NCBI RefSeq assembly: GCF_900100765.1
Contig: NZ_FNFO01000002.1
Location: forward strand, 496,001-560,000
Direction of reading: 5' to 3'
Source: Catalinimonas alkaloidigena
GTDB taxonomy: Bacteria > Bacteroidota > Bacteroidia > Cytophagales > Flexibacteraceae
DNA: 64,000 bases
Shown here: positions 1 through 64,000 of the stretch, one piece after another
Layout of the letters: the number at the start of each line of letters is the position of its first letter
Numbering within the stretch: the stretch's first letter is position 1
The notes under the pieces: generated by a model
What the model saw: the letters and a program-made list of their open reading frames with translations, nothing else
Databases searched by the model: none
What the model was told of the DNA's origin: nothing
Position numbers and translations under genes: made by a program

Positions 1-1
1 C

Positions 2-1621
2 AACCGCGAACGGATGAAAGCCGACCTCCGCGTGCAACAGGTCGAATACGACAAGCTCCGCGAGCTGGACACCGCCAAGTCGCGCTTTTTTACCAACATC
101 TCGCACGAGTTCCGCACGCCGCTGACGCTAATCGGAGGAACGCTGGAACAGCTGATGCTTCAGGAGCCCGACGCCGAAGAACGGCAGGCCGATTACCGGA
201 TCATCAACCACCATACGAACCGGATTCTGCAACTGATCAACCAACTGCTGGATCTGGCGAAGCTGGAGGCAGGTAGCCTGACGACCGAGACGCGGCCGGT
301 AGAAATCCAGGGCGTACTCAAAATGCTGGCCGGGTCGTTCGTGTCGCTTGCCGAAGGGCGGGGGATCGTCTACCGCTATAGCCTGCCGGAGTTTCAGCAC
401 TGGGTGATGCTCGATTCCGACAAGCTGGAGAAGATCGTCACCAACCTGTTGTCCAATGCCTTCAAATTCACGTCGGTCGGCGGGCAGGTGGTGCTGACGG
501 CACAACTGGAACTGACCGGGCCCGCGCAGAGCTTGTTGCAGGTGAGCGTCGCCGATACGGGCGTGGGCATTCCGCCGGAACAACTGGCGCGCATCTTCGA
601 TCGGTTCTATCAGGTCGATGCTTCGTCGACCCGCTCGTACGAAGGCGCAGGCATCGGCCTGGCCCTGACGCGCGAACTGCTGGAACTCCTGTCGGGGCAG
701 ATTGCGGTCGAAAGTGCACCCGGCGAGGGCACCACGTTCCGAGTGACCCTTCCTCTGGCCAATGCGCCGGTTGCAGGCGAAGTGTTGCCCGATGGTGACA
801 GAATCCCCACACGGCACACGGTACACGCCACGCCACCTGCGTTGCCGCCGCCCGTGGTGGCCGAGGGCGCGTCGGCACACATGCTGGTGGTGGAAGACAA
901 CCCTGACCTGCGGCAGTTTCTGACCCGGAATCTGTCCAAACGGTGGCAGGTGATAGAAGCGCCGGACGGAAACACAGGACTGCAGTATGCGCTGGAGCTG
1001 ATCCCCGACCTGGTGGTGGCCGACGTGATGATGCCGGGAATGAACGGTTACGAACTGTGCCACGCCCTGAAACAGGACGAACGTACCAGCCACATTCCGG
1101 TGATTTTGCTGACGGCCCGCGCCGACCTGGAAAGCAAGCTGGAGGGACTGGACACGGGGGCCGACGATTACCTGACCAAGCCGTTTAAACTGGAAGAACT
1201 GGAGCTGCGCATCCGCAACTTATTGGAGCAGCGCCGCCTGTTGCGGGAGCGTTTCAGCAAGCGGGTGACCCTGGAACCTACGGAAGAGACGATCACCTCG
1301 ATCGACGAGCAGTTTCTGCAGAAAGCGCTGGCGCTGGTGGAAGAAAACATGAGCAACACCGAGTTCGACGTGGAAACGTTCGGGCAGGAAATCGGCATGA
1401 GTCGCTCGAACCTGCACCGCAAACTCACCGCCCTGACGGGACAAAGCACCAGCGAATTTATCCGGACGTTGCGCCTCAAAAAGGCCGCCAGCCTCTTGCG
1501 CCAGCAGGGCGGCAACATCAGCGAAATTTCGATGCTGGTCGGCTTCAACAGCCAGTCGTACTTTACCAAACGCTTCCGCGAGCACTTCGGCAAAACACCC
1601 TCCGAATTTATGGAAGAGTAG
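2..1621 (+). CDS. hybrid sensor histidine kinase / response regulator with AraC output domain (5' truncated)
   Basis: The reading frame is open to the window edge, so the N-terminal sensor part is missing; numbering here is from the Met codon at 14. Visible domains are a HisKA helix with ISHEFRTPL (phospho-acceptor His about residue 31), an HATPase domain with DTGVGIPP and GAGIGLAL, a receiver domain starting at HMLVVEDNPDL with its Asp in ADVMMPG (about 337) and Lys in LTKPF, and a C-terminal AraC-type helix-turn-helix ending at FGKTPSEFMEE. This order is that of Bacteroidota hybrid two-component systems, which usually sense a sugar ligand and activate a carbohydrate locus. The GH43-like gene nearby is a possible target, but that is inference. 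Confidence 0.93.
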   Translation, partial: NRERMKADLRVQQVEYDKLRELDTAKSRFFTNISHEFRTPLTLIGGTLEQLMLQEPDAEERQADYRIINHHTNRILQLINQLLDLAKLEAGSLTTETRPVEIQGVLKMLAGSFVSLAEGRGIVYRYSLPEFQHWVMLDSDKLEKIVTNLLSNAFKFTSVGGQVVLTAQLELTGPAQSLLQVSVADTGVGIPPEQLARIFDRFYQVDASSTRSYEGAGIGLALTRELLELLSGQIAVESAPGEGTTFRVTLPLANAPVAGEVLPDGDRIPTRHTVHATPPALPPPVVAEGASAHMLVVEDNPDLRQFLTRNLSKRWQVIEAPDGNTGLQYALELIPDLVVADVMMPGMNGYELCHALKQDERTSHIPVILLTARADLESKLEGLDTGADDYLTKPFKLEELELRIRNLLEQRRLLRERFSKRVTLEPTEETITSIDEQFLQKALALVEENMSNTEFDVETFGQEIGMSRSNLHRKLTALTGQSTSEFIRTLRLKKAASLLRQQGGNISEISMLVGFNSQSYFTKRFREHFGKTPSEFMEE

Positions 1622-1689
1622 CGCTATTGGGGCGGATTGCGGGATGGGGAAGAAATGCACTTCGTCAGTGCGAGCTGCACCTGCGCAGG

Positions 1690-2055
1690 TCACCACAGCA
1701 GCAGGTTGCGGAGGGCCAGGAGTAGCATGATCGTTTGCAGGACCAGGACAAGGACCAGGGAAAAACGCAGGTACTTTTTTCGGTAAGGTAGCTTTCGGTA
1801 CGGCAGCAGACTGATCAGGGTGCCGAGCAGAAAACCGATGAGCGGCAGGCCAAACAAGGCCGTGCGTGCCGCTGCTTGTTTCACTTCCCCCGCGGTGACG
1901 ATCTGCCCACTGAGGTGCCGCCCCTCGCCCACGTCCACGTACCGCACCAGAATGAAGTTCGTCAAGGCCAGGGCGATGATACCAATCAGCAACCATCTGG
2001 TGCCGCGCACAGAGAAAGCAGCAGGAGGTTCGGACCCGGAGCGGCGCATCGTCAT
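1690..2055 (-). CDS. small hypothetical membrane protein
   Basis: The product has 121 residues. It shows a hydrophobic stretch at about 21-37 (WLLIGIIALALTNFILV), a second at about 68-84 and a third near the C-terminus (FSLVLVLVLQTIMLLLAL), separated by a basic RKLPYRKKY segment, so about three membrane spans. No family is recognised. It starts 5 bases after the stop of the FMN-binding protein gene on the same strand, which suggests it is the last gene of a three-gene operon. The length and the clean hydrophobic pattern favour a real gene. Confidence 0.68.
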   Translation of the reverse strand: MTMRRSGSEPPAAFSVRGTRWLLIGIIALALTNFILVRYVDVGEGRHLSGQIVTAGEVKQAAARTALFGLPLIGFLLGTLISLLPYRKLPYRKKYLRFSLVLVLVLQTIMLLLALRNLLLW

Positions 2056-2060
2056 GGGGA

Positions 2061-2762
2061 TTATGCCTGATCACGAGAGGGATCTTCGGCTGAGGCGCCG
2101 GAAGAAGGGCCTTGCTTCGGATACAGCGCCGCTACACTGGCCGGTGTCGGCAGGGGCGTTTCCATCGCCGGATCGGGCTGGACCGGACCGAAGGTCGTGT
2201 GCATCGGCACCACGCCCGCCCAGATCGGCAGCGCATAATCTTCGGGTTCGTCGCCGGGGTCGCCTGTCCGAATCTTGGCCGATGCTTCTTCGATTTGCAC
2301 CCGCACCACCGATGTTGCCTTCAGTTCCTTCGCATTGGGCAGCCGTACTTCTTCCCAACGGCCTTTCAGAATCTGTTCGGACACCACCGCCAACGCGTGC
2401 ATCTTTTCGTCGTCGGGCACCAGCGTTGCCGTACCGAACACCACCACCGAGCGGTAGTTCATGCTGTGGTGAAACGCCGACCGCGCCAGCACCAGGCCAT
2501 CCACGTGGGTGACCGTCACGCAGATCGGGAGCCCCCGTTGCAACTGCTGCAGCATTCGGCTGGTGGTCGCCCCGTGTAGATAGAGCGTGTCGTTTTCCCG
2601 GCCGTAAATCGTGGGAATAACAAACGGCTGCTGGTCAACGGCAAAGCCCACGTGGGCGATGCATCCGGCATCCAAAATACTGTAGACCGTGGCGGCATCG
2701 TACGCACCGCGTTTCGGAATGCGCTTGACTTTGCTGCGCGCAGAGGGGGTAAATTGTTCCAT
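2061..2762 (-). CDS. pyridoxamine 5'-phosphate oxidase-family FMN-binding protein
   Basis: A 233-residue protein whose N-terminal two thirds match the split-barrel flavin-binding family related to NimA-type proteins: KVKRIPKRGAYD at the start, then the barrel strands PFVIPTIYGRENDTLYLHGA, and HHSMNYRSVVVFGTA. Members bind FMN (some bind F420 or haem), and the substrate cannot be read from the sequence. The C-terminal 40 residues are proline-rich and probably disordered. The ATG directly abuts the stop codon of the upstream GH43-like gene, so the two are probably translated from one mRNA. Confidence 0.85.
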   Translation of the reverse strand: MEQFTPSARSKVKRIPKRGAYDAATVYSILDAGCIAHVGFAVDQQPFVIPTIYGRENDTLYLHGATTSRMLQQLQRGLPICVTVTHVDGLVLARSAFHHSMNYRSVVVFGTATLVPDDEKMHALAVVSEQILKGRWEEVRLPNAKELKATSVVRVQIEEASAKIRTGDPGDEPEDYALPIWAGVVPMHTTFGPVQPDPAMETPLPTPASVAALYPKQGPSSGASAEDPSRDQA

Positions 2763-3713
2763 TTACTCGGCAGAAACAGGCAGGGCCTGCTGAAGGGTTT
2801 CAAATTCGCTGGCGGAGACTTTAAAGATGGTGCCGTGGCGCGTCCCGTTAGAAAAATGCACCCGGTCGGAAATATCGGTCCAGTGTTCCAGATCGTCCGA
2901 CTGCACGGCCCCCATGCGGTGATCGCGGTATTTGTCAAAATAGACCGTCCATTTGCCGTCGAGCCGGATGGCCGTCGGGCCCTCGGCCCAGTAGTCGCCG
3001 GTGATGGGGGCGCTGGCCGGTCCCCAGCCTCGGGTAAGTTTTCGGCTGTAGGCCACTTTCAGGTTCTTCTGCGGTGGCGTGCGCGTTTCGTCTTTCAGGA
3101 ACATGACGTACCGCTTGCCCGTCCGGTGAATGGTCGCGTCGATCACGTTGAAACCCGGATCGTACAGCAGTTTTGTGTCGCTGAACTTCTGGAAGTCTTT
3201 TGTGGTGACGTAATACATCCGGTGGTTGTATTTCTCGTCGCCCGCGGCCTGCGTTTCCGGAAAGCGTCCGGGAATGGTCGTGGCCCAGTAAATCAGGTAT
3301 TCTTTGCGTGGCTGGTCGTAATAAAGCTCGGGCGCCCAGGTATTCAGGGCCGTGGGGTGCAGGGCCATCACGGGCAGAAACCGCTGCTCCGACCAGTGGA
3401 TCAGGTCCGGCGAACTAGCGTAGCCGATGCCCCGGTCGTTCCAACTCACCGTCCAGACCATGTGGAAGTTGCCGTCGGCGCCGCGAATAATGCAGGGGTC
3501 GCGCATCAGCTTGTCGTCGCTGACGGTGGGGGTGAGGAAAGGTTGATCGTCGTTCAGCGCCGTGAACGTGTAACCATCGCGGCTGTAGGCCAGGTGCAGG
3601 CCGTCTTCGCCGTTGCCTTTAAAATACGAAAACAGGTAAACGCTGTCGGGCGTGGCCTGTCCGTACCCAAAACTACTGAGGCTAAAAAGTAAAACGGAAA
3701 GAAGGTATTTCAT
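2763..3713 (-). CDS. secreted glycoside hydrolase family 43-like protein
   Basis: A 316-residue protein. The start at MKYLLSVLLFSLSSFGYGQ was chosen over the longer frame because it opens a typical signal peptide. The rest reads as a five-bladed beta-propeller of the GH43/GH32 superfamily, with candidate acidic residues in RDPCII (Asp72), NVIDATI (Asp192) and WAEGPTA (Glu244), the usual Asp-Asp-Glu arrangement. Such enzymes release arabinose, xylose or galactose from plant polysaccharides; specificity is not visible. It heads an operon with the FMN-binding and membrane proteins. It is divergent from enolase. Confidence 0.82.
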   Translation of the reverse strand: MKYLLSVLLFSLSSFGYGQATPDSVYLFSYFKGNGEDGLHLAYSRDGYTFTALNDDQPFLTPTVSDDKLMRDPCIIRGADGNFHMVWTVSWNDRGIGYASSPDLIHWSEQRFLPVMALHPTALNTWAPELYYDQPRKEYLIYWATTIPGRFPETQAAGDEKYNHRMYYVTTKDFQKFSDTKLLYDPGFNVIDATIHRTGKRYVMFLKDETRTPPQKNLKVAYSRKLTRGWGPASAPITGDYWAEGPTAIRLDGKWTVYFDKYRDHRMGAVQSDDLEHWTDISDRVHFSNGTRHGTIFKVSASEFETLQQALPVSAE

Positions 3714-3741
3714 GCAAAGGGAGAAGTAAGCTGCCAAATAA

Positions 3742-5205
<1,464 letters not shown>

Positions 5206-5221
5206 GCATCAGTGCTGCACG

Positions 5222-5252
5222 AAAAAGCCGCTTCCTACGAAGCGGCTTTTTT
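5222..5252 (+). terminator. intrinsic terminator of eno
   Basis: A 13-base stem (AAAAAGCCGCTTC / GAAGCGGCTTTTT) with a 4-base loop is followed by a T-rich run, 17 bases after the eno stop. Confidence 0.92.
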
Positions 5253-5383
5253 ATTTTCTGGGGTGCCCCAACCCACAAGGTGCTGGCAGAGGCTTAACGT
5301 ATTGATTATCTGAAAGGTAAACACAGCTCCGCAGAATTGGGTACCTTGCAGGAATTTATCACCTATATTGACAACTATAGATT

Positions 5384-5815
5384 ATGGCACAAGCGAAATC
5401 AGGAGACACCGTAAAGGTTCACTATACAGGTCGGTTGCAGGATGGCACCACGTTCGATTCGTCCATTCCTCGGCAGGAGCCGCTGGAGTTTACGCTCGGC
5501 GGTGGGCAGATGATCAAAGGATTTGATGCCGCTGTACACGGCATGGAAACCGGCCAGTCGAAGACGGTCGAAATTCCCGCTGCGGAAGCCTATGGTACCG
5601 TGCGCGAAGACATGATCATGACGCTGGACCGCCAGCAGGTGCCGCCAGATATCAACCCCGAAGTGGGTCAGCAACTGGCGATGCAAGACCAGAACGGCCG
5701 CCAGATTCCCGTCGTTGTGACAGATATCAACGACAGCAGCATCACGCTCGACGCCAACCACCCGCTGGCCGGGAAAGACCTCATTTTCGAGATTCAATTG
5801 GTAGAGATCGTCTGA
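5384..5815 (+). CDS. FKBP-type peptidyl-prolyl cis-trans isomerase, SlyD-like
   Basis: A 143-residue cytoplasmic protein with no signal peptide. The FKBP half is clear: VKVHYTGRLQDGTTFDSS, then LGGGQMIKGFDAAVHGMETG. The segment from about 70 to 125 (AYGTVREDMIMTLDRQQVP to ANHPLAGKDLIFEIQLVEI) is the insert-in-flap chaperone domain of SlyD-type proteins, with the hallmark NHPLAGK. The metal-binding His-rich tail of E. coli SlyD is absent. Likely role: catalysing proline isomerisation in folding proteins. It is monocistronic between two terminators. Confidence 0.95.
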   Translation: MAQAKSGDTVKVHYTGRLQDGTTFDSSIPRQEPLEFTLGGGQMIKGFDAAVHGMETGQSKTVEIPAAEAYGTVREDMIMTLDRQQVPPDINPEVGQQLAMQDQNGRQIPVVVTDINDSSITLDANHPLAGKDLIFEIQLVEIV

Positions 5816-5835
5816 TCCTGCCTTAACTTCTTACC

Positions 5836-5871
5836 AAGCGGCTCCTTTCTTCGGGAAGGGCCGCTTTTTTT
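5836..5871 (+). terminator. intrinsic terminator after FKBP gene
   Basis: AAGCGGC at 5836-5842 pairs with GCCGCTT near 5861-5867, and the inner CCTTTC/GGAAGG pairs close over a TTCG-type loop. A run of T follows. Confidence 0.88.
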
Positions 5872-5981
5872 ATGGCCGCACCGCGAAATTCGCTCCGATG
5901 CAGAAACCGCGCGAGATTAGAATCGTATTAGAATTGCTTGTATAAGGATACTTCTTGGAACAAAGAGATTGCTTTTTGGTA

Positions 5982-6005
5982 TAGTAGTATTGCTACTAAT
6001 TAGTA
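5982..6005. promoter_or_regulatory. overlapping inverted repeats before the secretion-like operon
   Basis: TAGTAG (5982-5987) and CTACTA (5993-5998) form one inverted repeat with a 5-base spacer. TACTAATTAGTA (5994-6005) is a perfect 12-base palindrome sharing the TACTA half. The block ends 6 bases before the start codon of the ABC gene. It could be an operator or a hairpin masking the translation start; its function is not shown. Confidence 0.45.
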
Positions 6006-6011
6006 ATCCCG

Positions 6012-8171
6012 ATGATCGAGACGGCTATTCACCGGTTGGTGGAACTTGTTCGCCAGGAAGAGGCACCGGCGATCGAGAAACCTGCCTTGTCCCCTACGTG
6101 CGATGTTCATTCGCTGGAGTCCCTTATTGCCGGTCTGGCAGAGCGGGCCGAGCAAGTGTCGTTGCGCATCCTGCGACACCACATACCGCGCACACTTTTC
6201 CGGCAGCACGTCGTGCGGGCCGATTTCCCGGTTGTGGCCTTCGTGCAGGAAGGCGAGCGGTGGGCGCCCGTCATTTTCACACACGATAAAGAAACACAGG
6301 CATTTCAGTACACCGACATCGGGGAGATGCCCCGCGCGGTCGATGCCGAACTGTTGCGGAACCTGCACGCCGACGACCACGATCAGGTGCTGTACCTGGC
6401 GGTGTTTGCGCACGAAACGCTGGTAAGCGAAGAAGATGCCTCGGGGGTGGCCAAAGTGCTGAAGCCGGTGCAGCGCTTTTACCGCATGCTGAAAGCGGAG
6501 CGGCGCGACATCACCTACATCTACATCTACGCCATTGCGGCGGGACTGATCACGCTTTCGTTGCCGCTGGGCATTCAGGCCATCATCGGTTTGATCTCGG
6601 GCGGGCTGGTGTTTAACTCGGTCGTGGTGTTGATTTCGCTCGTGATCGTGGGCGTTTTTCTGAGTGGCGCCTTGCAGGTGATGCAGCTGACGCTGGTCGA
6701 AATTTTGCAGCGCCGGTTGTTTGCCAAAGCGGCGTTCGAGTTTTCGTACCGGGTGCCGCGGGTAAAGCTGGAAGCGTGGAACGGCCACCATCCGCCGGAG
6801 CTGATGAACCGGTTCTTCGACGTGGTGACGGTGCAAAAGGGGTTGCCCAAGGTCCTGATCGAACTGACGGCTGCAGCCCTGCAAATTCTGTTCGGCCTGG
6901 TGCTGCTGGCCTTTTACCACCCCTTCTTCGTATTTTTTGGGTTGGCCCTGCTGCTCTACCTCTTTCTGATCTTTTACTTCACGGGCACCAAAGGCCTGGA
7001 AACCAGCCTGACGGAATCGAAGTACAAGTACCGCATTGCCTACTGGCTACAAGAGCTGGCCCGCAACGTGACGACGTTCAAGCTGACGGGGCGCAGCAAC
7101 CTGGCTTTGCAAAAAACCGATCATCTGCTCGACGGTTACCTGCGCTACCGCAAGAAGCACTTCAAGGTGTTGCTGACGCAGTTTATCAACATCGTCACGT
7201 TCAAGACCATCATCACAGGTAGCCTGCTGGTGCTGGGTACCCTGTTGGTCGTCGACCGGCAGATTACCCTCGGGCAGTTTGTGGCTTCGGAGGTGATCAT
7301 CGTGTTGATTCTGGGCGCGGTCGAAAAGACCATCCTCAGCATGGAGACGATCTACGACACGCTGACGGGCGTGGAAAAAATTGCGCAGGTGACCGATTTG
7401 CCTCTGGAACGCCTCAACGGCATTGGCCTGCCCTCTTCCAAGCAAGACACCACGCCGGGTCTGCAGTTGCAGGTGCGGAAACTCCGCTATACCGAAGAGC
7501 ACCAGCATGAAGTGTTGTTAGACAACCTATCGTTCGACCTGCAGCCCGGCGAGCGGCTGGCGCTGGCAGGTTTTGATTCGAGCGGGAAAGAAGCGCTGCT
7601 CCGCATCTTGGCGGGGGTGCAGACCCATTTTGAGGGCGACGTGCGCTTCGATGGCGTTTCGGCCCGCGACGTGTACCTGCCCGACCTCCGGCATTACGTG
7701 AGCAAGAACGTATCGCGCGACGACCTGTTTAACGGTACGCTGCTCGAAAACATCACCCTGGGCAAACCACAGATCAGCTATCAGGACGTGCGTTGGGCCA
7801 TGAGCCAGACCCGCCTCGACGAAGAGGTCGGCGCCCTGCCCGAGGGACTGGAAACCGAACTGTTGCCCGGCGGGCGGAACCTGCCCCCGGCAGTTGCCAG
7901 CCGCATCATGCTGGCGCGTTGCATTGTGTCGCGGCCCCGGCTCCTGATCCTGAACGATTTTCTTCAGGCCCTGGATCGGCGTTCCAAGCAGGAGATGATC
8001 GCCATGCTGACGGACTCGCGCCATCCGTGGTCGTTGTTGTGCGTGTCGAACGATCCGACGGTGCTGGCCGCGTGCGACCGGGTGCTGATCCTCCACGAAG
8101 GCGCGCTGGTGGCCGAGGGCACCTACGAAGCATTGCACCAACAACAGAATCCATTCTTACAACAACTGTAG
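6012..8171 (+). CDS. type I secretion-like ABC protein with degenerate ATPase domain
   Basis: A 719-residue HlyB-type half-transporter. Residues 1-165 form an N-terminal domain reminiscent of the C39-like domain of HlyB. Residues about 175-445 carry the membrane spans, and about 485-719 form the nucleotide-binding domain. Every ATPase motif is altered: Walker A reads GFDSSGKE (Glu for Ser/Thr), the Q-loop region reads VSKN, the LSGGQ signature is replaced by LPPAV, Walker B ends in ILND instead of DE, and the switch His is replaced in CVSNDPT. It is first of three genes with a HlyD-type adaptor and a TolC-type channel. As read, it cannot hydrolyse ATP normally; it may pair with an active subunit encoded elsewhere. 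Confidence 0.85.
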   Translation: MIETAIHRLVELVRQEEAPAIEKPALSPTCDVHSLESLIAGLAERAEQVSLRILRHHIPRTLFRQHVVRADFPVVAFVQEGERWAPVIFTHDKETQAFQYTDIGEMPRAVDAELLRNLHADDHDQVLYLAVFAHETLVSEEDASGVAKVLKPVQRFYRMLKAERRDITYIYIYAIAAGLITLSLPLGIQAIIGLISGGLVFNSVVVLISLVIVGVFLSGALQVMQLTLVEILQRRLFAKAAFEFSYRVPRVKLEAWNGHHPPELMNRFFDVVTVQKGLPKVLIELTAAALQILFGLVLLAFYHPFFVFFGLALLLYLFLIFYFTGTKGLETSLTESKYKYRIAYWLQELARNVTTFKLTGRSNLALQKTDHLLDGYLRYRKKHFKVLLTQFINIVTFKTIITGSLLVLGTLLVVDRQITLGQFVASEVIIVLILGAVEKTILSMETIYDTLTGVEKIAQVTDLPLERLNGIGLPSSKQDTTPGLQLQVRKLRYTEEHQHEVLLDNLSFDLQPGERLALAGFDSSGKEALLRILAGVQTHFEGDVRFDGVSARDVYLPDLRHYVSKNVSRDDLFNGTLLENITLGKPQISYQDVRWAMSQTRLDEEVGALPEGLETELLPGGRNLPPAVASRIMLARCIVSRPRLLILNDFLQALDRRSKQEMIAMLTDSRHPWSLLCVSNDPTVLAACDRVLILHEGALVAEGTYEALHQQQNPFLQQL

Positions 8172-8197
8172 CTCGTCATTTTCTAACGCAGTAACCC

Positions 8198-9565
8198 ATG
8201 TTAAATCTGTCAAAAGAGCGGGTAAACGATCCGCTGGCGCAGTACGAACTACAAACCATGAATACCCTGCATACCCCGCGGGTAGGGCGTGTGTTGGCGT
8301 ATTGGATCATCGGCATCTTCAGTCTGCTCATCATCTGTCTGTTTCTGCCCTGGCAGCAGAACATCACCGGCACGGGGCAGATTACGGCCCTCACCCCGCA
8401 AGACCGCCCGCAGATGGTGCCCGCGGTAATTGCAGGCCGTATTCTGGAATGGAAAGTGCGCGAAGGCCAGTTTGTGGAGGCGGGCGATACCCTGCTGCAG
8501 CTCGGCGAAGTAAAAACCGAATACTTTGATCCGGCACTACTGACCCGCACGGCCGAACAGCTGGACGCCAAGCAGGAGGCCATCGCGGCGACGCGCGAGC
8601 AGATCGAAGCGATGAACGTGAACCTGAACGCGCTGCAACAGGGGCTGGATATCAGTCTGGAAAAGGCCCGTAATAAAGTCACGCAGGTGCGGCTGAAGGT
8701 TGTGAGCGACAGCACCGACCTGGAAAACGAGCGTGTGCAGTACGCCATTGCCCAGCGGCAGTTCAACGGGTACGACAGCCTCTACCGCAAAGGGCTGGTG
8801 TCGCTGACGGCTTACGAAAGCCGCCGGCAGAAGCTCCAAGAAACCGCTGCCAAAGTGGTATCGCAGGAAAACAAGCTGCTGGAAACCCGGCAGGAACTGA
8901 TCAACGCGCGCCTGCAACTCACGTCGCTGCAGGCCGAATACCGCGATAAAATCTCGAAGACGGTGGCCGAACGCGCCGCCAAGGAAGTTTACCTAGCGGG
9001 TGCCCAAGCCGAATATAGCAAGTTGCGGAACTACTACGCTAACCTGGAGATTCGCCGAGATCAATACTTCGTGACGGCCCCGCAGACCGGCTACGTGGTG
9101 CGGGCGCTGAAAACGGGCGTCGGCGAAACGTTAAAAGAAGGCGATCCGGTGGTGACCATCATGCCCGATCAGCCCGACGTGGCGGCCGAAATCTACGTTC
9201 GCCCGATGGACGTTCCCCTGTTGCACATTGGCAACCCGGTGCGGCTGGAGTTCGACGGCTGGCCGGCGCTTCAATTCTCGGGCTGGCCGAGTGTGGCCGT
9301 CGGTACCTTTGGCGGTCGCGTTGCCGTAATCGATTATGTGAACAGTGCGAATGGGAAGTATCGGGTGCTGGTCACGCCGGACCCGAACGAAGAGCCCTGG
9401 CCGGCGCAGTTGCGCCAGGGATCGGGCGTATACGGATGGGCCATGCTGAACGAAGTGCCCATCTGGTACGAACTCTGGCGGCAGCTGAACGGCTTCCCGC
9501 CCAGCCTGGAAAATATGCCCGACGCCAAAACCGCAGCCGTAGAGAAAACCCCGACCGAGAAATGA
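8198..9565 (+). CDS. HlyD-family periplasmic adaptor (membrane fusion protein)
   Basis: 455 residues. A short cytoplasmic start is followed by one membrane anchor (AYWIIGIFSLLIICLFLPW, about 34-52), a biotinyl-lipoyl half-motif (IAGRILEWKVREGQFVEAGDTLLQL), a long alpha-helical coiled-coil hairpin at about 110-290, the second lipoyl half (APQTGYVVRALKTGVGETLKEGDPV) and a beta-barrel C-terminus. Such adaptors bridge an inner-membrane ABC protein to a TolC channel. It follows the ABC gene by 26 bases and overlaps tolC by ATGA. Confidence 0.93.
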   Translation: MLNLSKERVNDPLAQYELQTMNTLHTPRVGRVLAYWIIGIFSLLIICLFLPWQQNITGTGQITALTPQDRPQMVPAVIAGRILEWKVREGQFVEAGDTLLQLGEVKTEYFDPALLTRTAEQLDAKQEAIAATREQIEAMNVNLNALQQGLDISLEKARNKVTQVRLKVVSDSTDLENERVQYAIAQRQFNGYDSLYRKGLVSLTAYESRRQKLQETAAKVVSQENKLLETRQELINARLQLTSLQAEYRDKISKTVAERAAKEVYLAGAQAEYSKLRNYYANLEIRRDQYFVTAPQTGYVVRALKTGVGETLKEGDPVVTIMPDQPDVAAEIYVRPMDVPLLHIGNPVRLEFDGWPALQFSGWPSVAVGTFGGRVAVIDYVNSANGKYRVLVTPDPNEEPWPAQLRQGSGVYGWAMLNEVPIWYELWRQLNGFPPSLENMPDAKTAAVEKTPTEK

Positions 9566-11010
9566 GGTACCTGAAATCACTTGTCGGCAATTGTGGGGTG
9601 CGGATTGTGCTCTGGCTCGTGCTGACCTTGCCCGCCGCCCGGGCGCAGGACAGCACGATTCAGTTCACCCTGCAGGATTTGTACGGGCTGATGCGCGAGA
9701 CGCACCCGGTCGTACGTCAGGCGGAGCTTTATCAGGACATTGCCGACGCGGAAGTGCGTCAGGCGCGGGGCAACTTCGATCCCAAGGCCATTGCTTCGTA
9801 TCAGCGGAAAGAATTCGGCGAGAAGACCTACTACAACAACTGGAACAGCTACCTGAAGGTACCCGTATGGCCGGGCGGCATCGAGTTGCAGGCCGGCTAC
9901 GAGCGGGCCATCGGCAGTTACGTAAACGACGAGACGCAAACTCCGGCGGCAGGGTTGGCGTACGCGGGCGTGGTGGTGCCACTCGGGCAGGGCATGTTTC
10001 TGGACCAGCGCCGGGCCACCTTGCGCCAGGCCCAGATTTACCAGACCATGGCGGCGGCCGAGCGGCAAAAGCTGCTGAACAAGATTTTCTGGTCTGCCAC
10101 CAAAGATTATTACGACTGGTTTCTGGCCGTGCGGCAGGTTGAACTGTTGCAGGAAAGCATCGGGCTGGCGCAGGCGCTCTACGAGGCCACGCGCGAGCGT
10201 GCGCGGTTCGGCGACCTGGCACCGATCGACACGGTAGAAGCGAAAATCAACCTGCAGAGTCGCCAGCTGCAGTGGCAACAGGCTCAACTGGCTGTGCAGA
10301 ATGCACGGAATCTGCTCTCGACGTACTTGTGGGACGAGGGGGGGCAACCCGTGGTGCTGGACGGAGCGCTCCGGCCCGATGCGTTTCGCCGCGAGTCCTA
10401 CACCGCCGTTCTGCTCGACAGCCTGCTCGATGTTGCTCAGCGCCAGCATCCCGAACTGCTTAAACTCAGCGGGAAGGTAGATCAGCTGCAAATCGACCAG
10501 CGTTGGTCGCGCGAGCAACTCAAACCCAAACTGGACCTGAAACTCAATTTGTTGAGCGCAACCCCCCACGTGGGCGATGACCTGAGCTATGCCTTCTTTT
10601 CGAACAACTACCGCGTAGGGGTCGACTTTTCATTTCCGCTTTTTCTACGGAAAGAACGCGGGAAACTCCAGGCCGTCACGGCCAAGGTAAAACAGGCGGG
10701 CTGGGAGCGGCAGTACCTGGCGCGCTCCATCGACAATGCCCTGCGCAATGCCTGGAACGAAGTGCTGACGTACGAAAACCTGCTGGTGCAGCAGACCGAC
10801 ATGGTCAACAACTACCGGCAGTTGCGCGACGGTGAATTGGAGAAGTTCGAGAACGGCGAAAGTTCGCTGTTCCTGATCAACTCGCGGGAAACCAAACTGC
10901 TGGAGGCCGAAACCAAGCTGGCCGAATTGCAGATCAAGTACGGAAAAGCCTACGCACAATTGTTTGCGGAAGCGGGCATTTTGGGGAACGAGCCGCTGGC
11001 CGATCGCTAG
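9562..11010 (+). CDS. TolC-family outer-membrane efflux protein
   Basis: 482 residues from the ATG at 9562, which overlaps the adaptor stop as ATGA and opens a signal peptide ending LPAARAQ. The mature protein shows the TolC pattern of long helices (EATRERARFGDLAPIDTVEAKINLQSRQ region and the second repeat LLEAETKLAELQIKYGKAYAQLF). It should form the outer-membrane channel for the upstream ABC/HlyD pair. An in-frame Met at 9436 was rejected because it lies inside hlyD and would block the signal peptide. Confidence 0.93.
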   Translation: MRYLKSLVGNCGVRIVLWLVLTLPAARAQDSTIQFTLQDLYGLMRETHPVVRQAELYQDIADAEVRQARGNFDPKAIASYQRKEFGEKTYYNNWNSYLKVPVWPGGIELQAGYERAIGSYVNDETQTPAAGLAYAGVVVPLGQGMFLDQRRATLRQAQIYQTMAAAERQKLLNKIFWSATKDYYDWFLAVRQVELLQESIGLAQALYEATRERARFGDLAPIDTVEAKINLQSRQLQWQQAQLAVQNARNLLSTYLWDEGGQPVVLDGALRPDAFRRESYTAVLLDSLLDVAQRQHPELLKLSGKVDQLQIDQRWSREQLKPKLDLKLNLLSATPHVGDDLSYAFFSNNYRVGVDFSFPLFLRKERGKLQAVTAKVKQAGWERQYLARSIDNALRNAWNEVLTYENLLVQQTDMVNNYRQLRDGELEKFENGESSLFLINSRETKLLEAETKLAELQIKYGKAYAQLFAEAGILGNEPLADR

Positions 11011-11021
11011 CCAGCTCGGAA

Positions 11022-12713
11022 TTACTTTTTGCAGTCGCGGATCATCTTCTGGAGCGTAGCCACCATGGTGCGGCCGGTTTCAATGTCGGGCGCGGTGATG
11101 GAAAGACTACTCACGTAGCTAACCTTGTCGCCGTTTTCGTAATTCTTGATGATCTTCTCGTTATATTTGGTCGGTGCGACCACGCTCACGGTCTTGCTTT
11201 TTACACTCAGACCGACCTTGTCGGGATCGAGGTCGTACACATTAAACTCGTAGAGGTTTTCTTTGACCTTTTTGCCGTCGTCTTCGCGGGTGGCAAAACT
11301 CATCTTGCAATTATCGCCTTCGCGGAGTTCCAGTTTCTGAGTCATGCCCAGGGCGCGTTCGTCCAGGCCTGCCAGGGTGGCGCTCAACCAGCTCAGATCC
11401 TGCGCCTGGCCGTCTTTCCGCAGGTTGCCGATGCAGTAGACCAACAGGTGCTCTAGCTGCTTGGCGGTCGGCAGGTCAGGTACATAAAAGGCTACGCTGC
11501 TGGTGTAGTTCTGCCGCTCGCCATCTTCAAAAACCCCGACGAACGACTGCTTGTTGGTGGTAGTGGCCGACACGGTGAACGTAAGCTTGTTGACGTCGAT
11601 GGAGACGGACTTTTCGTTCAGATCACCGAAGTTGAAAACAAACTTTTCTTCTTCACTTTTTTTCTCGTCGGTAGTCGTCCGGATGTATGTCGCCACGGCA
11701 TCACCGTCGAACGATTGTTCGTAGCTGGTTGTCCCCACCTTAAAACTCTGGATCTGGTTTTTGAGATGAGTTAGTCCTTCGGCGGTCGAAGTGGGTTGAA
11801 TCAACAGTTTTTCGGAGGCGGCCCGTGCCAGCGGAATCAGGTCGCGGAGGCCCTGCACCAGCACCTGGGCCTGGTCGGCGTCGGCGGCGTAGAGGCTGAT
11901 CTCGTCGTCGAAGCCTTTGAGTTCGCCGCCTTCTTCCCGGCGCACGAATTTCTTGTTCTGCCGGATGTTGGCTTTCACGGAAATCAGTTTTCCGGATACC
12001 TTCATCGTAACCGAGGGTTCGTGCAAGTCGCCGAAGTTCCATTCGTAGCGCTCTTCGTCTTCCAGGCCTTTGCTGGTGGACTTTTGTCGGGTCAGCACAC
12101 CGCGCGCTGCGTGTCCCTCTTCCGGCGAAAGCGCTTGTTTGTAAGTAGCGTCGCCGGCCTCGACGTTTTGCACCTGGTCGGTGATCCACTGCCGGAGTGG
12201 TGCCAGCTCGGTCGGAATCGCGATGGTGCTTTTCCAGGCCTCTTCGGCCAGCGGAATGGCCGCTTTGAGCGCCTCTTCGATGGCGCGGGCGTTGTCGACG
12301 TCGGTGCAGTACAGCTCCAGTTCATCGGTAAAGCCGTCGAGTTCGCCGTCTTCGTACTCTTTGATGACGGGCTGCCCACCCGAGCGGGCGCTGATGCGCA
12401 TCAATCCTTGCGAGGTGTTGCGGCGCACCAGATTCTTGTCCATCAGCCCCAGATTGAATACGTACCGTTGCTGACTTTCTTTGCCTTTTTTGTCGATCTC
12501 TTTGCGTGTGAGTTCCAGCAGATAGGGTTTGTCGGCCGAAAAACTCAACGCTTGTTCGTAGGTGTTTTTATCGGTCGCGACCTCTTTTACCTGCTGTTGC
12601 AAGGTGGCCAGCGGTTCGAGCAGCGGGTGCTGCGCCTGTGTTGTGGTCGAGATCAGAAGGGCCCAGACAAGCGCAGAGGCCAGGGCAGCGAAACGTGTAC
12701 GCGAAAATGCCAT
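11022..12713 (-). CDS. secreted protein of four tandem repeats, function unknown
   Basis: 563 residues with an N-terminal signal peptide (ALVWALLISTTTQAQ). The rest consists of four diverged repeats of about 130-140 residues, at roughly 33-160, 170-300, 310-435 and 440-563. Each has a strand motif (YVFNLG, YEWNFGDL, FVFNFGDL, YEFNVYDL at 84, 223, 358, 488) and a later motif (EYEDGELDGF, REEGGELKGF, VFEDGERQNY, NYENGDKVSY at about 119, 259, 394, 524), then a helix ending in a hydrophobic stretch. No family is recognised. It is convergent with tolC, 11 bases away. It is probably periplasmic or surface-exposed. Confidence 0.85.
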   Translation of the reverse strand: MAFSRTRFAALASALVWALLISTTTQAQHPLLEPLATLQQQVKEVATDKNTYEQALSFSADKPYLLELTRKEIDKKGKESQQRYVFNLGLMDKNLVRRNTSQGLMRISARSGGQPVIKEYEDGELDGFTDELELYCTDVDNARAIEEALKAAIPLAEEAWKSTIAIPTELAPLRQWITDQVQNVEAGDATYKQALSPEEGHAARGVLTRQKSTSKGLEDEERYEWNFGDLHEPSVTMKVSGKLISVKANIRQNKKFVRREEGGELKGFDDEISLYAADADQAQVLVQGLRDLIPLARAASEKLLIQPTSTAEGLTHLKNQIQSFKVGTTSYEQSFDGDAVATYIRTTTDEKKSEEEKFVFNFGDLNEKSVSIDVNKLTFTVSATTTNKQSFVGVFEDGERQNYTSSVAFYVPDLPTAKQLEHLLVYCIGNLRKDGQAQDLSWLSATLAGLDERALGMTQKLELREGDNCKMSFATREDDGKKVKENLYEFNVYDLDPDKVGLSVKSKTVSVVAPTKYNEKIIKNYENGDKVSYVSSLSITAPDIETGRTMVATLQKMIRDCKK

Positions 12714-12886
12714 AGGAGGGAGTCGTTAGGTAGCACAGATAGAAGGCCGATTGGGCACGAAAGATAACAGGTCGGCCCGATCAAAAACAAGAAAAATCGT
12801 TTTCTGCCTCGGGAAAAGCTAATCTGGCCCTGCCCCATGGTCTAGACGCTTCGTAGGCAGCCGGAAAAATCACTTGGAAGGCCCAC

Positions 12887-13243
12887 TCAGGGACGCACCC
12901 GAACGGCGGTTCCGGTCGCGGCGGGCACAATGTGATCGCCCTGTTGCATGTCGTAGTCGACACGGATGACGGCATTGGCACCCAGCAGTGCGGCTTCTTC
13001 GCGCAGGCGCAGGTTCAGGCTCTCCAGCACACGGGCGTTGGCCGTGAACGCCGGAGGACTGACAGAAATAATGGCGATTTCTTCGTAAGCCTGCGTCAGG
13101 TCTCCGGTGGTAATCCGGATCGCTGTGTCGGCGGGCAAGGCCCTGTAGATGTCGGAAGTCAGGCGGGCTACCTGCGGGGTGCGGCACCCGAACAGCAGCG
13201 CGCTTCCCAGAAGGCAAACGGCGGAAATGAGGCGTGTTGTCAT
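12887..13243 (-). CDS. small lipoprotein, possibly related to YbjQ-like/DUF4156 families
   Basis: 118 residues. A lipobox-like LLFGC places the lipidated Cys at residue 20. The mature part, ending with LREEAALLGANAVIRVDYD and TGTAVRV, resembles small beta-alpha proteins such as YbjQ or DUF4156, where ALLGANAVI-type helices recur; this relation is tentative. It is the next gene downstream of the Nudix gene on the same strand, but 84 bases away, so it may be transcribed separately. Confidence 0.75.
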   Translation of the reverse strand: MTTRLISAVCLLGSALLFGCRTPQVARLTSDIYRALPADTAIRITTGDLTQAYEEIAIISVSPPAFTANARVLESLNLRLREEAALLGANAVIRVDYDMQQGDHIVPAATGTAVRVRP

Positions 13244-13327
13244 GGCTCAACGGAAATGGAAGTAGTTGTAAATCAACTTACTTCGCTCACATTTTATGCC
13301 AGCTTGCCCTACGCTTCTAGTTCGCGG

Positions 13328-14014
13328 TTACAACGGACGGAACGGCAACGGATGGTCAAGGCCCCACTCGATCGTACGCACGTAGGTCTCCGGATGGAGG
13401 TGGTAGGTTTCGTCCTGGCCCGTCGGGGGGTAGAGGCCGGTTTGCGCCATCCATGCCACGAATGCCTCTGCCGCAGGCGGTTCGCCCAGAAAAATGCCGT
13501 AGAGCGTCTGGAGTTGCGCCCGGGTAAAGGTGTCGGGCAACAAGTAGCGGTCGACCGGAAAAAAGCGCAGCCGTTGCTGCAGCTGTCGCCAGGCTTCCTC
13601 AAATACGTCCCGGTGGTCGAACGCCAGTTCGGGCAGTTGTCGCACATCGAACCAGTCGAGGTGTGCGGCGTCGTCAGCGGCGGCGAGGTGGGTCACGTCA
13701 TGCGGACGCACAAAGCCATAATAGGTAATGGAAATGGTGCGCCCGCGCGGATCGCGGTCTACCTTCCCGAAGGTATGGAACTGCCGTAGGTACGGGAGCG
13801 TCAGGCCGGTCTCTTCTTGGAGTTCGCGGTGCGCCGCCGCCAGCGGAGGCTCGTCCATTTCGATAAATCCCCCCGGAAACGCCCACATGTCCTGAAAAGG
13901 CGGGTTTTTTCGTTGAATCAGCAGCACCCGCAGCGAGGCTTCGTCTGGTAGGTACGTAAAGATCAGGCAATCGACCGTAACGGCCGGGCGGGGGTATTTG
14001 TACGTATAGCTCAT
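13328..14014 (-). CDS. Nudix protein, NrtR-like or ADP-ribose pyrophosphatase-like
   Basis: 228 residues from the ATG at 14014, which overlaps the prs-like stop as ATGA. The Nudix box is intact (GFIEMDE with seven residues to RELQEETGL, about 49-71), and FGKVDRDPRGRTISITYYGFV matches the ADP-ribose-type branch. Residues about 152-228 (LLPDTFTRAQLQTLYGIFLG) match the position and start of the winged-helix domain of NrtR, the Nudix-related regulator of NAD genes. The expected basic recognition helix is not obvious. It may regulate NAD synthesis, hydrolyse ADP-ribose, or both. The in-frame extension to 14401 lies inside the upstream gene. Confidence 0.85.
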   Translation of the reverse strand: MSYTYKYPRPAVTVDCLIFTYLPDEASLRVLLIQRKNPPFQDMWAFPGGFIEMDEPPLAAAHRELQEETGLTLPYLRQFHTFGKVDRDPRGRTISITYYGFVRPHDVTHLAAADDAAHLDWFDVRQLPELAFDHRDVFEEAWRQLQQRLRFFPVDRYLLPDTFTRAQLQTLYGIFLGEPPAAEAFVAWMAQTGLYPPTGQDETYHLHPETYVRTIEWGLDHPLPFRPL

Positions 14015-14940
14015 GCGCCGATGGTCAGGGCATTCTGGGTGAGGAGGTCGGCCACGGAACAGAGGCGGTACTGTTTGTCCTGAATGCGCGTGGCGTTCGG
14101 GTGGCTGTCGGTGCTGCAAATGAGCGTGAACAAACCGCTGTTGCGCAATTCTGTGTACGCATTGCCTATAAACAGGCCGTGGGTCGTCAGGACGTCGATG
14201 CGTTTGGCGCCCGCTTTGTGATAAGCTTCGGCCGCGTGAATGAGCGAACTCCCGGTCCGGATCATGTCGTCGTAGATGATTACGTGGCGATCCTGTACGT
14301 CGGCATTGATGTGGGCCACTTCGGTCTGGCTGCCGTTGATACGCCGTTTGAACACAAACGCCGCGTCGACGTGCATGTCGTTGGCGAGCGATTCCACCCA
14401 CTTGGCCCGCCCGGCATCGGTGCAGGCCAGCACAAATTTTTTCCCGCCCATTTCGCGGGCCTGGGCAATGATCACATCCTTCGCGTAAATGTGGAAAGCC
14501 CGCACGTTCCCTTCAAAGTAGTGCGGCAGCCCTTCGGAATGCAGATCGAGCATCAGGATGTGGTTGCCGTAATCGGCGGTAGGGATGGAAGACAGCAGAC
14601 GCGCCCGCGTTTTGGCCGTCACGATCTCGCCTTTTTTAATCGAGCGTTCCATCGTGCCGTACCCGAAGTACGGAATCATCAGGGTGAGCGAACGCGCGCC
14701 CAGTTCCGTCAGGCCCGACGCCAGGTCGTACAGCTCCAGCGTGTCCGCGTCGGAAATGGTGCCGCCCAGCACATACGCGTCAAACTCGCGAGGCTGCGTC
14801 AGGATGCGCTGGTAACGTTCGCCGTCCGGAAACAGGCGCGTTTCGGTCAGGCCGTCCTGGAACCGCCCGGTGGCCAGCATTTTCTTTTTCAGGTAGTGGT
14901 AAGCCTGGGTACTGAACAGGAGTTTATTGATAGCACTCAT
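14011..14940 (-). CDS. ribose-phosphate pyrophosphokinase-like protein (divergent)
   Basis: 309 residues of the PRPP synthetase fold. Conserved parts are IPYFGY (89-94), LDLHSEG with the metal His at about 134, the KRR segment (198-200) and the PRPP-binding loop YDDMIRTGSS (223-232). It departs from housekeeping enzymes at the ATP-binding loop (GTMER where ARQDR is usual) and in the PRPP loop (Arg and SS where Asp and GG are usual). It lies between pncB and the Nudix gene with ATGA overlaps at both ends. The likely role is supplying PRPP, or a related pyrophosphorylated sugar, to the pncB product. Confidence 0.87.
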   Translation of the reverse strand: MSAINKLLFSTQAYHYLKKKMLATGRFQDGLTETRLFPDGERYQRILTQPREFDAYVLGGTISDADTLELYDLASGLTELGARSLTLMIPYFGYGTMERSIKKGEIVTAKTRARLLSSIPTADYGNHILMLDLHSEGLPHYFEGNVRAFHIYAKDVIIAQAREMGGKKFVLACTDAGRAKWVESLANDMHVDAAFVFKRRINGSQTEVAHINADVQDRHVIIYDDMIRTGSSLIHAAEAYHKAGAKRIDVLTTHGLFIGNAYTELRNSGLFTLICSTDSHPNATRIQDKQYRLCSVADLLTQNALTIGA

Positions 14941-16406
14941 GTGTTGATCGCTTTCATTTTCAGGATGAGGTCGAGCTTGCGCTGGTAATACGCTTCTTCT
15001 AACCCGACCGGGTAAAGATGAGGATTTTCGAAACGTTTGATGGTGGGGTGCAGCGAGGCGAGCTGTTGGTGTGCCCGCTGCCGCACGTCCGACAGGGACG
15101 GAAGTGGATAGACCAGCTTTCCGGCACGCATCACCGGCACCAGTAATTCTTCCGAAGGGGTTTCGGGCGACAGGCGTTTGCGGCGGGTGATGTCGTTGGG
15201 GTCGATGATGACGGGCGCCTGGTCGGCCGCAGGGGGCGCATCCAGGTCGTAAATCATGTCGGCCGCAAAGCCCCGGTCGTTCCGATAGCGTCGCACCTGT
15301 TGTCGACCGGGATTATTGACTTTGATCGTTTGCTCCGAGAGTTTGATCTTCGGTTCCCACGTGCCGTCGTTGCGGCGAAGGGCCGCCAGTTTATAGACGC
15401 CGCCGAGCGCGGGCTGGTCGTAGGCCGTCACCAGATTGGTGCCCACACCCCAGACGGTGATGGCCGCATCCTGGTCTTTCAGACTGCGAATCAGGTATTC
15501 GTCCAGGTCGTTGCTGGCCACGATGCTGGCTTTAGGAAAACCGGCCTCGTCCAGCATACGCCGGGCTTCGATGCTCAGGTACGCCAGGTCACCGGAATCG
15601 AGGCGGATGCCGTTCATCTCGTGGCCCGCTTCCCGCAGCCGTTTTCCCGCTTCGATGGCGTGTTGGACCCCCTCCAGCGTGTTGTAAGTATCGACCAGGA
15701 AAATACAGTTGTTCGGCAGGGCGCGTGCGTAGGCCGCAAAGGCTTCTGCTTCCGAGTCGAACGACATGACCCAACTGTGGGCGTGCGTGCCCTTCACCGG
15801 AATACCGTACCGTTTCCCTGCCAGCACGTTCGACGTGGCCGCACAGCCGCCGATGTAAGCCGCCCGGCTGGCCGAAATGCCCCCGTCGATGCCCTGGGCC
15901 CGGCGTAGCCCAAACTCCAGGACCGGCTCCCCCTGCGCCGACTGGCAAACCCGCGCGGCTTTGGTGGCAATCAGCGTCTGGAAATTCAGGATGGTTAGCA
16001 ACGCCGTTTCAATAATCTGCGCCTGCAAAATGGGGCCTTGTATCCGCACCAGCGGCTCGTTGCCAAAAACCACGGTTCCTTCCGGGATGGCATCGACGTC
16101 GCAACTGAAGCGCATGTCGCGCAGGTAATCCAGAAACGCCACTTCGAAGAGCGGCTGGTCGTCCGACCCTTTCAATTCGGCCAGGTAGGCCAGGTCGTCG
16201 TCAGTAAACCGAAGCGTTTGCAGAAACTCCAGGGCGGGCTCCAGTCCACAGGCCAGCGCGTATCCGCCTTTGAACGGAGGTTTGCGGAAAAACAAATTGA
16301 AAACTGCTTCCTGTTCGCCGCGTCCCGCTTTCCAGTAGCCATACGCCATCGTGAGTTCGTAGAGGTCGGTCAGGAGGCTGAGCGAAGTGCCGTAGAGTGA
16401 ATCCAT
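14937..16406 (-). CDS. pncB: nicotinate phosphoribosyltransferase
   Basis: 489 residues. The N-terminus LYGTSLSLLTDLYELTMAYGYW and the core EFGLRRAQGIDGG, SNVLAGKRYGIPVKGTHAHSW and GIRLDSGDL are those of nicotinate phosphoribosyltransferase, the long form shared with animals. It converts nicotinate plus PRPP to nicotinate mononucleotide for NAD salvage (Preiss-Handler route); cytoplasmic. First gene of the operon with the PRPP-synthetase-like and Nudix genes. The GTHAHSW motif sets it apart from nicotinamide phosphoribosyltransferase. Confidence 0.95.
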   Translation of the reverse strand: MDSLYGTSLSLLTDLYELTMAYGYWKAGRGEQEAVFNLFFRKPPFKGGYALACGLEPALEFLQTLRFTDDDLAYLAELKGSDDQPLFEVAFLDYLRDMRFSCDVDAIPEGTVVFGNEPLVRIQGPILQAQIIETALLTILNFQTLIATKAARVCQSAQGEPVLEFGLRRAQGIDGGISASRAAYIGGCAATSNVLAGKRYGIPVKGTHAHSWVMSFDSEAEAFAAYARALPNNCIFLVDTYNTLEGVQHAIEAGKRLREAGHEMNGIRLDSGDLAYLSIEARRMLDEAGFPKASIVASNDLDEYLIRSLKDQDAAITVWGVGTNLVTAYDQPALGGVYKLAALRRNDGTWEPKIKLSEQTIKVNNPGRQQVRRYRNDRGFAADMIYDLDAPPAADQAPVIIDPNDITRRKRLSPETPSEELLVPVMRAGKLVYPLPSLSDVRQRAHQQLASLHPTIKRFENPHLYPVGLEEAYYQRKLDLILKMKAINT

Positions 16407-16410
16407 CGGC

Positions 16411-16418
16411 CAAAGATA
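16411..16418 (-). promoter_or_regulatory. -7 type promoter element before pncB
   Basis: On the reverse strand TATCTTTG is a perfect TAnnTTTG match, but it ends only 4 bases before the pncB ATG and has no clear TTTG about 20 bases upstream. If active, the transcript would be essentially leaderless. Chance occurrence is possible. Confidence 0.3.
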
Positions 16419-16654
16419 AAGGGAATCTGCACTTTACGTGACTTAGGGTCTTATAGAGCCAAGTACTTTTCCGAGCAAAGCGTAAGATCTTCTGTAGAAG
16501 TTTCAGGTAGGGAAGCAGTGCGTAGCCACTAGCCGACCACGCTGTTGGTTTTGGGAAGAAGCGCGGATTTGATAAGGAATTCTTCTGAAGTGCCTCAGCA
16601 ATCCTGTGCCTGCCTTATCTTTAAGCGTAAACTGATGTTCATCGCTAATTTTTT

Positions 16655-18004
16655 ATGAAGCACTTTTTCTCCCTCTTGTTGCTCTTCCTTTCGTTTTCAG
16701 GCTATGCACAAACGGCGATTGTCCGGCAAGATCCCGCCATTCAGAAAATGGTAGAGGACGTCTCGGCCGAAAACATCGAGGCCATTGTTAGGAAGCTGGT
16801 CAGTTTCGGTACGCGCCATACGCTGAGCGACACCACCAGCAAAAAACGGGGCATTGGCGCGGCCCGCGCCTGGATCAAATCCGAGATGGAACGCTATGCC
16901 ACCGCCTCGAACGGGCGTTTGCAGGTAACGTACGACGCGTTTGTGCAGCCCGCCGACGGACGACGCGTCCCGCAGCCGACGACGTTAAAGAACGTACTGG
17001 CGACGTTGAAAGGTACCGATCCTAACGACCCGCGCATCTACATCGTTTCCGGTCACTACGACTCCCGTGCCAGCGATGTGATGGACGCCAAAATCGAAGC
17101 ACCCGGCGCCAACGACGACGCCTCAGGAACGGCCGTGGCGATGGAACTGGCCCGTGTGATGAGCCAGCGTTCGTTTCCGGCGACCATCATTTTTGTAGCG
17201 ATGGTAGGGGAAGAACAAGGCCTCTACGGCGCGACGCACCTGGCCGAGCGCGCCCGCGAAGAGGGTTGGCACGTCGATGCCATGATCACGAACGACATTG
17301 TAGGGAACTCGTACGGCATGGAGACGGGTCTGAAAGACAACCGCAGCGTACGCGTGTTCAGCGAAGGTGTGCCCGCCGCTGAAACCGAAGAATCGGCACG
17401 CATCCGGACGTCGGTCGGAGGGGAGAACGACAGCCCCGCCCGCGAAGTGGCGCGGTACATGAAAGAGGTGGGCGAGCGCTACGTGCCGCAACTCGACGTG
17501 AAGCTGATCTACCGGCGCGACCGTTACCTGCGCGGGGGCGACCACACGCCGTTTTCCCGCGAAGGTTTTGCGGCGGTGCGCGTTACGGAGATGAACGAAG
17601 ACTTTACCCGGCAGCACCAGGACATCCGCACCGAAGAGGGCGTCGATTACGGCGACCTGCCCGACTTCGTCGACTACGACTACACGCAGAAAGTCGCACG
17701 CATGAACCTGGCGACGCTGGCCAACCTGGCGTCGGCCCCCGGCGCGCCGCAACAGGTCGGCATCGTCACGGCCAACCTGACCAACCGTACGACCCTCCGC
17801 TGGGAAGCACCGGAAGGCAAAGCCCCCGCCGGGTATTACGTCTTGATGCGGGAAACAACCAGTCCGTTTTGGGAGCAGAAGTTTTACGTAACCGGGACGG
17901 AAGACACACTTGATTACTCGAAGGACAACTACTTCTTCGCCGTGCAGTCGGTCGATGCGGCGGGGCACGAAAGCCTGCCCGTCTTCCCGAATCCGATGCG
18001 GTAA
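16655..18004 (+). CDS. secreted M28-family zinc aminopeptidase
   Basis: 449 residues with signal peptide MKHFFSLLLLFLSFSGYAQ. The M28 zinc site is visible: His134 in SGHYDSRAS, Asp154 in GANDDASG, Glu pair in MVGEEQGLYG, Asp in ITNDIVGNS and His in RGGDHTPFSREGF. The last 90 residues form a fibronectin III-like domain (GIVTANLTNRTTLRWEAPEG). It probably trims peptides in the periplasm or outside the cell. It is monocistronic; TATCTTTA at 16616-16623 resembles a -7 element. Confidence 0.94.
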   Translation: MKHFFSLLLLFLSFSGYAQTAIVRQDPAIQKMVEDVSAENIEAIVRKLVSFGTRHTLSDTTSKKRGIGAARAWIKSEMERYATASNGRLQVTYDAFVQPADGRRVPQPTTLKNVLATLKGTDPNDPRIYIVSGHYDSRASDVMDAKIEAPGANDDASGTAVAMELARVMSQRSFPATIIFVAMVGEEQGLYGATHLAERAREEGWHVDAMITNDIVGNSYGMETGLKDNRSVRVFSEGVPAAETEESARIRTSVGGENDSPAREVARYMKEVGERYVPQLDVKLIYRRDRYLRGGDHTPFSREGFAAVRVTEMNEDFTRQHQDIRTEEGVDYGDLPDFVDYDYTQKVARMNLATLANLASAPGAPQQVGIVTANLTNRTTLRWEAPEGKAPAGYYVLMRETTSPFWEQKFYVTGTEDTLDYSKDNYFFAVQSVDAAGHESLPVFPNPMR

Positions 18005-18192
18005 AAGCGCCCGGCGCTTGGCGGGTAGACAGTCGGCCGTGAGGGAACGCAGTATCCCACTAAATTTTTCCGAGATGGGTGCGTAATGCACTCAAAAAGA
18101 GCAACTTCGGTGGGGCGCGCTGCGTACCTGAAGCGGTGCCCGCTGGTGTTGCCAGCGAGGTGCCGCAACATAAACCCTCACTTTTTAATTTT

Positions 18193-18822
18193 ATGAAACG
18201 CCGACAATTTATCCTCACCAGTGCGCTGGCGGTGGCCAGTGCTCCTCTGCTTTCCCGGTTCGCGTTTGCCAAAGACGGGAAGATCGGAAAGATGGACGCT
18301 TCCGAATTTCAGGACATTAACCAGGAAGCCTTCGCCAAAGTGGCTGACCTTGATGCCAGTGCCGGCGCCCTCACGGCCGACGACCAGAAACTTCTGCTGG
18401 AAATTGCGATGGGCGGCATGATGCAGCTGGAAGCCAGCCGGGCCGTCGTCAGCAAACTGACCGACGAAGACGTACGCGCCATCTGCAACGCGGAAATTGA
18501 AGAGCAGACGGGCCTGAGCAAAAAGCTGAAAGAGATCGCCCAGGCGAAAAACGTAACCCTGCCGGACGCACCGGACCCCAAAGTCACCAAACAGGTAGAG
18601 AAGTTGCAGGGCCTTTCCGGTGCCCGGCTCAACCACACCTACTTGCAGGAAATCGGTGTACGGGGCCACGAACTGTTGCAGAAGACCATGAGCAAGGTGC
18701 AATCGAAAGCGCAGGACGAAACGTTAAAAACCCTGGCCGCCACGACGTTGCCTCTGATTGAAACGCATCTCCAGGTGTCGCGCGACGAGATGTCGGACGG
18801 CGGCTCTGCCCGAAAGGCGTAA
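18193..18822 (+). CDS. DUF4142-family exported protein
   Basis: 209 residues from the ATG at 18193. The start was chosen because it opens a signal peptide with a twin-arginine-like motif (MKRRQFILTSALAVASAPLLSRFAFA). The mature protein is all-helical and matches the DUF4142 pattern: LTADDQKLLLEIAMGGMMQLEASR, then a central helix and a terminal ATTLPLIETHLQVSRDEM helix. The family has a ferritin-like four-helix fold and unknown function. An upstream in-frame Met at 18079 lies before the signal peptide and was rejected. A strong terminator follows. Confidence 0.87.
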   Translation: MKRRQFILTSALAVASAPLLSRFAFAKDGKIGKMDASEFQDINQEAFAKVADLDASAGALTADDQKLLLEIAMGGMMQLEASRAVVSKLTDEDVRAICNAEIEEQTGLSKKLKEIAQAKNVTLPDAPDPKVTKQVEKLQGLSGARLNHTYLQEIGVRGHELLQKTMSKVQSKAQDETLKTLAATTLPLIETHLQVSRDEMSDGGSARKA

Positions 18823-18840
18823 CAGCTATGTCTATGTATA

Positions 18841-18890
18841 AGGAAGTTCAGCCCCTTGCTCAAACGCAGGGTGGCTGAACTTCCTTTTTT
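18841..18890 (+). terminator. intrinsic terminator after DUF4142 gene
   Basis: A 13-base perfect stem (AGGAAGTTCAGCC at 18841-18853 and GGCTGAACTTCCT at 18873-18885) is followed by a T run. In the remaining sequence to 19163 I see no gene, only AT-rich sequence with weak promoter-like matches near 19066-19096. Confidence 0.92.
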
Positions 18891-19163
18891 CTTGCGGGGC
18901 AATCCCTGTGCTAGGTGAGTAATGCGCGCTTCGTTTGAGGTTTTCTGCCGAGTGCCCCGCCCTTCCTGATGACTTTTTTGAGCCGGAGCGTTGCCTGGTT
19001 GCTCCGTTGAAGTATTGGACTAAAATTTATTGCCTAGAGTGAGTGACTTTCCTGCCAAAAATTGCTTGTATTTGAGACGGTATTGTAATTAATTCGTGTC
19101 TGCAATAAACTACAGCCTGTGTTGATGTCCTCACTTTCGAACCATCAACCGCTGTTTCTGCAC

Positions 19164-21206
19164 ATGAGAAGAACGTTCCTTTTTTACCTGAGTTTGTTGG
19201 TCGTCATTTTTGAGGCACAAGCCCAGCATTACGGCCAACAGGCGAAGGTGCTGGTGCAGGTCCTTGAGGAAACGCACTGTCAGCCCCGCACGCGCGACGA
19301 CTCTTTTTCTGCCCAGTTATACGACGCTTTTCTGGACGCGCTCGATCCGCAGGGGCTCTACTTTTCGGACCAATGCCTGCAATCGCTCGTGCCGTACCGC
19401 CTCCAGCTGGACGACGCGTTGCAGACGGGGAATGAAGAGTTTCTCAAGAAGGCTACCGCCCTGTACGAAACGCGGCTCCTGCAAACCGACTCGCTGGTCC
19501 AAGCGATGCTGGCGCGTCCGTTACCGTATGCGCAGCCCGATACGCTGACGCTTCTGGGACACCGCAGCTCGTACCGTCCTGAAAACGAGCAAGTTCACCA
19601 AAAACTGTGGCAGAAAGTACTGCGCTACCGCATCGGCAGCCGTCTGGCAGAACGTGACCCTACGCTCGCTTCGTTTGCCAAGCGGGAGCAGGAGATGCGC
19701 GAACTGGTGCGAGCGCAGGAACACTGCAAATTTCAGAAGTTGCTCTACCCACCCGAAGGCCTCGATACGCACGTCGCCTCGCTGTTTTTAAATGCCGTTG
19801 CCAATCAATACGATCCACACACCGCCTTTTTTTCGGGTGCCGATAAAGAGGGATTTGAAGCCTCGTTGTCGCGCGAGGCCTATACGTTCGGTTTCGAGGT
19901 GGAAGAAGGGCCGAACGGAGAGATACAGGTGGCGCAGTTGATGCCGGGTGGACCCGCCTGGAAATCGAATGAACTGCACAAGGGCGATGTGGTGCTGGAG
20001 GTGCAACTGGGCAAAGACGTGGTCGATCCGGTTTGCCTGACCGCGGAGGCGTTGAACCAGCAGATGCAGTCCACCCTCGCCGACCGGCTGGACATCACGG
20101 TACGCAATGCCGGCGGGCAGCTGACGCACGTCAAACTAATAAAAATCAAGCTGGAGGTAGAAGAAAGTGTGATCAAGAGCTTTGTGTTGCACGGACCGCA
20201 GAAGATCGGCTACATCTCCTTGCCCGACTTCTACACAGAATTTGACTCCCCGACCCAATTGGGATGTGCCAACGATGTGGCCAAAGCCATTCTTAAGCTC
20301 AAAAAAGAACAAATCACCGGGCTGATCCTCGACCTGCGTTTTAACGGCGGTGGCTCGTTGCAGGAGGCCCAGGCGTTGGCTGGCATCTTCATCGACGTAG
20401 GCCCGCTGAGCATACTGCAGGACCGCGACCAAAAACCGTATCTACTCAAGGACGTGAACCGGGGGACGATTTACGACGGACCTCTTCTGGTGTTGGTGAA
20501 TCGGTTTAGCGCTTCGGCTTCGGAATTGCTGGCGGCGGCCCTTCAGGATTATAACCGGGCCCTCATCGTCGGGCAAACGACCTATGGCAAAGCCTCCGCA
20601 CAAACGATCTTACCGCTACCCGACGTGCCCCACGCCCCGATGGGCTTCGTCAAAGTGACCATCGACCAACTATACCGAATCACCGGAAACAGCCACCAGC
20701 AGCGGGGTGTCGCACCGGACGTGGTGCTGCCCGATCTGTACAGTTACCTGCCCATGAGCGAAAAAGACGAGGCGCATGCGCTCTCGTTCGGGCACGTCGA
20801 CAAGAAGGTGTACTACCAGCCGGGCGCGGCGTTGCCACGCGAAACGTTGCGCGAGCGCAGCCACAAGCGAGTGGAGCACGATACGGTGTTTACCCGTGCA
20901 GACGAAGCCGGGCAACTGCTCGCCCGCCGTTTTTCGCAGGAAACCGCCATTCCGCTCGAGTTGTCACATTTTCAGAAGGCGGAAGCGCATGCGCAACAAT
21001 TGATCAACCAGCTCGAAACCTGCGGTCGGCGGCCCACTACGCTGTTTGAGGTTGAAGCAGATCGCTACGAACAAGAACTCCTGCAGATGGATACGCATCG
21101 TCAGGAACTGAACCAGGCGGTGGTCGACGATCTGCGCCACGACGCCTACCTCACAGAAGCCTATCAGGTGCTTCTTGACTTCATTGAACTACAATCCAAT
21201 AAATAA
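19164..21206 (+). CDS. S41-family tail-specific protease (Prc/Tsp-like)
   Basis: 680 residues from the ATG at 19164, which gives the signal peptide MRRTFLFYLSLLVVIFEAQAQ. A Tsp-type N-terminal helical domain comes first, then a PDZ domain at about 235-325 (FGFEVEEGPNGEIQVAQLMPGGPAW), then the S41 core with the Ser451/Lys476/Gln480 arrangement in NRFSASASELL and YGKASAQ, as in E. coli Tsp. Such proteases degrade periplasmic proteins from their C-termini. It is 5 bases upstream of a secreted protein gene, probably an operon. A Met at 19119 is possible but less suited to the signal peptide. Confidence 0.93.
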   Translation: MRRTFLFYLSLLVVIFEAQAQHYGQQAKVLVQVLEETHCQPRTRDDSFSAQLYDAFLDALDPQGLYFSDQCLQSLVPYRLQLDDALQTGNEEFLKKATALYETRLLQTDSLVQAMLARPLPYAQPDTLTLLGHRSSYRPENEQVHQKLWQKVLRYRIGSRLAERDPTLASFAKREQEMRELVRAQEHCKFQKLLYPPEGLDTHVASLFLNAVANQYDPHTAFFSGADKEGFEASLSREAYTFGFEVEEGPNGEIQVAQLMPGGPAWKSNELHKGDVVLEVQLGKDVVDPVCLTAEALNQQMQSTLADRLDITVRNAGGQLTHVKLIKIKLEVEESVIKSFVLHGPQKIGYISLPDFYTEFDSPTQLGCANDVAKAILKLKKEQITGLILDLRFNGGGSLQEAQALAGIFIDVGPLSILQDRDQKPYLLKDVNRGTIYDGPLLVLVNRFSASASELLAAALQDYNRALIVGQTTYGKASAQTILPLPDVPHAPMGFVKVTIDQLYRITGNSHQQRGVAPDVVLPDLYSYLPMSEKDEAHALSFGHVDKKVYYQPGAALPRETLRERSHKRVEHDTVFTRADEAGQLLARRFSQETAIPLELSHFQKAEAHAQQLINQLETCGRRPTTLFEVEADRYEQELLQMDTHRQELNQAVVDDLRHDAYLTEAYQVLLDFIELQSNK

Positions 21207-21211
21207 ATCAA

Positions 21212-22246
21212 ATGATTCGAAACGGATACTTTTTACTCCTCCTGGTTTTCCTGGCGCTTTCCGGGAACGGCAGAGCCCAGAGCTTCAAAAGCGCCGGTGA
21301 ATACATGGCCTACATGGCGGAGTCGCACGAAGTGATCACCAAAGACATGTGGAGTTATGTGAAGATCGCATCGCACAGCAAACGGGCCCGGGCCGCCGAG
21401 AAACGCCGGATGGAAGTGGTTAACACGATTGCTGATGCGCAAAAGCGAATTAGTAAAATGTCGGCTTTCGAAGGCGACGTCAGCCTGCGCAACTCACTGG
21501 CCGACTACCTGAAGATGAGCTACCTGGTGATGAACGAGGACTATGCCAAGATCGTCGACATGGAAGAAATCGCGGAACAGTCGTACGACCTGATGGAAGC
21601 GTACCTGATGGCAAAAGATCAGGCCAATGCCAAGCTCAATACCGCCTGGGAGAAGATGTCTGCGGACCAGAAACAGTTCGCGTCGGCCCATAACATCAAC
21701 CTGGTGGACGACACCAGCAAGCGGAGTGAGAAGTTGAAGCAAGCCAGCAAAGTGTACGCGTACTACAACTCAGTGTTTCTGATTTTTTTCAAGAGTCACA
21801 AGCAGGAAGCTTTTATGCTGGAAGCCCTCGAGAGTCAGGACCTGAATGCCGTCGAACAGAACAAAAATGCCGTGCAGAACTATGCAAGCGAAGGCCTGAC
21901 CAAGCTACAGTCAATCAATGCGTTTCAGGGCGACGTGGCGCTCAAACAGTCGTGTCGCGACGTGTTGCAGTTTTTGCAGGTCGAGGCGCGCGATAAAATG
22001 CCGGTAATCACCGATTTTTACCTGAAACAGGAGACGTTCGAAAAAGTGAAAGCGGCGTTTGAGCGGAAGAAAGCCAGCGCCCGTACGCAGGCTGACGTCG
22101 ACCAGTACAACAAGGCCGTTGAAGAGATGAATGCGGCCATTGGGAAATTCAACGCCACCAACGAGCAACTGAACAAGGAGCGCTCCAGAGTGTTGGAGAA
22201 ATGGAACAAAGAAGTCGCCAGTTTTTTTGACAAACACGTGCCATAA
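21212..22246 (+). CDS. secreted helical protein, perhaps LIC11966-like
   Basis: 344 residues with signal peptide MIRNGYFLLLLVFLALSGNGRAQ. The mature protein is nearly all helical, with two similar halves: SAFEGDVSLRNSLADYLKMSY at about 90-110 and NAFQGDVALKQSCRDVLQFLQ at about 238-258 show an internal duplication. The overall look recalls the LIC11966 surface-protein family, but this is from memory and unconfirmed. It follows the S41 protease by 5 bases and is closed by a terminator, so the two are probably co-transcribed. Confidence 0.82.
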   Translation: MIRNGYFLLLLVFLALSGNGRAQSFKSAGEYMAYMAESHEVITKDMWSYVKIASHSKRARAAEKRRMEVVNTIADAQKRISKMSAFEGDVSLRNSLADYLKMSYLVMNEDYAKIVDMEEIAEQSYDLMEAYLMAKDQANAKLNTAWEKMSADQKQFASAHNINLVDDTSKRSEKLKQASKVYAYYNSVFLIFFKSHKQEAFMLEALESQDLNAVEQNKNAVQNYASEGLTKLQSINAFQGDVALKQSCRDVLQFLQVEARDKMPVITDFYLKQETFEKVKAAFERKKASARTQADVDQYNKAVEEMNAAIGKFNATNEQLNKERSRVLEKWNKEVASFFDKHVP

Positions 22247-22267
22247 CCCTTGTGCGACAGAAAATGG

Positions 22268-22298
22268 AAAGCCGGCTAACCTGTAGCCGGCTTTTTTT
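22268..22298 (+). terminator. intrinsic terminator
   Basis: The stem AAAGCCGGCTA / TAGCCGGCTTT closes a 5-base loop and is followed by a T run. It ends the S41 protease operon and sits between convergent genes. Confidence 0.92.
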
Positions 22299-22310
22299 AT
22301 GGACACCGAA

Positions 22311-22988
22311 TCACTTGCCCACCTGCGTCAGCAACTCTTCCCGAAAATTGGCACCGATGGGCAACACCTGAGTGCCGACCTGGACGTCGTGCCGGTCGAG
22401 GCGATCAATTTTGTCGCAGGCCACCACGTACGAGCGATGAATCCGCACAAACTGGTCGGTCGGTAACAGTTCCAGGGCTTCCTGCATCGTGAGGCGGGAG
22501 GCAATCTTCCGGTGCTCGGTCAGGACAAACACCACGTAGTTTCCGGCTCCTTCCAGGTAAAGAATTTCGTCCAGTTCGACGCGGATCTGTTCGTAGCCGC
22601 TCTTCACAAACACGTGCGTGGCTGTGGGGTGGCGTAGCTGGTACAGGGCTTCGGCTTTGTGGCAGGCCTTCAGAAACCGGCTGAGGGCGAAGGGCTTCAG
22701 CAGGTAATCGACGGCGTCGAGGTCGTAGCTGGTAACGGCGTGTTCAGAATAAGCCGTGGTAAAAATGACCAGCGGACGTTGGGGCAGGCTCCGCAGAAAA
22801 TCCAGCCCCGAAATATCGGGCATCTTGATGTCCAGAAACAGCAGATCCGCGGGCGCTTGCCGTAGGTGATCCATCGCCGAAAAAGCATTGGTAAAAGCCG
22901 CTTCCAGCGTCAGAAACGGAACTTTGGCGGCAAAGGCTCGGATGATTTCCAGGGCCTGTGGCTCGTCGTCGAGGGCAATGGCTTTCAT
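22311..22988 (-). CDS. LytTR-family response regulator
   Basis: 225 residues. Receiver domain at 1-120 with acidic pair DDEP (7-9), phospho-acceptor Asp53 in FLDIKMPDISG and Lys in LLKPFALSRF. LytTR DNA-binding domain at about 125-225 (VFVKSGYEQIRVELDEILYLEGAGNYV, then FVRIHRSYVV). It is the output partner of the kinase gene just upstream, which it overlaps by ATGA. Targets are not visible; in Bacteroidota such regulators are often of unknown scope. Confidence 0.95.
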   Translation of the reverse strand: MKAIALDDEPQALEIIRAFAAKVPFLTLEAAFTNAFSAMDHLRQAPADLLFLDIKMPDISGLDFLRSLPQRPLVIFTTAYSEHAVTSYDLDAVDYLLKPFALSRFLKACHKAEALYQLRHPTATHVFVKSGYEQIRVELDEILYLEGAGNYVVFVLTEHRKIASRLTMQEALELLPTDQFVRIHRSYVVACDKIDRLDRHDVQVGTQVLPIGANFREELLTQVGK

Positions 22989-24607
22989 TTGGTGCGCAGT
23001 TCGAGGTGGACGGAAAATTCCCGTCGTGTCTGGTGAATGTCGAGCGTATGCCGGTCAGGATAGAGCAGTTGCAAACGTTTTTTTACGTTGTCCAGTCCTA
23101 CCCCCGAGGCTTCGCGTTCGGGGTCCATCCGGGCCGGATCGTCCGCTTTGCACCGTTCGTGGCAACTGTTCTGTACGATCAACCGGATGCATTTGGGCGC
23201 GCAGGTCAGCTCCACATAGATCCACGAAGGGCGTTGCAGGCTGATGCCGTGTTTGAACGCGTTTTCGACGAAGGGCATCAGCAGCATCGGGGCAATCGGT
23301 TCGTGGCACTCCGTTTCGGGCAACTGCAACTGGATGTCGATTTGCGGATGTTCGCCGATTCGTAGTTTTTGCAACTCGATGTAGTGGTTGAGGTATTCCA
23401 GTTCGCGGGCCAGCGTCACGCGGTCTTGTTCGTTGTCGTGCAGCATGAAGCGCATCATGTCGCCCAGCTTCTGAATGCCTTCGGCCGTCCGTTCGCTCTC
23501 TTCCTGAATGGCGGAGGCGTAGAGGGTGTTGAGCGCATTGAACAGAAAATGCGGATTAAGTTGTGCTTTCAGCGAAGACAACTCCGCAGAGCCCTGCGCC
23601 ACTTCCTGCATCAGGGCCAGTTGTTCGAGCCGCCGCCCGTACGCCAGCCAGGCGATCACCACCACGACCGACACCGACACGGCCCAGTGCAGCATCCAGA
23701 TGGCCGCCAGGTTGCTGTGGACGTCGTTGACCTCCGAGAAAAAGACGGCCCCCAGGAAGTTGATCAGTAGCGTGATGGGCAGGCAGTAGATCACCAGCCA
23801 CAGCCACCGCTGTTCAATTTCGACGCGCGGCAAGATGCCGTACAGAAGAATCAGGTAGCAAAGGAACCAGGCCGGTAACGAAAACGCAATCAACCCGATG
23901 GCGAGCGGCGGCAACAGGGGCATGTCGCCCAGGAAAGCCAACAGCAAGCCGGCCCAGAAGAACAACGCTGCGATGAGCTGCTGAAACATGTTGCGGCGGG
24001 ACTCCTTCTTGGTACGGCGCCCCACCAGCCGATGCAGCCCGTAGAGGAGTTGGGCGATCAGTTCGTAGAGCACCACCGTCACGAGGATGATCGCTATGCG
24101 GTCTAGCGCCTGAAAAAAGGTCACATCCCACACTTCCACAGACAGTTGCTGATCGTTCCAGTACGCATTTTTATCAAACAGCGCACTGGCAGCCGTACCC
24201 AGCAGCAGCCACCCCACCACGCCCGTCGCCACCAGAAATGCCCGGTAGGCGTGTTGGCGTTCGACCAGGGTCGGCACGATGTAGTAATGCATGGCCCACC
24301 ACGCCCCCATCAGGGTGACCCAGAAAAAAAGTGCGGGCAAAAAGCCGTTCCAGAAATAACTGTAACGACTCAGGTAAAAATCGACCTGTTCGGGTGCTTC
24401 GATCAGCACTTTCTGAAACAGCGACTGGTGGGCATCCAGGGCTTTCTGGTACGAACGCACCAACTGGGTGACCAGGAACAAAATGCCCAGACTCAGTTCC
24501 GTGCGCCGGATGTGGGCCACGGTTTGCGGCTCTCCCCAGTTTTTGGAAAGAACTTTCAGCCGATCGGCCGAAAAGAAGTGCGTGAAGCGATGGGTATACG
24601 TAGACAT
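22985..24607 (-). CDS. LytS-type sensor histidine kinase
   Basis: 540 residues. The first 340 carry about eight hydrophobic spans (for example SLGILFLVTQLV, FLPALFFWVTLMGAWWAM, LIAALFFWAGLLLAFLG, WLWLVIYCLPITLLINFLG). Then come the His_kinase domain with LKAQLNPHFLFNALN (His353) and an HATPase with PFVENAFKHGI and GVGLDNVKKRL. It pairs with the LytTR regulator directly downstream. No separate extracytoplasmic ligand domain is evident, so it may sense membrane state or a small ligand through its spans. Confidence 0.94.
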   Translation of the reverse strand: MSTYTHRFTHFFSADRLKVLSKNWGEPQTVAHIRRTELSLGILFLVTQLVRSYQKALDAHQSLFQKVLIEAPEQVDFYLSRYSYFWNGFLPALFFWVTLMGAWWAMHYYIVPTLVERQHAYRAFLVATGVVGWLLLGTAASALFDKNAYWNDQQLSVEVWDVTFFQALDRIAIILVTVVLYELIAQLLYGLHRLVGRRTKKESRRNMFQQLIAALFFWAGLLLAFLGDMPLLPPLAIGLIAFSLPAWFLCYLILLYGILPRVEIEQRWLWLVIYCLPITLLINFLGAVFFSEVNDVHSNLAAIWMLHWAVSVSVVVVIAWLAYGRRLEQLALMQEVAQGSAELSSLKAQLNPHFLFNALNTLYASAIQEESERTAEGIQKLGDMMRFMLHDNEQDRVTLARELEYLNHYIELQKLRIGEHPQIDIQLQLPETECHEPIAPMLLMPFVENAFKHGISLQRPSWIYVELTCAPKCIRLIVQNSCHERCKADDPARMDPEREASGVGLDNVKKRLQLLYPDRHTLDIHQTRREFSVHLELRTK

Positions 24608-24625
24608 AAGACGAGCGGTCAGAAA

Positions 24626-24892
24626 TCAATATGCTAAATTTTTGTGGGTCTCCGAAAGCGCTTTTTCAGGAAGTGCGCGGGTGTGCGACGTGCGAACGTA
24701 ACTGTGGGGGAAGCAAACAAACAGCGGCCAGCCCCCCCGCGTAGCTGAAAAAGACGCTGCCTGCCGGGCGGGGGGCACGTGTTCGGCAGAGGGGGCCGTG
24801 CTCACCCGCAGCAGCGCCCCGACCAGAAGGGCCGTCAGCGCTAGGCTGTATTTCCAGGAGGTGGTCATCACGATCATGCGGAGAAAGATCAT
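24626..24892 (-). CDS. possible small membrane-anchored ORF
   Basis: An 88-codon frame ending 18 bases before the histidine kinase start. An internal Met would give a product opening with a signal-anchor-like stretch (SLALTALLVGALLRV), followed by a low-complexity polar part with no recognisable family. The gene could be real and co-transcribed with the kinase, or chance. The rest of the gap (24893-25206) holds nothing I can support. Confidence 0.28.
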   Translation of the reverse strand: MIFLRMIVMTTSWKYSLALTALLVGALLRVSTAPSAEHVPPARQAASFSATRGGWPLFVCFPHSYVRTSHTRALPEKALSETHKNLAY

Positions 24893-25206
24893 GCACCAAA
24901 CCTAAAGGAAGGAAAAACGGCTGTGGGGAAAATGTGACGAACCTCTCTGAAAATGGGACGAATCGGAGCGGAATACAAAAGGCTTCTGCTCGTAGGACCG
25001 GAAACAGTAGAATCGTCCTTTACTAAACCCTTTTTAGCACTTCTATGCCTGATCCGGTTCGCGGATCGTGGTCAGCGTGCGATCCATCGGGGTGCCTTTA
25101 CCAAAAGAATCTCCGATGCAGTCGGCATCTTTTAGGCTAAAGGTGTGCTCCTATGGCAACGCCAGGCGGATTGGGAGAGGCGTTAGACCGGGATCTTTCG
25201 GGACTG

Positions 25207-25764
25207 TCAGGCCGTTTTAGAAACCGCGTACGTTAAGATCGCAAAGGCGCTTCCGTGCTGTTGAACGTCAATGAGTTGAAGCGGCGGTGTGGTGATGCGA
25301 CGCGGCAACAGAGGAGCACCGCCGTCCAGCATGACGGACGCAATGCTGATAATGAGCTCGTCCAGCAGGCCCTGGTCGTGAAACTGACCGGCCAGATCGC
25401 CCCCGCCCACAATCCATACGTTTTTGCCCTGTGCGGCCCTGACCATTTCGGCGTGAATCGGCGTTACGTCGCCCTGCACAAAGCGGATGTCCGCCCCGGG
25501 GACGGTGGGCAATTCCCGACGGCTGAATACCCAGGTCGGCACGTTGTAAGACCACTTTTCCGGATGCTCGCGCAAATTCTCGTACGCATAGACCCATTCG
25601 TAGGTCGTAGAACCCATGGCCATTGCGCCCACGTTGCCGAAAAACTGCGGGTAGTGGTCTTTCATGCTGTCGATCTCGCCGAACTGAAAGAGCCATTCGA
25701 GCGAATGGTTGCCGTCGGCGATGTAACCGTTAATGCTGGTCGCGGTGTAGTATTGGGTTTTCAT
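25207..25764 (-). CDS. dihydrofolate reductase-family protein (RibD C-terminal-like)
   Basis: 185 residues with the RibD_C/DHFR-like fold: YYTATSINGYIADGNHSLEWL at the N-terminus, MAMGSTTYEWV, then KNVWIVGGGDLAGQFHDQGLLDELIISIASVMLDGGAPLL. The family binds NADPH, and its members reduce various small substrates; this one is too short and lacks the deaminase domain needed for riboflavin synthesis. No substrate can be assigned. It follows the four-span membrane protein gene by 32 bases on the same strand. Confidence 0.9.
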   Translation of the reverse strand: MKTQYYTATSINGYIADGNHSLEWLFQFGEIDSMKDHYPQFFGNVGAMAMGSTTYEWVYAYENLREHPEKWSYNVPTWVFSRRELPTVPGADIRFVQGDVTPIHAEMVRAAQGKNVWIVGGGDLAGQFHDQGLLDELIISIASVMLDGGAPLLPRRITTPPLQLIDVQQHGSAFAILTYAVSKTA

Positions 25765-25796
25765 GGATATATAGGGAGATCGTGAATCAGGTCCGA

Positions 25797-26249
25797 CTAG
25801 TTACTGAAGAGCAGGATCATCAACACCACAGCCACCACGCCCAAACCACCGGCTACGCTTGTGACCCAGCCGAGTTTTCGGGAAGCAATCCACCCACTTG
25901 CGCCGATGCTTGCGAAAAACAGTACTGCGCCCAGCAGCATGGCCAACGAGGGAAGCCAGTTCAGGTTTGTGATCCGAGCCGCGGCTGTCTCGTCAGGACG
26001 GATGGCCAGTCGGCTTAAGTCGGCCGCCATCAGGGACCACATCAGGGCCGCGACAATCAGCCCCACCGCACTGACCACCGCCGTTACGATGGTGATCTTG
26101 GCAGGTGGGTTGAGTGCATTGGGAGCGTTCATGCCCGCACCGGTGGCCAGCAGCGCGGCCGCCGCCGTGAACGCAAGCCCGCCGAGCACGGCACTGATGG
26201 AGGCCAGTTGCTGGTAAGCTGCCGCGTAGAATACAATCGTTTCCTGCAT
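25797..26249 (-). CDS. hypothetical four-span membrane protein
   Basis: 150 residues with four clear hydrophobic segments: about 15-38 (LASISAVLGGLAFTAAAALLAT), 52-74, 98-118 and 128-148. The N-terminus (YQQLASISAVLGGLAF) resembles small membrane proteins often seen in environmental Bacteroidota, but no function is known to me. It probably forms an operon with the DHFR-like gene downstream. Confidence 0.78.
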   Translation of the reverse strand: MQETIVFYAAAYQQLASISAVLGGLAFTAAAALLATGAGMNAPNALNPPAKITIVTAVVSAVGLIVAALMWSLMAADLSRLAIRPDETAAARITNLNWLPSLAMLLGAVLFFASIGASGWIASRKLGWVTSVAGGLGVVAVVLMILLFSN

Positions 26250-26383
26250 CGGTGAGGTTCGGAGACGCTAGCGTGGAGTCGGGTGAAGACCACGGCATGA
26301 GAAACGCCGCACTCTGGTCTGAACAAAGCTAACCAGACACCACCGGTCCGTCAACGGCCCCCGTGCGGCAGAGCCGGGCGCGG

Positions 26384-27172
26384 CTAAATGTCCGAGTAAG
26401 CGGTCGGGCGCAGCATAAAAATGTCCGCGTGCGAAACGTTGTTCTGGTACTCGGGCATGGACTTCAATTTAACCCAGGCCGGATCTTCCCCGAAGGCTTT
26501 CCAGTGTTTGTCCCGCTCTTCCATATTTTCGAACGTCGTCATGTACATCAGGTTGGGCATGTGGCTGCCTGCCAGCACTTCGGCGTAAAACACCGCGTTG
26601 AAGCCCAGGCGCTTGAACAGACCCACTTCGTCGCCCTTGTTGAACATGTCCACTTTGTTGGCATACAGCTTTTCGGTCGGGCCTTCGTAGCTGCGAAGTT
26701 CATAAACACGTTGCTGCGTCGCCGACGTCAGTTGCGGCAGTGCCATCTGGGGCATGCCCGTAAAGGCGCGCATCAGAATCGACTCCATGCGCTGGTACGG
26801 CGGTTGGTTGTATGCAGCGCTCAGGTACGCCTGCCCGCTGTTCTGAAAAGCCTTGTCTTTGTTCAGGGTTTGGGGCAACGCCGCAAACTTGTCGAGCGAC
26901 TGAAACGGAATCAGCACGTAGACCCGCTTGTCGGTGGCCGTATCGTTCGCCAGGGGTTTGAATACCCCCACGTGGGCAATGCCGGCGCGATGCAGGGCAG
27001 GCAGGTAAGAATCTTTCAGAAACTGATCGATGCTCTTTTCCTGAGTGGCATCTTTGAAGTGATACACTTTCAGTTCGTAGAACTCCGATTTGGGGGGAGC
27101 GCTCAGTGCGGTGGTGGCAAACAGCGAAAAAATAAGACCAAGTGCCAGCGAAAAAATGGAGTGGCGGTGCAT
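26384..27172 (-). CDS. exported NIPSNAP-family protein
   Basis: 262 residues with a signal peptide (LALGLIFSLFATTALSA). Two NIPSNAP/dimeric alpha-beta barrel modules follow: FYELKVYHFKDATQEKSIDQFL at the start of the mature protein, and VYELRSYEGPTEKLYANKVDMF at about 160-180, with YMTTFENMEERDKHWKAF near the end. The biochemical role of bacterial NIPSNAP proteins is not established. It is monocistronic as far as visible. Confidence 0.9.
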   Translation of the reverse strand: MHRHSIFSLALGLIFSLFATTALSAPPKSEFYELKVYHFKDATQEKSIDQFLKDSYLPALHRAGIAHVGVFKPLANDTATDKRVYVLIPFQSLDKFAALPQTLNKDKAFQNSGQAYLSAAYNQPPYQRMESILMRAFTGMPQMALPQLTSATQQRVYELRSYEGPTEKLYANKVDMFNKGDEVGLFKRLGFNAVFYAEVLAGSHMPNLMYMTTFENMEERDKHWKAFGEDPAWVKLKSMPEYQNNVSHADIFMLRPTAYSDI

Positions 27173-27500
27173 GAAAATTGAAGGTATGGGTAGAAAATAA
27201 ATTCGGGCTGTAAGATAGAAAACCGCTTTAACATGAAGAAGCGGTTTGCTGTCGTCTGTGCAGGTTGGTCAAAAAACACGGTCAGACAATTCAGGAGACA
27301 CGTTTACTTTTTGCAACACTTCTCGCATCCGAATTCCGGGAAGAACGGGGCAAAAACGAAAAAATGCAAGGTCAGGCTGGAAAATGAACGGTTCAGTTGC
27401 CGACAGCCCCGTCAGGTCGTGCATTCCGGGCCATTCTCCGAAAGTCCGCGTAAGAAGACATCCCGGGCAGACGCTCTTCCGTATTTTAGCGAAGCAAAGG
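27173..27500. other. intergenic region without recognised gene
   Basis: Between the NIPSNAP and GH3 starts (divergent genes). Short frames here, such as one of 94 codons from 27233, have basic, low-quality compositions without any domain or signal peptide. I see no RNA gene. Confidence 0.5.
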
Positions 27501-27534
27501 TTTGCACCACGACTTAAGTAGTGGCGCGTCTTTG
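27501..27534 (+). promoter_or_regulatory. promoter with operator-like palindrome before GH3 gene
   Basis: TTTG at 27501-27504 and CGTCTTTG at 27527-27534 resemble -33 and -7 elements with a 22-base spacer, the second lacking the initial TA. Between them lies the 18-base near-perfect palindrome CCACGACTTAAGTAGTGG (27507-27524; one mismatched pair), placed where a repressor would block polymerase. The gene starts at 27585. Confidence 0.45.
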
Positions 27535-27584
27535 CAGTACGACACTATTCTTCAAACCCAAACCTCCCAAACCTATATCGATTC

Positions 27585-29858
27585 ATGAAACTACGTTATT
27601 TCGGGCTCTGTCTTCTGTGGTGTGCGGCCGCTGTGGCGCAGGCACAAAATCAGAAAATGGACGCCTACGTTACCAAATTGATGAAGAAAATGACCCTGGA
27701 AGAGAAGATCGGCCAGCTGAACCTGGTGACGCCGGGTGGTGCGACGCTGACCGGCGCGGTCGTTTCCGAAGGGGTCGATGCCAAAATCCGCAACGGAGCC
27801 GTCGGGGGCATTTTCGGCATTTACGGCCCCGCCGACGTGCGCAAAGCCCAGGAAATCGCCGTCAAAAATTCACGCCTGCACATTCCGCTGCTGTTCGGGC
27901 TGGACGTGATTCACGGACACAAAACCATCGTGCCGATTCCGCTGGGGCTGTCCTGTTCGTGGGATACGACGCTGATCGAACGCACCGCCCGCATGGCCGC
28001 CACCGAGGCCACCGCCGACGGGCTGCAATGGGCCTTTTCACCGATGGTTGACATTTCGCGCGACCCGCGGTGGGGCCGCATCTCCGAGGGCTCGGGCGAA
28101 GATCCGTTCCTAGGTTCCAAAATCGCGAAGGCAATGGTGCGCGGTTACCAGGGGACGGACCTCACCAACGATCACACACTGATGGCCTGCGTGAAGCACT
28201 TTGCGCTGTACGGGGCCGCCGAAGCGGGCCGCGACTACAATACGGTCGACATGAGCCGGATCAAAATGTACCAGTACTACCTGCCGCCCTACAAAGCCGC
28301 CATCGACGCGGGTGTGGGCAGCATCATGAGTTCATTCAACGAAATCGACGGCGTACCGGCCACGGCCAACCAATGGCTCCTGACGGATCTGCTGCGCGAT
28401 CAGTGGGGCTTCGACGGGTTGGTGGTGACGGATTATACCGGCATTAACGAGATGATCGCGCACGGTCTGGGCGACTTGCAGGAAGTGTCGGCGCGGGCGT
28501 TGGCGGCGGGTGTCGACATGGATATGGTCGGCGAAGGCTTTCTGACCACATTGCAGCAATCGCTGAAAGAAGGAAAAATCACCGAACAGCAGATCGATGC
28601 GGCCTGCCGGAAGGTGTTGGAAATGAAGTACAAACTCGGGCTGTTCGACGATCCGTACCGCTACTTCGACACGAAACGGCCCGGCCGCGAAATTCTGACC
28701 GCCGAACACCGAGCCCTAGCACGTGAGGCGGCGGCCCACTCGATGGTGCTCCTGAAAAACGAGGACCAACTGTTGCCGCTGAAAAAATCCGGTACCGTGG
28801 CGCTGATCGGACCGCTGGCGAGCGACCAGAAAAACATGCTGGGCACCTGGAACATCGCGGGCGACTGGAAGGAGGCCGTTTCGATCGAACAGGGGATTAA
28901 GGACGTCGCCGGTGACGTCACCATTCGGTACGCCAAAGGCGCGAACATCACGAGCGACACGATGCTCCTGAAACGACTCGCGGCATTCCGCGACTTGGTC
29001 GATGTCGATCCGCGCTCGGCTGAGGAAATGCGCCGGGAAGCCGTCGCTACCGCCCGGCAAGCCGACGTGGTCGTGGCTGTATTGGGCGAGGCGCAAGAAA
29101 TGTCGGGCGAAGCGGCGAGCCGTTCGGAGATCGGTATTCCGGAGGTCCAGCGGGAGCTGCTGCGCGAACTGGTAGCGACCGGCAAGCCGGTGGTATTGGT
29201 CGTAATGAGCGGGCGTCCGCTGACGCTGACTTGGGAAGACGAGCACGTACCGGCCATCGTGGAAGCGTGGTTCGGCGGGACGGAAGTGGGTCATGCGGTG
29301 GCCGATGTGCTGTTCGGTGACTACAATCCATCGGGTAAACTGACGGCGACGTTTCCGCGCAACGTGGGGCAGATTCCGATTTACTACAACCACAAAAACA
29401 CGGGCCGGCCTTTCGGGGGCGATCCGCTCACCAAGTTCCAGTCGCGCTACCTCGACGTCTCGAACGAGCCGCTTTATCCGTTCGGGTACGGCCTGAGCTA
29501 TACCACGTTCGAGTACGGGGACGTGAAATTGAGCAACACGAATCCGAGCGGCACTACGTCGGTTACGGCGACGGTCACGGTGCGCAACACCGGAAAATAC
29601 GCCGGTGAAGAGACGGTACAATTGTACCTGAGCGATCCGGTCGCCAGCGTGACGCGGGCGGTGAAGGAACTGATCGGCTTCCAAAAGGTGCAGTTGCAAC
29701 CGGGCCAAAGCAAAGAAGTTACGTTCACCCTGACGCCCGAACACCTGAAGTTCTACAACAGCGACCTGGCGTACGTCTGGGAGCCCGGCGCGTTCGGTAT
29801 TCACATCGGCGGGAATTCGCGCGATGTCAAATCGGCGACCCTGAACTGGAGCAAGTAA
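27585..29858 (+). CDS. bglX: periplasmic beta-glucosidase, glycoside hydrolase family 3 (BglX-like)
   Basis: 757 residues with signal peptide ending AAAVAQAQ. The GH3 N-terminal barrel shows MTLEEKIGQLN, the substrate-binding KHFALYG, and the nucleophile Asp283 in VVTDYTGINEM. The alpha/beta sandwich follows at about 390-600 (AHSMVLLKNEDQLLPL), then a C-terminal fibronectin III-like domain (VRNTGKYAGEETVQLYL). It hydrolyses beta-glucosides or related oligosaccharides in the periplasm. The acid/base Glu could not be fixed by eye. It is monocistronic, with a palindrome in its promoter. Confidence 0.96.
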   Translation: MKLRYFGLCLLWCAAAVAQAQNQKMDAYVTKLMKKMTLEEKIGQLNLVTPGGATLTGAVVSEGVDAKIRNGAVGGIFGIYGPADVRKAQEIAVKNSRLHIPLLFGLDVIHGHKTIVPIPLGLSCSWDTTLIERTARMAATEATADGLQWAFSPMVDISRDPRWGRISEGSGEDPFLGSKIAKAMVRGYQGTDLTNDHTLMACVKHFALYGAAEAGRDYNTVDMSRIKMYQYYLPPYKAAIDAGVGSIMSSFNEIDGVPATANQWLLTDLLRDQWGFDGLVVTDYTGINEMIAHGLGDLQEVSARALAAGVDMDMVGEGFLTTLQQSLKEGKITEQQIDAACRKVLEMKYKLGLFDDPYRYFDTKRPGREILTAEHRALAREAAAHSMVLLKNEDQLLPLKKSGTVALIGPLASDQKNMLGTWNIAGDWKEAVSIEQGIKDVAGDVTIRYAKGANITSDTMLLKRLAAFRDLVDVDPRSAEEMRREAVATARQADVVVAVLGEAQEMSGEAASRSEIGIPEVQRELLRELVATGKPVVLVVMSGRPLTLTWEDEHVPAIVEAWFGGTEVGHAVADVLFGDYNPSGKLTATFPRNVGQIPIYYNHKNTGRPFGGDPLTKFQSRYLDVSNEPLYPFGYGLSYTTFEYGDVKLSNTNPSGTTSVTATVTVRNTGKYAGEETVQLYLSDPVASVTRAVKELIGFQKVQLQPGQSKEVTFTLTPEHLKFYNSDLAYVWEPGAFGIHIGGNSRDVKSATLNWSK

Positions 29859-29874
29859 TACACATGCGTGAAGC

Positions 29875-29917
29875 GAAAGTAGCCTTCCGGTCCTGGGGCG
29901 GGGAGGCTACTTTTTTG
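29875..29917 (+). terminator. bidirectional terminator between convergent genes
   Basis: AAAGTAGCCTTCC and GGAGGCTACTTTTTT form an imperfect stem with a G-rich loop, T run on the plus strand and A run on the other side. It lies after GH3 and overlaps the 3' end of the P1-peptidase gene. Confidence 0.8.
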
Positions 29918-31076
29918 TGCCTTGTGGCGGGATGCCCGGCAGGCGCTTGTGCAGGTGCAACAGGTTGTAGCGCCGCAGCACGGCGAGGGTTGGGTCGATC
30001 GGCAGTGCCTCTACCGTACGGCCGTTGTGACCGGTCACAGTTTTGGCTTTGAACAGCGAGTTGTAGACCGCCTCTTCCGTTGCTTCGACCACTGCCAGAA
30101 ACAGCGGACTCATGTCGTCGTTGCCGACCAGCATCACCGCGGGCATTGGTCCGTCGTGGGGCAGGCGGTACGCGGTTGAAAAGGCGATGACAAAATCGCC
30201 CGAGCCGTTGCTCATCACCGAGCCCGTGCGGGCCAGTCCCAGCGGTGCGCGTTTCGCCAAGCGCTCCAAATTGCGGGGCGAGAGGGGAGCGTCGGTGGCG
30301 ACGATCATCATGCACGAGCCGTCGCCGGTTTCTTTCGTGAACTGCTGCAACCAGAACTGGTCCAGCTCCCGCCCGACCGGTGCGCCGTTGATCGTCAGGA
30401 TGCCGCCGAAGTTGCTCTGTACCAACACGCCAACCGTGTAGCCTCCCAACGCGTCGGGCAATTTCCGCGAAGCTGTGCCGATGCCGCCTTTGAATCCATA
30501 ACATACCGTGCCGGTGCCCGCCCCGACCGCACCTTCTTCGACTGGTCCTGCTTTGGCAGCTTGTAACGCCGCCAGCACGTCTTGCTCCTGCACATGCATG
30601 CCTCGAATGTCGTTCAGATAGCCGTCGTTGGTTTCACCCGCCACCGCGTTCACCGAACGCACGGCTTCGTTGCCCGGTTGGGCCAGCGTGTAGTTAACCA
30701 ACCCCCGGACGGCGGCCGCCACACTCAGCGTGTTGGTCAGCGCAATGGGCGTTTCCAGGTTTCCCAGTTCCTGCAGTTGCGTAGAGCCCGCCAGTTTGCC
30801 AAATGCGTTGCCCAGGTGGATCGCCGCCGGAACTTTCTGTTGGTAGACGTTGCCTGCGTGCGGTTTGATGACCGTGACGCCCGTCCGGACGGAATCGCCT
30901 CGCCAGACAGTCTGGTGCCCTACGAGCACGCCCCGCACGTCGGTAATGGCGTTGAGCGGACCGGGCGGCAGAATGCCAACGTCGACGCCGGCTTCCCGGG
31001 CGCGGGGAGAAGAAGTAGGTTGAGCCATCAGCGGTAGAAACGTGACAAGCGAGAGGAAAAAGAAGAGGTAGCGCAT
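29907..31076 (-). CDS. secreted P1-family peptidase (DmpA-like)
   Basis: 389 residues with signal peptide MRYLFFFLSLVTFLPLMAQ. The mature protein matches the DmpA/L-aminopeptidase-D-esterase family: GPLNAITDVRGVLVGHQT, PAAIHLGNAFGKLAGSTQLQELG, and the self-processing site GDGSCMMIV with the nucleophile Ser254, which becomes the N-terminus of the beta chain. These N-terminal nucleophile enzymes release N-terminal D- or L-residues or beta-peptides. It is convergent with the GH3 gene. Confidence 0.93.
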   Translation of the reverse strand: MRYLFFFLSLVTFLPLMAQPTSSPRAREAGVDVGILPPGPLNAITDVRGVLVGHQTVWRGDSVRTGVTVIKPHAGNVYQQKVPAAIHLGNAFGKLAGSTQLQELGNLETPIALTNTLSVAAAVRGLVNYTLAQPGNEAVRSVNAVAGETNDGYLNDIRGMHVQEQDVLAALQAAKAGPVEEGAVGAGTGTVCYGFKGGIGTASRKLPDALGGYTVGVLVQSNFGGILTINGAPVGRELDQFWLQQFTKETGDGSCMMIVATDAPLSPRNLERLAKRAPLGLARTGSVMSNGSGDFVIAFSTAYRLPHDGPMPAVMLVGNDDMSPLFLAVVEATEEAVYNSLFKAKTVTGHNGRTVEALPIDPTLAVLRRYNLLHLHKRLPGIPPQGTKK

Positions 31077-31543
31077 CGTGTGGCTAAGTTAATCGCCAGC
31101 GTTGATGAAATGGCAGTCGACCAGGATGTAAGTTCAGGTTCGTTCAAAAACATTTTTTTAAGAAATTTTCGATACTTCTGATGGAGAATTAGTGCTTTAA
31201 AATGCTACCTAAAGGCTTCAGGAACGCATAACGTACGTATCCCCAGGATAATTACAGCGCGCGAAGTACAAAAAATCATTTCTCCGAATTTTGGTTTTAC
31301 GTAACTTTTTGTCTAAATATTGCTCCGATTGGAACCATATTGTGATGTGTTCGTAAGAAAATACTACCTCTAGTTCGATAGTCCTTTGCCAGGATCGGAG
31401 CTGAGCCACAGGCTCAGGCGTGTGCCTCCGAATCCCGCCCGCTGTGGGGAGAAACAGTTGCGGCGTTGCAGAGGAGTACCGCGCAAGAAACGGGACATCT
31501 GGTCGAATCCTAACACCTCTTTATACCTAAACTCTTTACGCGT
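31077..31543. other. 467-base intergenic region with a structured leader-like hairpin
   Basis: The left half is AT-rich. At 31401-31417 CTGAGCC-ACA-GGCTCAG is a perfect hairpin, and the flanking CGGAG (31396-31400) and CTCCG (31426-31430) can extend it. No T run follows on either strand, so it does not look like a terminator. It could be part of the PAS gene's 5' leader. No riboswitch class is recognised, and no supportable gene is seen. Confidence 0.4.
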
Positions 31544-32002
31544 ATGACGACAGAAGAAGCGCTGCTCATTAGTGGACAACCACACGTCCGTGATGAACAA
31601 AAACGTCTGGTTTTTGAATCAGTAGTCAACGCGGACGTGGTGTTCGACACCACATTCGTCGGATTCTGGGATTGGGAAATTGCGCACCGGTGGCGCTGCG
31701 ACGATCACCGTTTCCGGGCGCTTCTGGGTTATCAACTACACGAATTGGGTACGGAGCCCGCCAAGTGGGAACACCTGATTCATCCCGACGACCGGACGCG
31801 TGCAAAGGCCGTGTACCGTCAGCACATTACCACCCGCGGCATGATGCCCTACAGCCATACGTGTCGTTACCTGCACAAAGACGGCACAGTTTTTCACCTG
31901 TTTTGCCACGGCGCCGTGGTCGCCTGGAGCGAGGATGGCCAGCCATTGCGGATGCGTGGCTACTACATCAACGTGACCCCCACCGCGGCGAGCACCCGGT
32001 AG
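31544..32002 (+). CDS. stand-alone PAS-domain protein
   Basis: 152 residues. About 25 variable residues are followed by one PAS_3-type fold: FVGFWDWEIAHRWRCDDHRFRALLGYQLHELG, then WEHLIHPDDRTRAKAVYRQHI and CRYLHKDGTVFHLFCHGAVV, with YYINVTP closing the domain. There is no kinase, HTH or cyclase domain, and no membrane span. It may bind a ligand and act on a partner; which one is unknown. Its stop is 14 bases from that of the convergent TonB receptor gene. Confidence 0.85.
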   Translation: MTTEEALLISGQPHVRDEQKRLVFESVVNADVVFDTTFVGFWDWEIAHRWRCDDHRFRALLGYQLHELGTEPAKWEHLIHPDDRTRAKAVYRQHITTRGMMPYSHTCRYLHKDGTVFHLFCHGAVVAWSEDGQPLRMRGYYINVTPTAASTR

Positions 32003-32016
32003 CGTCGCCCCACTTT

Positions 32017-34452
32017 TTACAATTCTATGATCAGGCCGATGGTCGGCAGACGCGCCCCACTGGAGTTGGGCAACAGGACCGGAATGGCATCGAGCTCACC
32101 ACCCGGTGCGTCGGAAGCCTGCTGGTTCGGTTGGTAGGGCTGGCCGGAGCGGGTACGGACCGACCCGTCAGGATTGCGTTCCAGCGTAAAGGTCGGGGCC
32201 GTCGGGTTTTCGGCATCCAGTGCATTCTGAATATCGAGGTACAGGTCGAGCGACCAGCGATCAAAATTCCATTTTTTATCGACCCGGAGGTCCAGCGCGC
32301 TGAAGCCGCTCAGGCGCAACGTGTTGATTTGGGTGTAGTCGGGGAGGCCCTGCCCGCGCACCGGATAGGCCAGGAGCGACGCGACGGTGTTATACGGCGT
32401 ATAAGGCGCGCCGCGTTGCGCCCGGAAGCGCGCGCCGACTTCCCAGTTGCGTGGAAATTTGTACCCCCCTGTGAACGAAAGGAGATGCCGCTGGTCCCAT
32501 GCCGACGGAATGTAGCGGTCGCGGTCGAAGCCGGTAAATTCCGAGTGGTAGTACGTATAAGCCAGAATCCCGTAAAAGTTGCGGATCAGCTTCTGTTGGT
32601 AGAGAAACTCTACGCCATAGGCCCGGCCGCGCCCCACATCCCGTACGTCTTCGTTGCCCAGCACGCCAAAATCGCCGCCCAGGTTCGCCAGCGAAATGGA
32701 ATCAAGGACCGAGACGGGGTACTGGTCGTAGCGTTTCCAGAAGCCTTCCAGCGTGAACCGCCCCGATTTCCAGGGGAGCCATTCCAGCCCGGCCACGAGG
32801 TGATCGGAGCGGATGTAGCGCACGTCCTGGTTGACTAACTGGTTGGCGTTGTTCCGAAAGCCCAGCACGGTGTAAGGCGGCAGTTTGTAGTAACGCCCGA
32901 CGGAACCGTTGATGCGCCACTGGTCGCTGAGGGCAAACGAGGCCGACAAACGGGGCGATAGGGTGGAAAGGGGATTCAACCCGCTCGCCGTGAAGGTGTT
33001 GGCGTCAGAGCGTAACCCGAGCGAGACGTCAAGCCGTTGCTCGAAAAACGTGCGGCTCACCTGTCCGTACGCCCCTGCCTTCCAGAAACGGATCTCCGAA
33101 TCGAATCGGGCTTCGGTCAGGGGCTCCCGGCTAAAGACCTGGTAGAACTGGTTGGTGTACCGTGCGTGTTGCACCGATGCACCCCACGCCCACGACCAGG
33201 GACCGGAAAACTTGTTCCAGTTGAAACGCAGTTTGTTTTCGTCTTCGACCGATTCCAGTTTCAACAGGCGCCGTGCTTCGTTGCCTTCGTCGTTGTCCTC
33301 GAACTTATCGGCCCCGTTGTTCAGGATATTGCCGCTGAGCGTCAGGTCGAAATACCCGTCCTCGAAGCGGTGCTTCCAGGTCGCGCCTACGGTGCTGGTC
33401 CATTGCCGGTAGACCGGAATCTGGTCCAGGATGGCCTGTTGCTCCAGCGACGCATCCTCCGGAATGTTGAGTGTAAACCGGTCGATTGATCCCAGGCCAA
33501 TCAGGCTGATTTCGTCTTTGTTGTTCTCAAACTTGTGCGTCATCTTGTACTGGTAGTCCCAGTAGCCGGGCAGAAACGGCAGGTCGATCAACTTGAAGAG
33601 AAGTTGCAGGTACGAGCGCCGCACCGACACGATAAACGTCGTGTTTTCTTTTCCCCGAATCAGCGGTCCTTCCAGCGTACCGGCAAACTCGCTGGCCCCG
33701 AGGCGGAGGCTGCCCTGTCGCTTTTCGCGGTTGCCCGTCCGTTGCCGAAACTGCAACACGCCCGAGAGGGGATTGTCGTAGCGCGCCGGAAAGGCTGATG
33801 TACTGAGGGTTACGTCGTCGATGAACGAGACGTTGAGCATGCCCACCGGTCCGCCCGCGCTGCCCTGCGTGGCAAAGTGGTTGATGTTGGGCACCTCCAC
33901 GCCGTCGAGGTAGTACACGTTTTCGTTCGGCGCTCCTCCCCGGATGATGATGTCGTTCCGAAAGCCAACCGAACCCGAGACGCCCGGCAGCGACTGCACC
34001 ACCTTGGCAATGTCGTTATTCCCGCCGGGGTAGGCCTTGATTTCCTGCGTCGACAAGCTCTGGATGGAGTTCGGCGTTTCGGTGCGGCGCTGAAACGGGC
34101 TGGCTTCCACCACCACTTCGCCGAGTTCGCTGGCGGCTTCTTCCAGATCGAAATTGAGCGTCAGCGTGTTGCCCGTCGTCACCACCACGTCGTACTTGGT
34201 CAGCGTCCGGTAGCCAACGTATTGTGCCGTGACGTTGTAGGTTTTCGGGGTGAGGTTGTCGAGGGTATAATAGCCCTCTACGTCGGTGACACCGCCCTGG
34301 TCCGTCCCGTTCACCACCACGGCCACGCCGATGAGCGGCTCTTGTGTCCGCGCGTCGCGCACCATGCCGGTGATTTTGCCGGTCTGGGCGAAGGAACAGG
34401 GGGCCAATACAACAAGAAACAGCAGGGAAATGAGGGGGTAATGTGGGCGCAT
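32017..34452 (-). CDS. TonB-dependent outer-membrane receptor
   Basis: 811 residues. Signal peptide MRPHYPLISLLFLVVLAPCSFAQ, then a CarboxypepD_reg-like domain (GKITGMVRDARTQEPLIGVAVVVNG, about 24-105), a plug domain with FRNDIIIRGGAPNENVYYLDGVEVPNINHF, and a barrel ending in an aromatic-free IIEL tail. No SusD gene is adjacent, so it is not a classical polysaccharide-utilisation pair. The ligand is not evident. Short, convergent spacing to the PAS gene. Confidence 0.94.
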   Translation of the reverse strand: MRPHYPLISLLFLVVLAPCSFAQTGKITGMVRDARTQEPLIGVAVVVNGTDQGGVTDVEGYYTLDNLTPKTYNVTAQYVGYRTLTKYDVVVTTGNTLTLNFDLEEAASELGEVVVEASPFQRRTETPNSIQSLSTQEIKAYPGGNNDIAKVVQSLPGVSGSVGFRNDIIIRGGAPNENVYYLDGVEVPNINHFATQGSAGGPVGMLNVSFIDDVTLSTSAFPARYDNPLSGVLQFRQRTGNREKRQGSLRLGASEFAGTLEGPLIRGKENTTFIVSVRRSYLQLLFKLIDLPFLPGYWDYQYKMTHKFENNKDEISLIGLGSIDRFTLNIPEDASLEQQAILDQIPVYRQWTSTVGATWKHRFEDGYFDLTLSGNILNNGADKFEDNDEGNEARRLLKLESVEDENKLRFNWNKFSGPWSWAWGASVQHARYTNQFYQVFSREPLTEARFDSEIRFWKAGAYGQVSRTFFEQRLDVSLGLRSDANTFTASGLNPLSTLSPRLSASFALSDQWRINGSVGRYYKLPPYTVLGFRNNANQLVNQDVRYIRSDHLVAGLEWLPWKSGRFTLEGFWKRYDQYPVSVLDSISLANLGGDFGVLGNEDVRDVGRGRAYGVEFLYQQKLIRNFYGILAYTYYHSEFTGFDRDRYIPSAWDQRHLLSFTGGYKFPRNWEVGARFRAQRGAPYTPYNTVASLLAYPVRGQGLPDYTQINTLRLSGFSALDLRVDKKWNFDRWSLDLYLDIQNALDAENPTAPTFTLERNPDGSVRTRSGQPYQPNQQASDAPGGELDAIPVLLPNSSGARLPTIGLIIEL

Positions 34453-34686
34453 ACAGAGGTACTACGGCATTTTCCCCTTTAACTCGTGTGTTGCGCAAAA
34501 GGTTTTGCCCGTGTTGGGAACGCAGCAATCGTGCGTCCTTTTGCGTCGTAATTCTATCCTTTTTCAACCCTTCCGGACTCCTGTGCAACGCCGTACGGGC
34601 TTGGCGTCGCTAATTTGCCTTTTGTCGGGGATAGCCGTAGATTACCCCCTTTGCATCACCTCTTATTTTTTACACCTACATTCACC

Positions 34687-35208
34687 ATGAACCGTCGTAC
34701 TGCTTTACAAGCGCTGCTGCTGGCCTCCGGTGGGCTGGCAACCTTGCCCTCCTGGGCGATGCGCTGGCGACCGACCGACCTCGCCGGCACCGCTTCTGTT
34801 TTTTCGTCGACCGAACACCAACTTCTGGCCGCGGTGGCCGATACCATCCTGCCCGCCGGTGACGAGATCGGCGCGCTGTCGGTGGGGGTAGATCAATTTC
34901 TGCCGAAACTCTTTTCCCAATGCTACGATGCCGACGTGCAGGCAAGCCTCAAAACGCAACTGCGCGCCCTCGATACCGCCGCACGCCAGGCGCACGGAGT
35001 GGCTTTTCCGGCGTGCTCGCAGACGCAGCGGGAGACGTTGCTGAACCGTCTGGCCGCTTCTGCGGACGAAGAAGAAAAAGCCTTTTTTGACCTGATGAAG
35101 TCGGAGACGATGCGCGGTTTCACTACGTCGGAAGAGGTGATGGTAAAGTACCTGGGCTACCGGGTGATCCCGACGTATTACCACGGCTGTGTTGACGTCA
35201 ACTCCTGA
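34687..35208 (+). CDS. gluconate 2-dehydrogenase subunit 3-family protein
   Basis: 173 residues from the ATG at 34687, opening a signal with twin arginines (MNRRTALQALLLASGGLATLPSWAM). The body matches the small subunit of membrane gluconate/sorbitol dehydrogenases: FSSTEHQLLAAVADTILPAGDEIGALSVGVDQFL, then FFDLMKSETMRGFTTSEEVM and YLGYRVIPTYYHGCVDV. In this class the small subunit is thought to help export the folded GMC partner by the Tat route. It is 6 bases before the GMC gene, hence an operon. An upstream in-frame Met lacks a signal peptide. Confidence 0.93.
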   Translation: MNRRTALQALLLASGGLATLPSWAMRWRPTDLAGTASVFSSTEHQLLAAVADTILPAGDEIGALSVGVDQFLPKLFSQCYDADVQASLKTQLRALDTAARQAHGVAFPACSQTQRETLLNRLAASADEEEKAFFDLMKSETMRGFTTSEEVMVKYLGYRVIPTYYHGCVDVNS

Positions 35209-35214
35209 ACGAAC

Positions 35215-36918
35215 ATGACTTACCTGAATACCACATCTGTCAAGGCGCGTACCTACGACGCCATCGTGATCGGCTCGGGCGCGAGTGGCGGCTGGGCCGC
35301 GAAAGAACTCTGCGAGCGAGGGCTCCACACCCTGGTGCTGGAACGGGGGCGCGACGTGCAACACATCAAAGATTATCCTACCGCCTCGAAAGGGCCGTGG
35401 CAGTTCGAGTTCCGCGGCACGGTGCCGCTCGACAAACGGGTCGGTTATCAGAACCAGCGCTACCTGCGGGAAGAGACGCTGCACTGGGCGCTGAAAGACG
35501 ACGAGCAACCCTTCGTGGCCGAGAAGCCCTTCCGCTGGTTCCGGGGCTACCACGTCGGCGGCAAGTCGCTGCTGTGGGCGCGGCAAACGCAGCGGTGGAG
35601 CGACCTCGATTTTGAAGGACCGGCGCGCGACGGCTTTGCGGTCGACTGGCCCATCCGCTACAAGGACCTGGAGCCGTGGTACGCGCACGTGGAAAAATTC
35701 GCGGGCATCGCGGGCGACCGCGACGGGCTCGACGTGCTGCCTGACAGCGAAACCCAACCGGCGTTCGAGGTGAGTTGCATCGAACAGTATTTCCGCGAGA
35801 GCATCGCGAAGCACTATCAAGACCGTCACCTCATCAAGGCGCGCTGTGCGCACCTGACCGCTCCGCAGGCGATTCACCTCGAACAGGGGCGGGGCAAGTG
35901 CCAGCACCAGACCATGTGCAACCGGGGCTGCAACTTCGGCGCGTATTTCAGCAGCAACGCCTCGACGCTGCCTTGGGCGATGAAAACGGGTCGCCTGACC
36001 ATCCGGCCCCACGCGGTGGTTCATTCGGTGCTCTACGACGAGCAGAAAAAGCGCGCGTCGGGCGTGCGGATCATCGACGCGACGAGCGGTGAAGCGATGA
36101 ATTTCTACGCCAAACTTGTCTTCGTCAACGCCTCGGCGCTGAACAGCAACGCCATCCTGCTGAATTCGACTTCCAATCGCTTTCCGAACGGGCTGGGCAA
36201 CGACAGCGGCCTGTTGGGCAAATACATCGCCTGGCACAATTACCGGGGCCACGCCCACGCGCAGCACGAGGGCTTTCTGGACAAAAAGACGGAAGGCCGC
36301 AGTCCGACGCACAGTTACATCCCCCGTTTCCGGAACGTTCACAAACAGGAGACCGACTTTCTGCGCGGTTACGCCATCGGCATCGGGGGCGGGCGGGGCA
36401 CCTGGTCGGACACCGACATGATTGGCGACCAGCTGCGGACCAACCTGCTCCATCCGGAGTGGAACCTCTGGGGCGTCAGTAGCTGGATGATGGGCGAAAC
36501 CGTGCCGCTGGAAAAGAACCACGTGCGGCTCCATCCCGACCTAACCGACAAGTATGGCATTCCGCAACTGGTGATCTCCTGCGAGTGGAGCGACAACGAC
36601 GACAAGATGGTGGCCGACTACATGGAGCAATCGAAGGAAATGTTCGAAAAAGCAGGCTTCATCAACATTTCGGCCGATGATTCGCACTCGCCGCCCGGCT
36701 CCGACATCCACGAAATGGGCGGGGTGCGGATGGGCCACGATCCCAAAACCTCACTATTGAACCAACACAACCAACTGCACCAGTGCAAGAACGTGTTTGT
36801 GACCGACGGGGCCTGCATGACCTCGACCGGGACCCAAAACCCGACGCTGACTTTTATGGCCCTGACCGCCCGCGCGGCGAATTATGCGGCCGATCAGTTG
36901 AAAAAAGGAAATTTGTAA
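35215..36918 (+). CDS. GMC-family FAD-dependent oxidoreductase
   Basis: 567 residues. The FAD-binding Rossmann motif sits at the start (YDAIVIGSGASGGWAAKELCERG), with a second nucleotide-binding portion near RFRNV and SLLNQHNQL. The active-site region is near the end, with His in SDIHEMGGVRMG and Asn in TGTQNPTLTFMAL. A Cys cluster (CQHQTMCNRGC) is typical of this subgroup. It has no own signal and is likely exported with the small subunit upstream. It oxidises a sugar or alcohol hydroxyl; by homology to similar clusters, the C3 position of glycosides is a candidate (inference). Confidence 0.94.
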   Translation: MTYLNTTSVKARTYDAIVIGSGASGGWAAKELCERGLHTLVLERGRDVQHIKDYPTASKGPWQFEFRGTVPLDKRVGYQNQRYLREETLHWALKDDEQPFVAEKPFRWFRGYHVGGKSLLWARQTQRWSDLDFEGPARDGFAVDWPIRYKDLEPWYAHVEKFAGIAGDRDGLDVLPDSETQPAFEVSCIEQYFRESIAKHYQDRHLIKARCAHLTAPQAIHLEQGRGKCQHQTMCNRGCNFGAYFSSNASTLPWAMKTGRLTIRPHAVVHSVLYDEQKKRASGVRIIDATSGEAMNFYAKLVFVNASALNSNAILLNSTSNRFPNGLGNDSGLLGKYIAWHNYRGHAHAQHEGFLDKKTEGRSPTHSYIPRFRNVHKQETDFLRGYAIGIGGGRGTWSDTDMIGDQLRTNLLHPEWNLWGVSSWMMGETVPLEKNHVRLHPDLTDKYGIPQLVISCEWSDNDDKMVADYMEQSKEMFEKAGFINISADDSHSPPGSDIHEMGGVRMGHDPKTSLLNQHNQLHQCKNVFVTDGACMTSTGTQNPTLTFMALTARAANYAADQLKKGNL

Positions 36919-36955
36919 GCAATTTGTCCACGAAAATCAACTAGTACCTTCCCTT

Positions 36956-37858
36956 ATGAAAAAAGTACTCGGACTGATGTCCCTTTGCATTCTCTTCTCC
37001 TGCGGCAGTGAAACCACGACGACCGGCGATACGCAGGATTCGACTACGGTCGCTATGGAAGAAACGTCCGATCCGCTTTACACCTTTCCGTTCGGGGTGC
37101 AGGCGTACACGTTTCGCAACAGTTTCCCGAACGGCATCGAACAAACCCTCGATACCATCCAGAGCATGGGCTTTACCGAACTGGAAGGCGGACCGGTCGG
37201 CGACCTGTCGCCCGAAGCGTTTCGGCAGCTTTGCGAGGCGCGGGGCATTACAATTCCGTCGACCGGCGCGGGCTACGACGAACTGGTGAAAGACCCGCAG
37301 GCCGTGGCTGACAAAGCCAAAGCCCTAGGAGCCAAGTACGTGATGTGCGCCTGGATTCCGCATAACGGCACTACGTTTACGCTGGAAAATGCCCAAAAGG
37401 CGGTCGCGGATTTCAACAAGGCTGGAAAAGTTCTGAAAGACAACGGCGTTACGTTCGCTTACCACGTGCACGGCTACGAGTTTCAGTCGCACGAAGACGG
37501 CACGCTGATGGACTACCTGATTGAAAACACCAATCCGGAAGATGTATCGTTTGAGATGGACATTTTGTGGACGCACTTTGGCGGTGGCGATCCGGTGGCG
37601 TTGCTGAAAAAATACGGTGACCGCTGGAAGCTGATGCACGTGAAAGATCTGAAGAAAGGCACGCCGAAAGACCTCTCGGGCGGCACGGACCAAAACAACG
37701 ACGTGGCCCTAGGGACAGGCGAAATCGACCTGAAACCCATTCTGGAAGAGGCGAAAAAGCTGGGCATTCAGCACTACTTCATCGAAGACGAAAGCGACCG
37801 CATTTACACGCAGGTGCCGCAAAGCATTGAGTACCTGAAAAGCCTGCAAGAGTCGTAA
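36956..37858 (+). CDS. lipoprotein sugar phosphate isomerase/epimerase-like TIM barrel
   Basis: 300 residues. A lipobox (ILFSC) gives a lipidated Cys at residue 16, followed by a Ser/Thr-rich linker. The rest is an AP endonuclease 2-like TIM barrel with metal-type residues in GFTELEGG, YHVHGYEF, FEMDILWTHFGGG, LMHVKDLKKG and HYFIEDESD. Such enzymes isomerise or dehydrate sugars, and periplasmic members act in glycoside keto-sugar pathways. It is 37 bases after the GMC oxidoreductase, probably the same transcript. Confidence 0.88.
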   Translation: MKKVLGLMSLCILFSCGSETTTTGDTQDSTTVAMEETSDPLYTFPFGVQAYTFRNSFPNGIEQTLDTIQSMGFTELEGGPVGDLSPEAFRQLCEARGITIPSTGAGYDELVKDPQAVADKAKALGAKYVMCAWIPHNGTTFTLENAQKAVADFNKAGKVLKDNGVTFAYHVHGYEFQSHEDGTLMDYLIENTNPEDVSFEMDILWTHFGGGDPVALLKKYGDRWKLMHVKDLKKGTPKDLSGGTDQNNDVALGTGEIDLKPILEEAKKLGIQHYFIEDESDRIYTQVPQSIEYLKSLQES

Positions 37859-37885
37859 GTCTGACCATATCGACATTATTCTGCG

Positions 37886-37954
37886 CCATCCCGGCAGGGA
37901 TCTTTCTCCGCGACAAGACAGGTCGTAGGAAAGGTGTCTGCTGGGATGGTTTTT
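37886..37954 (+). terminator. long stem-loop terminator
   Basis: CCATCCCGGCAG (37886-37897) and CTGCTGGGATGG (37938-37949) pair with one G-T wobble, with inner pairs GGATCTTTC/GGAAAGGTG-like, followed by TTTTT. It separates the sugar-oxidation genes from the convergent methyltransferase gene, whose stop it touches. Confidence 0.7.
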
Positions 37955-39884
37955 AGTATGCGCCGTTCAACCGCTGATCGGTTTCCGTCAGGCCATAATC
38001 CGTGTCGGCCATCTCGGAGAGAGGCACGTACAGCTGGTTTTTGTCCAGCAGATCGAGCAGCAATTGCCGGGCCTCGGGTAGGGGGAAGGTGGTGAGTTGG
38101 GCAGCTACCGTTTCCAAAGCTTCGGCATTCAGTCGCCAGTCGAGGCGGGCCTTGCCGCGCATCGTTTCCCAAGTGGTTTGCAGTGCTGCATGATCCCCCG
38201 CCGCCTGGATCTGTTCCACAAACGGTTGGTTCAGTCCCGCCAGCTCGGCGTAGACGAGCGTATCTTCCCCCAGCGCTTTTTGGATGCGCGGCAACGTGAG
38301 GGTTTCGATGTAGTCGAGCTGTTCGCAGAGAATGAACCGCCGCCTTGCGCCTTCTGCCCGGTTCACCTCCAGCACGGCCTGCGCCGTGGAGCCACTGCCC
38401 GCAAAAAAGTCGAGCACCAGGTCGCCGGCCCCAGTCGTAAAACGGATAAGTTTCTTCAGCAGGTTGATCGACTTGGGATTCGCGAACGCCTTCCGACCCA
38501 TCAGTTGCGTCAGTGCTTGCGTCGAGCGTCGGTTGTCTTCGTAGAAATAGCCCTTCAGCAGTTCCGTTGCGGTGTCGAGCCGCTTTTTGATCTTGGGAAT
38601 CGTGGTTTCGTCGGCTCCCCAGAGCACGTCGCCCCGCCCATCAGCTTTCCGAAATGTCGCTTCCGGCCAGCGGTAGCCATTCGTGGGCCGTTTGCAGACC
38701 TTGCCCGTCGTGGGGTGCAGCAGATCGTAGTGATAGCCTCCCGGTCGCGTGTTGGCCGAATTGCCGGGATAAAAGACGCCCTTCTCGTCTACGTACGCGT
38801 AGTGCGCCACGCCCGACAAGTCGACGGCCTTGGACTTGCGCATCTGCGTAAGCCAGCGCCGGAGTCCCCGCTCCACCGCCGCTAAATCGCCGGGGTGTTG
38901 TTGCTTCAAGGTTTCGTATTCCTGCTGAATGCGTTGCGCCTTTTCTGACTGAATTTTCCATGGACCCTGCCGCCGTTTGTCTTTCGCGTAGCACAAGACG
39001 TACTCGTGCTCGACCGAAATCTGCGTCGCGTTGTTGTCGGTGGCCGTTTCCCAGACAATCTCACCCACGAAATGTTCCCGCCCGAAAAGCTCGTCGCAGA
39101 GCACCTTCAGGTACGCTTGTTCGTGGCTGTCGATGGAGATGAACATCACGCCGTCGGGGCGGAGGAGCGTGCGGGCCACCTCCAGCCGGTTTTTCATGAA
39201 CGTGAGCCAGGTCGCGTGGCTGAAGCGGTCGTTGTAACCGAAGGTATCCTTGCCGGTATTGTAGGGCGGATCGATGTAGATCAGCTTGACTTTTTCTGCG
39301 TAGCGTGCCCGCAGCGTACAGAGCGTCAGGAGGTTGTTGCCTTTGATGAGCAGATGTTCGTCGGCGGTAAGCCGTTCGGCGGGGGCTTGTTTGTGTGCCG
39401 TGATGCGTCGGAACCGATGCAGCGCTTTGGGGGCCAGCAGCCAGTCGATTTCTTCGGCAGCCAGGGTTTCGTGCCAGAATCGCTCCTCCGTTTTATCGGC
39501 GGCTTGGGTTTGGCCGCCTTCCAGCACGCCATCTTTGTAGGGCCAGGCCAACACAACGTCCTTGCTCGCCGACAGAAACCGTTGCTCCGACGTGAGGCCC
39601 AGCTGGTTCTTGTAGGCGGTATAGCTGTCGGGCAGAAAATCCTTCCCGGTCACGATCTGCTGAAAGCCCGCCTGATCGAATACACATACGCCGTCGACTT
39701 CCCGGAAAAATCGTGCGCGAATGCGCGGATGGCTCCGCAGTAGCCGCAGCAGCTCGGCATCGAGTTGCCAGATCAAATCCTGCAGCTTGTTTTTGCGCCA
39801 GGTCCCCTCGCTGACCAGGCGGGCGTCGTGCCGAAGAAGCTGGTGCAGTTCTTCCAAGAGGGAGGGCATGGCGGCAGGGGGCAT
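37953..39884 (-). CDS. type III DNA-methyltransferase (Mod), orphan
   Basis: 643 residues, normal Mod length. The beta-class order is seen: catalytic DPPY at 205-208 (IYIDPPYNTGKDTFGYNDRF), a long target-recognition region at about 290-460, then the AdoMet-binding FAGSGSTAQ at about 490. It should methylate the N6 of adenine. The usual Res partner gene would lie downstream, but there a convergent sugar-isomerase gene is found instead, and the upstream gene is an unrelated amidohydrolase, so this is an orphan Mod. It may act in gene regulation or protect against a related enzyme. No simple-sequence repeat for phase variation is seen. Confidence 0.9.
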   Translation of the reverse strand: MPPAAMPSLLEELHQLLRHDARLVSEGTWRKNKLQDLIWQLDAELLRLLRSHPRIRARFFREVDGVCVFDQAGFQQIVTGKDFLPDSYTAYKNQLGLTSEQRFLSASKDVVLAWPYKDGVLEGGQTQAADKTEERFWHETLAAEEIDWLLAPKALHRFRRITAHKQAPAERLTADEHLLIKGNNLLTLCTLRARYAEKVKLIYIDPPYNTGKDTFGYNDRFSHATWLTFMKNRLEVARTLLRPDGVMFISIDSHEQAYLKVLCDELFGREHFVGEIVWETATDNNATQISVEHEYVLCYAKDKRRQGPWKIQSEKAQRIQQEYETLKQQHPGDLAAVERGLRRWLTQMRKSKAVDLSGVAHYAYVDEKGVFYPGNSANTRPGGYHYDLLHPTTGKVCKRPTNGYRWPEATFRKADGRGDVLWGADETTIPKIKKRLDTATELLKGYFYEDNRRSTQALTQLMGRKAFANPKSINLLKKLIRFTTGAGDLVLDFFAGSGSTAQAVLEVNRAEGARRRFILCEQLDYIETLTLPRIQKALGEDTLVYAELAGLNQPFVEQIQAAGDHAALQTTWETMRGKARLDWRLNAEALETVAAQLTTFPLPEARQLLLDLLDKNQLYVPLSEMADTDYGLTETDQRLNGAY

Positions 39885-40022
39885 ACATCAAAGCTACGGT
39901 TTGCCGTGGAAACGGAACAGGGCCCCGCCGGGTGACGCCTGCAAAACACCAACTTACTCGGCGTGTTTACTTGCACCGCACGTGCATCGTGCGTTAGCTT
40001 TACCGTATTAACCTCCCGCTCT

Positions 40023-41321
40023 ATGAAACACTTTTTCCTCCTGTTATTCCTGATTCCATTCCATGTCGTACACGCCCAACGCCCTGACCCGGCTCCGCCT
40101 CAGGAACGTCCCATCTTGCTAAGTGGCGCCACGTTGCACACGGGCACGGGCGAGGTGATCGAAAATGCGGTGGTGGGCTTTGCCGAGGGAAAAATCACGT
40201 TGGTCGGGGCTGCCGCTGCGACGACGTTCAACCCCGCCGATTTTCGGGTGATTGATGTCTCAGGACAGCATTTGTACCCCGGCCTGATTCTGCCCAATGC
40301 CGAGGTGGGGCTGGTCGAAATTTCGGCGGTACGTGCCACCAACGACGAAGAAGAGGTCGGCGAACTGAACCCGAACGTCCGGGCGCTGATTGCCTACAAT
40401 ACTGATTCTGACATCATTCCGACCATTCGGTCCAACGGCATTCTGACCGTGCAGACTACACCTCGGGGGAGCTTGCTGAGTGGCGCTTCATCGCTCATGC
40501 AACTGGACGGCTGGAACTGGGAAGATGCGGCGGTCAAAGCCGACGACGGCCTGCACATCTACTGGCCCAACCTGTTTACCCGAAGCGGCTGGTGGGCCGA
40601 GCCCGGAGGTGTAAAAAAGAACGAAAATCGTGATAAGGAAATCCAGGAACTGGAAAGCCTGTTCAGCGAAGCGGCCGCTTACAATCCCGCCAACGAAGCC
40701 GTTAAAAATCTAAAACTCACCGCCTTGAAAGGACTTTTCGATGGGTCGCAGCGTCTTTACCTGCACGCCAGTTACGGAAAAGAAATTGTGGAGGCGGTCC
40801 AGTTTGCCTTGCGGCATGGGGTGCAGCATCCGGTGGTGATCGGCGGACAAGACGCCTGGATGGTGACCGACTTTCTGAAAGAACACAACATACCGGTGGT
40901 GTTGTCGACCATTCATGCCCTGCCGCCGCGCCCGGAAAGCAACGTCGACCATGCATATGAACTGCCACACCGCCTGCAGGAAGCCGGCATTACCGTAGCG
41001 CTCGATTACGACGACGAAAGCTACTTCCGGAGCCGGAGCTTACCGTTTCTGGCAGGCACGGCGGCCGCGTACGGCGTCGACCGGGAAGAGGCGCTGAAAA
41101 TGGTGACCTCCAACCCGGCGAAGATCATGGGCATCGACGACCGGTTAGGAACCGTAGAAGTCGGGAAAGATGCCACGTTGGTGGTGTCGCAGGGCGATCT
41201 GCTCGACATGCGGACCAGCCACGTAACCCAGGCCTTCATCAACGGGCGGGAAATTTCGCTGGACAACAAGCACAAGCGTCTGTACGAAACCTACCGCAAA
41301 AAGTATCAGTTGGGCGAATAG
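40023..41321 (+). CDS. exported amidohydrolase-like protein lacking the N-terminal metal site
   Basis: 432 residues from the ATG at 40023 (signal peptide MKHFFLLLFLIPFHVVHAQ). Fold is of the imidazolonepropionase-like amidohydrolase type: LLSGATLHTGTG at the start, NPAKIMGIDDRLGTVEVGKDATLVV near the end. Where the family has PGLID.H.H, this protein reads YPGLILPNAEVGL, so the first two zinc His ligands are missing, and the C-terminal Asp is not obvious. Such pseudo-enzymes often occur beside an active paralogue in Bacteroidota; none is adjacent here. It is followed after 7 bases by a NAD(P)-binding protein gene. Confidence 0.87.
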   Translation: MKHFFLLLFLIPFHVVHAQRPDPAPPQERPILLSGATLHTGTGEVIENAVVGFAEGKITLVGAAAATTFNPADFRVIDVSGQHLYPGLILPNAEVGLVEISAVRATNDEEEVGELNPNVRALIAYNTDSDIIPTIRSNGILTVQTTPRGSLLSGASSLMQLDGWNWEDAAVKADDGLHIYWPNLFTRSGWWAEPGGVKKNENRDKEIQELESLFSEAAAYNPANEAVKNLKLTALKGLFDGSQRLYLHASYGKEIVEAVQFALRHGVQHPVVIGGQDAWMVTDFLKEHNIPVVLSTIHALPPRPESNVDHAYELPHRLQEAGITVALDYDDESYFRSRSLPFLAGTAAAYGVDREEALKMVTSNPAKIMGIDDRLGTVEVGKDATLVVSQGDLLDMRTSHVTQAFINGREISLDNKHKRLYETYRKKYQLGE

Positions 41322-41328
41322 CGCATTC

Positions 41329-41949
41329 ATGGAGATCCTAATTTTTGGCGCAACGGGGGGAACGGGGCTGGAATTGGTCCGGCAGGCCATTCCGGCAGGG
41401 CATCGTCTCACGGCGTTTGTCCGGAATCCGCAGAAAATCCAGGCAGGCAAAGGCTTGCGGGTCGTGGTAGGAGATGCGACCAAGTCGGACGATGTGGCGA
41501 AAGCCTTCGATCGGGAATACGATGCCGTGGTGTCGGCACTCGGGGGCGGGGCAAAAGCCGCGCAGCAGGTCTGTTCAACGGCCATCGAACACATTTTGCG
41601 GTACATGCAGGAGGTGGGCATTGCCCGACTGATTGCCGTTTCTTCCTTGGGCGTGGAGCCCGAGTACATGCCGCCGCTGTTTCGCTACGTGGTGTTGCCC
41701 TACTTTCTGCAAAAGGCGCACGACGACCTGACCCTGATGGAAACCTACATCCGGCGTAGCCTTCGCGACTGGACCTTGGTGCGTCCGCCCCGGCTGACCG
41801 ACAAGAGCCTGACGGGGCAGTATCGCGTAACCACTGACTATGCGCACGACCTGCCCCGACGCGTTTCCCGCGCCGATCTGGCTCACTTTATCCTGAAATG
41901 CTTGACTGAGCGTAGCTACGTTCACGAGCTGCCCACCCTCGGCTATTAA
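41329..41949 (+). CDS. NAD(P)-binding atypical short-chain dehydrogenase
   Basis: 206 residues. The dinucleotide-binding motif is at the start (MEILIFGATGGTGLELVRQA) and the second strand ends RNPQK, followed by VVVGDATKSDDVAKAF. SSLGVEP and the DWTLVRPPRLTDKSL tail are as in biliverdin-reductase-B/NmrA-like proteins. A catalytic Tyr-Lys pair is not visible, so it may be a sensor or reductase of flavins. It is 7 bases after the amidohydrolase-like gene. Confidence 0.88.
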   Translation: MEILIFGATGGTGLELVRQAIPAGHRLTAFVRNPQKIQAGKGLRVVVGDATKSDDVAKAFDREYDAVVSALGGGAKAAQQVCSTAIEHILRYMQEVGIARLIAVSSLGVEPEYMPPLFRYVVLPYFLQKAHDDLTLMETYIRRSLRDWTLVRPPRLTDKSLTGQYRVTTDYAHDLPRRVSRADLAHFILKCLTERSYVHELPTLGY

Positions 41950-41981
41950 ACCACATTGGGAGCGGCCTGTGCCGGTCTTAC

Positions 41982-44726
41982 CTAGCGATCGTACCAGCTC
42001 CGGCGGCGGCTCAACTTCAGGTCTTGCAACAGGGAAGCCTGTGCGCGCAGGTCGAACGTGTACGACTGGCGTTGCCCGAACGGAATCCAGTTGAAGGCCA
42101 TAGTCCAGCAATGGAGGTCGCGGTTGATGCTGATCGTAGTAAAGCCAAAGTCTTTCGCCTCAAAATCGTAGGCCGACGTAAACGAAAGCTTCCACTTTTC
42201 GGTGATCGACAAGTCGCCGCTGAATGAAAGGGACTGCCGCACGGACGAATCGAAATACCCCACGCGTGAGTAACTCAGGTTGTAGCTGACTCGGAAACTC
42301 CACGGAATGTTGAAGTCGACGTATTGGTCTGGGTTCTGTTGAATCCGGTTGATTTCTTCGTTGTTTTCTGGCGTACGGGCTTCGTCCAGCGCCTCCCGGG
42401 TTTGCTGTTCCCGCTTTAAGGCTTGCGGGTTCAGGTTGGTACTCAGCGAGACCGTGGTGCGTGAAAGCTGCCCGAACTTTCGGCTTTTCCAGTCGAACGC
42501 ATAGGCATTGACGCGCCGCTGACGTGTCACTACGCCGTCTCTCTGGTCGAGAATCGCGTACTGATACGGATCGATCGTCCCTGAAATGTTGATGTCGATC
42601 TGCCCCAGAATGCGCGTACGGGCATTCCAGTTGATGGGCGACAGCGCAAACGAATCGGCGGCCAGGTTGTAGCTGGTGCTAATGCCGAAGTTGTCCAGCA
42701 GGCTCACCTTCTTGAACGTTTGCGCCGTGTCGTTTTCTTCCCGGACCTTCATTTCCAGGTTGTTGTTCAGACTGAAGCTTACGCTTCCGGATTTTCCGGC
42801 TGCCGGCGCGCTGTACACCGATCCTAAGAAGGGGTTGACCCGTTGTAGGGTACCCGCGCGGTCAATTTGTACATCTTGTTGGTAGATGCCGAAGACAGGG
42901 TCGGAAAAGTCAGGACGGTAGCCCAACGACAGCGACGGGTTGATGACGTGGCGAATGGCCTGCACCTTACCGTTTCCGCTTCCGAACCGGTACATTCCGT
43001 ACAGACGCGTGCTGAACCCCAAGCTGGCACTGCCTGAGTAAGCCCGGTAAAAGCCTTGTTCCGTGCGCGCGTTTAGCGTATCGTCGACGGCGTTCCACGT
43101 ATACACCTGTCTCTTCAGAAACCAGACCTCTTCGTAGTTCAGGCTCGGCGACACGTTGATGTAATTGAAAAGCGAAAACGAAGTAGAGACCGGAATGGTG
43201 TGCCGTGCACCCGCCTGCGCGTTGGACAGAATGGTGGGCAGGTTTTGGAAGTTGAAAGGAATGTTGGGTTGTCGTACCTCATCGACACTAACTTCGTCCG
43301 GCGTAATGATGTTGTCGAAGGCGTAAATGTCCTTCGGAATTTCGTTGCTGATGCGGTTGGTGGCCGTAAAGTTGTAGCTCAGGCCGATCTTCTGTAGCCA
43401 GTTTTTCGGCGCGCTTCCGGCCGGCGCAAAGGGATAGATGCGGTTCATCCCGAGGTTGATGTCAGGCAACGTAAAGTTGACCGTCCCGGTACTGGTGTTC
43501 TGGCTTTGCCGCAGGTTCACCCCGTAGTTGAATTGCGCCTGCCCGATGCTGAACCGGTTCGAATACGAGATGCTGGAGTTAAACGCGTTGGACAGGTACG
43601 CGTCGGTACTAAACGAGTTCAGCGTGTTAAAGCTGCTGGAGCCCGCGTTGATCGACACCGCAAAGCGCCCGTTCTTCCGGGTTTGCGGGCTATGGCTCCA
43701 GTTGACCCAGAACTCTTTTCGGGTATCTTCCAGGCCTTCGGTACCCGATTTGGTGTTGTTGAAACGAAGGTTAAACGAGCCGCTGTAGGCGTATCGCTTG
43801 CGATACGTGCCCTGGGTGCTCAGTCCCCAGCTGCCTTTGGTGTAGATGTTACCCAGGAACTGTAACCCCAGGTAATCGCTTACGGCCCAGTAATAGCCGC
43901 CGTCGCGCAGAAAGAAACCGCGCGTGTCGGCTTCGCCGTACACCGGCATCACAATGCCTGACGATCTGGTCCGAGGCGTGGGGAACATCCCGAACGCAAA
44001 GCCCAGGGGGGTTGGAATATCGGCGATAACGAGGTTGAACGGACCGCTGATCAGCTTATCACCGGGAATAACCTTGATTTTAGGCGCTGAAATTTCGAAG
44101 TGAGGATCGGGCAGGTTACAGGTCGTGTACTTGGCCCGGCGGATGAACAGTTCGTCCAGTTCGTTTTTCTTGACCCGTTCGCCGTGGATATAACCTTCGC
44201 CTTGTTGGGTGACAATGCCGGAGATGATGCCTTTGCGCGAAACGAAATTGTACCGAATGTTTTCGGCCACATAATTATCCGCTCCCTCGGTAAACTCAGG
44301 GGTACCGATCGTCCTGCCGGTCGAATCCACGCCTCCCCGGGCTGTAAGGGTATTGTTCGCCCAGTTGATCTCAATGGTATCGGCTTTGAGGGTAATATCC
44401 CCGTATTCGATTTTGGCGTCCCCGTACAAGTAAATCTCCTGCGTCCGCACGTTGAAGCGGATCGAGTCGCGCGCCGAGTAGTTGATGGTGGTTTTGATGT
44501 CGCCCGTCGGTTGCAACGTATCAGCCGCTACGGTCGAGTCGGCCGCGATGCCGGACGTATCGCTGGGCAGGGGAGTAACGGTAGAGTCGGCAGGCGAACT
44601 CACCTGGGCGGAAGCTACCTGAATAGCAAAAAAACAGAAAATCAGCAGGCAGAAGTGCCGGAGAGCAGTCAATCCGAAAGTTCTTTTTTGATTCGCAAAA
44701 GTACCCAAACCGTCGATTTGTTTCAT
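41982..44726 (-). CDS. lptD: LPS-assembly protein LptD (Bacteroidota form)
   Basis: 914 residues from the Met at 44726; the longer frame to 44855 would place 43 unlikely residues before the signal peptide ending FFAIQVASAQ. An OstA-like domain lies at about 90-230 (EIYLYGDAKIEYGDITLKADTIEINWANNTLTARG); the C-terminal 600 residues form a barrel rich in alternating strands (FAVSINAGSSSFNTLNSF and following). It inserts lipopolysaccharide in the outer membrane together with LptE. It is convergent with the NAD(P)-binding protein gene, and a probable rpsA terminator lies upstream. Confidence 0.93.
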   Translation of the reverse strand: MKQIDGLGTFANQKRTFGLTALRHFCLLIFCFFAIQVASAQVSSPADSTVTPLPSDTSGIAADSTVAADTLQPTGDIKTTINYSARDSIRFNVRTQEIYLYGDAKIEYGDITLKADTIEINWANNTLTARGGVDSTGRTIGTPEFTEGADNYVAENIRYNFVSRKGIISGIVTQQGEGYIHGERVKKNELDELFIRRAKYTTCNLPDPHFEISAPKIKVIPGDKLISGPFNLVIADIPTPLGFAFGMFPTPRTRSSGIVMPVYGEADTRGFFLRDGGYYWAVSDYLGLQFLGNIYTKGSWGLSTQGTYRKRYAYSGSFNLRFNNTKSGTEGLEDTRKEFWVNWSHSPQTRKNGRFAVSINAGSSSFNTLNSFSTDAYLSNAFNSSISYSNRFSIGQAQFNYGVNLRQSQNTSTGTVNFTLPDINLGMNRIYPFAPAGSAPKNWLQKIGLSYNFTATNRISNEIPKDIYAFDNIITPDEVSVDEVRQPNIPFNFQNLPTILSNAQAGARHTIPVSTSFSLFNYINVSPSLNYEEVWFLKRQVYTWNAVDDTLNARTEQGFYRAYSGSASLGFSTRLYGMYRFGSGNGKVQAIRHVINPSLSLGYRPDFSDPVFGIYQQDVQIDRAGTLQRVNPFLGSVYSAPAAGKSGSVSFSLNNNLEMKVREENDTAQTFKKVSLLDNFGISTSYNLAADSFALSPINWNARTRILGQIDINISGTIDPYQYAILDQRDGVVTRQRRVNAYAFDWKSRKFGQLSRTTVSLSTNLNPQALKREQQTREALDEARTPENNEEINRIQQNPDQYVDFNIPWSFRVSYNLSYSRVGYFDSSVRQSLSFSGDLSITEKWKLSFTSAYDFEAKDFGFTTISINRDLHCWTMAFNWIPFGQRQSYTFDLRAQASLLQDLKLSRRRSWYDR

Positions 44727-44855
44727 GCGCCCGAGCCGGAAGAAAAGGAAGAGTCGCCGGGTAGGAAACGCTCCCGGGTGAAAAGAAATTGCTCTGCAAA
44801 AAATGGGCCTGAACTGCCTGATCGTCACCATTCTTTGAACTTTTTCTGACGGCAT

Positions 44856-44886
44856 AAAAAAAGCCCCCGGTGCACCGGGGGCTTTT
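44856..44886 (-). terminator. intrinsic terminator of rpsA
   Basis: AAAAGCCCCCGG-TGCA-CCGGGGGCTTTT is a perfect palindrome (44859-44886), with T run on the minus strand, 19 bases after the rpsA stop. Confidence 0.93.
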
Positions 44887-44905
44887 CTATCAAAACGGGT
44901 TTGTT

Positions 44906-46693
44906 TTATTCTGAGTCGGAGTCGTTTTGCTCCATTTGCTCGCGCAGTTGCGACAGTGCAGCCAGGTCGCCCAGCGTAGAAGTGGCCGACTCGTTCGAAG
45001 CTTTCTCCGTTTTAGCGGACGAAGGCTTCGACGGCTTGTCTTTCTTCTTCTCGGAACGCTTCGCAGCTTCGCCGTACGTGTTGGTGTGCGAGAGAAGAAT
45101 ACGCTTATCGTCTTTCGAGAACTCCAGTACGCGGAAGTCGAGCGCTTCACCTACTTCGGCTTGCGAGCCCTCTTCTTTCTGAAGGTGCTTGCTCGGCGCA
45201 AAGCCCTCGATGCCATACGGCAACTCGATGGTCGCTCCTTTGTCGTTGCGCGTCAGGATTGTGCCCCGGTGTACGCTGCCCACTTCGAAAATGGTCTCGA
45301 ACGTATCCCATGGGTTTTCTTCCAACTGCTTGTGACCCAGCGCCAGACGACGATTTTCCACGTCCAGTTCCAGTACCACTACGTCCAGGTTGTCACCCAC
45401 TTTCGTGAATTCTGACGGGTGTTTCACCTTCTTCGTCCACGACAGATCCGATACGTGTACCAGACCATCGATACCTTCTTCCAGTTCGAGGAACAGGCCG
45501 AAGTTAGTCAGGTTGCGCACCACACCAGTGTGACGTGTGCCTACTGCGTATTTGGTCAGGATGTCTGACTTCGTCCACGGATCTTCGGTCAGTTGCTTGA
45601 TGCCGAGCGACATTTTGCGCTCTTCACGATCCAGCGTCAGAATGACCGCTTCCAGTTCGTCGCCAACGTTGATAAAATCCTGAGGATTGCGCAGGTGCTG
45701 CGACCACGACATTTCAGAAACGTGGATGAGCCCTTCGACACCCGGTACAATTTCGAGGAACGCGCCGTAGTCGGCTACGTTTACGATGCGACCTTTTACT
45801 TTAGAACCTACCTGGATTTCTTCAGGCAGCGAATCCCACGGATGAGGCGTCAGTTGCTTCATGCCCAGCGAGATACGGCGCTTGTCGTCGTCGAAGTCGA
45901 GTACCACGACGTTGACTTTCTGGTCGAGTTGCAGCACCTCTTCCGGATGGCTGATGCGGCCCCAGGAGATATCGGTGATGTGCAACAGGCCGTCGACGCC
46001 ACCCAGGTCGATGAACACACCGAAGTTGGTCATGTTCTTGATCGTACCTTCCAGCACCTGACCTTTTTCCAGGTTGTTGAGGATTTCGGCTTTTTGCTTT
46101 TCGAGGTCTTTCTCGATCAGCACTTTGTGTGAAACGACGACGTTGTCGTTGGCGTAATTGATCTTGATCACTTTGATCTCCATCTTCTTGCCGACGTACA
46201 CATCGAAGTCTCGGATGGGCTTCACGTCGATCTGTGAACCTGGCAGGAAGGCCTCCACGCCATAGATGTCCACGATCAGACCGCCCTTGGTGCGACGCTT
46301 CACTACGCCCTCGATCACCAGATCTTCTTCGTAGCCGCGCTGAATATTTTCCCAGGCTTTTACGATACGGGCCTTGCGGCGCGACAGGATCAGCTGACCC
46401 TGCGCATCTTCCTGGTCTTCAATGTAAACTTCTACTTCGTCACCGACTTTCAAATCCAGGTCGCGAAATTCGGAGACCGGCACCAGCCCATCAGATTTGA
46501 ATCCGATGTTCAGGATGACGTCTTTGTTGTTCATCCCCACCACACGTCCGGTCACAACTTCTTTCTCGTTGATCTCGTTCAGTGTGTTTTCATACATCTC
46601 GGCCATGCGGTCGCGGTCTTCTTTCGAATACTGCTTTCCGAAGCCCTTCTCCTCAACGGCGTCCCAGTTAAATTCTTCCGGTTGATTGCTCAT
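44906..46693 (-). CDS. rpsA: 30S ribosomal protein S1
   Basis: 595 residues with six S1 RNA-binding repeats from about residue 40 (EKEVVTGRVVGMNNKDVILNIG) to about 540, each with G.V..I...GAF(V).(L).G.EGL.H.S-type patterns, for example GTIKNMTNFGVFIDLGGVDGLLHITD. A C-terminal acidic and Ser/Lys-rich tail ends in NDSDSE. It helps mRNA binding by the 30S subunit. In this phylum Shine-Dalgarno sequences are weak, so S1-dependent initiation may be important. Monocistronic: own promoter and terminator. Confidence 0.98.
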   Translation of the reverse strand: MSNQPEEFNWDAVEEKGFGKQYSKEDRDRMAEMYENTLNEINEKEVVTGRVVGMNNKDVILNIGFKSDGLVPVSEFRDLDLKVGDEVEVYIEDQEDAQGQLILSRRKARIVKAWENIQRGYEEDLVIEGVVKRRTKGGLIVDIYGVEAFLPGSQIDVKPIRDFDVYVGKKMEIKVIKINYANDNVVVSHKVLIEKDLEKQKAEILNNLEKGQVLEGTIKNMTNFGVFIDLGGVDGLLHITDISWGRISHPEEVLQLDQKVNVVVLDFDDDKRRISLGMKQLTPHPWDSLPEEIQVGSKVKGRIVNVADYGAFLEIVPGVEGLIHVSEMSWSQHLRNPQDFINVGDELEAVILTLDREERKMSLGIKQLTEDPWTKSDILTKYAVGTRHTGVVRNLTNFGLFLELEEGIDGLVHVSDLSWTKKVKHPSEFTKVGDNLDVVVLELDVENRRLALGHKQLEENPWDTFETIFEVGSVHRGTILTRNDKGATIELPYGIEGFAPSKHLQKEEGSQAEVGEALDFRVLEFSKDDKRILLSHTNTYGEAAKRSEKKKDKPSKPSSAKTEKASNESATSTLGDLAALSQLREQMEQNDSDSE

Positions 46694-46799
46694 ATAAATT
46701 TTCGTAAGGCTCTGAGTACCACCACATCCCGAGAGCCAGATGGGGGTGGGGTTTAGTTAAGATAACTCCTGGCGGAGCCTATTCTTTTGAACAGGACTG

Positions 46800-46832
46800 C
46801 AAAGGTACAAAATTCCAAATACAACGCCATAA
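46800..46832 (-). promoter_or_regulatory. putative rpsA promoter
   Basis: On the minus strand TACCTTTG (46800-46807) is a perfect TAnnTTTG element, with a weak TTATGG (46827-46832) at 19 bases upstream. It lies about 107 bases before the rpsA start and leaves a long leader, which could carry autoregulation by S1. Confidence 0.5.
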
Positions 46833-46912
46833 GCGCATAAAAATATTGCTCCCTTCGGTCAGGGCGGCACGACGAGGGAGAATGCCTTCGAAAAAAGGGA
46901 GGAAAAGGGCGT

Positions 46913-47659
46913 TTAGCGCTTGAGGGCCTGCATCATTTTACTGGCGAAGATGAACTCCTTGAGTTGCGCATTGTCGGAGTCGAGAATTTCGTTGTTGCTG
47001 CCTTCCCAGACTTTCAATCCTTTCACCAAAAAGAGGATGTGGTCGCCGATGCCCATCACGGAGTTCATGTCGTGGGTCACCACGACGGCCGTCATGTTGT
47101 TCTCGTAGGTGATTTCCTGAATCAACTCGTCGATCGTAATGGACGTTTGCGGGTCGAGGCCCGAATTAGGCTCGTCGCAAAACAGGTAATCGGGATTCAT
47201 CACAATGGCGCGGGCAATGCCGACCCTCTTTTTCATGCCACCGCTGATCTCAGATGGCATTTTCTGGTTCACGCCCGTCAGCCCTACGCGTTCCAGGCAG
47301 AAATCGACCCGGTCGCGCTTCTCGGCGGTCGACATTTTGGTCATCATGTCCAACGGGAAACGGACGTTTTCTCCCACTGTTTTGGAATCGAACAACGCAC
47401 TGCCCTGAAACAACATGCCGATCTCGCGGCGGATGTCGATCTTCGTATCCAGATCTGAGTGGTAGAAATTGCGGTTGTCGAACAGCACTTCGCCTTCGTC
47501 TGGCTGCACCAGTCCGACGATACACTTCAACAAGACACTTTTGCCGGTGCCGCTCGAGCCGATGATCAGGTTCGTCTTTCCTTTATAAAAAGTACCGCTG
47601 ATGCCTTTCAGTACTTCTTTGTCTTCGAACGATTTCTTAATGTTCTGTATCTCGATCAT
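46913..47659 (-). CDS. mlaF: ABC transporter ATPase of the Mla lipid system
   Basis: 248 residues from Met at 47659 (MIEIQNIKKSFEDKEVLKGIS). Walker A GSSGTGKS, signature ISGGMKKRVGIARAI, Walker B YLFCDEPNSGLDP and switch His in VVTHDMNS are all intact. It is the MlaF-type ATPase for phospholipid trafficking between the membranes, co-transcribed with the permease, from which it is separated by 7 bases. The gene for the MCE subunit (MlaD) is not in the immediate vicinity. Confidence 0.94.
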   Translation of the reverse strand: MIEIQNIKKSFEDKEVLKGISGTFYKGKTNLIIGSSGTGKSVLLKCIVGLVQPDEGEVLFDNRNFYHSDLDTKIDIRREIGMLFQGSALFDSKTVGENVRFPLDMMTKMSTAEKRDRVDFCLERVGLTGVNQKMPSEISGGMKKRVGIARAIVMNPDYLFCDEPNSGLDPQTSITIDELIQEITYENNMTAVVVTHDMNSVMGIGDHILFLVKGLKVWEGSNNEILDSDNAQLKEFIFASKMMQALKR

Positions 47660-47666
47660 ACGCGGG

Positions 47667-48395
47667 TCAGAGGAGAAGTTGTGCCAGAAGGTAATCGGCC
47701 AGCAGCACGGCGATGCAACTGTTGGTGACGGCATTGGTACTGGCCTGGCCTACTTCTAACGCACCGCCGGTGGTGAAGAAGCCTTTGAACGAAGAGATCG
47801 ACGAGATCAGAAACGCGAACGCCACCGATTTGATCAGCGCAAACGTGACGTTGTAAGGCACAAAGTCGTAACGAATGCCATAAATGTAGTCTTTCTCGGT
47901 CATGGCTCCGGTCAGCGTCGCGGCCAGATAACCGCCCAGCAACGAAAGGAAACCGGACAGAATCACCAGCATGGGAAACATAATGACCGCCGCGAGGATT
48001 TTGGGAAGCACCAGGTACGAACTGGAGTTGATGCCCATCACCTCGAGGGCGTCGATCTGTTCGGTAATGCGCATCGTACCCAACTCACCCGCGATGTTGG
48101 ACCCTACTTTGCCGGCCAGCACAATGCAGGTGATGGTGGGCGCCAGTTCCAGCACGGTCATGTCGCGCACCACGGTACCTATTATATAAAGGGGCACCAG
48201 CGGGCTCACCAGGTTGTAAGCGGTTTGCACCGCTGTTACGGCTCCGATGAAGGTAGAAACAATCGCTACAATAAAAACTGAGTTGATGCCGATCAGAATC
48301 ATCTCGTCCAGAATGCGGGCCGGATACACCCGAATCGACTCCATGTTCCGGAACAGGCTCCCGATAAAAATGACAAATTTGCCAACGCTTTTCAT
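47667..48395 (-). CDS. mlaE: MlaE-family lipid ABC permease
   Basis: 242 residues with five to six hydrophobic spans. Signature parts are FRNMESIRVYPARILDEMILIGINSVFIVAIVS, the conserved ELAPTITCIVLAGKVGSNIAGELGTMRITEQIDALEVMGI, and VGQASTNAVTNSCIAVLLADYLL near the end. It forms the membrane part of the Mla lipid transporter together with MlaF downstream. Confidence 0.96.
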   Translation of the reverse strand: MKSVGKFVIFIGSLFRNMESIRVYPARILDEMILIGINSVFIVAIVSTFIGAVTAVQTAYNLVSPLVPLYIIGTVVRDMTVLELAPTITCIVLAGKVGSNIAGELGTMRITEQIDALEVMGINSSSYLVLPKILAAVIMFPMLVILSGFLSLLGGYLAATLTGAMTEKDYIYGIRYDFVPYNVTFALIKSVAFAFLISSISSFKGFFTTGGALEVGQASTNAVTNSCIAVLLADYLLAQLLL

Positions 48396-48462
48396 GCAGT
48401 TGAGTTGAGTAGCTAGAGGTAGAGCAACGGCTGGGGAAGGTGTGCTGCCGCAGGCTGCCCGG

Positions 48463-48470
48463 TAAAGTTA
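48463..48470 (-). promoter_or_regulatory. -7 type element before mlaE
   Basis: TAACTTTA on the minus strand matches TAnnTTTG in 7 of 8 positions, about 68 bases before the mlaE start. No TTTG was found at the expected distance upstream. Confidence 0.3.
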
Positions 48471-48581
48471 AGGGACCGTATGCGTTTTTGTTCCGTAACT
48501 TGGTCCGTCGTATTGCAACGCACAGAACCTGAAAGAGTTGTCCGTGTGGTTAGCGACTCAAGTTTAATTTAAATCTGATTC

Positions 48582-49289
48582 ATGGAAAAATTGATTGTGG
48601 TGACGGGAGGTACCAAAGGCATCGGTCGTGCGGTAATTGAGCGGTTTGCGGCCGCCGGTGTCGACGCCGTCACGTGCGCGCGACACGCCGAAGATCTGGA
48701 CGAACTCGCCGCCGATTTTGCACAGCGATTTCCGCAACAGCAACTCTTCACCCAACCGGCCGATCTGTCTGATCCGCAACAGGTCACCGCGTTTGCCGAG
48801 TTTGTGATGTCGCTGAACCGTCCGGTCGACGTGCTGGTCAACAACGCTGGCTTTTTTGTGCCGGGGCAGGTGCACAACGAAGAAGAGGGCGTGCTGGAAG
48901 CCACGCTGCAATTGAATCTGGTCAGCGTTTATCACCTGACGCGGCGTTTCGTGCCGGGCATGAAGGCGCGGCAATCGGGCCATATTTTCAACCTTTGTTC
49001 TACGGCCAGCATCATGGCTTACACCAACGGAGGGTCGTACTGCATCTCCAAATTTGCGCTGTATGGGTTCTCTAAGGTACTGCGCGAAGAGCTGAAGGAA
49101 GAAGGAATACGCGTGACGAGCGTGCTGCCCGGCGCAACGCTGACGGCCAGCTGGGCGGGAACTGACCTGCCTCCCGAGCGATTTATGCCCTCCGAAGATG
49201 TCGCAGAAGCTATGTTTTCGGCCTGGCAACTCTCGCCGCGCTCGGTGGTAGAAGAGGTGCTGATCCGTCCGCAGTTGGGCGACCTCTGA
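48582..49289 (+). CDS. short-chain dehydrogenase/reductase
   Basis: 235 residues of the classical SDR type: cofactor motif TGGTKGIG (about 8-15), structural NNAG in DVLVNNAGFF, catalytic Ser in NLCSTASIMAY and YCISK (Tyr and Lys), then PGATLTASW. Arg in the ARH segment after the second strand suggests preference for NADP. The substrate is not evident; the best relatives would be 3-oxoacyl-ACP reductase-like or sepiapterin-reductase-like proteins. It stands alone, divergent from mlaE. Confidence 0.93.
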   Translation: MEKLIVVTGGTKGIGRAVIERFAAAGVDAVTCARHAEDLDELAADFAQRFPQQQLFTQPADLSDPQQVTAFAEFVMSLNRPVDVLVNNAGFFVPGQVHNEEEGVLEATLQLNLVSVYHLTRRFVPGMKARQSGHIFNLCSTASIMAYTNGGSYCISKFALYGFSKVLREELKEEGIRVTSVLPGATLTASWAGTDLPPERFMPSEDVAEAMFSAWQLSPRSVVEEVLIRPQLGDL

Positions 49290-49518
49290 AAAACGCGGAC
49301 GTAAGTTTTTGCAGCAAAATCATCAGGATCGTTTTCGCCTGAAAACGCGGTCAGCGAGAAGGTGCGGAAAACGCCTCTTCAATTTCACTTTTAGAATGAT
49401 TCGTTGCATGCCCTGAGGGCCGGGAGAACGCAATCGATAAACCCGGTGCCAATCTGCCTGAATATTACACAGACAATGATTGCCAGGGAGTTGCCGCCCA
49501 TGCGGATAGCCATCCCAG

Positions 49519-49526
49519 TAGCTTTG
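49519..49526 (+). promoter_or_regulatory. -7 type element before S8 protease gene
   Basis: TAGCTTTG is a perfect TAnnTTTG match, 29 bases before the start codon. A TTG at 49491-49493 is 25 bases upstream, longer than usual. The rest of the 49290-49518 gap shows nothing more. Confidence 0.4.
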
Positions 49527-49554
49527 TATACCTGACGCGGATTGCCGATCGAGT

Positions 49555-52500
49555 ATGCAAAAGCTGTTCCTTAGTTGTATTTTTTTAATAGCGGGTTGGG
49601 GCTTGCAAGCACAAGCACCTGCTGCCCAGAACTTTACGCAAGCGCCGGTGAAGGCGGCTCAACAGAAAGCGTTACGACAACTTGCCGACGTGTACGAGGC
49701 GCACTACCAGCGCCAGCAAGCCTCTGCCCAACGTTGGGCAACTTTGCACGCCCAACCGCTGCGCTTGCAGACGACGCAGGGACACGTGCGTTTGTTGAGT
49801 GGGTTTGCGCCCAACGGACAGCCGCTTTTCCAACAAACGGAGAACAACCAAGCCTCGGCCGCGACCATCGGCACGACGTACCTGTTGCCGGGGGGCGGTT
49901 TACAACTCAACCTCACCGGCCAGGGCATGCGCATCGGGCAGTGGGACGGCGGTAGCGTATTGGGGACGCATCAGGAATTGAGCGGGCGGGTGCTCCAGTA
50001 CGAATCGGGCCTGGACGTCAATGCACATGCCACCCACGTCGCGGGTACGCTGGTCGCTAGCGGGGTGCAGAGCCTGGCGCGGGGCATGGCCCCCGAAGCT
50101 CAATTGCGTGCTTACGATTTCGACAACGACTTGAGTGAAATGGCGTCTGCGGCAGCCGATGGGCTGCTGATCTCCAACCATTCGTACGGAACGGCGGCGG
50201 GCTGGGACGAGGCGACCAACGCGTGGTACGGCGATCCGATCATCAGTGAGGACGAAGACTGGAAGTTTGGTTTTTATGACGAGAAAGCGCAAGCCTGGGA
50301 CCAGATTGCGCACGATGCGCCCTACTACCTGATTGTGAAATCGGTAGGGAACGACCGCGGCAATGCGCAGCCGGCCAGCGGGAAGTATCAGGTATGGGAC
50401 GGAAGCGGTTGGGTAGAAAGTACGCGGGCACGTCCTAAAGACGGGGGGACCGATGGCTTCGATTGCATCAGCACGTATGCCACGGCCAAAAACATCCTCA
50501 CCGTAGGGGCCATCAAAGCCTTGGAAAGCGGTTACACGACGCCCAGTGCCGTCACCATGTCGGATTTCAGTAGCTGGGGACCGACGGACGACGGGCGCAT
50601 CAAACCCGACGTGGTCGCCAACGGCGTAATGGTCTATTCTACGAATTCATACAGCAATTCTGCGTATTCGTACCGGTCGGGTTCGTCGATGGCGGCACCG
50701 AGTGTGGCGGGTTCGCTGCTGTTGGTGCAGGAGTATGCCCATCGTCTGACCGGAAATTACTTGCGGGCCGCCACCCTGAAAGCCCTGACCATCCATACTG
50801 CCGATGAAGCGGGGCCACAGCCCGGGCCGGACTACATGTTTGGATGGGGAGTCGCCAACCTGCGGCAGGTCGCAACGGTAGTGGGCGATACTTCGGAAGC
50901 GCACCTCTACACCGAAGCCCAACTGGCCCAAGGCAAAACCTACCTTCTTTCCATCGAGTCGGACGGCACCCAGCCGCTGGTAGCAACGCTGTGCTGGACT
51001 GACCTGCCAGGGTACCCGTCGTATCCGTCGCTGAACTCGCCCGAATTAAAGCTGATCAACGATCTGGACATGCGCATCACCGATCCGGAAGGGCAGGTGT
51101 ACCAACCGTACGTGCTGAATCCGGCGCAGCCCCAGCAAGCCGCCACCACCGGCGACAACATCCGCGACAACGTCGAAAAAATTGTCATTCCCGACGCCAT
51201 GCCCGGTGTCTATACGCTGAAAATTACCCACAAAGCTTTATTGACCGGCAGCGCACAGCCTTTTTCGCTGGTGGTGAGTGGGCGCAAATCACGCAATGCC
51301 CCGCCACCACCTACGCTAGCGGCGAGTGCCGTCACACAAACCACCTACTGCCTCGGAACCGAACTTGCCGTGGCTTATCAGACCACCGGTACGTTTCAGA
51401 ACGGCAATAGCTTTCGGCTGGAACTTTCGGATGCTTCGGGCAGCTTCACGTCATCGACGCTGATCGGATCAGCACAAGGTACGGGAGGCTCCATTCGGGG
51501 TATTATTCCAAGCTACCTGCCGGCCGGAACCGGCTATCGCTTGCGGGTCGTGAGCACTGCACCGCGTCTTGTGGCTACTGGCAGCGAAGAAGCTTTGCAA
51601 CTGGTGCCTTCGCCCGCTCGTCCGTCGGCGACCAGCAACGGACCTGTCTGTACCGGCGATGTGTTGTTTCTGCAAACCGATTTCCTCGAAAACGGGACGT
51701 ACCACTGGCAAGGCCCCAACGGGTTCGAATCCGACGAACAGATGCCCGTCATCGTCAACGCCGGACTAGAACATGGCGGCACGTACCGCTTGTCAGTTAT
51801 GACGAACGGGTGCGTGAGCGAAGAAGCCAGTGTGACCGTCCAAGTGACTTCGGTGCCCGTGGTAACGCTCCAGACCGACGGTTCCACCACGTTTTGTAGC
51901 GGCGAATCGGTCGAGCTGTCCGTGCCCGCCGGGATAGGGGCGGCGTACCAATGGTACTGGGACGGTACACCACTCGATGCCGCGACAACCTCCTCATTCC
52001 AGGCTACGGAAGAGGGCGCATACAGCGTACAGGTAACGACCGAAGCGGGCTGTCTGGCCTTTTCCGATACGGTGCAGGTGTACGTAAAGCCCACGCCGGT
52101 AGCCACGCTCGTCTTTCAGGAAGGCGTCTTGTATGCCTCGGGCGGGAGTATCTACCGCTGGCAGCGCGATGGCCAATGGATTGAGGACGCCGCGGACTCG
52201 ACGTATGTGCCGATGGAACCGGGGCTGTATGCCGTCAGCATTGGCAACGAAACGGGGTGTAGCGCGCTGTCGACGCCGTTCGCCTTCCAACAGGATAGCA
52301 CGGCCCATACGCTTCTCTACGCCGCCTCCGTCGCGGACTTTACGCCGGGCCTGAGTGTGGGCCAACGGGCGATCGACCAGTGGCACAACCGCCCCGAACG
52401 AGCGTTGCAGGCTCCGGAGGAAACGGGCGATCCGCAGAGCGCCGTCCGGCTGGGTAAAGGCGGCTGGCTGACCCTGATGCTGTCCGATTCGTTAGCCAAC

Positions 52501-53481
52501 GGCGTCGGGACCGATCTGCAAGTCGTCCCGCTCGATACGACTCTTTGCGAAGAAAATCGGGCGCAAGCGTACGTACTGGCGTCGCAAAACGGAACTGATT
52601 TTGTGTATCTGGGGATCGCGTGCGGACGTACGGACCTCGATCTGCAAGCGCTGCCGTGGGCGCGTTACATCCGACTGATTGATACAAACGAAGGCCTGGA
52701 TGCCGATGGGTTTACGCTGGATGGCCTGATCGGCACGAGCGGCGCGTACCGCCAGGGTGCGTTAACGGAATTGCAGACGTGTGGTGCCTGGGACGTTGTG
52801 AAGTACCGCTCTGGGAAAGATCTGGCCGGAAACGGACTGGACGATAGCCTGACGGTAACGGCGCATGTCCTGGACGTGCCCGATGGAAAAACGACTGCGT
52901 TGGGGTACGGTGGCGAACTGGTTGTGCAGCTAGAAACCGCGCTGTTCAATCGGTTCGGGACGCACCCCGACTTTGAAATTACGGGCCCTACGTCGACCGG
53001 GGAATTGGACGTAGCGGTGCAGGCATCGATCGACGGCAGCACGTGGCACGAAGTCGGTACCATCACCGCTCAGGAACGGTGGGTCGATCTGGCCGAATTG
53101 CCTTTTGCCATGTACGTCCGGCTACAGGACCAGAGCCAGGCCTCGTCGGCGGCACCGTATGGACTTTTGATCGATGGGCTGCGTTGCCGTCCGCACGAAG
53201 AGCGCACCGAACCCGATACGCCTCTTTATCCGCCGCACGTATACCCTAATCCGTACCGCGCGCAGTTGACGCTCGACTACACGGCGGTCGAAGACGAACA
53301 GACCCTGCGTGTACAGGTCGTAGATGTCTACGGGGCGACCGTCTGGCAAGCCGAACAGGCCCTGGAGCTGGACCAGCACTACTCCCTTTTGTTGCCGCTG
53401 GGAACGCAGGCACCCGGGGTTTACTACCTCATCACCACGACCGAGCGGTACCGGCAGACGCTGAAAATCGTCAAGCAGTAA
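49555..53481 (+). CDS. secreted subtilisin-family (S8) protease with T9SS sorting domain
   Basis: 1308 residues. Signal peptide ending AGWGLQAQ; subtilisin core with Asp131 in IGQWDGG, His161 in HATHVAGTL and Ser378 in GSSMAAPSVAGSL; a proprotein-convertase-like beta domain at about 455-575; several Ig/PKD-like modules at about 590-880 (each with paired Cys, for example TYCLGTELAVAYQT, TFCSGESVELSV); beta-sandwich repeats; and a type A type-IX-secretion sorting domain over the last 75 residues (VYPNPYRAQLTLDY, GVYYLITTTERYRQTLKIVKQ). It is exported to the surface or medium, probably for protein degradation. Confidence 0.96.
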   Translation: MQKLFLSCIFLIAGWGLQAQAPAAQNFTQAPVKAAQQKALRQLADVYEAHYQRQQASAQRWATLHAQPLRLQTTQGHVRLLSGFAPNGQPLFQQTENNQASAATIGTTYLLPGGGLQLNLTGQGMRIGQWDGGSVLGTHQELSGRVLQYESGLDVNAHATHVAGTLVASGVQSLARGMAPEAQLRAYDFDNDLSEMASAAADGLLISNHSYGTAAGWDEATNAWYGDPIISEDEDWKFGFYDEKAQAWDQIAHDAPYYLIVKSVGNDRGNAQPASGKYQVWDGSGWVESTRARPKDGGTDGFDCISTYATAKNILTVGAIKALESGYTTPSAVTMSDFSSWGPTDDGRIKPDVVANGVMVYSTNSYSNSAYSYRSGSSMAAPSVAGSLLLVQEYAHRLTGNYLRAATLKALTIHTADEAGPQPGPDYMFGWGVANLRQVATVVGDTSEAHLYTEAQLAQGKTYLLSIESDGTQPLVATLCWTDLPGYPSYPSLNSPELKLINDLDMRITDPEGQVYQPYVLNPAQPQQAATTGDNIRDNVEKIVIPDAMPGVYTLKITHKALLTGSAQPFSLVVSGRKSRNAPPPPTLAASAVTQTTYCLGTELAVAYQTTGTFQNGNSFRLELSDASGSFTSSTLIGSAQGTGGSIRGIIPSYLPAGTGYRLRVVSTAPRLVATGSEEALQLVPSPARPSATSNGPVCTGDVLFLQTDFLENGTYHWQGPNGFESDEQMPVIVNAGLEHGGTYRLSVMTNGCVSEEASVTVQVTSVPVVTLQTDGSTTFCSGESVELSVPAGIGAAYQWYWDGTPLDAATTSSFQATEEGAYSVQVTTEAGCLAFSDTVQVYVKPTPVATLVFQEGVLYASGGSIYRWQRDGQWIEDAADSTYVPMEPGLYAVSIGNETGCSALSTPFAFQQDSTAHTLLYAASVADFTPGLSVGQRAIDQWHNRPERALQAPEETGDPQSAVRLGKGGWLTLMLSDSLANGVGTDLQVVPLDTTLCEENRAQAYVLASQNGTDFVYLGIACGRTDLDLQALPWARYIRLIDTNEGLDADGFTLDGLIGTSGAYRQGALTELQTCGAWDVVKYRSGKDLAGNGLDDSLTVTAHVLDVPDGKTTALGYGGELVVQLETALFNRFGTHPDFEITGPTSTGELDVAVQASIDGSTWHEVGTITAQERWVDLAELPFAMYVRLQDQSQASSAAPYGLLIDGLRCRPHEERTEPDTPLYPPHVYPNPYRAQLTLDYTAVEDEQTLRVQVVDVYGATVWQAEQALELDQHYSLLLPLGTQAPGVYYLITTTERYRQTLKIVKQ

Positions 53482-53568
53482 GTGTTGGAGGGGGGCGGCG
53501 AGAAGCGCCTGAACGGTCTAGTTTTGCGGATCGGCGAACAATCCGGAGTAGCAAGCGACTAATTCTGC

Positions 53569-53576
53569 TAACTTTG
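53569..53576 (+). promoter_or_regulatory. -7 type element before gatB
   Basis: TAACTTTG is a perfect TAnnTTTG match, 48 bases before the gatB start. No TTTG is seen at the expected upstream distance. Confidence 0.4.
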
Positions 53577-53624
53577 GACTTTTGCTGCCACCGCTTACTT
53601 AGTATCAGCCTATTACCTGTGCGT

Positions 53625-55076
53625 ATGCTTTCGAAGTACGAACCCGTCATCGGGCTTGAAGTCCACTGCCAATTGCTCACCGCCAGCAAGGCCTTTGCCG
53701 CCGACCCGAACGCCTCCGGTGGCGAACCCAATACCCACATCAGTGTGATTACGCTGGCGCATCCCGGCGCCTTGCCGCGTACCAACCGCAAAATGGTCGA
53801 GTATGCCATCCGCATGGGGCTGGCGTGTGGGTCGGAAATTACGCGCTACGGGGTGTTTGCCCGGAAAAACTACTTCTATCCCGACTTGCCCAAAGGGTAT
53901 CAGATCTCACAGGAAAAAACGCCGATTTGCCAGGGCGGCCAGGTGGTCATCCGCAAGCCGTCCGGCGAAGAACTGGCGCTGCGGCTGCACCACATCCACA
54001 TGGAAGAAGATGCCGGGAAGTCGATTCACCTGGAGGGCGAGCCTGAGTCGCTGTTGGACTATAACCGGGCGGGCGTACCGTTGATCGAAGTGGTATCCGA
54101 CCCCGAAATGCGCAGTGCCGAAGAAGCTGTGCTCTATCTGCAAGAAGTGCGGCGGCTGGTGCGCTACCTCGACATTTGCGATGGCAACCTGGAAGAAGGC
54201 TCGTTTCGTTGCGACGCCAACGTATCGGTGCGTTTGCGCGGCGAAACCAAGCTGGGGCAGAAAGTGGAGATCAAAAACATGAACTCGTTTCGGAACGTGC
54301 AGCGCGCCATCGATTACGAGATCGAACGGCAGATTCAGTTGCTCGAAAAGGGCGAGAAAATTCTCTCGGAGACCCGCCTGTTTGATGCCAACACGGGCAT
54401 TACGCTTGGCATGCGTACGAAAGAAGCCATGAACGATTACCGCTACTTTCCGGAGCCCGACCTGGCCCCGTTGCAGATCTCGGAAACCTGGCTGAACGAG
54501 ATCAAAGCGAGTATGCCCGCCCTGCCTCAGGAGCTGTATCAGAAGTTTACGCAGCAGTACGGCTTGCCGGCCTACGACGCCGGAATTCTGACCGAAAGCA
54601 AAGAAATGGCATTCTTCTTTGAAGAGGCCTGCCAGCACACGGCCAACTACAAGGGCGTTTCCAACTGGCTGATGGGGCCGGTGCAGTCGTACCTGAACGC
54701 TACTGGCTCGGCCATCGACCAGTTTCCGTTGCAACCGTCCCAACTAACCGCACTGATCACGCTGGTGGACGAGAGCCACGTTAGCTACGCTGCGGCCACA
54801 CAGCAGCTCCTCCCGGCCTGGATCGAGGCCCCGCAACGGGACGTTCGGACGTTGGCCGAAGAGAAAAATCTTTGGATGGAGGGCGACGACGATACGCTGC
54901 AACCGATCATCGCGACGGTGTTGGAGCGCTTTCCCGACAAGGTGAAAGCCTACCGCAAAGGCAAAAAAGGCCTGATTGGCCTGTTTATGGGCGAAGTGAT
55001 GAAAGCCACCCGCGGCAAGGCCGATCCCAAGAAAGCGAACGAACTATTAACCAAAGCTTTGAGTTTAAACGAGTAA
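53625..55076 (+). CDS. gatB: aspartyl/glutamyl-tRNA amidotransferase subunit B
   Basis: 483 residues starting MLSKYEPVIGLEVHCQLLTASKAF; the Met at 53574 gives an unrelated extension and was rejected. Typical GatB parts are ADPNASGGEPNTHISVITLAHPGALP, YFYPDLPKGYQISQ, DYNRAGVPLIEVVSDPEMRSAEEA, KNMNSFRNVQRAIDYEIERQ and the C-terminal YqeY-like domain (GKADPKKANELLTKAL). With GatA and GatC it amidates Glu-tRNA(Gln) and Asp-tRNA(Asn). gatA and gatC are not in the window. Confidence 0.98.
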   Translation: MLSKYEPVIGLEVHCQLLTASKAFAADPNASGGEPNTHISVITLAHPGALPRTNRKMVEYAIRMGLACGSEITRYGVFARKNYFYPDLPKGYQISQEKTPICQGGQVVIRKPSGEELALRLHHIHMEEDAGKSIHLEGEPESLLDYNRAGVPLIEVVSDPEMRSAEEAVLYLQEVRRLVRYLDICDGNLEEGSFRCDANVSVRLRGETKLGQKVEIKNMNSFRNVQRAIDYEIERQIQLLEKGEKILSETRLFDANTGITLGMRTKEAMNDYRYFPEPDLAPLQISETWLNEIKASMPALPQELYQKFTQQYGLPAYDAGILTESKEMAFFFEEACQHTANYKGVSNWLMGPVQSYLNATGSAIDQFPLQPSQLTALITLVDESHVSYAAATQQLLPAWIEAPQRDVRTLAEEKNLWMEGDDDTLQPIIATVLERFPDKVKAYRKGKKGLIGLFMGEVMKATRGKADPKKANELLTKALSLNE

Positions 55077-55180
55077 CAAATACTGCGAGGAGCAGTAAAA
55101 CAACGTTATCGTTTTGCGCGGGGCGCGTCCTGCAACCCGCCGCATCAACCCAACATCATCCGTAACCTCATCACTCCTAC

Positions 55181-56323
55181 ATGAACAAATCAGTTGTATT
55201 TGCGAGCCTTCTGGTATTGCATGCCGCCTGCGCCCAAAAACCGAGCACTCGCGCCAAAGACGAGGGGTATCACATCCAGGGAAAAGTAGAACACCCGCAG
55301 GCCGATGGCTGGATCAAACTGCAGGAAATTGAAAATAACCAGCTGACGACCCTCGACTCTACCCATGCCGACACCAAAGGAAACTTTGAATTTACCGGCA
55401 AGGTGGATGAGCCTTCGTTTCATGTACTGAGCTTCAACGACCAGCAGGTCGTCACCGTCATTCTGGAAAACGGCGAGCGGCTGGAAATAACCGCCGCTGG
55501 CGACGATCCGCAGGGTGATTTCAACATCACCGGTTCGCGCGAAAACGATCGCCTCCAGGAAATGTCCACCCTCCAGCGTGGGTTGGAAACGAAAGTGCAG
55601 GCATTGCAGCAGCGCATGCAGTCGGCTTCGTCGCCCGAGCAGCAGGCCGCTGTTATGGCCGATTACGAAAAACTTCAGGGCGAAGCCGCTACCGAAATGA
55701 AAGCCCGTCTCGACACCATGGGTGCTTCGCTGGCGTCGTTGTTGGCGTTGAACGTGCTGAATCCGGAAGAAAGCGAAGAAGATTTCAAACGCTTCGAAAC
55801 GCTGGCGCAGCAGTTTCAGAAAGAACGTCCCAACTCGACCTACACCAAGCAACTGACCGAATCGGTCGATCAGCTACGCCAGGCCCGCGCGGCATCGGTA
55901 CAAATCGGTGACGATGCTCCCGACCTGACGTTCGATACACCCGAAGGGGGATCGATCAGTTTGTCGTCGCTGCGCGGCAAGTACGTATTGATCGACTTCT
56001 GGGCCTCGTGGTGCAAGCCCTGCCGTCAGGAGAACCCCAACGTGGTGCGCCTGTACAACGAATACCAGAACAAGAACTTTGAGATCCTGGGCGTATCGCT
56101 CGACGAAAACAAAGATCGTTGGGTGAAGGCCATCGAACAGGACGGACTGATCTGGAAACACATTTCCGACTTGCAGGGCTGGCAATCGGCTGCGGCGGAG
56201 AAGTATAACGTGCGGGCCATTCCGGCTACTTTTCTGGTCGATCCGGCCGGAAAGGTCATCGCCAAAAACCTGCGCGGTCCTTCGTTGCGCAAAAAGTTAG
56301 AAGAGCTGCTGGGCAAGTCGTAA
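55181..56323 (+). CDS. TlpA-like thioredoxin lipoprotein with DUF4369
   Basis: 380 residues. Lipobox LHAAC gives a lipidated Cys17. Residues about 28-130 match DUF4369 (YHIQGKVEHPQADGWIKLQEI), then a helical linker to about 240, then a thioredoxin domain with the redox pair Cys278-Cys281 in DFWASWCKPCRQENP and the cis-Pro in RAIPATFLVD. It probably reduces disulfides on exported proteins or cytochrome maturation substrates, anchored to the membrane facing the periplasm. It begins 105 bases after gatB. Confidence 0.94.
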   Translation: MNKSVVFASLLVLHAACAQKPSTRAKDEGYHIQGKVEHPQADGWIKLQEIENNQLTTLDSTHADTKGNFEFTGKVDEPSFHVLSFNDQQVVTVILENGERLEITAAGDDPQGDFNITGSRENDRLQEMSTLQRGLETKVQALQQRMQSASSPEQQAAVMADYEKLQGEAATEMKARLDTMGASLASLLALNVLNPEESEEDFKRFETLAQQFQKERPNSTYTKQLTESVDQLRQARAASVQIGDDAPDLTFDTPEGGSISLSSLRGKYVLIDFWASWCKPCRQENPNVVRLYNEYQNKNFEILGVSLDENKDRWVKAIEQDGLIWKHISDLQGWQSAAAEKYNVRAIPATFLVDPAGKVIAKNLRGPSLRKKLEELLGKS

Positions 56324-56340
56324 GCCCACCTCATCGAAAT

Positions 56341-56380
56341 ACAAAAGGCCCTGCGAAGCTCGCTTCGCAGGGCCTTTTGT
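56341..56380 (+). terminator. bidirectional terminator
   Basis: A perfect 18-base stem (ACAAAAGGCCCTGCGAAG / CTTCGCAGGGCCTTTTGT) closes a 4-base loop, between the convergent thioredoxin and tamL genes. Confidence 0.9.
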
Positions 56381-56397
56381 GTAAAAGCCATTCAGGA

Positions 56398-58869
56398 TTA
56401 GAAGGGGTACCCGATCCCGATTTGGAGGGAGCCCTGATCGCGACGGAACTGGAACTCATCGAGTACAAAACGCTGCCCCAGGGGACGGGCCGGATCGAAG
56501 GTTTTGATACCGTAGTCGAATCGGACGATCAGGAACGAAAAATCGAGCCGTAGCCCGGCACCCACCCCGACCGCAATTTCGTTGTAAAACTTGCTGAAGC
56601 TGAATTGGGCCGCTTCCTGACGCGCCGCAATGTATTCGGGATCTTGGTCTTCACTGTCAGTGACACGCGCGAAGTTGTTGTTCCACACGTTCCCGAAGTC
56701 GGCAAAGATGGCGCCTTCCACCACTGAAAAGAGCTCGCGACGCAGTTCCAGGCTACCTTCCAGCAAAATCTCGCCGGGTTGTTCGTAGAGATAGGTGGGG
56801 TTGCCGTTCGCGTCGCGTTCGACAAACGAGCCGGGACCTAACCGCCGGGGCTGCCACGCTCGCACGCTGTTGCCGCCACCCACAAAGAAGAATTTCTCGT
56901 AAGGCAGGGTCTGCGAAAAGCGCCCCCAGGGGTTGGCAATGCCCACGTGCAAGCGCCCCGCCAGCGTGGTGGGCTTGTTCAGCGGCAGGTAGTAGCGCCC
57001 GTCGATGTCCGTACGATGAAATTGAAAATAGCTGGCATCGCCCAACAGCGTGCCATCGGCCTCCGCACTGGACGTGCGGTCGAGCAAACCGGGCGTTAGG
57101 CCCCCGAGTTCGGTGTTCACCCGCAAGTAGAACGACTCTTTGGTAGCGGTCCCGATTTCGCTGGTGTTGTACGTCCAAGATGCCGACAAACTGGAAACGA
57201 TGGAATTGTACGGGATGAAACTGTTGATCAGCGGGTTACCTTGGTCTCTTTGTAAGTTGATAAGGTACTGCTCGAACGATTCGGCCAGTTGCCGCGTCCG
57301 CACCACGTTCAGGTCGATGGGACTGATGGTAAGCGCCTGGTTGTTGCCCAGTTGCATAATGTAACTCAGGTTTCCGCGGAACAACTGACGCGCATATTCC
57401 GGCCGTTTGATGTCCGTGTAGCCAATCAGGAAACGCGTTTTCGGGTTGTACTTCGCCAGCGTGTACCGCAGACGCGTCGGAAAAATCAGCGTCGGAAACA
57501 CCAACGAAGCGTTGACGCCTACCTCACGGGCGCGGTAAACCGAATCTTCTCTGAAAAACGAACTGGTCTGCCCTTCGATCGAATACCGACCGCTCAACTC
57601 GAACGTCTCGTAACTCTTAAACCAGTTGCGCACCTTGAAGGTCAGGTTGGCAAACGGACCGGGTGCGCCTGAACCCTGGCTCACCAGGAGCCCCACTTCG
57701 TCGGTCACCTGATATTTGGGCAGCGGGCTGGTCGCGATGCGCGCTACGAGTGTAGTTCCCGACGTATCGAAGTTCATGTTTACGAACTTGAACATGTCCA
57801 TACTTCCCAACTGCCCCTGCGTGTTGACCACCGCATCGAGTTGGTAGATATCGCCCGGCTTGAACTGAAGTTTGCGATCCAGCACCCCGGCCGGAAAATC
57901 GATGGAGGGTGCGGTATAATGTACCCCGTTGAGCGTGAGCGTATCGCGCTGGTACTGGTTTTCGTTGGCCTGCAAATCCACCACAACGTTGTCGTACGTG
58001 TAAACGCGGTGCTTCCCGTTGGGGGGATTGTTGATCTTCAGATTGATGTCCACCATTTTCCGTCCGGTAGAATCGGTGAGGTTGTAGTACACATCGTAGA
58101 AGATAAAGTTCTTGCTGAAGCCGTAATAGCCGCGGTTGCGCAGCAGTTTGTCGAGGCGGTCGCGTTCGGCCGCGAGGCTGGCTTCCTGGTACCGATCGCC
58201 CGTCTGCACCAGTGCCGACGACTGGTTGGCAGCAATGATGTTGGCGATGCTGCTGTCGTCGGTGATGTAATTCAGGTCCCGGATGTAGTGCGGATCGTTC
58301 TCCTCTACCCGGTACGTAACTTTCAGGGTATGCTTCCGCGTGTTGGAGTCGGCATCCCAGGTAACGTTGTTGTCGAAAAAGCCCTGGTTGTAGATGTAGG
58401 CCTTCATTTGCGTGGTGGTCTCGGAGGCCAGCGTCGAGTCGAAAAAAACGGGCGGCTCGCCCACCACACGCATCAACCAGTTGCCCTCTTCCTGCACGGT
58501 CCGCAGCTTCTCTAACTTCTTGTTGCGCAGCCGTTCCAGGCGTAATTCCTTGTCGCTGCCGGGTTTTACCCCCTCTAGTTTTTTGTCGTACTTTGCCTCC
58601 GTTTTCTCAATTTTCTGGACCACTTTCAAGGAATCGTAGAAGTACCGATCGCCGAGGTAGTAGAAGAATAAGTAAAACGAGGACGTTGATTCTTGGCGGT
58701 AGAGCGCCTCCAGGGCGGCGGCGTCTGTTTTCTTGTTGCCCTTTACCTTCTGGCCCGTCAGCAGGTAATGCTCGTCGTCGGTATAATACGAAGTAGCACA
58801 GCCGCTTTGCAGCAAAACGGCCGTCAGCAAAAGGAAGCAGGTAAAAAAGGATTTGAGTAAAGTATTCAA
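56398..58869 (-). CDS. tamL: TamL-type Omp85 outer-membrane lipoprotein
   Basis: 823 residues. Start is TTG at 58869: it opens a signal peptide with lipobox LLQSGC (lipidated Cys24), and no ATG is available before it. After a helical region come POTRA-like repeats up to about 400 (TLKVTYRVEENDPHYIRDLNY), then the barrel with the conserved FFVGGGNSVRAWQPRRLGPG and the end strand FQFRRDQGSLQIGIGYPF. It is a BamA/TamA family member; Bacteroidota TamL works with TamB in outer-membrane assembly. tamB is not in the window. Only 5 bases separate it from the divergent methyltransferase gene. Confidence 0.93.
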   Translation of the reverse strand: MNTLLKSFFTCFLLLTAVLLQSGCATSYYTDDEHYLLTGQKVKGNKKTDAAALEALYRQESTSSFYLFFYYLGDRYFYDSLKVVQKIEKTEAKYDKKLEGVKPGSDKELRLERLRNKKLEKLRTVQEEGNWLMRVVGEPPVFFDSTLASETTTQMKAYIYNQGFFDNNVTWDADSNTRKHTLKVTYRVEENDPHYIRDLNYITDDSSIANIIAANQSSALVQTGDRYQEASLAAERDRLDKLLRNRGYYGFSKNFIFYDVYYNLTDSTGRKMVDINLKINNPPNGKHRVYTYDNVVVDLQANENQYQRDTLTLNGVHYTAPSIDFPAGVLDRKLQFKPGDIYQLDAVVNTQGQLGSMDMFKFVNMNFDTSGTTLVARIATSPLPKYQVTDEVGLLVSQGSGAPGPFANLTFKVRNWFKSYETFELSGRYSIEGQTSSFFREDSVYRAREVGVNASLVFPTLIFPTRLRYTLAKYNPKTRFLIGYTDIKRPEYARQLFRGNLSYIMQLGNNQALTISPIDLNVVRTRQLAESFEQYLINLQRDQGNPLINSFIPYNSIVSSLSASWTYNTSEIGTATKESFYLRVNTELGGLTPGLLDRTSSAEADGTLLGDASYFQFHRTDIDGRYYLPLNKPTTLAGRLHVGIANPWGRFSQTLPYEKFFFVGGGNSVRAWQPRRLGPGSFVERDANGNPTYLYEQPGEILLEGSLELRRELFSVVEGAIFADFGNVWNNNFARVTDSEDQDPEYIAARQEAAQFSFSKFYNEIAVGVGAGLRLDFSFLIVRFDYGIKTFDPARPLGQRFVLDEFQFRRDQGSLQIGIGYPF

Positions 58870-58874
58870 GATAT

Positions 58875-59627
58875 ATGCTCTCCAAAAATTTTTTAAAATA
58901 CATCAACGCACTCCAGCAAAAAAAGCACCGTAAGCTACACGAAGCTTTTCTGGTAGAGGGCGAAAAGAGCGTTGCAGAACTGCTTGCTTCTACTACGTAT
59001 CAAGCCTCGCATGTGTTAGGAACCGCCGAATTTTTGCAGACGCATCGTTCCGCGCAGGGTGCTTCGGGCATTGAGTGGATCGAGGCCAGCCCCGCCGAAT
59101 TGCAGAAAGCCGGAACGTTCAAAACGGCACAACAAGCCCTGGCGATTGCCAAAATACCCGCTGCGCCGTCGTCGCCGACCTTTCCGTTGCAGCAGTGGGT
59201 GCTGGCGCTGGACGGTGTCAACGATCCGGGGAATCTGGGCACGCTGATCCGCATCGCCGACTGGTACGGGTTTGCCGATCTGATCTGCTCGCCCGATACG
59301 GTCGACGTGTACAACCCCAAAACCATCAGCGCAAGTATGGGTTCGTTTCTACGCGTGCGGGTGCATTATGCAGCGCTGGAATCCTATCTCGACCAGTGTC
59401 CGCAGCCGGTCCTGGGGGCTTATCTGGAAGGCGAATCGGTGCATACCGCCCGTTTGCCACAGGCGGGCGTGCTGGTGATGGGCAGCGAGGCGCATGGCAT
59501 CCGACCGGCGCTTTCGGCGCGCATCACCCAAAAAGTGACGATCCCCCGGTTTGGTGCGGCCGAGTCGCTGAACGTGGCCGTAGCTACCGCCATTTTGTGC
59601 GATCGCATTCGGCAGCAGCATCCTTAA
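58875..59627 (+). CDS. TrmH-family RNA 2'-O-methyltransferase
   Basis: 250 residues. N-terminal substrate-binding part (LHEAFLVEGEKSVAELL), then SpoU catalytic knot motifs: VLALDGVNDPGNLGTLIRIADWYGF, NPKTISASMGSF, GVLVMGSEAHGI and IPRFGAAESLNVAVATAI. It methylates ribose of rRNA or tRNA; the exact nucleotide is not evident. Starts 5 bases from the divergent tamL start. Confidence 0.95.
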   Translation: MLSKNFLKYINALQQKKHRKLHEAFLVEGEKSVAELLASTTYQASHVLGTAEFLQTHRSAQGASGIEWIEASPAELQKAGTFKTAQQALAIAKIPAAPSSPTFPLQQWVLALDGVNDPGNLGTLIRIADWYGFADLICSPDTVDVYNPKTISASMGSFLRVRVHYAALESYLDQCPQPVLGAYLEGESVHTARLPQAGVLVMGSEAHGIRPALSARITQKVTIPRFGAAESLNVAVATAILCDRIRQQHP

Positions 59628-59649
59628 AAATCAAGTCGGCAGGAACGCG

Positions 59650-60264
59650 TCAGAATTTGCGTTGCAGGATTTCGCTCAGCACAAAAGCATCGCGAGCGGA
59701 CTGGCGGTTGCGCAACAGCGCCTGGTAGCGCGTCGGCAGGGGTTTGAGCGTGGTGCGTTTCTGGTAGGGGAGAAACGAGGCGTCGGCCGGGTCGGTGCTG
59801 CGGTGGGTCTGGATGCCCCGTCGTTGCGTTTCTGCCTGGGCACGCTCGCGTTCGCGGAGCAATTGTTCGGCTTTTGCTTCTTCTTCGTCCTCTTCCTGTT
59901 CCCGTTGCAACTGGGCGGTGCGCGCCTTCGCGCGGCGGATCTGTGTTTCCAGTTCGCGTTCGGCCTGTTGAAAGCGTCGCTCGGTACGTTCGCGCACCTG
60001 CTGTGCTTTGCGGGCAACGCTCTGCTGCGCCTTCTCGGCGGCTTTTTCGGCCTCCTCCCACGTTTCGCGGGTTTCGATTCTGCGGGGGCGGATCTCTTCT
60101 TCGTCTTCTTCTTCGCCAAACAGCGACTCCAGCGGGCTTTGCGGCAGATGCGTTGACTCGTCCTGCTGCTGGCGCGTGGCGGCTTTGCGGCGCATTTTCA
60201 CAAACGTGGCCACTAGGTAGATCAGCGCCCCCAATACATACACAAGAATATCCGAAGCGTCCAT
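59650..60264 (-). CDS. membrane-anchored coiled-coil protein, function unknown
   Basis: 204 residues. One N-terminal membrane span (ILVYVLGALIYLVATFV, about 6-22), an acidic segment (EEEDEEE), a long Glu/Arg/Gln/Ala coiled coil at about 65-150, then a conserved-looking C-terminus with KRTTLKPLPTRYQALL and RQSARDAFVLSEILQRKF. No family is recognised. It lies between the methyltransferase gene and smc, convergent to the former and divergent from the latter. Confidence 0.8.
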   Translation of the reverse strand: MDASDILVYVLGALIYLVATFVKMRRKAATRQQQDESTHLPQSPLESLFGEEEDEEEIRPRRIETRETWEEAEKAAEKAQQSVARKAQQVRERTERRFQQAERELETQIRRAKARTAQLQREQEEDEEEAKAEQLLRERERAQAETQRRGIQTHRSTDPADASFLPYQKRTTLKPLPTRYQALLRNRQSARDAFVLSEILQRKF

Positions 60265-60286
60265 CTCCTTTTTTACGCTAAAAACG

Positions 60287-60317
60287 GTTGAGAATTGCCG
60301 GAAGGCCCTTAATTTCG
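60287..60317 (+). promoter_or_regulatory. putative smc promoter
   Basis: GTTG at 60287-60290, a 19-base spacer and TAATTTCG (60310-60317), the same -7 octamer as before eno, 53 bases before smc. Confidence 0.5.
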
Positions 60318-60370
60318 TGATTTGAACTTGCTAAAGATACGCCAAATTTTCAAAGTTTGGCCGGTGATAT

Positions 60371-63300
60371 ATGCAGCTTAGTAAATTAGAAATAAAGGGA
60401 TTTAAGAGCTTCGGCGATCGGGTCGTGCTTCACTTCGATCAGGGCATTACCGGCGTGGTGGGCCCCAACGGAAGCGGAAAATCCAACATCGTCGATGCCA
60501 TCCGCTGGGTACTTGGCGAACAGAAAACGCGCGCCCTGCGGTCCGACAAAATGGAGAGCGTGATCTTCAACGGCACCAAAAAGCGCAAGCCGCTGCAAAT
60601 GGCCGAAGTGTCGCTCACGTTCCTGAACGACAAGGGCATTTTGCCGACGGAGTATTCGGAGGTGACCATTGCCCGGCGCTACTACCGCTCCGGCGACAGC
60701 GAATACCTGCTGAACGGCGTGGTGTGTCGCCTCAAGGACATCACCAACCTGTTTATGGATTCGGGTATCGGGTCGGACAGCTACGCGATCATAGAACTGC
60801 GCATGGTCGACGACATTCTGAACGACCGCGAAAACGCCCGCCGTACCCTGTTCGAAGAGGCCTCGGGCATCTCCAAATTCAAACTCCGCAAACGTGAAAC
60901 CCTCCGTAAACTGGAGGGAGTCGATCAGGACCTGTCGCGGGTGCAGGATGTGCTGCACGAGATCCACAAAAACATGAAGCAGCTGGAGCGGCAGGCCCGG
61001 CAGGCCAAAAAGTATTTTGAGATGCGCGACATGTACAAATCGGCGGGGATGGCGCTGGCGTTCGTCACGGTGCAGAGCCGGCAGTCGGTGCAGCAGCGCC
61101 TCGAACAGCAGATTCAGGGCCTGACCACCGAACGTACCGAAGTGCGCGGCAAAGTGGCCGAATCGGAGGAGGTGCTCGAAGGGTTGCGGCGCAAGATGGC
61201 CGAAGTCGAACATTTGCTGGCCAGCCGACGGAAAGTGCTGTCACAAAAGCAGGAAGCCATTCGCCAGCGCGAGAGCGAGCAGAAAGTACGCCACGAGCGT
61301 CACCAGTTGTTGCGCGACAAAGCCGAGAGCCTGCGCCGCCAGATCGACCAGGACCAGCAGCAGAACCGAGCTGTTGCGTCGGGGCTGAAACAGTTGCGCG
61401 AAGCGTTAGCGGAGACCGAAGCGACCACCTTGCGCCATCAGGAAGAGATGACCCAGGCCCGTGCCGCCTGGGAAGCCCAAAAAGCTCAACTTACCGCCCA
61501 GCAGCAGGAAACCAACCGCCTGACCACGCAATTACGACAGGCGCAGGACGCGTATTTTCAGTTGACCAAACGTCTGGAACTGGACGCCCAACAACTGACC
61601 ACCATCCGGCAGGAGCTGGAGAACAGCACCCGCGAAACCGACCGGCATCGCGACCGGCTAGTAGAACTGGAAGCCGACATCAGCGACCTAGCCGAACAAC
61701 TGGCGGGTCAGCAGGAAACCCGCTGGCAGTTGCAGGAAGCCGAAAACGCCCGCCGCGAGGAACTGCAACGTACCGAGCAGCAGTGGGAACAGCACCGCGA
61801 TGCACTGGCGCGTCTGCACCGGACACATGACGCGTTGCGCAACGAATACAAACTGACGCGGGCTCTGGTCGAAAACCTGGAAGGATACCCGGAAGCAACG
61901 CGCTTTCTGCGCAAGGAGGAGTCGTGGCAGCAGAATGGATCGGCCACCGCCACACGAACGCCGCTGCTGCCCGAAATCATCTCTTGCCCGGACGAGTACC
62001 GCACGGCATTGGAGCATTTTCTGGAGCCCTGGATGAACTACTACGTAGTGCAGCACGACTCGCAGGCGCAAGCTGCCATCGCGTTGCTGGACCAGGCCAA
62101 GCGCGGCAAAGCCAGCTTCTTTGTACTGGACCGTTTTCAGGGATACGCGTCGCGGCCCGTGCCGGCGCTGGCCGATGCCGTTCCGGCCCTTTCGGTGGTA
62201 CAGTATGACGAGCGCTATGCCGAGCTGGTCCACTTCATGTTGGACCGTGTCTACTTCGTAACGCCCGGGTTTGCGGCGTCGGACGTGCCACCGGGGCAAA
62301 CGTGCGTCTCGACCGACGGCAAGTTTCTGTTAAGGGCCTACAGCCTGTCGGGGGGCTCGGTCGGAGCGTTTGCCGGCACGCGGTTGGGGCAGGCCCAGCG
62401 CCTCACGACCCTGCAGGAAGAAATCACCCAACTGGAAGCTGAACAGGAAACTCTCGAAGCTGAAAAAGCTACTCTGGAAGCCCGGCGGCAGACCCTACGC
62501 ACCGCTTCCCGGCAGGCCGAAATTCAGGAAATCGAGCAGCAGATCAACAGCCGTCAGCAGCAGTTGGCGGCCCAGCGTGCGCGCTTCGAGCAATTGGCGG
62601 GCCTCGCCGACGACCAAGCTCTGCGTCGCCAGGAACTTCAGGAACGGCAGGTGCAACTTCAGGACGACATCGCCGACCTGACGCCGGACGTGGACCAGCG
62701 CAAGGCACAACTCGCGACGCTAGAGGCGCAGGTGCAAGACCAGCAGCACGTACTGGAAGAGGAGCAGGCGCTGGTGGCAGAGCGGGGTGAGGTCTTCAAT
62801 CAGGCCAATCTGGCGTTTCACCAGCAGACCCTGCGGCAAGACAGCCTCCGCCAGGAAATTGAGTTTAAGGAAGATTCGTACGAAGTCAACGAACAGCGCA
62901 TTCAGGACAACCAGCGCACGTTGGTCGAAACGGAGCAGGAACTGAAAAACCTGCTGGAAGCGCGGGGTAATGACGACGATGGCCTGAAAGCACTGTACGA
63001 GGAACAGACGGCCGTGCAGGAGGGCGTCAACGAGGCGGAACAGGAATTCTTCGCGGTGCGCGGACAAAGCGATGCCCTGGAGCGTGACCTGCGGGACCTG
63101 CGCCGGAAGGGCGAGGCCAACGACGCGCTGTTGCAGGAATTGCAACGCAAGCTCAGCGATACCCAAATGGACCTGGCCACGGTGCGCGAGCGTTTGTCGA
63201 TCGAGTTCAACCTGAGCGATCTGGCCAAGCTCGACATGCCCGAACAATACGTCGGGGTATCGGAAGAAGGGCTGAAAAAAAGTGTACAGTCGCTGCGCGA

Positions 63301-63919
63301 TCAGATCGAAAAACTGGGGCCGATCAACTCGATGGCGATGGAAGCCTACGAGGAAATCCGCGAGCGCTACGACTTTATCGAGTCCCAGAAGCGCGACCTG
63401 GAATCGGCGCGTCAGTCGCTGGTGGACACCATCCGCGAGATCGACCTGGTGGCGAAAGAGAACTTCCTCTCGACCTACGAGCAGATTCGGCTCAACTTTC
63501 AGAAGGTGTTCCGCACGCTCTTCACCGAAGAAGATACGTGTGACCTGACGCTGGTCAATCCGTCCGATCCGCTCGAATCCAAAATCGAAATCATGGCACG
63601 GCCCAAAGGCAAACGCCCGCTGACGATCAACCAGTTGTCGGGTGGGGAGAAAACCCTGACGGCCATTTCGCTGCTCTTCGCCATCTACCTGATCAAACCC
63701 GCACCGTTCTGTATTTTCGATGAGGTGGATGCGCCGCTGGACGATACCAACATCGACAAGTTCAACAACATCATCCGTGAGTTTTCGTCCGATTCGCAGT
63801 TCATCATCGTTACGCACAACAAACGCACCATGAGCAGCGTGGACGTGATCTACGGCATCACAATGGTCGAACAGGGCGTTTCTACCGTTATTCCGGTCGA
63901 TCTGCGCGAACTGGTGTAG
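60371..63919 (+). CDS. smc: chromosome segregation protein SMC
   Basis: 1182 residues. N-terminal ATPase half with MQLSKLEIKGFKSFGDRVVLHF and Walker A GPNGSGKSN (about 32-40); QKTRALRSDKMESVIFNGT; coiled coil to about 500; hinge about 505-690 with RTALEHFLEPWMNYYVV and LSGGSVGAFAGTRLG; second coiled coil; C-terminal signature LSGGEKTLTAISLLFAI, Walker B FCIFDEVDAPLDDTN and HNKRTMSS. It organises and segregates the chromosome. scpA and scpB are not in the window. Confidence 0.98.
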   Translation: MQLSKLEIKGFKSFGDRVVLHFDQGITGVVGPNGSGKSNIVDAIRWVLGEQKTRALRSDKMESVIFNGTKKRKPLQMAEVSLTFLNDKGILPTEYSEVTIARRYYRSGDSEYLLNGVVCRLKDITNLFMDSGIGSDSYAIIELRMVDDILNDRENARRTLFEEASGISKFKLRKRETLRKLEGVDQDLSRVQDVLHEIHKNMKQLERQARQAKKYFEMRDMYKSAGMALAFVTVQSRQSVQQRLEQQIQGLTTERTEVRGKVAESEEVLEGLRRKMAEVEHLLASRRKVLSQKQEAIRQRESEQKVRHERHQLLRDKAESLRRQIDQDQQQNRAVASGLKQLREALAETEATTLRHQEEMTQARAAWEAQKAQLTAQQQETNRLTTQLRQAQDAYFQLTKRLELDAQQLTTIRQELENSTRETDRHRDRLVELEADISDLAEQLAGQQETRWQLQEAENARREELQRTEQQWEQHRDALARLHRTHDALRNEYKLTRALVENLEGYPEATRFLRKEESWQQNGSATATRTPLLPEIISCPDEYRTALEHFLEPWMNYYVVQHDSQAQAAIALLDQAKRGKASFFVLDRFQGYASRPVPALADAVPALSVVQYDERYAELVHFMLDRVYFVTPGFAASDVPPGQTCVSTDGKFLLRAYSLSGGSVGAFAGTRLGQAQRLTTLQEEITQLEAEQETLEAEKATLEARRQTLRTASRQAEIQEIEQQINSRQQQLAAQRARFEQLAGLADDQALRRQELQERQVQLQDDIADLTPDVDQRKAQLATLEAQVQDQQHVLEEEQALVAERGEVFNQANLAFHQQTLRQDSLRQEIEFKEDSYEVNEQRIQDNQRTLVETEQELKNLLEARGNDDDGLKALYEEQTAVQEGVNEAEQEFFAVRGQSDALERDLRDLRRKGEANDALLQELQRKLSDTQMDLATVRERLSIEFNLSDLAKLDMPEQYVGVSEEGLKKSVQSLRDQIEKLGPINSMAMEAYEEIRERYDFIESQKRDLESARQSLVDTIREIDLVAKENFLSTYEQIRLNFQKVFRTLFTEEDTCDLTLVNPSDPLESKIEIMARPKGKRPLTINQLSGGEKTLTAISLLFAIYLIKPAPFCIFDEVDAPLDDTNIDKFNNIIREFSSDSQFIIVTHNKRTMSSVDVIYGITMVEQGVSTVIPVDLRELV

Positions 63920-63929
63920 CGAAGTGTCC

Positions 63930-64000
63930 TCAGGGGGCGGGAGCGTCGCCGGTGTTGTGCCGCAATAGGGCGGCTACTACGAGCGCCATGCCGAAGGCGC
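63930..64000 (-). CDS. possible 3' end of a reverse-strand membrane protein
   Basis: The minus strand frame is open from the window edge to TGA at 63930-63932 and encodes AFGMALVVAALLRHNTGDAPAP, a plausible end of a last membrane span plus tail, convergent with smc. Only 23 codons are visible, so chance is possible. Confidence 0.35.
   Translation of the reverse strand, partial: AFGMALVVAALLRHNTGDAPAP

What the first reader, a model, noticed from the sequence alone, without database searches (positions are those of the whole stretch)
6012..11010. Type I secretion-like operon whose ABC subunit has lost every ATPase motif
The ABC gene keeps the HlyB-like N-terminal domain, membrane spans and NBD size, but Walker A (GFDSSGKE), the Q-loop (VSKN), the signature (LPPAV), Walker B (ILND) and the switch His (SNDP) are all changed. 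HlyD and TolC look intact, and the operon is tightly packed. A conserved dead ATPase implies either a heterodimer with an active subunit elsewhere or a different energy source or role, such as a scaffold for the HlyD/TolC conduit.
Basis: partly seen in the sequence, partly recalled or inferred. Interest (0 to 1): 0.62.

Follow-up and report, generated by a model that had tools for sequence, protein, structure and literature searches.

The report
ABC exporter that lost its ATPase
A bacterial export pump of the ATP-driven ABC class has, in many related bacteria, kept its membrane part and its two partner proteins while its ATP-burning engine decayed and, in one branch, was deleted outright, which suggests it now runs on something other than its own ATPase.

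Summary
Window 6012-11010 carries a tight operon: an ABC-exporter-fold gene (719 aa), HlyD and TolC. The nucleotide-binding domain (NBD) is present but degenerate; only the GxxxxGK core of Walker A survives. This is not decay of one copy: of 105 aligned NBD-bearing rows (window included), the switch histidine is present in 0, the Walker B glutamate in 9, the Q-loop glutamine in 5, and the whole catalytic set in 0.

The main new result lies outside the window. One well-supported clade of this family has no NBD. I counted 51 such loci in 50 genomes (8 genera; three families firmly, a fourth from one MAG). They are proteins of about 330-375 aa, essentially the transmembrane domain alone. All 48 loci read with flanks are followed by HlyD and TolC. 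They are under purifying selection, no split-off family NBD was found in the 17 such genomes searched, and the coupling-helix segment that would dock an NBD lost most conservation.

So an ATPase of its own is dispensable in this system. My preferred mechanism, an ion-gradient-driven membrane subunit feeding HlyD/TolC, is inferred; engineered NBD-less MsbA is the precedent. A passive conduit or a borrowed ATPase remain rivals.

The parts
6012..8171 (+). ABC-exporter-fold inner-membrane subunit with degenerate NBD (719 aa)
6012..6461 (+). N-terminal C39-like (non-peptidase) domain, residues 1-150
   Evidence: fold match only: (Foldseek weak); sequence tests negative:
6489..7397 (+). Transmembrane domain, about residues 160-462; the part kept in the NBD-less clade
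7050..7097 (+). ICL2 coupling-helix region, residues 347-362 (placed by analogy with known exporters); conserved when the NBD is present, relaxed in the NBD-less clade
7290..7292 (+). E427 in TM6; E or D in 127 of 127 family rows, neither in 15 other exporters; candidate ion-coupling residue (lead only)
7464..8168 (+). Degenerate nucleotide-binding domain, about residues 485-719
7569..7592 (+). Walker A GFDSSGKE (residues 520-527)
7713..7715 (+). Q-loop position, S568
7881..7895 (+). Signature position LPPAV (624-628)
7941..7958 (+). Walker B LLILND (644-649)
8049..8051 (+). Switch position, N680
8198..9565 (+). HlyD-family periplasmic adaptor (455 aa)
9562..11010 (+). TolC/OEP-family outer-membrane channel (482 aa)

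Best explanation
The operon encodes a three-part envelope exporter (inner-membrane ABC-exporter-fold homodimer, HlyD adaptor, TolC channel) whose inner-membrane subunit no longer uses an ATPase of its own. Supported by sequence evidence: the NBD is catalytically degenerate in every row examined of the window's group, is still kept under selection where present, and was deleted (one clade) while the transmembrane domain and both partner genes stayed. Inferred: the subunit is a homodimer; its six-helix domain works as an ion-gradient-driven (secondary-active) exporter, with the family-specific TM6 acid (E427) and TM6 lysine (K439) as candidate coupling residues; in window-type proteins the dead NBD, which keeps GxxxxGK, is a docked and perhaps nucleotide-binding structural part. 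The cargo is more likely a small molecule than an RTX protein.
For: Degeneracy fixed: n=105 rows (two of them, L205 and L206, pieces of broken genes): H 0, Walker B E 9, D 16, Q 5, complete K/Q/D/E/H set 0; controls read canonical except one E to D in 17. NBD-less clade: HlyD and TolC downstream in 46 of 46 loci and 2 of 2 more; no room for an NBD (HlyD start minus ABC end -40 to +119). One clade, SH-aLRT 100, nested among degenerate full-length proteins (99 with other outgroups). Purifying selection, dN/dS 0.037-0.195 in 14 pairs. Mean pairwise identity of the coupling-helix segment 0.38 in NBD-less against 0.64 in 38 full-length rows of the window's order, while no other tabulated segment differs by more than 0.12. 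Usual conservation pattern inverted: NBD more alike than TMD in 56 of 66 pairs of canonical exporters but in 0 of 3081 pairs of degenerate rows. A TetR-type regulator lies beside loci of both forms. No PF00353 (RTX) match in the own genome at E <= 0.001. Precedent: MsbA truncated to lack the NBD does delta-pH-dependent ethidium and chloramphenicol transport (PMC4979069, passages); [quoted passage not shown]
Against: No transport, ATPase or ion-coupling data exist here; ion coupling rests on analogy and on one conserved TM6 acid, whose depth in the membrane I judge only from helix limits in a middling AlphaFold monomer (pLDDT 75.3, pTM 0.52). In the same literature full-length MsbA worked better than MsbA-MD (PMC4979069), MsbA-MD did not rescue lipid transport in cells (PMC8660845, passages), and ATP hydrolysis is called compulsory for ethidium transport by LmrA (PMC6155054). 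Walker A K is kept in 101 of 105 degenerate rows, which hints that nucleotide still matters where the NBD exists. In the NBD-less clade ICL1 stays highly conserved and position 357 stays basic (R 30, K 1 of 32), so some cytoplasmic partner is possible. A generic NBD borrowed in trans cannot be excluded by sequence.
Confidence: 0.48

Rival explanations
1. Passive conduit or scaffold: the ABC-fold dimer is an inner-membrane platform or gated pore that positions HlyD and TolC; cargo enters from the periplasm or moves downhill, with no energised step at this subunit.
For: NBD dispensable in one clade; the partner genes are kept in 46 of 46 NBD-less loci read.
Against: Strong conservation of the TMD including TM6 (mean pairwise identity 0.72 in the NBD-less clade) and of charged residues in TM6 is more than a bare anchor needs; not decisive.
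Confidence: 0.27
2. Borrowed ATPase: the subunit pairs with another half-exporter or recruits a generic NBD in trans, so the complex is still ATP-driven.
For: Degenerate sites in heterodimeric exporters are common (PMC7756269, passages); all 18 genomes and the own genome hold several other PF00664 proteins; ICL1 is conserved in the NBD-less clade; the NBD-less genomes reach a higher PF00664 count (12) than the full ones (9), though both centre on 8.
Against: No PF00664 gene goes visibly with the NBD-less form. The best-scoring match to the sister NBD in each of 17 NBD-less genomes is 24-30% identical and lies in a 595-650-aa exporter frame, against 43, 55 and 100% in three full-length controls. 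The segment that would dock a partner NBD has lost conservation.
Confidence: 0.15
3. Cryptic ATPase: the degenerate NBD still hydrolyses ATP slowly by a non-canonical route.
For: GxxxxGK is kept in most rows; in the 16 rows of the other group Walker A is kept in 16, the Walker B E in 15 and the switch H in 11.
Against: Q, Walker B D and E, and H are all missing in the window protein; the NBD-less clade shows that hydrolysis by an own NBD is not needed there.
Confidence: 0.07
4. Decay: the operon is a pseudogene on its way out.
For: At least two relatives carry a broken ABC gene (L205, L206); the NBD gathers amino-acid changes faster than the TMD in 37 of 38 pairs.
Against: Same kinds of substitution across 105 rows, purifying selection on both parts, conserved operon and regulator.
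Confidence: 0.03

Closest known systems
Type I secretion ABC subunits (HlyB / LssB, TIGR03375; HlyB-HlyD structure 8dck)
   Same: C39-like N-domain by fold, type IV exporter TMD, adjacent HlyD and TolC; LssB model 155.8 bits over residues 25-712; fold match Z 28.7, rmsd 2.8, 561 aligned to 8dck; N-domain
   Different: Far below the LssB cut-off of 693.1 bits, and the best NCBIfam model is an NHLP bacteriocin exporter (TIGR03796, 189.4 bits, cut-off 853.3); catalytic residues missing; no RTX match in the genome; N-domain or NBD absent in sub-clades
MsbA / LmrA multidrug exporters and their engineered NBD-less forms (MsbA-MD, LmrA-MD)
   Same: Type IV exporter TMD (7ph3 Z 29.8); an NBD-less TMD can carry delta-pH-driven transport in the engineered protein (PMC4979069)
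   Different: Those are laboratory truncations of ATP-driven pumps; here the loss is natural, shared by a clade and linked to HlyD/TolC
Heterodimeric ABC exporters with one degenerate site (reviewed in PMC7756269)
   Same: Degenerate nucleotide site kept under selection (passages)
   Different: They keep a second competent site; here no intact partner gene goes with the operon, and both sites of a homodimer would be dead
EmrAB-TolC (MFS pump with HlyD-type adaptor), recalled
   Same: Ion-driven inner-membrane subunit feeding a HlyD-like adaptor and TolC
   Different: Inner subunit is MFS there, ABC-exporter fold here; similarity of plan only, from memory

Membership tests
ABC transporter (ATP-binding cassette ATPase function) | NBD with working Walker A, Q-loop, signature, Walker B, switch His | tested here: not met
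   by sequence: window protein keeps only GxxxxGK; 0 of 105 rows have K, Q, D, E and H together
ABC transporter (ATP-binding cassette ATPase function) | Type IV exporter transmembrane fold | tested here: met
   PF00664 over cut-off; model matches MsbA 7ph3 Z 29.8, rmsd 3.0, 559 aligned
Type I secretion system | HlyD adaptor and TolC channel in the same operon | tested here: met
   HlyD next downstream in 148 of 164 distinct ABC rows with at least 1.4 kb downstream
Type I secretion system | C39-like or C39 N-terminal domain on the ABC subunit | tested here: met
   by fold only (3zua Z 8.8, rmsd 3.4, 111 aligned); Foldseek E not below 5e-3; sequence tests negative
Type I secretion system | ATPase-competent ABC subunit | tested here: not met
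   by sequence
Type I secretion system | RTX-type protein substrate | tested here: inconclusive
   PF00353 finds none in the own genome at E <= 0.001, 2 of 14 control genomes positive; non-RTX protein cargo not testable here
Heterodimeric ABC exporter with a degenerate site | Dedicated partner with an intact site | tested here: inconclusive
   no partner in the operon, no PF00664 gene that goes with the system, but in-trans pairing cannot be excluded by sequence
Secondary-active (ion-driven) exporter | Ion-gradient-dependent transport | not testable with these tools
   conserved TM6 acid is a lead only

The most novel reading that the evidence does not exclude
A natural evolutionary series in which an ATP-driven ABC exporter in a HlyD/TolC pump was converted into an ATP-independent, ion-driven exporter: first the Q-loop and signature, then Walker B and switch, then the whole NBD were lost, leaving a free-standing ABC-exporter transmembrane domain as the engine of a tripartite pump.
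Probability: 0.42. Interest if true: 0.9.

Novelty: new variant of a known kind. Interest (0 to 1): 0.76.

Why it matters
ABC exporters are defined by ATP hydrolysis. In the papers I saw, the question whether their membrane domains can pump on ion gradients rests on MsbA and LmrA and their truncated laboratory constructs. A natural family that dropped the NBD and kept the rest of the pump would make that question directly testable, with ready-made comparisons (partly preserved, dead and absent NBD). It also warns that HlyD/TolC operons in Bacteroidota whose first gene is labelled 'ABC transporter ATP-binding protein' may not be ATP-driven.

Tried and rejected
Decay of a single copy: rejected. 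Heterodimer partner in the genome: no candidate stood out. Split NBD gene in trans: not found in 17 of 50 NBD-less genomes searched (its match list was cut, so I compare best-scoring matches). A second, independent NBD loss: G881 (frame 353 aa) looked like one, but the contig ends 77 bases after the match, so it is not evidence. Rooting: the outgroup exporters are so distant that the root is unresolved (root branches 3.6 and 4.5; one search warns of long branches meeting); the order of early losses is inferred from motif states only. C39 by sequence: negative, Foldseek weak, VIA-align positive. RTX substrate: none found. LmrA E314 could not be aligned, as no LmrA sequence was held; aligned to E. 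coli MsbA, E427 falls at M291, with a gap nearby that makes this rough. Literature: searches in an open-access library; from the titles and abstract starts listed I recognised no description of this family or of a natural NBD-less exporter (two returned nothing; some of the other lists were capped). PMC10094684 was opened for passages and not used. Subscription papers are not held.

Rows dropped: contig-cut L046 from motif counts; rows not spanning the TMD and near-identical rows from the first tree (130 of 188 kept at 88% identity); L045, L130 and rows over 76% identity from the second (74 family rows and 8 of 12 outgroups kept); L061 from the degenerate-pair comparison. The 38 full-length rows in the segment comparison were picked by hand from the window's order and related named loci.
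Full report
What is there. The window lies in a 7.1-Mb genome. Window 6012-8171, 8198-9565 and 9562-11010 on the + strand encode an ABC-exporter-fold protein, a HlyD adaptor and a TolC channel; the first gap is 26 nt and the second junction is an ATGA overlap. The AlphaFold model of the first protein (pLDDT 75.3, pTM 0.52) matches type IV exporters over about residues 150-719 (MsbA 7ph3 Z 29.8; HlyB/D 8dck Z 28.7). Its N-terminal domain, folded alone (pLDDT 82.3), matches C39 folds including the C39-like domain 3zua and HlyB, although Foldseek gave no E below 5e-3 and sequence methods saw nothing.

Motifs. Read against five exporters of the same genome, the protein keeps G520, G525 and K526 but has E527 for S/T, S568 for the Q-loop Q, LPPAV for LSGGQ, N648/D649 for Walker B D/E and N680 for the switch H. 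Twelve exporters from other genomes of the phylum, aligned the same way, read Q, Walker B E and H in 12 of 12; the five of the own genome read Q and H in 5 and E in 4. So the columns are sound.

Fixed, not decaying. Relatives were found in 11 of 11 genomes of the window's family at E <= 1e-40, own genome included, in 225 of 291 of its order at E <= 1e-35, and in 115 of 395 of its phylum at E <= 1e-30; of these 97 have E <= 1e-80 (my count from the listing), with a gap in the listed matches from 1e-87 to 1e-38. I aligned 121 distinct NBD-bearing rows, window included; motifs of other relatives were not read. Of them 105 are degenerate: Walker A K 101, S/T 64, Q 5, Walker B D 16, E 9, H 0; no row has K, Q, D, E and H. 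The other 16, all from genomes outside the class, have K 16, S/T 16, Q 0, D 16, E 15, H 11. So even the best-preserved rows lack the Q-loop glutamine. I took this group from the tree (15 rows, one clade, SH-aLRT 100) and added L137, a 489-aa piece, by its motifs. Two of the 105 (L205, L206) are pieces of broken genes, and a few degenerate rows (f43, f52, f70) also come from outside the class.

Inverted conservation. In the canonical exporters used here NBD identity exceeds TMD identity in 56 of 66 pairs (means 0.43 and 0.30). In the degenerate group it does so in 0 of 3081 pairs (NBD 0.34, TMD 0.53), in the other group in 28 of 105. Among the closest canonical pairs the TMD is often the more alike, so the contrast is strongest for distant pairs. 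The dead NBD is still under purifying selection: in 38 pairs, three of them from the group of 16, Nei-Gojobori dN/dS of the NBD is 0.017-0.541 in the 27 where it could be computed, and NBD dN exceeds TMD dN in 37 of 38 (many dS values are near saturation).

The NBD-less clade. In one search (77 genomes, chosen for mid-range scores plus full-length comparisons), 46 loci in 45 genomes match the query only from residue 130-154 to 465-471, with open frames of 334-394 aa. Three more come and two: 51 loci, 50 genomes, 8 genera. They belong to families f10, f12 and f23; a single MAG of f17 (G026, 9.8-kb contig) could be a binning error. Four are single-contig genomes (G037, G207, G222, G280). Of the 46 loci fetched with long flanks all have HlyD and TolC on the same strand downstream; HlyD start minus ABC end is -40 to +119; the ABC proteins are 329-374 aa. 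Two more loci agree. Three (G091, G104, G117) were not read with flanks. On a tree of transmembrane domains the 32 NBD-less rows kept form one clade (SH-aLRT 100) nested beside full-length degenerate proteins of f10 and Arcicella; with other outgroups it is 99. NBD-less and full forms occur in the same genus in f12 (g17) and f23 (g130), and in the same genome in f10 (G078, G139), which suggests transfer between lineages (inference). dN/dS in 14 NBD-less pairs is 0.037-0.195.

No replacement found. With the NBD of the sister protein L076 as query, three full-length genomes gave 100, 55 and 43% matches; the best-scoring match in each of 17 NBD-less genomes is 24-30% identical and lies in an exporter frame of 595-650 aa. 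PF00664 matches per genome within one genus: 6-12 with the NBD-less form (9 genomes), 6-9 with the full form (8), 7 with neither (1); the counts include weak and partial matches.

A footprint of NBD loss. Mean pairwise identity by segment, NBD-less (32 rows) against full-length rows of the window's order (38): ICL2 coupling helix 0.38 against 0.64; ICL2 as a whole 0.52 against 0.64; TM1 0.72 / 0.62; TM2 0.63 / 0.56; ICL1 0.73 / 0.68; TM3 0.60 / 0.65; TM4 0.43 / 0.47; TM5 0.54 / 0.58; TM6 0.72 / 0.70. F356, present in 78 of 80 full rows, is F in 6 of 32 NBD-less rows (Y in 12). Against this reading, position 357 stays basic, and ICL1, which in known exporters also touches NBDs (recalled), stays conserved, so a cytoplasmic contact may remain.

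Candidate coupling residues. E427 in TM6 is E or D in 127 of 127 family rows and neither in 15 other exporters; K439 is K in 124 of 127 (2 of 15 in the others); H303 is H in 123 of 127. This is a lead, not a test.

Regulation and cargo. A TetR-family regulator (Pfam TetR_N in the 5 of 5 given) lies within the stretch of 61 of 132 full-length and 14 of 49 NBD-less loci with at least 1 kb upstream (some loci are duplicates of one genome), so it is common, not universal. The window genome has a relative of it elsewhere (46% identity; no transporter recognised by eye among the neighbouring frames). No RTX repeat family match was found in the genome. A pump with a TetR-type neighbour and no RTX protein looks more like efflux than protein secretion; this is inference.

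Precedent. PMC4979069 (passages) reports pH-gradient-dependent ethidium and chloramphenicol transport by MsbA lacking its NBD, less efficient than full MsbA. PMC8660845 (passages) reports that this form did not rescue lipid transport in cells. [quoted passage not shown] PMC7756269 (passages) reviews exporters with one degenerate site. From memory only: solitary BioY biotin transporters without their ATPase are a further parallel.

Verdict. Strong: an ATPase-dead ABC exporter family with HlyD/TolC, fixed in every degenerate-group row examined, and a natural NBD-less clade. Weak: what drives it and what it carries.

Noticed in passing
window 11022-12713 (-): 563-aa protein that by eye holds about four repeats of roughly 130 aa; no Pfam family over cut-off and no NCBIfam match.
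   Followed up: no
L205 (genome G160) and L206 (genome G176): ABC gene of this family broken: split between two frames in L205, and its two parts about 1.8 kb apart with other frames between in L206; HlyD is also in pieces in L205, while HlyD and TolC follow in L206.
   Followed up: partly
L050, L052, L054, L057, L059, L060: Full-length degenerate ABC genes (including Raineya and Thermoflexibacter) with no HlyD or TolC match in about 5.9 kb downstream: the subunit may act alone or with distant partners.
   Followed up: no
L134 4211-4843 and L217 987-1742: A carbonic-anhydrase gene directly upstream of the operon in two distant lineages (Pfam Pro_CA for L134; L217 by eye).
   Followed up: no
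L241 6147-6926 (own genome C3:387664-388320): Relative of the operon's TetR-type regulator in the window genome, away from the operon, next to mazG-like and Fur-like genes by eye.
   Followed up: partly
L125, L127-L132, L137, L217-L224: Out-of-class group that keeps Walker A, Walker B and mostly the switch histidine but has no Q-loop glutamine in 16 of 16 rows: a half-way NBD worth its own biochemistry.
   Followed up: partly
NZ_AP025293.1 and NZ_AP025306.1 (plasmids), hits H1, H3: Family members sit on large plasmids of Persicobacter and Aureibacter; the Aureibacter copy is annotated 'ABC transporter ATP-binding protein' with HlyD and TolC behind it.
   Followed up: partly
own genome C3:645-649 kb (L002, L004): Two neighbouring exporter genes on one strand, one with D for the Walker B glutamate: looks like an ordinary heterodimer with one degenerate site, unrelated to this operon.
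   Followed up: no
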